A stretch of 23,980 nt of DNA, from IMG/VR virus record IMGVR_UViG_3300042695_002125, positions 1-23,980 of that record, one strand, 5' to 3'. Positions 1 to 23,980 of the stretch are shown piece after piece. The first letter of the stretch is position 1; every line of letters starts with the position of its first letter. Under the pieces are notes generated by a model that searched no databases, was not told where the DNA came from, and saw only the letters and a list, made by a program, of their open reading frames with translations. The stretch is from a virus. The position numbers and the translations under genes are program-made.

Positions 1-1
1 A

Positions 2-541
2 ATGAGAAAGACTAAAGGCTACTCACTGTGTTCAGGCGCCTTAACGTTTGTGGTGTCCCTTCTTCTCGCCTCTTTCGGGGCACAAGTCGAGGCTGAGCCA
101 AGTAGGCTTTTTGGCGTTCAATTGTCCGAGAACTATGAAGTTTACGATATTGACCCAACCACAGTTGTGGAGGACGGTTATGGTTTAGACCCGTTTTATA
201 GGGTTGATGTGGTCCCACCCGAACAAAATCCGGGTTTTGAGTATTATACCATTACATTTGATAGCAGAAGAAAGAAGGTTGAGGAGGTTGAGGCTGAGCA
301 TCCGTTCGGAGACGAGCAGTCCTGCAGAGAAGCGGCCGATGATCTGAGTAAAGTTTTGATACCGAAGTTCGAGAAGGAGCCTCAAAAATGGGATGGGGTG
401 AATGGTCAATATCGGCAGTACGAATACAACTACATTCATGATACATGGGCAGGATCGGTTCGGTGCATAACTTTCAGTGGAATCGACACGTGGCTTTACA
501 TTAGCTGTCACATCCCGGAAGGTAGTATGGCTGCTTCCTGA
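2..541 (+). CDS. Secreted hypothetical protein, 3' end replaced by IS sequence
   Basis: I do not recognise the family. The first ~31 residues form a signal peptide: a basic start (MRKTKGY), a hydrophobic core (LTFVVSLLLASFGA) and a likely cleavage after VEA, so the product is probably exported to the periplasm. The mature part is acidic and aromatic, with two cysteines, near residues 103 and 150, that could form a disulfide. Base composition is visibly lower in GC than the prophage. The reading frame runs into the left end of the insertion sequence at 505, so the last ~12 residues (CHIPEGSMAAS) come from the IS terminal repeat and are not native. The ATG at position 2 is at the window edge, so the true start could lie further upstream. 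The gene is probably inactivated or C-terminally altered. Confidence 0.6.
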   Translation: MRKTKGYSLCSGALTFVVSLLLASFGAQVEAEPSRLFGVQLSENYEVYDIDPTTVVEDGYGLDPFYRVDVVPPEQNPGFEYYTITFDSRRKKVEEVEAEHPFGDEQSCREAADDLSKVLIPKFEKEPQKWDGVNGQYRQYEYNYIHDTWAGSVRCITFSGIDTWLYISCHIPEGSMAAS

Positions 542-1472
542 ACAACTGCGGCTTGAGTTTCTGCCAGTCTTTCATCGCCTGCAAGGGCGACTTGCTGCCC
601 AGGGCTGATTGTGGGAGCTGCTGGTTGTAGAGCCAGACATAGCGGTTCAGCGTGGTTTCCAGCTCCTCCCCGGACCGGAAGTGGTGGCCTTGCAGCACCT
701 CCTCGATCCGACCGTTGAAGCGTTCGACCATGCCATTGGTTTGAGGGGACTTCGGCGGGGTCAGGCGATGCTCGATACCAAGTTCGGTGCAGAGCTTGTC
801 GAACTCGTGCTCGCCGGTTGCCGCACGCCTGCGCAGGCCAAACAGGCGATCAGTGAACTCCTTCCCGTTATCGGTCAGAATGGTCCGGATCCGGATCGGG
901 CAGGCCCTCTCCAGGTCCCTCAGGAACCGCCGCGCATTGGCCGCCGTCTTTGCCTTGAAGATGCGGATGAAGACCCAGCGGGTCGCGCGGTCGATGGCGA
1001 CGAACAGATAACGCCGTGAGGTTTCATCAGCCATTTGAGGCAGATACTTCACGTCGATGTGGAGATAACCGGGCTCGTAAGCCTTGAAGCCGCTGTGTTT
1101 CGGCCGCCCCGCCCTAGCCTGAAGGTCACGCAAGTTGCCGACCCCATGCCGACGCAGGCAGCGGTCCAGACCCGAGCGCGAGACATGCGGGTTCAGGAAC
1201 TCGCGCACCACCGCCAGCAGGTCATCGAGCGAGACCAGCAGCGTCTTTCGCAGCGCTACCGCCACGGCCTCCTGCGCAGGCGTCAGAGTCGTCTGCAGGC
1301 GGTGGGGTGTATGGCTGCGATCCTCGACGGTGTCGCGCTTGCGCCATTTGTAGATCGTCTGCGGCGTCACCCCGAAGCGCTCGGCCAGCACCGTGCCGAC
1401 CTCGTCGCTCTCCTGGATCGCCGCCCGCACCTTGGGCGTCGTCGTCGCTTGCTTGTGAAGATGGATCAGCAT
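501..1472 (-). CDS. IS481-family transposase
   Basis: A 323-residue DDE transposase that would bind the terminal repeats and catalyse cut/copy and strand transfer. The N-terminal ~60 residues hold a helix-turn-helix (AERFGVTPQTIYKWRKRD, about 30-47). The rve integrase core follows, with candidate catalytic residues D140 (YLHIDVKYLP), D201 (TILTDNGKEF) and E250 (QTNGMVERFNG). The spacing between the last two is longer than the usual 35 residues because of an Arg/Ala-rich insert (RLFGLRRRAATGEHEF). The length is normal and there is no frameshift, so it is probably functional. The stop codon (501-503) lies just outside the left terminal repeat, so termination is provided by the target DNA. Confidence 0.93.
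   Translation of the reverse strand: MLIHLHKQATTTPKVRAAIQESDEVGTVLAERFGVTPQTIYKWRKRDTVEDRSHTPHRLQTTLTPAQEAVAVALRKTLLVSLDDLLAVVREFLNPHVSRSGLDRCLRRHGVGNLRDLQARAGRPKHSGFKAYEPGYLHIDVKYLPQMADETSRRYLFVAIDRATRWVFIRIFKAKTAANARRFLRDLERACPIRIRTILTDNGKEFTDRLFGLRRRAATGEHEFDKLCTELGIEHRLTPPKSPQTNGMVERFNGRIEEVLQGHHFRSGEELETTLNRYVWLYNQQLPQSALGSKSPLQAMKDWQKLKPQLFRKQPYYLPGCDS
505..519 (+). repeat. IS481-type left terminal inverted repeat
   Basis: CTGTCACATCCCGGA matches the right-end repeat at 12 of 15 positions; only the central CAC/TTG triplet differs. It also encodes the last residues of the transposase. Confidence 0.8.
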
Positions 1473-1550
1473 GATCGTCCCCCGTCCCGAAGATCCCTCA
1501 GGACCGATCTTGCCATGAAGAGGGCAGATCGCCGAGGAGAAATGTGATCA

Positions 1551-1565
1551 TCCGGGATCAAACAG
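1551..1565 (-). repeat. IS481-type right terminal inverted repeat
   Basis: Read on the minus strand this is CTGTTTGATCCCGGA, the partner of the repeat at 505-519. It lies 79 bases upstream of the transposase start codon, a normal position for an IS end that also holds the promoter. Confidence 0.8.
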
Positions 1566-1810
1566 ATAGAGAGCTGATTTTTGTTCTGGTCTGTATTGGT
1601 GGCGAGCGAGCCGCAGATCGCTTTTTCGTTTTCACACAAGGCGATCTTCAGGATCTGATCTTCACCAACCATACACGCGCGCTGCTAAAACATGGCGGCC
1701 GGCGGCCAAAAAACTGGCAGTCGACACATTGCGCCTATGGACCGGCTAGCCTCTCGAACGCTGAGAACAGCTGGGAACTGGTTGAGCGACGACTGGGAAT
1801 GGTAACCTGA
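1566..1810 (+). pseudogene. C-terminal fragment of an unidentified gene, 5' end cut by the IS
   Basis: About 80 codons in one frame, ending at a TGA at 1808-1810. The frame stays open leftward into the IS terminal repeat (a GTG at 1544 would be an IS-borne start), so the native start has been lost. The segment reads like a genuine soluble protein end, with FFVFTQGDLQDLIFTNH, HGGRRPKNW and a terminal amphipathic ENSWELVERRLG. I cannot name the family. If the IS is removed so that only one copy of the near-duplicated TTAG/ATAG remains, this frame joins the secreted-protein frame at 2-504. One interrupted gene is therefore possible, but the two parts differ in character (exported versus cytoplasmic-looking). 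A deletion next to the IS is equally plausible. Confidence 0.5.
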
Positions 1811-1859
1811 CCGGAGCCCGCGCTTTGTCTTGATGTCGTGCGAAGACTGTCCACGTGCA

Positions 1860-2420
1860 TCATCCCCGCCCCCAGGTGATTTCCCGGTCCTGGATGGCAG
1901 CCACATATTCAAAGCCGAGATCGCCGGGAAAGAGCGCCTGCTGGCTTTCATGCGTGTAGCGCCAGCTTCGGGGCGTGTTGAGATCGATCAGACGACTCTC
2001 GTAGCTGATGGTGATCCGGCAGCTCTCCGCATCATCGGTGATCTCGGGCACATCGAGGCGCCCGGCAAAGGCCAGTACCGGATCGGCGATGATCTGGCCC
2101 TCCGGGGTCAGAAGCCCAAGCCAGACCCGGCCGGGCAGGCCTTGCCGCGCCTCTGCGATCGCCATCTGCACCAGATCGAGCGGAATGCCGGAGAGCGAGA
2201 CCGAAGTGCCGCCCGCCACCACCTCGGAGGTTTCCTCGATCGATCCCAGCCCCAGAAGCGCGCCCGCGCCCGACCATGATTGCCCGGCCCAGCCGATTTC
2301 GCCGAGGCCCGACCAAAGCCGCACGGTGCCGGAGACGAACTGCCCTTCAAAAAAGATCACCGGACGCAGATCGCGGTCCGCCAAGGCCGCGGCAAAGTCA
2401 GGCGTCAGATCGCGACTCAT
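1860..2420 (-). CDS. Distal tail / hub-like protein, probable DUF2163-type
   Basis: 186 residues, start ATG at 2420 overlapping the stop of the upstream tail gene (ATGA). The sequence is beta-rich with a typical tail-hub N-terminal flavour: PVIFFEGQFVSGTVRLWSGLG, followed by a SLSGIPLDLVQMA segment and a C-terminal WRYTHESQQALFPGD. Its place two genes after the tape measure corresponds to the DUF2163 hub gene of the Rhodobacter gene transfer agent, or to gpL of lambda. It is shorter than the GTA protein, which suggests a single-domain version. The next genes in this order (NlpC/P60-type peptidase, then the large tip protein) are missing: the sequence passes into non-phage DNA about 50 bases after the stop. 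The assignment rests on synteny and composition. Confidence 0.65.
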   Translation of the reverse strand: MSRDLTPDFAAALADRDLRPVIFFEGQFVSGTVRLWSGLGEIGWAGQSWSGAGALLGLGSIEETSEVVAGGTSVSLSGIPLDLVQMAIAEARQGLPGRVWLGLLTPEGQIIADPVLAFAGRLDVPEITDDAESCRITISYESRLIDLNTPRSWRYTHESQQALFPGDLGFEYVAAIQDREITWGRG

Positions 2421-3010
2421 AGCGCCTCCCGTGCGGCAAGGGTGAAGAGGAAAGTGTCCGCGCGGCCGATCCGGGTTGGCACCGGGGCGGTCAGGCGGAG
2501 CACGACAGCCGGGGCCGCGACCTCGAGGGGCGTGCCATCGACGGGCGACGACCGGAGCCGCGGTACGAAGGCAAGCGTGGCCTGTCCCGCCTCGTCAGTC
2601 GCCACATCCGCCGTCAGCTGATGCAGCCGGGTCTGGGCATCGGTCCCAAGCGAGAAGAAGTCCCCGGCCAACAGTGGCACGGTGAACGGTGGCCAACCTG
2701 CCGTCACCAGCGTGCTGCCCGTCTGGAACCCACCCGCGACAAGGGGCGCCAGCGTACTCCCCGGTTGCCGGATCGTCGGGTCACGGAACAGGAACCGGCC
2801 GCGCGGACCGCCAAGGGCTGCAAGAAACGCAGAAAGACGGCGGCCGTCGCGCCCGGTCGTGCGCGCCATCTCGATGGCGAAGTCCCACCACTCGCCGCCC
2901 CAGTCCTGCACCTCCTCGGTGCCGGTGAAGGGTGAGGCCGAGACAGCCGTGGCGCTGACGAGGCGGCGTTCCAGGGATTGCACCAGCGTGAGGGGCAATT
3001 CGGGGATCAT
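2417..3010 (-). CDS. Minor/distal tail protein downstream of the tape measure
   Basis: 197 residues. The N-terminal half contains WGGEWWDFAIEMARTTGRD and ALGGPRGRFLFRDP, a pattern shared by phage distal-tail proteins that cap the tail tube below the tape measure (gpM or DUF2460-like position). The C-terminal half is a beta-rich domain with many Thr, Leu and Pro residues (TFLFTLAAREAL at the end). It starts 24 bases after the tape-measure stop and overlaps the next tail gene by 4 bases, so it is translationally coupled in the late operon. The role as a distal tail or baseplate component is inferred from position. No catalytic motif is visible. Confidence 0.65.
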   Translation of the reverse strand: MIPELPLTLVQSLERRLVSATAVSASPFTGTEEVQDWGGEWWDFAIEMARTTGRDGRRLSAFLAALGGPRGRFLFRDPTIRQPGSTLAPLVAGGFQTGSTLVTAGWPPFTVPLLAGDFFSLGTDAQTRLHQLTADVATDEAGQATLAFVPRLRSSPVDGTPLEVAAPAVVLRLTAPVPTRIGRADTFLFTLAAREAL

Positions 3011-3034
3011 CGGTCAGCCTTCCTCTCTTCTGTC

Positions 3035-5485
3035 TCACAGCGCATGGCCACGCCGCCGACCATCGGCCACGCTGGCTTTCGCCAGACGCGCGATCTCCGG
3101 GATCGCCGCGCGCAGCCTGGCATCGATCTGTTCAGCCACACCCGCCTGCGCGCCGCGGGCATCAATGCTGATCGACACACCGCCTGCGCCACCCCCGCCC
3201 ATGCCACCCGCAACCTCGCGCCGCGACAGCACACGTTCGCCCCGTTGCAGGATCGCAGGCACCTCGTCAGGACGAAGCCCCGCCCAGCCGCCGGAATGCA
3301 TCCGGGGCGCACCCGCAAAGGCCAGCGCGGGCACCATCCGGCCGGGACCGGGCGCACCGACCATCCCGCCCGCATGCTTCACCGGGGCGAAGATCCCGCC
3401 CAGCCCTTTTGAGAGCCAGTCGGCCAGGGGGCCCAGCACGGAGTTCTTGAACGCCAGCGTCGCGAGATCGGCCAGGATCGAGGAGATCAGCGACTTGAAG
3501 TCGAACTTGCCGGTGGTGACAAACTTCCGGAAGGCGCTCTCGGCCGATGTAAAGGCCGAGACCAGCGTCTCGCCCAGCCCCTTGCCCCAATCCATCGCTC
3601 CCCTGGCGTAGTCCGCCAGGGACTGGGTGACCTGCGCCCAGCCCGCCGCCGCCTCTTCGGCTGCGGTCTTCGCCGCAGCCCCGGCACCACCCGCCGCGCG
3701 GCCAGCCTCGTCAAAGCTCTCGCCAAGGGCGTCGGCCGTATCCGTGGCACGGTCCAGCGCAGCTTCGCCCTCGTCCCCAGCACCGTTCACGGCATCCTTC
3801 AGCGCCTGCCAACTGGCAAGCGGTCGACCGGCGGCATCGGCCAGCATGCCTGCCGCCTCGCGGTATCCCGCAGCCGTGGCCCGGGCGTCGTCCGCCATGA
3901 CACCGAGGCCGAGATCTGGCGCGGTGAGGTAGGTGCTTGCGAGGGCGTTCGAGAAGGCCTCGGCCGCAGCCGTGCCTGCAGCCGTTGCCGCCCCCTCGAA
4001 CGGGTTGCCGATCCGCGCCAGCTCAACTGGATCGAGCGTGCCGATCCGCACCCCACCTTCGCCTGTCGCCCATTCGGGCAGGAGCGCCAACGCCGCGTTC
4101 AAGCCGTTGATGAAGTTGTTGATGCGCGTGACGACGCCGTTCAGCATCGCCTCGACGCCGGAGATCAGACCGTTCGCCGCCTGGAAGGCAAAGTCGCCGA
4201 TGGCACCGGGCAGACTGCCCCAGATCGCCACGGCCGCATCATAAGCCCCCTGGAAGATGGCGGCGGTCCGGTCGCCAAAGCTGACCACGCTCGCGATGGT
4301 GCCTTCCAGCGCTGACAGCCCGGCAGCCTTCAGGTCCTCCCAGCCAGCGGTCATGGTGGCAAAGGCGGCGTCGAGCGCGAGGCCGATGCGCGACCACACT
4401 TCCGATGCCAGATCGGCCAGCAGGCGGAACGCTTCACCCACGCCGCCAACCCGGGCCACCAGCTGCGAGACCTGATAGACCAACTCGCCTGCGCCCACGA
4501 TCAGCGCGCCAATGCCGGTCCGGATCAGCGCCCCGCGCATGATGACCAGCGCTGTCGCCAGACCCCGCACCGACAGGGCGGCAGCGGTCAGTCCCACCAC
4601 CCAGCGTCCGGCCAGGAAGGCGGCAAAGGTCGCGGCATAAGTGCCGAGCCGCGCGAGGTTGTCGAAGACGGCAGTGATGGCGCCGCCGATGGGCCCGGTG
4701 CCGCGCGCCATGTCGGCCAGAGCATTCGCCACGGCTTCCAGCGCCGGGGCAACGGCGGCGGTCAGCCGGTTGGTCAGCCCGAGCCAGATCAGGCTCAGCT
4801 TGGCGATGGCATCGCCGGTGCGTTCGATCTGGGCGGCATCGGCAGCACTGACCGCCACCCCGAAGTCGCGCACATCCTGCGCCGCCTCGCGCAGGGTTGC
4901 GGGATCAATCCGCAGGAAGGCCAGCGCCGCCTTGTCGCCGAAGAGGTCAGAGGCGACAGCCGCGCGTTCGGCTTCCGGCACAAACCGGTTCAGGGCGTCC
5001 TGAATGGCGACGATGCGCTGATCAAGCGGCAAAGCCTGCAGTTCCGCCGCAGTCAGGTTCAGCCGTTCCAGCGCCTTCACGGCCGATCCCGATCCACCGG
5101 CGGCTTCCGACAGGCGCGTGGTCAGCTTCTTCGTCGCCTGTTCGATCTCGCCCATCGAGACCCCGGCCAACTCGCCAGCCCATGTCAGCACCTGCAGGCT
5201 TTCGACGGTGGTCCGGAGCGAAGCGGCCATGTCGGCCTGTGCGCCGATGACGTTGAGCCCCGAGCGGACCATCGCCACGCCAGCCGCTGCGGCCGCAACA
5301 GTCACCGCCGCCAGCGCGATCCCGGCCTTGCGCGCAAAGCTGCCGAGCCGGGCGTTGGCCAGTTCCATCTCTGAGGACAGGCGACCAAACCCGCGCGTGC
5401 CAGCCGCTCCGATGCCTTCCAGTTCGGCGCGCACTTGCCGTCCGCCGACCGCGACGAGGCGGACGGAGACCTTCTTCTCAGGCAT
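3035..5485 (-). CDS. Tail tape measure protein
   Basis: 816 residues. It sets the length of the tail tube and is later ejected with the DNA. Visible features: a basic N-terminal segment; a long hydrophobic, Ala-rich stretch at ~54-73 (GIALAAVTVAAAAAGVAMV) plus further hydrophobic segments around residues 270-340; extended Ala-rich helical regions; and a C-terminal Gly-rich segment with RMHSGGWAGLRPDEVPAIL and RGERVLSRREV, a very common tape-measure C-terminal motif. At roughly 1.5 angstrom per residue it would specify a tail of about 120 nm (a rule of thumb, not a measurement). Its start overlaps the stop of the -1 chaperone frame by 8 bases, so it is likely coupled to translation of that frame. 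No frameshift is seen. Confidence 0.92.
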   Translation of the reverse strand: MPEKKVSVRLVAVGGRQVRAELEGIGAAGTRGFGRLSSEMELANARLGSFARKAGIALAAVTVAAAAAGVAMVRSGLNVIGAQADMAASLRTTVESLQVLTWAGELAGVSMGEIEQATKKLTTRLSEAAGGSGSAVKALERLNLTAAELQALPLDQRIVAIQDALNRFVPEAERAAVASDLFGDKAALAFLRIDPATLREAAQDVRDFGVAVSAADAAQIERTGDAIAKLSLIWLGLTNRLTAAVAPALEAVANALADMARGTGPIGGAITAVFDNLARLGTYAATFAAFLAGRWVVGLTAAALSVRGLATALVIMRGALIRTGIGALIVGAGELVYQVSQLVARVGGVGEAFRLLADLASEVWSRIGLALDAAFATMTAGWEDLKAAGLSALEGTIASVVSFGDRTAAIFQGAYDAAVAIWGSLPGAIGDFAFQAANGLISGVEAMLNGVVTRINNFINGLNAALALLPEWATGEGGVRIGTLDPVELARIGNPFEGAATAAGTAAAEAFSNALASTYLTAPDLGLGVMADDARATAAGYREAAGMLADAAGRPLASWQALKDAVNGAGDEGEAALDRATDTADALGESFDEAGRAAGGAGAAAKTAAEEAAAGWAQVTQSLADYARGAMDWGKGLGETLVSAFTSAESAFRKFVTTGKFDFKSLISSILADLATLAFKNSVLGPLADWLSKGLGGIFAPVKHAGGMVGAPGPGRMVPALAFAGAPRMHSGGWAGLRPDEVPAILQRGERVLSRREVAGGMGGGGAGGVSISIDARGAQAGVAEQIDARLRAAIPEIARLAKASVADGRRRGHAL

Positions 5486-5816
5486 GGTTTTCTCCGATCT
5501 GTTCGTTCAGCTTGCGCACCATGACCGCCTCGATCTCTGGCAGCAGTTCGGCGACGATCAGGGTGTCGATGCCTAGCGCTTGGGCCATGGCTAGGGCCGC
5601 ACCCATGTCCCAGCCCAGCACCGCGCCGGGGATCACCCGCACCTGGCCGCCAAGACGACCGACCAGATCCCAGACCTGCCAGCCGTCCAGCGTTTGCGGG
5701 CGGTTCAGTCTTGCGGGGCAGTCGGGGCAGATGCCCCCGCGGCCCTCGCAGGGCGTGCAGGCCGCGCAGTAGCGATCGCCCCCGCCGAAGGACCAGTCGG
5801 CAAGGGCGCGGAGACG
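5478..5816 (-). CDS. -1 frame extension of the tail assembly chaperone (gpGT-like), zinc-ribbon
   Basis: 112 codons plus stop in the -1 frame relative to the chaperone, starting at the slippery site and ending 8 bases inside the tape-measure gene. No ATG, GTG or TTG is present before the GTG codons about half way along, so it is best read as the product of a ribosomal frameshift. The fusion would be about 227 residues. The first part contains WSFGGGDRYC and a cysteine cluster C-x2-C-x2-C-x6-C-x2-C (CAACTPC to CPDC), which could bind zinc. The second part (TLDGWQVWDLVGRLGGQV, then AALAMAQALGIDTLIV and a charged helix) looks like an ordinary folded helical domain. By analogy with lambda gpG/gpGT, the longer form would recruit tail-tube subunits to the tape measure. 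Confidence 0.8.
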   Translation of the reverse strand, partial: RLRALADWSFGGGDRYCAACTPCEGRGGICPDCPARLNRPQTLDGWQVWDLVGRLGGQVRVIPGAVLGWDMGAALAMAQALGIDTLIVAELLPEIEAVMVRKLNEQIGENHA

Positions 5817-6160
5817 TTTTTTTCCGCGTCCAGGATCAGGCCGCGTGCGACATATTTCGTCTGGAACGCCTCGAAGACTGGCCAGATTTCCAGAAGAGCG
5901 TCGATGCCTTCGGGCGTGACGGGCACGACATTGCCCGCGTCATCGCCTACCCCCTCCCAATCCAGCACCGCGCGGCGGGCGACGGCCTTGGCCATGGCCA
6001 GCGCCAGTTCCTCTTGCGAGGCCCCTTCAGGAAGCGTCTCGATAGCAAGGTCCGCGCGGGCGGAGACCATCAGGGCAGTGGTCAGCGGGGCGACATGCAG
6101 GCGAAGGCCGGGGGCGAGGTCCAGCCATTGGGGCGCGGCGGTCAGGTTCAGACGGATCAT
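5705..6160 (-). CDS. Tail assembly chaperone, short (0-frame) form, gpG-like
   Basis: 151 residues, ATG at 6160, only 2 bases after the tail-tube stop. It lies between the tail tube and tape measure genes, where siphophages encode the chaperone that coats the tape measure before tube assembly. The N-terminal ~112 residues look folded (APQWLDLAPGLRLHVAP, IWPVFEAFQTKYVARG). After the A AAA AAC slippery site (residues 113-115, EKN) the 0-frame product becomes a low-complexity Ala/Pro tail (ARPARPARAAGASAP), as expected when the overlapping -1 frame is the one under selection. A longer in-frame start at 6202 would overlap the tail-tube gene and is not favoured. Confidence 0.85.
   Translation of the reverse strand: MIRLNLTAAPQWLDLAPGLRLHVAPLTTALMVSARADLAIETLPEGASQEELALAMAKAVARRAVLDWEGVGDDAGNVVPVTPEGIDALLEIWPVFEAFQTKYVARGLILDAEKNVSAPLPTGPSAGAIATARPARPARAAGASAPTAPQD
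5777..5822 (-). promoter_or_regulatory. Programmed -1 ribosomal frameshift signal
   Basis: On the minus strand the heptamer A AAA AAC (5822-5816) is in the correct phase for the chaperone (codons GAA AAA AAC). It is followed by a 7-nt spacer (5815-5809) and a hairpin with arms CGCCCTTGCCGA (5808-5797) and TCGGCGGGGGCG (5788-5777). The arms pair over 12 consecutive positions, including two G-T wobbles, around an 8-nt loop. Heptamer, spacer length and stem all match the canonical bacterial and phage -1 frameshift design. The signal lets ribosomes enter the frame ending at 5478. Confidence 0.85.
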
Positions 6161-6162
6161 GG

Positions 6163-7101
6163 TCAGTAACTCGCAATGCTGTTGATGAGGGTTGCAGTGC
6201 ACATTCTGCCGGACGTCTCGGCCCGGGCCGCCTGCCAGTCAAAGCTGGCCTGCACGCCCTGCGGCCCGGAGATCTCGATCCGGGGGCGCGGCAGGTAGAC
6301 GGCATGGGCGGTGAACGTGAAGCTTTCGCCCGAGGGCAGCACATAGGCGAAGGTGATCTCGCTGGGATCGCCATTGATCGCTTGGCTCACCAGCGTGCTG
6401 TCGGCGAAGCGGACCTCGATCCGACCGGTCAGTGCGGCCAGTCCAGGATCCGCCCCGTCGATCTTGCCGTCGCTGCGGATGGTCTCGATACGGTCAAGGT
6501 TGTTGGCATAGGTGATCTCGGCTGACACCACATTGCCAAGCGCAATGCCGTCGCGGCTGATCGCACCATTGAAGTGGCCGAAGCGCTGCAACCCCAGGTC
6601 TGCAGGCGTGCCAGCCAGGGTGGTGCCAGCAATCGTCTCACCCTGCGCCACGAGCCGGGCGGTCGCCGTCAGTAACCCTGCGCGCTGCACCTGCCAGCTG
6701 AGCTGATCCAGCATGCAACCGGAATACATCGCAAAGCGCGGCACTTCCGGCATTGCCGTCTCGATCGACATCGAGGGCAAGGCCCAGCTGCCCGAGCGAA
6801 ACTCGTGCGTATATGTCCCAGCGCCCGTGGTGACCGGATTGCCAAAACCCGCCTTCAGCCAGAAGCCGAACGCCTCGGCATCGATCGGCACCATGACATC
6901 GCCGTCCGCCGTCACCGCGTCCTTGATCGGGGCCAGGGGATCGCGGCCGTAGCCCAGAAGTTCGCTGTTCAAAAGCGGCTGTTCCGATCCGAGCGAAGTG
7001 CTGGCGAAGGGCATCTTCGTGAAGCCACCCGCAGGCGGGGTGCCGTATGTGGTCTCGAACGCAAGCGCCATCTGCGCCCGCGCGCCTTGCGCACGTGCCA
7101 T
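6163..7101 (-). CDS. Major tail tube protein
   Basis: 312 residues. It forms the hollow tube through which DNA passes. The sequence is beta-rich with N-terminal ALAFETTYGTPPAGGFTKMPF, an opening shared by many siphophage tail tube proteins, and repeated Gly/Thr beta segments (TTGAGTYTHEFRSGSWALPSMSIE). A C-terminal Ig-like or tube-extension segment may be present (IEISGPQGVQASFDWQA). Its position directly upstream of the frameshifting chaperone and tape measure supports the call. The start at 7101 has only 75 bases between it and the divergent nuclease gene, so the cargo island sits immediately upstream of its leader. Confidence 0.85.
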   Translation of the reverse strand: MARAQGARAQMALAFETTYGTPPAGGFTKMPFASTSLGSEQPLLNSELLGYGRDPLAPIKDAVTADGDVMVPIDAEAFGFWLKAGFGNPVTTGAGTYTHEFRSGSWALPSMSIETAMPEVPRFAMYSGCMLDQLSWQVQRAGLLTATARLVAQGETIAGTTLAGTPADLGLQRFGHFNGAISRDGIALGNVVSAEITYANNLDRIETIRSDGKIDGADPGLAALTGRIEVRFADSTLVSQAINGDPSEITFAYVLPSGESFTFTAHAVYLPRPRIEISGPQGVQASFDWQAARAETSGRMCTATLINSIASY

Positions 7102-7176
7102 GAAAGAGGTTCCTTACTACTTTGAACTGTCAGGGGATGCCTTGCGGCGGGGCTGTTTCTCGGGTCATCTGCCAAG

Positions 7177-7617
7177 ATGATTGGAAGGTTTCTCATTCGC
7201 CGCTTCACGCGTCCGTTGCGCCGTGTGGCATTTTTGTTGGTGGCATTCGCGATTGCGGCGACCCTCATCGGCCAGCCCGGCGCGCAAGCGCAACAGGCTG
7301 GCGCGCTTGAGGCGCGGGTCAGCAAGGTTGTCGACGGCGACACCTTCACCTTGAGTGGCGAGTCCCGCCGGATCCGTGTCTGGGGACTCGATGCCCCAGA
7401 GTGGGATCAGAGCGGGGGCTCCACCGCCACCGCCACGCTGAGCAGCCTGATCTCCGGTGAGACCCTCAGATGCAACGTTCTGGACATTGACCGGTACGGG
7501 CGTCTGGTCGGGCAGTGCTTTCTGCCAGACGGGCGCGACATCGCGGCCGAGATGATCCGCTCAGGGGCTGCCACCGAGTATTGCCGGTATTCGAGCGGGT
7601 ACTACGGCACCTGTTGA
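7177..7617 (+). CDS. Secreted thermonuclease (staphylococcal nuclease homologue), phage cargo
   Basis: 146 residues. Residues 1-40 form a long basic-hydrophobic export signal (RRFTRPLRRVAFLLVAFAIAATL, cleavage likely near AQA). The mature part is an SNase domain: VDGDTF (52-57), RVWGLDAPE (67-75) and DRYGRLVG (105-112). These supply the equivalents of the catalytic Arg, Glu and Arg (R67, E75, R109) and the Ca2+-binding Asp residues, so it is probably an active calcium-dependent nuclease in the periplasm or outside. Two cysteines near the end (EYCRYSSGYYGTC) could form a disulfide. It is transcribed against the late operon between tail tube and tail terminator, a moron arrangement. Host benefit or degradation of incoming phage DNA are guesses. 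No strong ribosome site precedes the ATG. Confidence 0.88.
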   Translation: MIGRFLIRRFTRPLRRVAFLLVAFAIAATLIGQPGAQAQQAGALEARVSKVVDGDTFTLSGESRRIRVWGLDAPEWDQSGGSTATATLSSLISGETLRCNVLDIDRYGRLVGQCFLPDGRDIAAEMIRSGAATEYCRYSSGYYGTC

Positions 7618-7662
7618 GCGCAGGCGGTCAAAGGACCCGCCATCGAAAGGGAGTCTTGGGCC

Positions 7663-7881
7663 ATGATCGAAGGTTTCTTCTTCCTGATGTTCGGGCTGGC
7701 CGCCTTTTGTTTCAGCCTGTGGCTCCTGATCCTGTTGCCCGCCGAAATGGCAGAAGCAAGAGGGCGCAGTGCCTTCAACTGGGTCATGGTCAGCCTCTTC
7801 TGCTCGCCCTTTTTCGCAATCTTTCTTCTGTGGTGGCTTGGGGACCATCCTGACCGGGAGCACGAAAGGAACATCGACTGA
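7663..7881 (+). CDS. Small inner-membrane protein, two helices
   Basis: 72 residues, ATG at 7663 with an upstream GAAAGGGAG ribosome site. Two hydrophobic segments, about 5-27 (FFFLMFGLAAFCFSLWLLILL) and 39-60 (NWVMVSLFCSPFFAIFLLWWLG), are joined by an acidic/basic loop (EMAEARGRS). A charged tail HPDREHERNID follows. No family is recognised. It follows the nuclease gene by 45 bases on the same strand and is likely co-transcribed. The pairing suggests a functional unit such as a superinfection-exclusion or immunity-type membrane partner, but nothing in the sequence proves this. Confidence 0.65.
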   Translation: MIEGFFFLMFGLAAFCFSLWLLILLPAEMAEARGRSAFNWVMVSLFCSPFFAIFLLWWLGDHPDREHERNID

Positions 7882-7916
7882 CCGAGGTCTGATTTTGTCA
7901 GGCTGCTATGATGGGG

Positions 7917-8339
7917 TCAGGCCAAGGGGCCGGTCGTGGTGTAGTGCAGGACAACGGTGATCACCGCCGCCTTCAGCGCCGCCGCGCCTTCGATTGGCAT
8001 ATCGACCGAGGCTGGGGCTTCGGGTTCGACCCAGTCGCAGAGACCGCCAAGCGTGCGGTCGGCTTCCAGCGCCGTGCCGATGCTGGCGATCAGGGTGTCG
8101 AAGGCGCTGGCCCGGCCAGCGCCCGCCTGGACGACGACCTCCAACTCGGCGCGGTGTTGGTAATGGTAGCGCAGCGGCGAGAGCGTCACATCCGGCTCGC
8201 CAGGCTGGCCATCGCGCAGGATGATCAGCCCGGCTGCCGGGATGCGCTCGGGCAGCACGTCGTCACGCAGGGTAAGGGCGGCAAGCGGCTGCAGCCGCGC
8301 GTGCAGCGCGGCGAGGACGGATTCTCGGGTTGTTGGCAT
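7917..8339 (-). CDS. Tail terminator-like protein (often misnamed acyl-CoA transferase)
   Basis: 140 residues. It contains ALHARLQPLAALTLRDDVLPERIPAAGLIILRDG and YHYQHRAELEVVVQAG, a pattern typical of small proteins between head-tail joining and tail tube genes in alphaproteobacterial siphoprophages. That position corresponds to the gpU-type tail terminator, which caps the tail tube and joins it to the head. Databases frequently carry a misleading acyl-CoA transferase label for this family, and no CoA-binding motif is visible. Plus-strand cargo genes flank it on both sides, so it is cut off from direct coupling with its neighbours. Confidence 0.7.
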   Translation of the reverse strand: MPTTRESVLAALHARLQPLAALTLRDDVLPERIPAAGLIILRDGQPGEPDVTLSPLRYHYQHRAELEVVVQAGAGRASAFDTLIASIGTALEADRTLGGLCDWVEPEAPASVDMPIEGAAALKAAVITVVLHYTTTGPLA

Positions 8340-8386
8340 GGTTTGCGTGGAAATTCATTTATATCGAGCAGTTTTTTTTCTTCTGA

Positions 8387-8418
8387 TTGACTCCGCCAGA
8401 TAGTCTTGGCGGAATATC
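8387..8418 (+). promoter_or_regulatory. Candidate promoter with palindromic operator for the membrane moron
   Basis: TTGACT (8387-8392) resembles a -35 box. A perfect inverted repeat TCCGCCA-8nt-TGGCGGA (8392-8398 and 8407-8413) follows directly, and GAATAT (8412-8417) could be the -10 box with a slightly long 19-nt spacing. The palindrome thus fills the spacer, as expected for a repressor site. It is not followed by a T-run on either strand, which argues against a terminator. Confidence 0.45.
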
Positions 8419-8437
8419 GCAAAGTTAGGAGGCTGAT

Positions 8438-9124
8438 TTGCTCGATTTGAAAGTACGCAGATCTGTTTGGTGGTTGTCTCTGGCACTGTTCTTCGGCGGC
8501 ATGATCGTTGCGTTCTGGGTTCACGCAAGCGGACTTTCCTTTTGGCTGCAGCGGGTTGATTGGTGGCACACTTTTGGTGCCGTTCTAATCGCAGGAGTGT
8601 CGCTGGGGGTTTTCGTGATTGCTTCCCGAGGTCGCATGAAGGACATGAGAGCTCCGACGCGACTTCTTTGGCTTCTTCCTGCGTTTCCGGTCTGGGTATT
8701 GTTTATGGGCTTGGTACCAGGAGCAACAGAGACAAAGCCGGATCCAGTTAGAGCTACGATGAGACAACTGGGGGTCGCGCTACTGGTTGGTTCCGTCCTA
8801 GCTGCAGTTCTCGCTACGGTCGCCATCTGGCTGGGGCGGAGCAATTTTCAAGCAATCGATTCTACAAGAGAAGTTTCGGATGGTGCAGCGGGTACAAACG
8901 GTGGTTCGCTGCCTTCCACCAAGCCAGAGTCAAAATCCGTAGCCATGAGCTTCGACGACTGCCTGTCGTTGATTCGTCGCACAGCGACAGATCTCGGAGT
9001 TGCTCCGATCAACATCGTCGAAACAGACATTATGCGGATGGTGAGGTTTGTGGCTTCCGACGGGACGGTCTTGGTAACCTGCAGCCGTCCAGACGGGAAA
9101 GCAATAATCACGAAAAGCGATTGA
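8438..9124 (+). CDS. Four-helix membrane protein with soluble C-terminal domain, phage moron
   Basis: 228 residues, unrecognised. The TTG at 8438 is chosen as start because AGGAGG (8427-8432) sits 5 bases before it. Four hydrophobic segments (~10-30, 44-63, 75-94, 111-132) place the first half in the inner membrane. A polar linker (SDGAAGTNGGSLPSTKPES) leads to a ~60-residue soluble domain (MSFDDCLSLIRRTATDLGVAP, then VRFVASDGTVLVTCSRPDG) that resembles a small alpha/beta fold. Base composition is lower in GC than the surrounding virion genes. It lies antisense inside the late operon with its own promoter-like site, so it is probably expressed from the silent prophage, for example for superinfection exclusion (inference only). 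Confidence 0.7.
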   Translation: MLDLKVRRSVWWLSLALFFGGMIVAFWVHASGLSFWLQRVDWWHTFGAVLIAGVSLGVFVIASRGRMKDMRAPTRLLWLLPAFPVWVLFMGLVPGATETKPDPVRATMRQLGVALLVGSVLAAVLATVAIWLGRSNFQAIDSTREVSDGAAGTNGGSLPSTKPESKSVAMSFDDCLSLIRRTATDLGVAPINIVETDIMRMVRFVASDGTVLVTCSRPDGKAIITKSD

Positions 9125-9140
9125 TTTCAGCGCTTATTTT
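9115..9140 (+). terminator. Weak terminator-like stem after the membrane moron
   Basis: AAGCG (9115-9119) can pair with CGCTT (9131-9135) and is followed by ATTTT. The stem is only 5 bp with an 11-nt loop, so this is a weak candidate. Its place at the convergent junction of two genes is right. Confidence 0.25.
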
Positions 9141-9149
9141 GGGTCCGGA

Positions 9150-9770
9150 TCACGAAAGCCACTTCGCCACAATCAACCCTGGTAAGCCGTCCACCGCCCG
9201 CTCTGCATCCCGCGCCAGATCCAGCCGCTTTCGGAGTTTCACCTGCGGCACCAGCAGAAAAATCGGCACGGTCGTGATGCCGCGCCCGGTTTTCGACCTG
9301 GACGCCACAGCCCGGCCTTTCGAATTCAGCCGCCCCTCGGCCACCAGCAGGCTCGGCCCACGGCGGCGGTAGATGAACCGCAGGCGCAACCCCGTGCGAC
9401 GTTCCCATTCGCCGGGGGTGATCCGGCCGCCCTTCGTGCTTTGCCCGGCAGCTGGGGTGGGGATCGCCAGCCAGAAACCGTCCTTGGACCGGATCAGCGG
9501 GCCGGTGTCATGTGCGCCGATGATCACTGGGGCGTTCGACCAGACCAGCGCCGCAGCGTTCAGGCTGTCGCCGGATTTCGGGAAGCTGGCGAGGCGAATG
9601 CTGTTTCCCAGCCTGGTGCCGAGGCCAGCTCCGGTGATCTGGCCGCGCCAGGCGGATTTCAGGGAGGTGCCAGCTTCGCGCATGGCGGCAGACACCGCCT
9701 TTTCCCCAGCGGCGATTTCGGCCTGCATCAGAGCTACAAGGTCGGGATCGAACGCGATCCTCAACTTCAT
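9150..9770 (-). CDS. DUF6441-like phage protein, head-tail/tail completion region
   Basis: 206 residues, ATG at 9770 overlapping the stop of the upstream joiner gene (ATGA), so translationally coupled. N-terminal helical part: MQAEIAAGEKAVSAAMREAGTSLKSAWR. A central segment AALVWSNAPVIIGAHDTGPLIRS is characteristic of the DUF6441 family in siphoprophages and resembles the position and style of lambda gpZ or HK97 gp10 tail-completion proteins. A basic region (RLRFIYRRRGP) follows. The function as a tail completion factor is inferred from gene order. The 3' end faces the convergent moron gene with a 25-base gap. Confidence 0.7.
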   Translation of the reverse strand: MKLRIAFDPDLVALMQAEIAAGEKAVSAAMREAGTSLKSAWRGQITGAGLGTRLGNSIRLASFPKSGDSLNAAALVWSNAPVIIGAHDTGPLIRSKDGFWLAIPTPAAGQSTKGGRITPGEWERRTGLRLRFIYRRRGPSLLVAEGRLNSKGRAVASRSKTGRGITTVPIFLLVPQVKLRKRLDLARDAERAVDGLPGLIVAKWLS

Positions 9771-10081
9771 GATGGCCGCAGGTCCAGTGACCAGATCAGG
9801 CGCTCGCGGTCGCGCACTGGCTCGCCCTGAATGGTGAAACTATCGGCCCCGATCACGATCAGATCGCCGGGTCGGGGATCGGGCAGGTCGGAGACGCGGA
9901 CGTCCACCATCATCGTGTCGCTGACAAACCGCCCGGCGCCAAATTCGGTGATGCGGTCCGGGGCACGGCGGATCACGCGGATGGGGCGTTCCTCCGAGGT
10001 GGTCGCGGAAATCCAGACAGCCGCCGCCGCCATGGACGGGTTGGCATAGATCCGGTCCATGGCGGCAGCGAAGACGTTCAT
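9767..10081 (-). CDS. Head-tail joining protein, gpFII-like position
   Basis: 104 residues. A beta-rich small protein (RPIRVIRRAPDRITEFGAGR, DLPDPRPGDLIVIGADSFTIQG) that begins with MNVFAAAMDRIYANPSMAAAAVW, a start seen in many head-tail attachment proteins located right after the major capsid gene. It lies 12 bases after the capsid stop and overlaps the next gene. By position it corresponds to lambda gpFII, which forms the interface between the connector and the tail terminator. No enzyme motif is seen. Confidence 0.7.
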   Translation of the reverse strand: MNVFAAAMDRIYANPSMAAAAVWISATTSEERPIRVIRRAPDRITEFGAGRFVSDTMMVDVRVSDLPDPRPGDLIVIGADSFTIQGEPVRDRERLIWSLDLRPS

Positions 10082-10093
10082 GATGATTGCCCG

Positions 10094-11116
10094 TCAGTTC
10101 GAGGTGTGAATGCGGATCGCGATGCGCGGCCGCTTGTTCACCGGCAGGATAGAGGCCTCGGTCATCAGGTCGATCCAGCGGCCCTTTTCGTCGAGGTGCT
10201 GGCGGGCGTAGAGCGGCAGGCCCATGGTGTTCGCTGCCTCCAGCAGGTTGGCCGGGCCGCCATAGGTCGTGAACGTGTCCATCGTGCCCAAGGGGAAGGC
10301 GATGCCCTCGTTCGCCGGAACCAGCCGTTCGGTTGCCTTGGTCGAGAGGGTGACGGTGCCCGCGTATTCTTCGAACACGATGCCCGCGAAGGGGAAGTTG
10401 CGCCGCACATCCTGACGCAGGGGCTGCGCGCCGGTGGCGGCGTAGAACTTGTAGGCTTCTTCCGTCTTAGGATGCGCGATCAGCTTGTCGAAGAATTCGC
10501 GGCTGACGAGGGCATGCACGTCGGTCATGCTTTCGCCGAGGAGGTTGTCTTCGATTGCCCGCAAGACCTCGCGGACCTTGCTTTGGACGAGGGTGCCTGC
10601 CGTGCCCAGCAGGAAATCCACCGAGATCTGCGCCAGGCCGAATTCAGTGAAGTAGTTGTAGAGGGTCGTCCCGGCCCCGTCCTTCACGATGCCGCGGAGC
10701 GCGTTCATCTCCATGTATTCGCGGGTCTGGGCATGCTTGCGCCGCATCAGCTGCAGCTTGCGGTTCATCACCTCGACCAGCGGGTCGGCACCATCGAAGA
10801 CGCCCAGCGCGGGCTGGCCCTGAATGTCGTTCGGCAGGATGACATCATCATGCGGGATCCACGGCAGGGCGAAGCTGCGCATCGAGCGCCCCTCGCGGGT
10901 GCCGACGGTGGCAGGACCGCCCAGCGGCACCGAAGGCAGCAGGTTCAGCACGCCCTCGTATTGCTCAATGATCACCGAGCGCTGGGTGACACCTTCGAAG
11001 CGGAACAGGCCGATCTGGCCAAGGCGGGTGTAGAGGTTGGGCAGGATGTTGATGGCCTGCGTCATTTCGGCCAGCGAGTAACCGCCAGCGTCAAAGGGAT
11101 TGCGGACAAGGGTCAT
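10094..11116 (-). CDS. Major capsid protein, gpE family
   Basis: 340 residues, full length for the lambda gpE-type capsid family. It contains NPFDAGGYSLAEMTQAIN and NLYTRLGQIGLF near the N-terminus, LNLLPSVPLGGPATVG, the MNALRG segment before KDGAGTTLYN, HALVSREFFDKLIAHPKTE, and GIVFEEYAG in the second half. These are the usual landmarks of the HK97-fold gpE family. There is no N-terminal delta domain, which fits the use of a separate scaffold made from the S49 gene. It is preceded by the decoration gene (44-base gap) and followed by the joiner. Confidence 0.9.
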   Translation of the reverse strand: MTLVRNPFDAGGYSLAEMTQAINILPNLYTRLGQIGLFRFEGVTQRSVIIEQYEGVLNLLPSVPLGGPATVGTREGRSMRSFALPWIPHDDVILPNDIQGQPALGVFDGADPLVEVMNRKLQLMRRKHAQTREYMEMNALRGIVKDGAGTTLYNYFTEFGLAQISVDFLLGTAGTLVQSKVREVLRAIEDNLLGESMTDVHALVSREFFDKLIAHPKTEEAYKFYAATGAQPLRQDVRRNFPFAGIVFEEYAGTVTLSTKATERLVPANEGIAFPLGTMDTFTTYGGPANLLEAANTMGLPLYARQHLDEKGRWIDLMTEASILPVNKRPRIAIRIHTSN

Positions 11117-11160
11117 GGGGTGCTCCGGGGAATAAGGGGAATGGATGCCGACGTCGCGCG

Positions 11161-11541
11161 TCAGACGCCGTCGCGGGCGATGATGCCGACGGCGGCCAAC
11201 TGGGCGATCTTGGCGGTGATCTTGGCCGCGTCGTTGACAGTGCCCTCGTAGGCAAGGCCTGCGCGCGACACGATGGAGGGGCCACGAGCGACGACGATAC
11301 CGGTGGCGTCGGCCAACGTGGCATTCACCGGATACAGAAGGACCGCGACGGCGACCTGCGCGCCATCAGCCCCGGTTGCGGCAGACAATGTGTATTTGCC
11401 GCTGGCCGTGATCTTCCCCAGCACTGAGCCGACCGGATAAGGCAGGCCTTGCAGCAGGGTGATCACCTCGCGAGTGTAGTTCGGGTTGACCTCATATTTG
11501 AGGACATCGCCCATGCTGGGCTGTTCCGTCAGGACGGGCAT
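11161..11541 (-). CDS. Head decoration protein, gpD family
   Basis: 126 residues. It stabilises the expanded capsid by binding at three-fold positions. Visible features: EVNPNYTREVITLLQG near the N-terminus and a beta-rich Ala/Gly core (PVGSVLGKITASGKYTLSAATG, VAVAVLLYPV), ending in a short helix (AAKITAKIAQLAAVGI). It lies between the protease/scaffold and the major capsid gene, exactly as in lambda (C-Nu3-D-E). The length is close to the family norm. Confidence 0.85.
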   Translation of the reverse strand: MPVLTEQPSMGDVLKYEVNPNYTREVITLLQGLPYPVGSVLGKITASGKYTLSAATGADGAQVAVAVLLYPVNATLADATGIVVARGPSIVSRAGLAYEGTVNDAAKITAKIAQLAAVGIIARDGV

Positions 11542-11584
11542 TGGTCAGTCTCCATGTTCTGGGGAAGGTGAGAGTGGCGCTGGT

Positions 11585-11980
11585 TCAGCGCTTGGCGTCG
11601 GTCGCAGCCTTCCTGGCTGCAGCGATGATCGGGCTGTCTTTTGCGGCGGCAGCAGCCGGGGCAGTAGCGATGATCCCCGCCGCGTCACTTCGGGCGGCGA
11701 GATCGGCCAACACGCGGGCGCGCAGGGCTTCGGGCTTCAACCCCTTGGTGACCGCGTCGGCCGCGTCGATGGTCACGCCGAGCCGGGCGGCCTGCGCGCA
11801 AACTTGCGCAACCTCGGCCGCCTCGGCGCGCACGGTGTCGGCGGTCATGGTGGTGGTGACGGGCGCTGCCGCGTTCACCGGCGGTTCGGGCGTGGCGGGT
11901 GCGACCGCGACCGCAGGCATTGCCACAGGAGGAGCGGCAACTGGTACCGGGTTCGGGGTTTCTGTGGACGTGGTGGTCAT
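11585..11980 (-). CDS. Nested scaffolding protein, Nu3-like
   Basis: 131 residues, in the same frame and with the same stop as the S49 protease. The internal ATG at 11980 (codon 315 of the protease) is preceded by GAAAGGG at about 8 bases, a good ribosome site. The product starts MTTTSTETPNPVPV, runs through a Pro/Ala/Val/Thr-rich flexible part and ends in Ala-rich helices with Lys/Arg (RAEAAEVAQVCAQAARLG, PEALRARVLADLAARSD). This is the usual make-up of phage scaffolds. Overlapping protease/scaffold genes are known from lambda C/Nu3. That the shorter product is made here is inferred from the start site. Confidence 0.65.
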   Translation of the reverse strand: MTTTSTETPNPVPVAAPPVAMPAVAVAPATPEPPVNAAAPVTTTMTADTVRAEAAEVAQVCAQAARLGVTIDAADAVTKGLKPEALRARVLADLAARSDAAGIIATAPAAAAAKDSPIIAAARKAATDAKR

Positions 11981-12922
11981 CTGTGGACCCTTTCTGCTGG
12001 GTGAGGTTGTGCCGCGAGGTGCGGCGGCGAAGGTGCGGAAGGCAGTGACGGGATCTGCCAGATCGTCGGCCAAACCGGCCGCAATGGCGTCGGCCCCGCG
12101 GAACACGGCAGCTTCGGTGGCCAGCGCTGCCGTCTGTGTCAGCCGATCACCGCGACCGGCAGCGACGGTTTCGGCAAAAAGGAAGCGCACCACTTTTAAC
12201 TCGCGCTGCATCTGGTCGTGCACCGCCTTGGGCAGGGGCTGATACGGGTTCGCATCGATCTTGTGCGCGCCCGCGTGGATCAGCGTGACGGCGATGCCCT
12301 TCTGATCCAGCGCACCGCTCATGTCCGTGTGCAGCGCCACGACACCGATGCTGCCGACAGCGCCGGTGCGGGGCAGGACGATCCGGTCGGCTTGGGAGGC
12401 GAGAACATAGCCAGCCGACAGGGCGTGTTCCGCGACAAAAGCGTGGACTGGCTTCTGCACCCGGGCGGCGCGGATGCGGTCGGCCAGATCAAAGGCCCCG
12501 GCCACCTCACCACCGAAGCTGTCGATGTCGAGCGCGATACCGCGCACACCGGGATCGGCCAGCGCCGCCTGCAGCTGTGCGGCGATCCCCTCATAGGACG
12601 TCAGGCCCGAGGACTGCCCGATCCACGCACCACGGTGGACAAGTGTGCCCGCGATTTCGATAACGGCGATGCCGTCAATCATCGCGAAGGGCTGGGTGCC
12701 ATTGCGCTGGTGGCGCTGGGCGAGATCGTTGCCGAACAGCGAGGCGCGGGCGGGCAGGGTGGCTGCGGCTTGATCGAAACCGTCGACTTCCAGCCCCTGA
12801 AAGGTGATCTCCTGCCCGGTGATGCGCGGCCCCAGCCCGGACAGGAATGCCAGCGCCTTGGCCGGATCGACCATCAGCGGAGTGTTGAACGCCCGCTGGG
12901 CAATTTGGGCGTGGTGCATCAT
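11585..12922 (-). CDS. S49-family head maturation protease with C-terminal scaffold region
   Basis: 445 residues. The SppA-like serine protease domain (~80-290) shows SFGGEVAGAF (135-144), the nucleophile S169 in ALSAGY, VGSIGV (189-194) and a likely general base K221 in AGAHKID. It should process scaffold and connector proteins inside the procapsid, as lambda gpC does. After ~residue 300 comes a Pro/Ala/Thr-rich linker and an Ala-rich helical tail that also exists as a separate nested product. ATG ATG at 12922/12919 overlaps the portal stop; AAGGAGG upstream serves either start. The open frame continues upstream to 13216 but only as an antisense-like Arg-rich sequence over the portal gene. 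Confidence 0.88.
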   Translation of the reverse strand: MMHHAQIAQRAFNTPLMVDPAKALAFLSGLGPRITGQEITFQGLEVDGFDQAAATLPARASLFGNDLAQRHQRNGTQPFAMIDGIAVIEIAGTLVHRGAWIGQSSGLTSYEGIAAQLQAALADPGVRGIALDIDSFGGEVAGAFDLADRIRAARVQKPVHAFVAEHALSAGYVLASQADRIVLPRTGAVGSIGVVALHTDMSGALDQKGIAVTLIHAGAHKIDANPYQPLPKAVHDQMQRELKVVRFLFAETVAAGRGDRLTQTAALATEAAVFRGADAIAAGLADDLADPVTAFRTFAAAPRGTTSPSRKGPQMTTTSTETPNPVPVAAPPVAMPAVAVAPATPEPPVNAAAPVTTTMTADTVRAEAAEVAQVCAQAARLGVTIDAADAVTKGLKPEALRARVLADLAARSDAAGIIATAPAAAAAKDSPIIAAARKAATDAKR

Positions 12923-14415
12923 GCGCCCTCCTTGAGGTCGGGTTTTTGATCGCCAGTGTCGTCGGCCTCGTCGTCCTTGCCGCTGTCCTGATCCGCATCT
13001 TTCGCCCCACCTTCGCCGGGCCCCTGCGCCGGGGATCCCGGACGGCGGAAATCGAGGCCCAGCGCCAGTTCGCGTTTGCGCTCGGCGGCGATTTCCCGAT
13101 CCACCTGTTCGGCGTCGTATCCCCGCTCCGCCAGCGCTTGGGTGCGGGATTTCAGGCCCGCTTCGATCTGCAGGATCTCGGCCGAGGCGTCTTTCATCGG
13201 GTCGATCCAATCCCATTTGGTCGGCAACCAGGCGCAGGCCTGATATTGCCGCCGCTGGCTGTCATAGCCCGGCAGGTTCAGCGCACCCGACAAGACAGCC
13301 GTGTCCATCCAGCGCACCCAGACGGCGCGGCAGAGTTGATAGACCAACACGCCATGCTGCCAGGCCGAGATGCGGCGGCGGAATTCGATGAGGCTGATCC
13401 GCGTGTTGGAGAAGTTTCCCTTGGCCGTGTCGCCAGTCAGATAGCCATAGGGCACGCCCAGCGCGGCCGCGATTTGCAGCAGGGTCCGATACTGGAACGG
13501 CTCATAGGTGCCGCCCGAGTCTGGCGTCGCCGGGGTCGAGACATCCTCACCCGGATCCAACCGCACCACCTGTCCGGGTTCGACCTCAAGATCCTCCTCG
13601 GTCGGTTCCAGCGGCGTTTCAGGGGCGGGCGAGGTGATGAACATCGCGAACATCGCCGCGATTTTCTTCCGTTCCAGCTCGGCGTCGTCATAAAGGTCGA
13701 GGGTGAACAGCTTCACGATGGCGGCCGCAAAGCGTGACACGCCGCGCAGCTGGCCAGCTTCCACCGGGTCTAGGATGTGGATTACATCGCCAGCCGGAAC
13801 GCGCACGGTTTCCCCAGCCAGACCCGGATCGGTCAGATCACCGGGGTGGCGCCGAAGGAAGTGATAGGCGACGCGGCGACCGATGCCGTCGAACTCGATC
13901 CCCTGCCGGATCAGCCCAGCACCGGGCAAGGTGCGATTCATGTCGAGCGGCAGCATTTCGGCAGGCAGCATCTGCAATTGCAGGGGAACAGTCAGGCCAT
14001 CCTCGACCCTGCGCGGTCGGATGCGGATGAAGACTTCGCCCGACAGAAACACCTCGCGCGCCGCCCGGCGCTGCAAACCATAGAAGTCGGTCAACCCTTC
14101 GGCGTCAGCATCGTCGGTCCAGGCGAGCCACAGCGCCTGCAACTCTTCCTTCTTGGCGGCATCGGTGATGGTCGACGAGGGTTTGATGCCATCGCCAACG
14201 ACATTGCTGGCGAAACTCTCCACTGCATTCGCCGCATAGCCGTTGTTGCGCACCAGCCAGCGCGCACGGGCGGTGATGGTGTCGCCCGAGGCGGCGATCA
14301 GCGTGTTCACATGCGCGCGGGATGCCCGGAATCCGCGCAGCCGCCGATGGGCCTGTGCCGCGTCAAACCCGCCAATGATGCTACCGATGCGCTGACGGAA
14401 CGCTTCAAACGCCAT
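12919..14415 (-). CDS. Portal protein, lambda gpB family
   Basis: 498 residues. It forms the dodecameric channel at the capsid vertex and docks the terminase. The N-terminal half has RRLRGFRASRAHVNTLIAA and ARWLVRNNGYAANAVESFAS, landmarks of lambda-type portals, followed by IRPRRVEDGLTVPLQLQMLP and VIHILDPVEAGQLRGVSRF. The helical region has GYLTGDTAKGNFSNTR. The C-terminus is Asp/Glu/Lys-rich and disordered (AKDADQDSGKDDEADD), which is common. It is separated from the gpW-like gene by 3 bases and overlaps the protease start. Confidence 0.92.
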   Translation of the reverse strand: MAFEAFRQRIGSIIGGFDAAQAHRRLRGFRASRAHVNTLIAASGDTITARARWLVRNNGYAANAVESFASNVVGDGIKPSSTITDAAKKEELQALWLAWTDDADAEGLTDFYGLQRRAAREVFLSGEVFIRIRPRRVEDGLTVPLQLQMLPAEMLPLDMNRTLPGAGLIRQGIEFDGIGRRVAYHFLRRHPGDLTDPGLAGETVRVPAGDVIHILDPVEAGQLRGVSRFAAAIVKLFTLDLYDDAELERKKIAAMFAMFITSPAPETPLEPTEEDLEVEPGQVVRLDPGEDVSTPATPDSGGTYEPFQYRTLLQIAAALGVPYGYLTGDTAKGNFSNTRISLIEFRRRISAWQHGVLVYQLCRAVWVRWMDTAVLSGALNLPGYDSQRRQYQACAWLPTKWDWIDPMKDASAEILQIEAGLKSRTQALAERGYDAEQVDREIAAERKRELALGLDFRRPGSPAQGPGEGGAKDADQDSGKDDEADDTGDQKPDLKEGA

Positions 14416-14418
14416 GGA

Positions 14419-14634
14419 TCACAGGCCCTTTGACGCGACAGTGCCCCAGCGGCGGCGACGCGGAGTGCCCGTCGTGGCCGTGGCGATCCGGCCCTCCAGA
14501 TCGGCGATGGCGTTCGCCAGTTCCGCGTCCGACCCGTAATTGATGGTCTTGCCATCATAGCTCACCGAGCGGACGCCCGCGTAACGGGCCTCCTGCAGCG
14601 CGGCCAAAAGTGCGCGCATCCGTTCCAGATCCAT
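14419..14634 (-). CDS. Head-tail joining protein, gpW family
   Basis: 71 residues, normal for gpW. It would occupy the connector between portal and gpFII-like protein. It begins MDLERMRALLAALQEARYAG and has the typical VRSVSYDGKTINYGSDAELANAIADL block, then a basic tail (TPRRRRWG). It lies in the same place as lambda W (between A and B), one base after the TerL stop and 3 bases before the portal start, so all three are read as one translational unit. Confidence 0.88.
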   Translation of the reverse strand: MDLERMRALLAALQEARYAGVRSVSYDGKTINYGSDAELANAIADLEGRIATATTGTPRRRRWGTVASKGL

Positions 14635-14635
14635 C

Positions 14636-16696
14636 TCAATCCCTCATGAAGTTCGGTGTGTAGGCCCGGCGTTTCCGCCGTGGCGTTGTCGGTGTTCCGG
14701 CCTTGGGTGCAGTCGGGGTCTCCGCAGCGGCAGCAATTTGCATCGGCGCTTGCGGCTTTGTTTCAACCCCGGCCTGCGCTTCCAGCCGTCGCCAGGTTGC
14801 CTCGTCCCAGCGGTCGGCGCCCATGATCCACGCGGCCGCCCGGGCATAGACGCGGATGTCGAGCGCCTCGTTGCGCTCGCGCATCTTCTGCCATTCGGGG
14901 TGGGCATAGCCGCGCTTGTTGCGCACGGTGACCAGCTGTTCGGCCACCAGCTGTTTCAGCCATTCGGTGTCGACCCAGTCTGGCAAGTGCACGGTGCCGG
15001 GGGCGTCCAGCACGCCCAGCGCCCTGTCTTCATCCGAGGGGCGTTCCAGCCGCAGGAAGCGGTAGGTTTCGGTCTTGAACGTCGCCGTGGCCACCGACCA
15101 CAGCCGCGCGCCCCGGCGCAGGCGCTTGCCGCCGATGGTCGCATCCACAAAGGTCGGCCCCGAAACCGGCGTCGCCCGGTTGAAGCCTTCGAGGCCTTTG
15201 ATCGGGGCCACCTGGTCGAAGCCCTGCTTGCGCGCCCAGGTGTAAACCGCTGGCGCTTCGTACCCGGTGTCGATGGCGAGCTTGCCGATCACCATCACAG
15301 CACCATTGGCGCAGGCCCAAGTCCGACCGAGCAGGGCCGTCAGCTTGTCCCAGCAGGCCAGATCGTCCGGGCCACCGGCGATGACGATGTGATCGACCAG
15401 CCAGGACTCCAAGCCCCGACCCCAGGCCCAGACATCGACCTCGATACGATCCTTCTGCACATCGACGCCAGCGGTCAGGAACAACCCACCCACCGGGATT
15501 TGCACACCGCGATAGGCTTCGCGCCGTTCGGCCAGCCGTTGCCATTCCGGCGCGTCGCCGCTCTCGACCCAAGTCTCGCCCAGAAGTGTGTTGCGCGCAG
15601 CGCGCAGCATCTCTTCTGAGCCTTGGGCGGCCAGCCATTCGCGCGCGATCTGCTGCCAGCTTTTCCATCCCAGCGGCGAATAGAGCGCCGAAATGTGGAA
15701 GCCGATGGAATGCGGATCGGCAGACACAGCCGTTGCCCGCCATTCGCCCCGCTCCAGCATTTGGGTCTTGTAGTGCTCCGCGATGGGCTTCTCGCAGCCT
15801 TCGCAGTGATAGGCCGCTGTGTCGGGCCGCCCCTTGTCCCAGCGCAGGCGTTCAAACTGCAGCCATTGCATCTGGCCACAGTGCGGACAGGGCATGAAAT
15901 ACCGGCGCTGATCGCTGGCCTCAAACTCCCGTTCAATGCGCGACAATCCCCGGATTGTCGGGGTCGAGACGATGAACACCTTGCGCCGGTGCGAAAATGT
16001 GGTGGTCCGCGCTTCGGCCAGTGTGACGGGATCGCCTTCCTCGTCGGCCGAGGCCGGATAGGCGTCGACCTCGTCCAGAAAGATGTAGCGCGCGGGCATC
16101 GACCGCAGGCCGGTCGCCGAGTTGGCGCCGGTGAGCACCAGAATGCCGCCAGGGAATTCCTTCGACAGCATCGAATTGCCCGCATCGCGCGACCGGGCGG
16201 GGTTGACCCGTTCGCGCAGGGCCGGGCTTTCCGCAATCAGCGGATCAAGACGACCTCGTGACGTGCGCTTGGCCAGTTCCAGCGTCGGCAGCACCGCCAA
16301 CATCGGTCCCGGCGCGTGATGAATGACGAAACCGATCCAGTTGTTGCCAGCCTCGGTCGCGCCGACCTGCGCCGCCTTCATGAAGGTGATGCGTTGTGCC
16401 GGATGGCGGGGTGACAGCACATCCATGATCTCGCGCAGGTAAGGCGCGCGGGCGGTGCGATACCGCCCCGGCTCGGCCGCGCCACGCGACGACAGCCAGC
16501 GGTGTTGATCCGCCCATTCCGACACCGTCAGGTCCGGATCGGGGCGCATGCCCTTGCGCCAGCTGCGCAGGATGTCCTCAGCCCCGTCAAAGCCAAGGTC
16601 GAGATCGTCCGTCAGATCGTCGCTGGTCAGATCATCATTGTCATCATCCAAGCGAGACCCTGAGATCGGCGAGGGCGTCGAGGTGCTGTCTGACAT
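14636..16696 (-). CDS. Terminase large subunit, lambda GpA type
   Basis: 686 residues. An ATPase plus nuclease that cuts and packages phage DNA. A very acidic start (residues 17-40) is followed by DLTVSEWADQHRWLSS, the ATP-binding region KAAQVGATE (107-115, a variant Walker A as in GpA proteins) and the Walker B FLDEVDAYP (206-214). Motif III-like SATGLRSMPARY lies just before Walker B. A CPHC/CEGC pair (C270, C273, C298, C301) probably binds zinc. The C-terminal nuclease part includes TAGVDVQKDRIEVDVWAWG with acidic residues for metal binding. The type suggests cos-style packaging as in lambda. It overlaps TerS by 53 bases. Confidence 0.95.
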   Translation of the reverse strand: MSDSTSTPSPISGSRLDDDNDDLTSDDLTDDLDLGFDGAEDILRSWRKGMRPDPDLTVSEWADQHRWLSSRGAAEPGRYRTARAPYLREIMDVLSPRHPAQRITFMKAAQVGATEAGNNWIGFVIHHAPGPMLAVLPTLELAKRTSRGRLDPLIAESPALRERVNPARSRDAGNSMLSKEFPGGILVLTGANSATGLRSMPARYIFLDEVDAYPASADEEGDPVTLAEARTTTFSHRRKVFIVSTPTIRGLSRIEREFEASDQRRYFMPCPHCGQMQWLQFERLRWDKGRPDTAAYHCEGCEKPIAEHYKTQMLERGEWRATAVSADPHSIGFHISALYSPLGWKSWQQIAREWLAAQGSEEMLRAARNTLLGETWVESGDAPEWQRLAERREAYRGVQIPVGGLFLTAGVDVQKDRIEVDVWAWGRGLESWLVDHIVIAGGPDDLACWDKLTALLGRTWACANGAVMVIGKLAIDTGYEAPAVYTWARKQGFDQVAPIKGLEGFNRATPVSGPTFVDATIGGKRLRRGARLWSVATATFKTETYRFLRLERPSDEDRALGVLDAPGTVHLPDWVDTEWLKQLVAEQLVTVRNKRGYAHPEWQKMRERNEALDIRVYARAAAWIMGADRWDEATWRRLEAQAGVETKPQAPMQIAAAAETPTAPKAGTPTTPRRKRRAYTPNFMRD

Positions 16697-17180
16697 GGGC
16701 TTCCAACACCCTCTGCAGGATCGCGGCCTCGATGATCACTGGCACACCGGTCTGTTTTTCCACCCCCAAGGCGACCTCGGCCGCCATCAGCGCTGCCACT
16801 CTGTTGGGCCAAGTGACCCAAGTATCGCGTTCCTGTCGGGCCAACCGGAAGACCATTGCCTCCGCCCGGGCGCGGTCGACCAGCGTGCCTTTCTTTTTCT
16901 GGATGCCAAGCTGCTTGTCCTGCGCCTGGTAGACCGTCAACGCGGTGCGGGCCTTCAGGTAGGATGAGCTGTCGGCGGGCCCGGAGAAGCCGCTGTCCCC
17001 ACCCGTGCTGCGGCGCTGCTGGTCCGGGTCGGTCATGTCGGCACGCCGCACATCGGACGCAGCCGCGTTGATCGACCCGTCGCTGTAAACCACCAGCCGA
17101 CTGGCTTTGCGCGCCTTCTGGATCGCCCCGCGCGAGAGGCCGGAATGGGCGGAATACTCCCGCTCGGACATACCTTCCAT
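16644..17180 (-). CDS. Terminase small subunit, Nu1-like
   Basis: 178 residues from the ATG at 17180 (an alternative in-frame ATG is at 17171). The N-terminal segment SEREYSAHSGLSRGAIQKARKASRL is a winged-helix-like DNA-binding start that would recognise the packaging site. A polar linker (DPDQQRRSTGGDSG) leads to a helical region with VDRARAEAMVFRLARQERD and VLEAHVRQHLDALADL, typical of lambda-type small terminases in alphaproteobacterial prophages. It is the first gene of the late operon. The start region is close to the divergent promoters at 17181-17309. Confidence 0.8.
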   Translation of the reverse strand: MEGMSEREYSAHSGLSRGAIQKARKASRLVVYSDGSINAAASDVRRADMTDPDQQRRSTGGDSGFSGPADSSSYLKARTALTVYQAQDKQLGIQKKKGTLVDRARAEAMVFRLARQERDTWVTWPNRVAALMAAEVALGVEKQTGVPVIIEAAILQRVLEAHVRQHLDALADLRVSLG

Positions 17181-17309
17181 GGCGACTGAATTGACCTCAA
17201 GATATTGGAACTAAACAGAAATAACGATCTTATTCAGTTGATTACACTCCCGCGCAGAGCGATTCTGGGTCCAAGGAACACGATGCAACTCACCCCCGGA
17301 GACGACGCC
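17181..17309. promoter_or_regulatory. Divergent intergenic region between late operon and early cassette
   Basis: AT-richer than its surroundings, as expected of a control region. A possible plus-strand -35 box TTGACC is at 17191-17196 with no convincing -10 box. GATTACAC (17240-17247) and CAGAGCGAT (17255-17263) both recur in the leader of the second cassette near 18126-18145. The region ends in the repeated 33-base leader. No rho-independent hairpin is seen. Confidence 0.4.
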
Positions 17310-17314
17310 ATGAC
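17282..17314 (+). repeat. 33-base leader repeat, copy 1
   Basis: Differs from copy 2 (18152-18184) at one position (G17304 versus C). It contains a ribosome site (GGAG) 8 bases before the gene start at 17310 and an in-frame upstream ATG at 17283 that could add nine residues (MQLTPGDDA). Confidence 0.8.
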
Positions 17315-17537
17315 CGCCAAGCCCACCCCCGTCAAAGCCCCCAGCGAGGCCCTGCTGCTGGAGATCGCGACCAAGCATTTCCACAGCATCGAGACGCTGG
17401 AGACCCAGAACAGCGACCGACTCGACTTCCATGATGTGGCGGTCTGGGCGATCCGCGCCGCCTTGAACGAGGCCTATGAGGCCGGGCGCATCGCTGGTGC
17501 CAAGGCCATGCTGGCCGCCGCCACTGCCGCCCGCTGA
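17310..17537 (+). CDS. Hypothetical small phage protein, cassette 1 gene 1
   Basis: 75 residues, unrecognised. ATG at 17310 is preferred because GGAG lies 8 bases upstream; an in-frame ATG at 17283 is possible. A Pro-rich start (TAKPTPVKAPSE) is followed by two amphipathic helices (EALLLEIATKHFHSIETLETQN and DVAVWAIRAALNEAYEAGRIAGAKAML). The helical pattern suggests a small oligomerising or adaptor protein. It is the first gene of a three-gene plus-strand set transcribed away from the late operon, hence probably expressed earlier than virion genes. Confidence 0.65.
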   Translation: MTAKPTPVKAPSEALLLEIATKHFHSIETLETQNSDRLDFHDVAVWAIRAALNEAYEAGRIAGAKAMLAAATAAR

Positions 17538-17550
17538 AAGGATCAAAACC

Positions 17551-17769
17551 ATGACCACCACCACCACCATCCGCATCGACATCACCACGCTGCCCGACCA
17601 TCTGGACCGGAGCCGCCTGAACAGCGTCGCCGCCAGCATCGAGGACGCGCTGAAGGAAGCGGGCGTTCGGGCTGACTGCTCGGACCTGTTCTCGCACCTC
17701 AAGATCGACTTGCCGACAGCACAACTGGCCGCCGCCAGCGCGGTGCTGGTCGACCTGCAGCTGATCTGA
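17551..17769 (+). CDS. Hypothetical small phage protein, cassette 1 gene 2
   Basis: 72 residues, ATG at 17551 with GAAAGGA upstream and 13 bases after the previous stop. The sequence starts with a Thr run (MTTTTTIRIDITTLPDHLD), then a helix (LNSVAASIEDALKEAGVRAD), a DCSDLF turn and a hydrophobic end (AQLAAASAVLVDLQLI). I do not recognise a family. High GC3 and tight spacing support it as a real gene. An in-frame upstream extension to 17476 would overlap the previous gene and is rejected. Confidence 0.65.
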   Translation: MTTTTTIRIDITTLPDHLDRSRLNSVAASIEDALKEAGVRADCSDLFSHLKIDLPTAQLAAASAVLVDLQLI

Positions 17770-17780
17770 CGGAGGAAGAC

Positions 17781-18077
17781 ATGAGCACCCGCGCGCAGAT
17801 CGCCATCCAGATCGGCCCCGAGGAATGGGCGCATGTCTACGTCCACTTCGACGGCTATCCCGCCCACATGCTGCCCGCGCTGGCGCGCTGGAAACCCGAA
17901 GACATCCTCGCCTCCATTGAGATCCGGCAGGTCACGGCCGAGGCGCTGGATTGCTTCAGCCCGCCCCGCGATCCCCGCATCCTGCCGCGCCCGACGCGGG
18001 AATTCGCCCATCTCTACATGTGGATCGGATGCCAGTGGGTGGCGGTCGAACCGAAGGACGATGCGGACCGAGTGTAA
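17781..18077 (+). CDS. Conserved phage hypothetical protein, MSTRAQI-type
   Basis: 98 residues, ATG at 17781 with a strong GGAGGAAG ribosome site. The opening MSTRAQIAIQIGPEEWAHVYVHFDGYP resembles a widespread family of small phage proteins that start MSTRxxI and carry an H/F-x-DGYP motif. Their function is unknown to me. The rest is mixed (LARWKPEDILASIEIR, CFSPPRDPRILPRP, FAHLYMWIGCQW). It ends 102 bases before the second cassette, where the repeated leader occurs again. Confidence 0.7.
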   Translation: MSTRAQIAIQIGPEEWAHVYVHFDGYPAHMLPALARWKPEDILASIEIRQVTAEALDCFSPPRDPRILPRPTREFAHLYMWIGCQWVAVEPKDDADRV

Positions 18078-18151
18078 TCAGAAAGCACTGATATTGCTTG
18101 GATTTGCCTACACAACGCGCTCCTCCAGAGCGATGGTGATTACACCAAAAA
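18072..18151 (+). promoter_or_regulatory. Control region with inverted GTGTAATC / GATTACAC motifs before cassette 2
   Basis: GTGTAATC (18072-18079, overlapping the end of the previous gene) and GATTACAC (18138-18145) are perfect inverted copies 58 bases apart. GATTACAC also occurs at 17240-17247 before cassette 1. CAGAGCGAT (18126-18134) is shared with 17255-17263. The sequence is AT-richer than the coding DNA around it. A promoter or operator is inferred; no consensus -10/-35 pair is convincing. Confidence 0.4.
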
Positions 18152-18184
18152 GATGCAACTCACCCCCGGAGACCACGCCATGAC
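18152..18184 (+). repeat. 33-base leader repeat, copy 2
   Basis: Second copy of the leader at 17282-17314, with 32 of 33 bases identical. It again includes GGAG 8 bases before the gene start and an upstream in-frame ATG (18153). The repeat points to duplication of an expression leader rather than of the genes, which differ in sequence. Confidence 0.8.
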
Positions 18185-18410
18185 CACCCGCCGCAGCAAC
18201 GCCTCCAACGATAAAGCCCTCAACGCCTTCATGACCACCAAGTTCCAGATAGACGCGATGCTGGAGCGTCTGAAGGCCTTGAGCGATGACCATTTCGAGA
18301 CCCACCCCGACGAGATCAATTGGGGTGATGTCGGCACCCTGAACCACTACGCCAGCCTGCTGCGCCAGATCACCGACGCCGCCTTCAAGGAGGGCGAACA
18401 TGCCGCTTGA
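18180..18410 (+). CDS. Hypothetical small phage protein, cassette 2 gene 1
   Basis: 76 residues, ATG at 18180 with GGAG upstream in the repeated leader. A polar start (TTRRSNASNDKAL) leads to helices (FMTTKFQIDAMLERLKALSDDH) and a Trp/Asp segment (PDEINWGDVGTLNHYASLLRQITDAAF). Apart from the leader I see no clear similarity to the cassette 1 protein. Unrecognised; probably a small helical protein. It overlaps the next gene by 11 bases. Confidence 0.65.
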   Translation: MTTRRSNASNDKALNAFMTTKFQIDAMLERLKALSDDHFETHPDEINWGDVGTLNHYASLLRQITDAAFKEGEHAA

Positions 18411-18624
18411 TCCCGCCCAGCGTCACCGGATCGAGCAGGATGCCATCTCCGCCGCATGGGAGGCCGACCACCTCACCGCCTGCGACCATGCCATCGCCCT
18501 GCTGCGCGAGATCGCCGATCTGGACCGAGACGACGATGGCGACGTGATCATCGGCGCCGACGCCGACGGCCACAACCACCTGATGTCGCGCATCGCAGCA
18601 TTTCTTGCCAACCACGATCAATAG
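18400..18624 (+). CDS. Hypothetical small acidic phage protein, cassette 2 gene 2
   Basis: 74 residues. ATG at 18400 lies within the end of the previous gene, with AAGGAGG about 6 bases upstream, so it is translationally coupled. The sequence is helical and acidic (RIEQDAISAAWEADHLTACDHAIALLREIADLDRDDDGD), then IIGADADGHNHLMSRIAAFL. The Asp-rich DRDDDGD turn could bind a metal, but this is not a canonical EF-hand. Unrecognised. It is followed after 11 bases by the DUF3489 gene. Confidence 0.65.
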   Translation: MPLDPAQRHRIEQDAISAAWEADHLTACDHAIALLREIADLDRDDDGDVIIGADADGHNHLMSRIAAFLANHDQ

Positions 18625-18635
18625 AGGAAACCGCC

Positions 18636-19247
18636 ATGACCAAGCTGACCGAAACCCAGACCATCATCCTTAGCGCCGGGACCCAGCGCCCCGAGAACAT
18701 TGCACTGCCACTTCCCAAGGGGCTGGCCGGTGCGGCAGCGAAGATGGCCGTCACCAAGATGATCGAACACGGCTGGCTGCAGGAGGTCGACGCCAACCTG
18801 CGGCGCGGCGAACCCCTCTGGCGCGAAACTGGCGATGGGCATGGCACGACGCTGATTGTCACCGACGCAGGGCTGCTGGCGATCGGCATCGAACCCGTGG
18901 TGGCGCAGACCGTGGCTGCCATCCGCAAACACGCGGACGAGACGCCGGATGCGCAACAGCCGACGCCGCGTTCGGGCACCAAACAGGCGATGCTGATCGC
19001 AATGCTTCAGGCGCCTGAGGGTGCGACGATGGATGATATCACCGTTGCGACTCAATGGCAGGCTCACACGGCGAGGGGCGCGATGTCGGGTGCCTTGGGC
19101 AAGAAGTTGGGTCTGACGGTGACCTCGACGAAGGAGGAGAAAAGGGGGAGAGTTTACCGGATCAATGGGGTTGCGACACGGTCCGGCGAGTCTCCACCGA
19201 ATCAGCGATGGTTGGGCTCTAAGCCAACTGGAACAAAGAGCAGCTGA
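18636..19247 (+). CDS. DUF3489-type winged-helix protein
   Basis: 203 residues from the ATG at 18636 (AGAGGAAA upstream). The N-terminal half, MTKLTETQTIILSAGTQRP then AAAKMAVTKMIEHGWLQEV, is a winged-helix-like unit with LIVTDAGLLAIGIEP at its end. The C-terminal unit, SGTKQAMLIAMLQAPEGATMDDI and WQAHTARGAMSGALGKKLGL, matches the DUF3489 domain, another HTH. It is probably a DNA-binding protein of mobile elements. After the expected end (GRVYRI) about 28 extra residues (ATRSGESPPNQRWLGSK) overlap the convergent gene by 46 bases, which suggests that a native stop was lost or the end was rearranged. An N-terminal extension to 18456 is antisense-like and rejected. Confidence 0.8.
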   Translation: MTKLTETQTIILSAGTQRPENIALPLPKGLAGAAAKMAVTKMIEHGWLQEVDANLRRGEPLWRETGDGHGTTLIVTDAGLLAIGIEPVVAQTVAAIRKHADETPDAQQPTPRSGTKQAMLIAMLQAPEGATMDDITVATQWQAHTARGAMSGALGKKLGLTVTSTKEEKRGRVYRINGVATRSGESPPNQRWLGSKPTGTKSS

Positions 19248-19702
19248 GCTTCAAGTCCTTCCGGAAGGCGCAATCGCACCATTTCCCTTAACTGATCCAA
19301 TCCTTCTTCAGCAAACGGAAAACCGCGTGCCATTTCAGCCCACATTTCTCGGCCGAGCAGTCGAAGCTCAAGGTCGTTAAGGGCACGAACGCTGTGAAGC
19401 CAAGGCATGACCATTGCCGCATCATTGAAACGGTTTTCTTTCTGAAATCGCTGGATCTCACGGTTTAGGGCGATTGGAACAAAGTCAGAGATCTCTTCAC
19501 GACGCGCAGACAGATCAAGCGCTTGTGCAGGTAATATACCGTTGCTATTTATGACTCTGAAGACCGTCGAACCCGCGACCAAAAAGCCAATCTCGTCACC
19601 CGACATACCTTTCAAGATTGTGATGTATTTTTCGATGTCTGCCCTATGGGCCTTGGTAACCGCCTCCAGGCCTTTTTTTTTGATCCAGCCAAACAATTGC
19701 AA
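19202..19702 (-). CDS. Hypothetical protein, low-GC accessory gene
   Basis: 166 residues, unrecognised. The TTG at 19702 is the start that fits best; an AGGTAGGGTGG purine stretch lies directly upstream. The N-terminus is basic-amphipathic (LFGWIKKKGLEAVTKAHRADIEKYI) with no signal peptide, followed by DEIGFLVAGSTVFRVIN, FVPIALNREIQRFQKEN, and a C-terminal part WLHSVRALNDLELRLLGREMWAEMARGFP. This pattern suggests a cytosolic helical protein. GC content is lower than in its neighbours, so it was probably acquired separately. A run of nine A codes for the KKK near the start. It converges on and overlaps the DUF3489 gene by 46 bases. Confidence 0.65.
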   Translation of the reverse strand: MQLFGWIKKKGLEAVTKAHRADIEKYITILKGMSGDEIGFLVAGSTVFRVINSNGILPAQALDLSARREEISDFVPIALNREIQRFQKENRFNDAAMVMPWLHSVRALNDLELRLLGREMWAEMARGFPFAEEGLDQLREMVRLRLPEGLEAQLLFVPVGLEPNHR

Positions 19703-19729
19703 CCACCCTACCTATGCATTTCCATGATC

Positions 19730-19759
19730 AGGATACACGTGCGCCTGCATGCAAAGCAA
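19730..19759 (-). promoter_or_regulatory. Candidate promoter for the low-GC accessory gene
   Basis: On the minus strand TTGCTT (19759-19754) and TATCCT (19735-19730) are separated by 18 bases and lie about 30 bases upstream of the TTG start. The rest of the 165-base gap up to the methyltransferase stop holds no gene that I can support. Confidence 0.35.
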
Positions 19760-19867
19760 GGAAAGGAAAGGGAATGGCTTGTGCGCTACAGCCGAAGCGA
19801 GCATTGGAATTCTTCGGACACGCTGCCAATGGTTCTGTTGAGCATGAGACGTTCGGCATTTCCATGC

Positions 19868-21214
19868 TCAGTTGGACCTGTTTGCAATGCTATCCAGCGT
19901 CGATTTCGCCCTTGTCGCCATTTCCCACCGCCGCACAGCGACGTCGCAATAAACCGGGTCCAGTTCCATCGCGAAGCACTGCCGCCCAGCGCGTTCGGCG
20001 GCGACGATCTGGGTGCCGGAGCCGCAGAACGGCTCGTAGATCAGGTCGCCCGGATCCGAGAAAGCGGTCAGCACTGATTCTACAAGCGCCACCGGGAACA
20101 CCGCCGGATGCGATCCCACCGCACCAAGCCCGCCTTTGTGACGCATGATGCGGAACACAGAGTCGGGGATCCGATGGCTCTGGATCGCATTTCCTGTTCC
20201 GGTCTTGGCGTGGACGGTGCCGTCGGCCCCGCGCAGCCCACCGCCGCCGAGGGTTTCGCCCGCGTGCTTGGACGGGACGGTCTTGTGCGGTTTGCGAGGG
20301 CTGCGGTTGAAGTGGAAAATGAACTCGTGCGACGGAGCCAGGCGTCCCTGCCAGTCGCCCGGCAGGCCCGGTCCTTGATCCCAGACATACCAACCAAACC
20401 GCCGCCAGCCAGATTTGCGCATCCATTCGACCCATCCCTCCCAATAGGGTTGCCATTCGCTGTCGCGATGCACGAGGCCGAGGTTGACCAGCAGCTGAGC
20501 GTCCGCTGTGATCGGCGCTGCGGCGAACACGCCCTGCATCAGCGCATCCCAATCGCCGACCTTCTCCTTCGCCGCGCCATAGTCGCGCTGCTGGGCATAG
20601 GGCGGCGAGGTGAACATCAGCGTGGCCTGCTCCCCCTGCATCAGCCTGGCGACGGCGGCTGGATCGGTCGCGTCACCGCAGCAAAGCCGGTGGCGCCCGA
20701 GCCGCCAGATGTCGCCCGGCTTGGTGATTGGTTCGGCAGGCGGGTCAGGGATGGCATCGGCTTCATCGTCGTCGATCACCGTCCTGTCGTCATCGCCCGC
20801 GTGCAGCAGGGCGTCCAGTTCATCCTCCGGAATCCCGATCAGCCCGAGGTCGAAATCGTCGGCCAGCAACGCCTGCAGTTCCTGCAACAGCAAGGCATCG
20901 TCCCAACCGCCCAACTCCGTCAGCTTGTTGTCGGCGATGCGATAGGCCCGGCGCTGCGCTTCGGTCAGATGGCCCAGCACGATGACCGGGGCTTCAGACA
21001 ACCCAAGGTGCGCGGCCGCCAGGATTCGGCCATGGCCTGCGATCAACTCCCCGTCGGCGGCCACCAGCACCGGAACTGTCCAGCCGAACTCGGCCATGCT
21101 GGCGGCGATCTTCGACACCTGATCGGCATCGTGGGTCTTGGCGTTGCGGGCGTATGGTTTCAGGCGGGCGAGGGGCCAATGCTCAATCCGGCCCGGCAGC
21201 AAGGGCGCATTCAT
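19868..21214 (-). CDS. ParB-like domain / DNA methyltransferase fusion, SPPY type
   Basis: 448 residues. Residues ~10-100 form a ParB/sulfiredoxin-like N-terminal domain (GELIAGHGRILAA at 55-67, RRAYRIADNKLTELG at 88-102). A Rossmann methyltransferase domain follows, with catalytic TSPPY (202-206) before the S-adenosylmethionine motif FCGSGT (396-401). This order is that of the beta class, and the SPPY motif is typical of N4-cytosine enzymes, so m4C is the likely product. ATG at 21214 overlaps the stop of the upstream paralogue (ATGA), hence co-translated. There is no restriction partner nearby, so it probably protects phage DNA. The frame continues upstream to 21457 only over the paralogue. 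Confidence 0.9.
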   Translation of the reverse strand: MNAPLLPGRIEHWPLARLKPYARNAKTHDADQVSKIAASMAEFGWTVPVLVAADGELIAGHGRILAAAHLGLSEAPVIVLGHLTEAQRRAYRIADNKLTELGGWDDALLLQELQALLADDFDLGLIGIPEDELDALLHAGDDDRTVIDDDEADAIPDPPAEPITKPGDIWRLGRHRLCCGDATDPAAVARLMQGEQATLMFTSPPYAQQRDYGAAKEKVGDWDALMQGVFAAAPITADAQLLVNLGLVHRDSEWQPYWEGWVEWMRKSGWRRFGWYVWDQGPGLPGDWQGRLAPSHEFIFHFNRSPRKPHKTVPSKHAGETLGGGGLRGADGTVHAKTGTGNAIQSHRIPDSVFRIMRHKGGLGAVGSHPAVFPVALVESVLTAFSDPGDLIYEPFCGSGTQIVAAERAGRQCFAMELDPVYCDVAVRRWEMATRAKSTLDSIANRSN

Positions 21215-22470
21215 GCTGCCAGCCTTTTCGCTTTCAGGTCGGCGAAGGTTTCGCCCGTTTCGGCCAGCAGGGCATTGCCGCCAGCGAACTGCTGCCAGCG
21301 TTCGATGGCGACATCGACATAGGCCGGGTTCAATTCGATCCCGAAACACACCCGCCCGGTGGTTTCCGCCGCTATCAGCGTGGTGCCGGATCCCATGAAG
21401 GGTTCGAATACTGCCTGACCCGGGCTGGAGTTGTTCAGCATCGGGCGGCGCATACATTCCACCGGCTTCTGGGTGCCGTGCACCGTGGCGGCGTCCTGAT
21501 CCTTGCCGGATATGTGCCAGAGGGTGGTTTGCTTGCGGTCACCCGCCCAATGGCCCTTGCCGGTCTTTTTCACGGCATACCAGCAAGGCTCATGCTGCCA
21601 ATGATAATCGCCCCGGCTAAGGACGAGGCGGTCCTTGGCCCAGATGATCTGCGACCTGACGGCGAAACCGGCCGCCACCAGGCTCTCGGCAACGGTCGTG
21701 GCATGCAGCGCACCGTGCCAGACATAGGCCACGTCGCCGGGGAACAGCGCCCAAGCCTCGCGCCAGTCGGCCCGGTCGTCGTTCAGCACCTTGCCGGTGC
21801 GTTTGGTCTTCGCCGCGCCCGCTTGGTTGCGCCAGGAGGGGTCATATTCCACGCCATAGGGCGGGTCGGTGACCATCAGCAGCGGGCGCACATCACCAAG
21901 CAGGCGCGCGACCACATCGGCCGAGGTGCTGTCGCCGCAAATCAACCGGTGCGACCCGAGGTGCCACAGATCACCCGCCACCGACACCGGCGTGACCGGC
22001 GGTTCCGGAATGTCATCCTCGCCCTCGACGGCACCGCCTTCCACCTGATCCGGATCGCGCAGCAGGGCGTCCAGATCCTCCTCGGTGATCCCCAGCAGCG
22101 ACAGGTCGAAATCCTCGGCCAATAGCCCCGCGATTTCGTCGCGCAGCATCGCCTCGTCCCACTCGCCCAGCTCGGTAAGTTTGTTGTCGGCGATCCGGTA
22201 GGCCCGGCGTTCAGCCTCGTCGAGATGGCTGAGCCGAATTACCGGCACGTCCTTCAGCCCCAGCATGATGGCGGCCAACACCCGGCCGTGTCCCGCGATC
22301 AGTTCACCATCGTCGGCCACAAGGCACGGAACGGTCCAGCCGAACTTCGCCATGCTGGCGGCGATCTTGGCGACCTGGTCCGTGCCGTGGATCTTGGCAT
22401 TGCGGGCATAGGGGCGCAGCCGGTCAAGCGGCCAAGTCTCGATCTGGCTCGGTGCGAAGACCAGGTCCAT
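21211..22470 (-). CDS. ParB-like domain / DNA adenine methyltransferase fusion, DPPY type
   Basis: 419 residues. The ParB-like N-terminal domain is close to that of the downstream paralogue (YARNAK, GELIAGHGRVLAA at 55-67, RRAYRIADNKLTELG at 88-102). The methyltransferase domain has DPPY (202-205), HGTQKP (331-336) and FMGSGTT (358-364), a beta-class N6-adenine pattern. It is likely to methylate adenine in a specific sequence on phage DNA and so evade host restriction. The ParB-like part may help in DNA binding. It is the first gene of a two-gene minus-strand unit. GAGAGAG lies about 7 bases upstream of the ATG at 22470. Confidence 0.92.
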   Translation of the reverse strand: MDLVFAPSQIETWPLDRLRPYARNAKIHGTDQVAKIAASMAKFGWTVPCLVADDGELIAGHGRVLAAIMLGLKDVPVIRLSHLDEAERRAYRIADNKLTELGEWDEAMLRDEIAGLLAEDFDLSLLGITEEDLDALLRDPDQVEGGAVEGEDDIPEPPVTPVSVAGDLWHLGSHRLICGDSTSADVVARLLGDVRPLLMVTDPPYGVEYDPSWRNQAGAAKTKRTGKVLNDDRADWREAWALFPGDVAYVWHGALHATTVAESLVAAGFAVRSQIIWAKDRLVLSRGDYHWQHEPCWYAVKKTGKGHWAGDRKQTTLWHISGKDQDAATVHGTQKPVECMRRPMLNNSSPGQAVFEPFMGSGTTLIAAETTGRVCFGIELNPAYVDVAIERWQQFAGGNALLAETGETFADLKAKRLAA

Positions 22471-22561
22471 GGGGTGGCTCTCTCGGGCAGGCGGACGTGC
22501 CGAAGCGCGCTGGGCGATGCCAGCGTCAGGAACGGGATCCGCGATGTGGGTGAAAACGAAA

Positions 22562-22589
22562 GCGCCCGCGAGGGATATCCTCCGGGCGC
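22562..22589 (-). terminator. Terminator-like hairpin upstream of the methyltransferase pair
   Basis: GCGCCCG (22562-22568) pairs with CGGGCGC (22583-22589), and GAGG (22570-22573) with CCTC (22579-22582), around a GATAT loop with one bulged C. On the minus strand the stem is followed by TTTCGTTTTC, a rho-independent pattern. It would stop transcription arriving from the right, or act as an attenuator if the methyltransferase promoter lies further upstream. Confidence 0.5.
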
Positions 22590-22793
22590 AATTCTTCGAT
22601 GATCAAGGGGTAGGTCAAGGGGGGCAGCTTTGTCAAACGAAAAATACACCTAGATTCAATCTGTTGGGTTCGAGAAAATCCGCCGCAACATCGGTTACCC
22701 TAAGCGCGCTCGCCACAAAGGCGAGCTGGATCCCCCAAAGAACGACCTCCCAAAGTTCTACTGGGGCGCCACCGCCGGGAACTTGAAACAAGA

Positions 22794-22823
22794 TTCGATC
22801 AGGGCGCCGGAATCTGCTATGAT
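22794..22823 (+). promoter_or_regulatory. Candidate promoter of the homocysteine methyltransferase gene
   Basis: TATGAT (22818-22823) is a good -10 box. TTCGAT (22794-22799) is a weak -35 box 18 bases upstream. The start codon follows 24 bases later with GGGGGGAG as the ribosome site. Confidence 0.4.
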
Positions 22824-22847
22824 GAAACCGCTTGGGGGGAGAAAATC

Positions 22848-23771
22848 ATGGGTGTCCTTGATCGACTGCTTTCGTCGTCCGACCCGTTTATAAGTGACGG
22901 CGGAATGGAGACGGATCTGATCTTCCACGAAGGTGCCGACTTGCCGCTGTTTGCGTCCTTCGTCCTTCTCGATAGTGCGGAAGGTCGAGAAATGCTGCGG
23001 CGCTATGCTGTCTCCTATCTCGACATGGCCCAAGCGGCCGGGCGCGGCTTTGTGCTCGGGACACCAACTTGGCGGGCCAATGGCGGCTGGGGCGCGAAGC
23101 TAGGGTTGGACGATGCCGGGATCCGGGATGTCAACCGACGTGCTGTGGCATTTGCCCGTGGTCTACGGGACGCCCATCCTTGGCGCGAGCATATCCTGAT
23201 AGAGGGAGTGCTGGGACCGGCAGGCGATGGTTATGCGCCTACGCAACTGCTGAGTCCGACGGAATCGGCCCACCTGCACAACGCCCAGCTGGAGACTTTT
23301 GCTCAGGAAGGAGTGGACATCGCCACGGCCTTCACCATCACCCACCCGGGAGAAGCAATCGGCATGGCCAACCGGGCGCGCGAGCTGGGTTTGCCCTTCG
23401 CACTGTCCTTCACCGTAGAGACCGATGGACGGTTGCCGACCGGACAAGACCTTGAAAGCACGCTCGACGAGGTCGAAACGGCGACCCACGGCTATTGCCG
23501 CTACTATGGGATCAATTGCGCCCACCCTGAGCACTTCAATAATCAGTTGCCATCACGCTGGCTGAATCGCATCGGCGTGATCCGACCAAATGCGTCGCGC
23601 TGCAGCCATGCCGAGCTGGATGAGGCGACTGAACTCGATGATGGTGACCCGGACGAGTTCGGCGCACTTTACGCCGAGATGGCGAAGCGGCTGCCCGGAC
23701 TGCACGTTGTCGGGGGATGCTGCGGCTCCGACATGCGGCATATAAGGGCGGTGATAGCGGCGGGCGTCTGA
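22848..23771 (+). CDS. Homocysteine S-methyltransferase family protein
   Basis: 307 residues, ATG at 22848 with GGGGGGAG upstream. This is a TIM-barrel methyltransferase that moves a methyl group from a donor such as S-methylmethionine or a betaine to homocysteine in the cytosol. The N-terminal SDGGMETDLIFHEG (16-29) is the family's substrate-site entry, INCAHP (222-227) carries the first zinc ligand C224, and VVGGCCGSD (287-295) carries C291 and C292. All three zinc-binding cysteines are therefore present. The exact donor cannot be read from the sequence. It is a host-type gene with its own promoter and probably marks the chromosome flanking the prophage. Confidence 0.9.
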   Translation: MGVLDRLLSSSDPFISDGGMETDLIFHEGADLPLFASFVLLDSAEGREMLRRYAVSYLDMAQAAGRGFVLGTPTWRANGGWGAKLGLDDAGIRDVNRRAVAFARGLRDAHPWREHILIEGVLGPAGDGYAPTQLLSPTESAHLHNAQLETFAQEGVDIATAFTITHPGEAIGMANRARELGLPFALSFTVETDGRLPTGQDLESTLDEVETATHGYCRYYGINCAHPEHFNNQLPSRWLNRIGVIRPNASRCSHAELDEATELDDGDPDEFGALYAEMAKRLPGLHVVGGCCGSDMRHIRAVIAAGV

Positions 23772-23928
23772 AAGGCGCTGTTGTCGAGGTTCTGCGGGCA
23801 TTGCAGGACATGTTCCCTGAACTCCCTTAGGCATCGGCCGGCCACCCCCGTCATGCCGCATGAACTTTGTCGTGGCTTCCATGGCTTGGACTGCGGCCGT
23901 GGTGGCTTCCTCGCCTGGCTTCCGAAAA

Positions 23929-23960
23929 CTGGATTCCCTGGATTCCGCAAAAGAATCCAG
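23929..23960. repeat. Tandem 9-mer plus inverted copy, hairpin near the window end
   Basis: CTGGATTCC occurs twice in tandem (23929-23937, 23938-23946). CTGGATTC at 23938-23945 can pair with GAATCCAG (23953-23960) across a 7-base loop CGCAAAA. There is no T-run on the plus strand, so it is not a clear terminator. It resembles short dispersed palindromes common in proteobacterial intergenic DNA. The other ~160 bases after the methyltransferase gene hold no gene I can support. Confidence 0.5.
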
Positions 23961-23980
23961 CACGCCGAGGTCGTGATCCA

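Follow-up and report, generated by a model that had tools for sequence, protein, structure and literature searches.

The window analysed here is the whole 23,980-nucleotide stretch of IMG/VR virus record IMGVR_UViG_3300042695_002125. Its minus strand carries a tail-assembly chaperone gene whose sequence, read together with that of its relatives, indicates with high confidence programmed −1 ribosomal frameshifting of the lambda G/GT type. The analyses below establish the anatomy of the site, the relation between its two reading frames, the conservation of both and selection on an RNA hairpin just downstream of the slip site. Coordinates of the gene, its signals and its neighbors are collected in Table 1.

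Table 1. Features of the frameshifted chaperone gene and its neighbors (window positions)
Feature	Positions	Strand	Details
Tail tube protein, V-like, upstream neighbor	6163-7101	minus	PF18906, E = 3.7e-56
0-frame tail assembly chaperone, short form, G-like	6160-5705	minus	151 aa; ATG 6160; stop ends at 5705; phrog_313, E = 6e-27
Slippery heptamer A AAA AAC	5822-5816	minus	0-frame codons GAA AAA AAC; phase X XXY YYZ
−1 frame domain, T-like	5816-5478	minus	112 codons + stop, which ends at 5478; DUF7697 match; joined to short-form residues 1-115
Spacer GTCTCCG	5815-5809	minus	7 nt, between heptamer and hairpin
Putative stimulatory hairpin	5808-5777	minus	12 consecutive pairs (2 G-U), 8-nt loop; basis: folding, conservation, recoding test
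Four-cysteine motif C17-x2-C20-x9-C30-x2-C33	5718-5768	minus	Within the −1 frame domain
Tape measure protein, H-like, lambda-type, downstream	3035-5485	minus	PF09718; phrog_8462, E = 3e-192

In the proposed mechanism, the majority of ribosomes would stay in the 0 frame and produce the short form. A minority, paused at GAA AAA AAC by the hairpin, would shift by one base in the 5' direction as both tRNAs re-pair (AAA/AAC to AAA/AAA), and would then read on through the second frame to give a predicted fusion of 227 aa (115 + 112). If lambda is a guide, the tape measure protein would be coated by many copies of the short chaperone, while a few fusions would recruit tail-tube subunits through their extra domain. 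Slippage in the cell, its rate and this tube-recruiting role of the fusion are what we infer.

Read on the minus strand, the site runs GAC GCG GAA AAA AAC GTC TCC G and continues as CGCCCTTGCCGA CTGGTCCT TCGGCGGGGGCG, of which the outer two segments are the hairpin arms and CTGGTCCT is the 8-nt loop. RNA folding of the site returns exactly the 12-pair hairpin (minimum free energy, −28.7 kcal/mol), and a recount confirmed the heptamer phase, spacer length, stem and loop given in the initial annotation. Taken alone, in GC-rich DNA, this hairpin is unremarkable, with a z score of only −1.67 against dinucleotide shuffles. The 3,798 late-gene codons contain only eight in-phase XXXYYYZ heptamers, four of them of the strongly slippery type. 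A chance origin of the site is excluded by its conservation, not by the single sequence.

The 0-frame open reading frame could be extended upstream to an in-frame GTG at 6202, but we take ATG 6160 as the start of the short form because the conserved alignment begins there. The −1 frame opens at 5939 and has no ATG, GTG or TTG between that point and the slip site; its first such codon past the slip is GTG 5642, 58 codons in. The initial annotation had described a 112-codon −1 frame with no start in its first half and products of 151 and about 227 residues, and these predicted sizes stand. Its further statement that standard ORF calling misses the second half entirely was too strong, since a fragment can be called from an internal start, as in the short families DUF7697 and phrog_11212 discussed below. 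In a separate observation, the C terminus of the short form (..TAPQD stop, window positions 5705-5718, and its counterpart in relatives) is kept by way of codons that are rare in the −1 frame (GCA in 88% and AGA in 87%, against backgrounds of 9% and 4%), so that selection may act on this C terminus independently.

The gene order of tail tube, chaperone and tape measure, first proposed from the letters of the sequence, is supported by the matches to PF18906, phrog_313 and PF09718/phrog_8462. The ATG of the tape measure gene overlaps the fusion stop as ATGCCTGA, and the same overlap is present in 122 of 160 relatives.

Elsewhere in the window, three plus-strand ORFs (7177-9124), one nuclease-like (PF00565) and two without a family, are situated among or next to the tail genes of the late operon on the minus strand and look like cargo genes. 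Two adjoining, overlapping minus-strand ORFs (19868-22470) each contain an N6/N4 DNA methylase domain (PF01555), and both also open with what, judged by eye, is a ParB-like part. Near one end of the window is an integrase-core transposase (501-1472, minus strand), and the opposite end has a homocysteine S-methyltransferase (22848-23771, plus strand); this suggests that the contig may extend into DNA of the host.

Close relatives were collected by scanning genomes and viral contigs with peptide patterns that did not include the heptamer, which gave 160 loci with both halves. The heptamer AAAAAAC stands at the same codon position, followed by a second half in the −1 frame, in 154 of these loci (129 of 134 distinct sequences). 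The wider family, located through DUF7697 in bacterial genomes and by DNA pattern, has AAAAAAC, GGGAAAC or AAAAAAA at the site, in phase and each with a hairpin just downstream. Scanning by pattern for GGGAAAC within the same surroundings retrieved 77 viral contigs, and confirmed distinct GGGAAAC sites number 40 overall; the pattern of that scan itself contained the heptamer and part of the stem, but it played no part in finding phage RcKemmy and loci L185, L187 and L197. The two halves were aligned separately, a joint alignment with a natural fusion having misaligned the second halves. An alignment of relatives had been proposed in the initial annotation as a check on the frameshift, and it shows the heptamer and stem kept while the 0-frame tail after the slip varies from 1 to 42 codons. 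Relatives with the second frame preserved but lacking heptamer or stem, or with a start codon of its own in that frame, had been named there as potential refutations; such cases are not the rule, and no conserved start was found. The frames joined outright in a handful of relatives with an A8 run (see below) are a genuine exception, though of another sort than those named there. On sequence grounds, these comparisons leave almost no doubt that the gene uses a programmed −1 frameshift.

The hairpin shows signs of selection beyond its coding content. Mean synonymous entropy is 0.36 bits at hairpin codons, compared with 0.67 bits in the remaining overlap and 0.84 bits at single-coded codons. Within the hairpin, Gly12 is encoded by GGG in 99 of 116 sequences (85%, against a background of 8%), and the Leu5 codons CTC/CTT likewise depart from general usage. 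When hairpin energies were compared with synonymous recodings matched for codon usage (the background being drawn from the same gene family), the mean z score was −2.63 over 169 distinct sequences, with 81% at or below the 5% level, whereas four control segments taken elsewhere in the gene gave +0.13 to +0.34 in the same test. For the hairpin of the window itself, 2.25% of synonymous recodings fold equally well. Hairpin pairs are formed in 95% of cells of the alignment versus 42 to 57% when one arm is slid. Two-sided stem changes (8 cells, 4 pairs) are no commoner than in the slid controls (5 to 13 cells), and the case for the hairpin is therefore made by retained pairing and synonymous recoding. 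The 0-frame overlap could contribute to the frozen third positions; selection on the hairpin itself is favored by the fold test and by those relatives in which the 0 frame stops one codon past the slip. An Rfam search with the site gave no match.

The −1 domain matches DUF7697 (PF24752) over its residues 61-111 (E = 1.4e-28; 99 bits against a curated cutoff of 27), and phrog_11212 also matches its end. Both families are 52 to 55 residues long and are listed without function, and our literature search for DUF7697 found no mention of it. They look like truncated versions of the frameshifted domain, whose true extent is the entire −1 extension of 105 to 120 residues; the two families cover only its end. 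Separately, phrog_680 (98 residues, labeled tape measure protein) weakly matches the −1 domain (E = 9e-5 with locus L005) and may be another truncated T-like family. In an alignment of 70 sequences, cysteines C17, C20 and C33 of the four-cysteine motif never vary, and most of the sequences also have C30; that this C-x2-C ... C-x2-C knuckle might bind zinc is a guess from the motif. The structure model of the −1 domain reaches a mean pLDDT of 87, and its four-cysteine loop is poorly modeled (about 55 at residues 21-30). Among its fold matches, the named viral ones are mainly tape measure chaperone proteins and are weak (E = 0.08 and above), and PDB searches with the domain by sequence and by fold returned nothing significant. 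The short-form model is good from about residue 11 to residue 111, and its tail beyond the slip site is disordered. The short form had no PDB match by sequence or by Foldseek; in a second look, the best PDB match of its model was the HK97 tail assembly chaperone 2ob9, a weak one (Z = 4.6, rmsd 5.4, 93 aligned residues).

An eighth A at the slip site turns the gene into one continuous long ORF in Roseisalinus L003, Chelatococcus L005 and loci L216, L217 and L219, while the usual short-form tail stays open in another frame. The nearest relatives of four of these loci (89 to 93% DNA identity) have seven A residues, and the A8 insertions therefore look independent; L219 has no near relative in our set. 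The fusions span at least five separate lineages. These loci may be broken prophages, or the short form may be made there by slippage. A bolder reading, which we consider rather unlikely, is that the arrangement is inverted in these lineages, the long fusion being encoded directly and the short form arising through an A dropped in transcription or through ribosomal slipping; it is raised because the short-form frame stays open there. Locus L004, from a metagenome-assembled genome (MAG), has Ns at the site near locus position 2830, an altered heptamer (AAAGAAC) and an intact frame, which probably stems from a frameshift-correcting assembly step that may thus have erased a programmed frameshift. 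Errors or mutations seem to account for L029 (A6), L084 (an indel upstream) and L183 (a shortened A run).

The fused A8 versions in a few genomes are also what one would expect had a sequencing error or decaying pseudogene split a single gene, a reading that the conservation of the split refutes and to which we give practically no weight: the same codon is split in 129 distinct relatives, and the fused versions are isolated, with nearest relatives at A7 where measured. The same fusions bear on transcription, in that RNA polymerase could slip within the A7 run, add one A and align the second frame with no ribosomal shift; since the natural A8 genes are in-frame fusions, an extra A in the mRNA would yield nearly the same product. 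This too is very improbable, however, given that many relatives carry GGGAAAC, which lacks a long homopolymer, that a selected downstream hairpin is expected for ribosomes and unneeded for poly-A slippage, and that the described case of polymerase slippage, in tssM, has 11 A residues (PMC4256274).

We regard it as similarly improbable that the second half is a separate gene translated alone from an internal start, as DUF7697 and phrog_11212 imply by beginning near the internal GTG codons at 5642 and 5636, and as a Nostoc phage record implies by annotating the second ORF on its own. In a set of 122 distinct relatives, one has to go 30 to 70 codons beyond the slip to meet the first start codon of the −1 frame, and its position is not conserved; GTG encodes V61 in only 83 of 112 sequences; and the conserved residues of the −1 domain begin directly after the slip site (R1, A4, L5, W8). 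The points that speak against programmed frameshifting itself are the few two-sided stem changes, the frame-fused relatives, the weak fold matches and the report that A_AAA_AAC is less shift-prone than A_AAA_AAG in E. coli, a rate for that species rather than for an alphaproteobacterium (PMC5009743).

Frameshifted tail chaperones are textbook knowledge (PMC5009743) and usual in Rhodobacter phages (PMC8601537), and the lambda G/GT frameshift was described by Levin (1993) and by Xu, Hendrix and Duda (2004), as cited in PMC5009743. The gene in the window resembles Rhodobacter phage RcKemmy genes 15/16 (cluster RcC, MW677517; PMC8601537): both halves are homologous, at about 42% identity, and the RcKemmy second half is in the −1 frame, deposited as a joined CDS, with the same overlap at the tape measure start. 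It differs in that RcKemmy has the heptamer G GGA AAC, a longer first half and different hairpin bases. With lambda G/GT the gene shares the order tube, chaperone and tape measure, an in-phase XXXYYYZ heptamer, a −1 shift late in the first frame, a second frame without its own start, and predicted short and long products; sequence homology of the window protein to lambda G or T was not found. Unlike lambda, whose own heptamer is G GGA AAG, it has A AAA AAC followed by a strong hairpin under selection, and a −1 domain with a four-cysteine motif.

The G/GT type of frameshift was thus already known and the RcKemmy join already annotated, and the window contributes a new member; the additions made here are the comparative proof for the family, an interpretation of DUF7697, the four-cysteine motif and the A8 fusions. 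The family provides a clean and well-conserved example of such a frameshift in alphaproteobacterial prophages and viruses, and it gives DUF7697 and phrog_11212, listed as unknown, a function-level reading. The exchange of heptamers (AAAAAAC, GGGAAAC and AAAAAAA) over a kept hairpin, together with the A8 fusions, offers ready variants for work on the ratio of short to long form in tail assembly. If the inverted reading of the A8 lineages were true, ribosomal frameshifting and polymerase slippage would have been exchanged naturally as ways of making the same protein pair.
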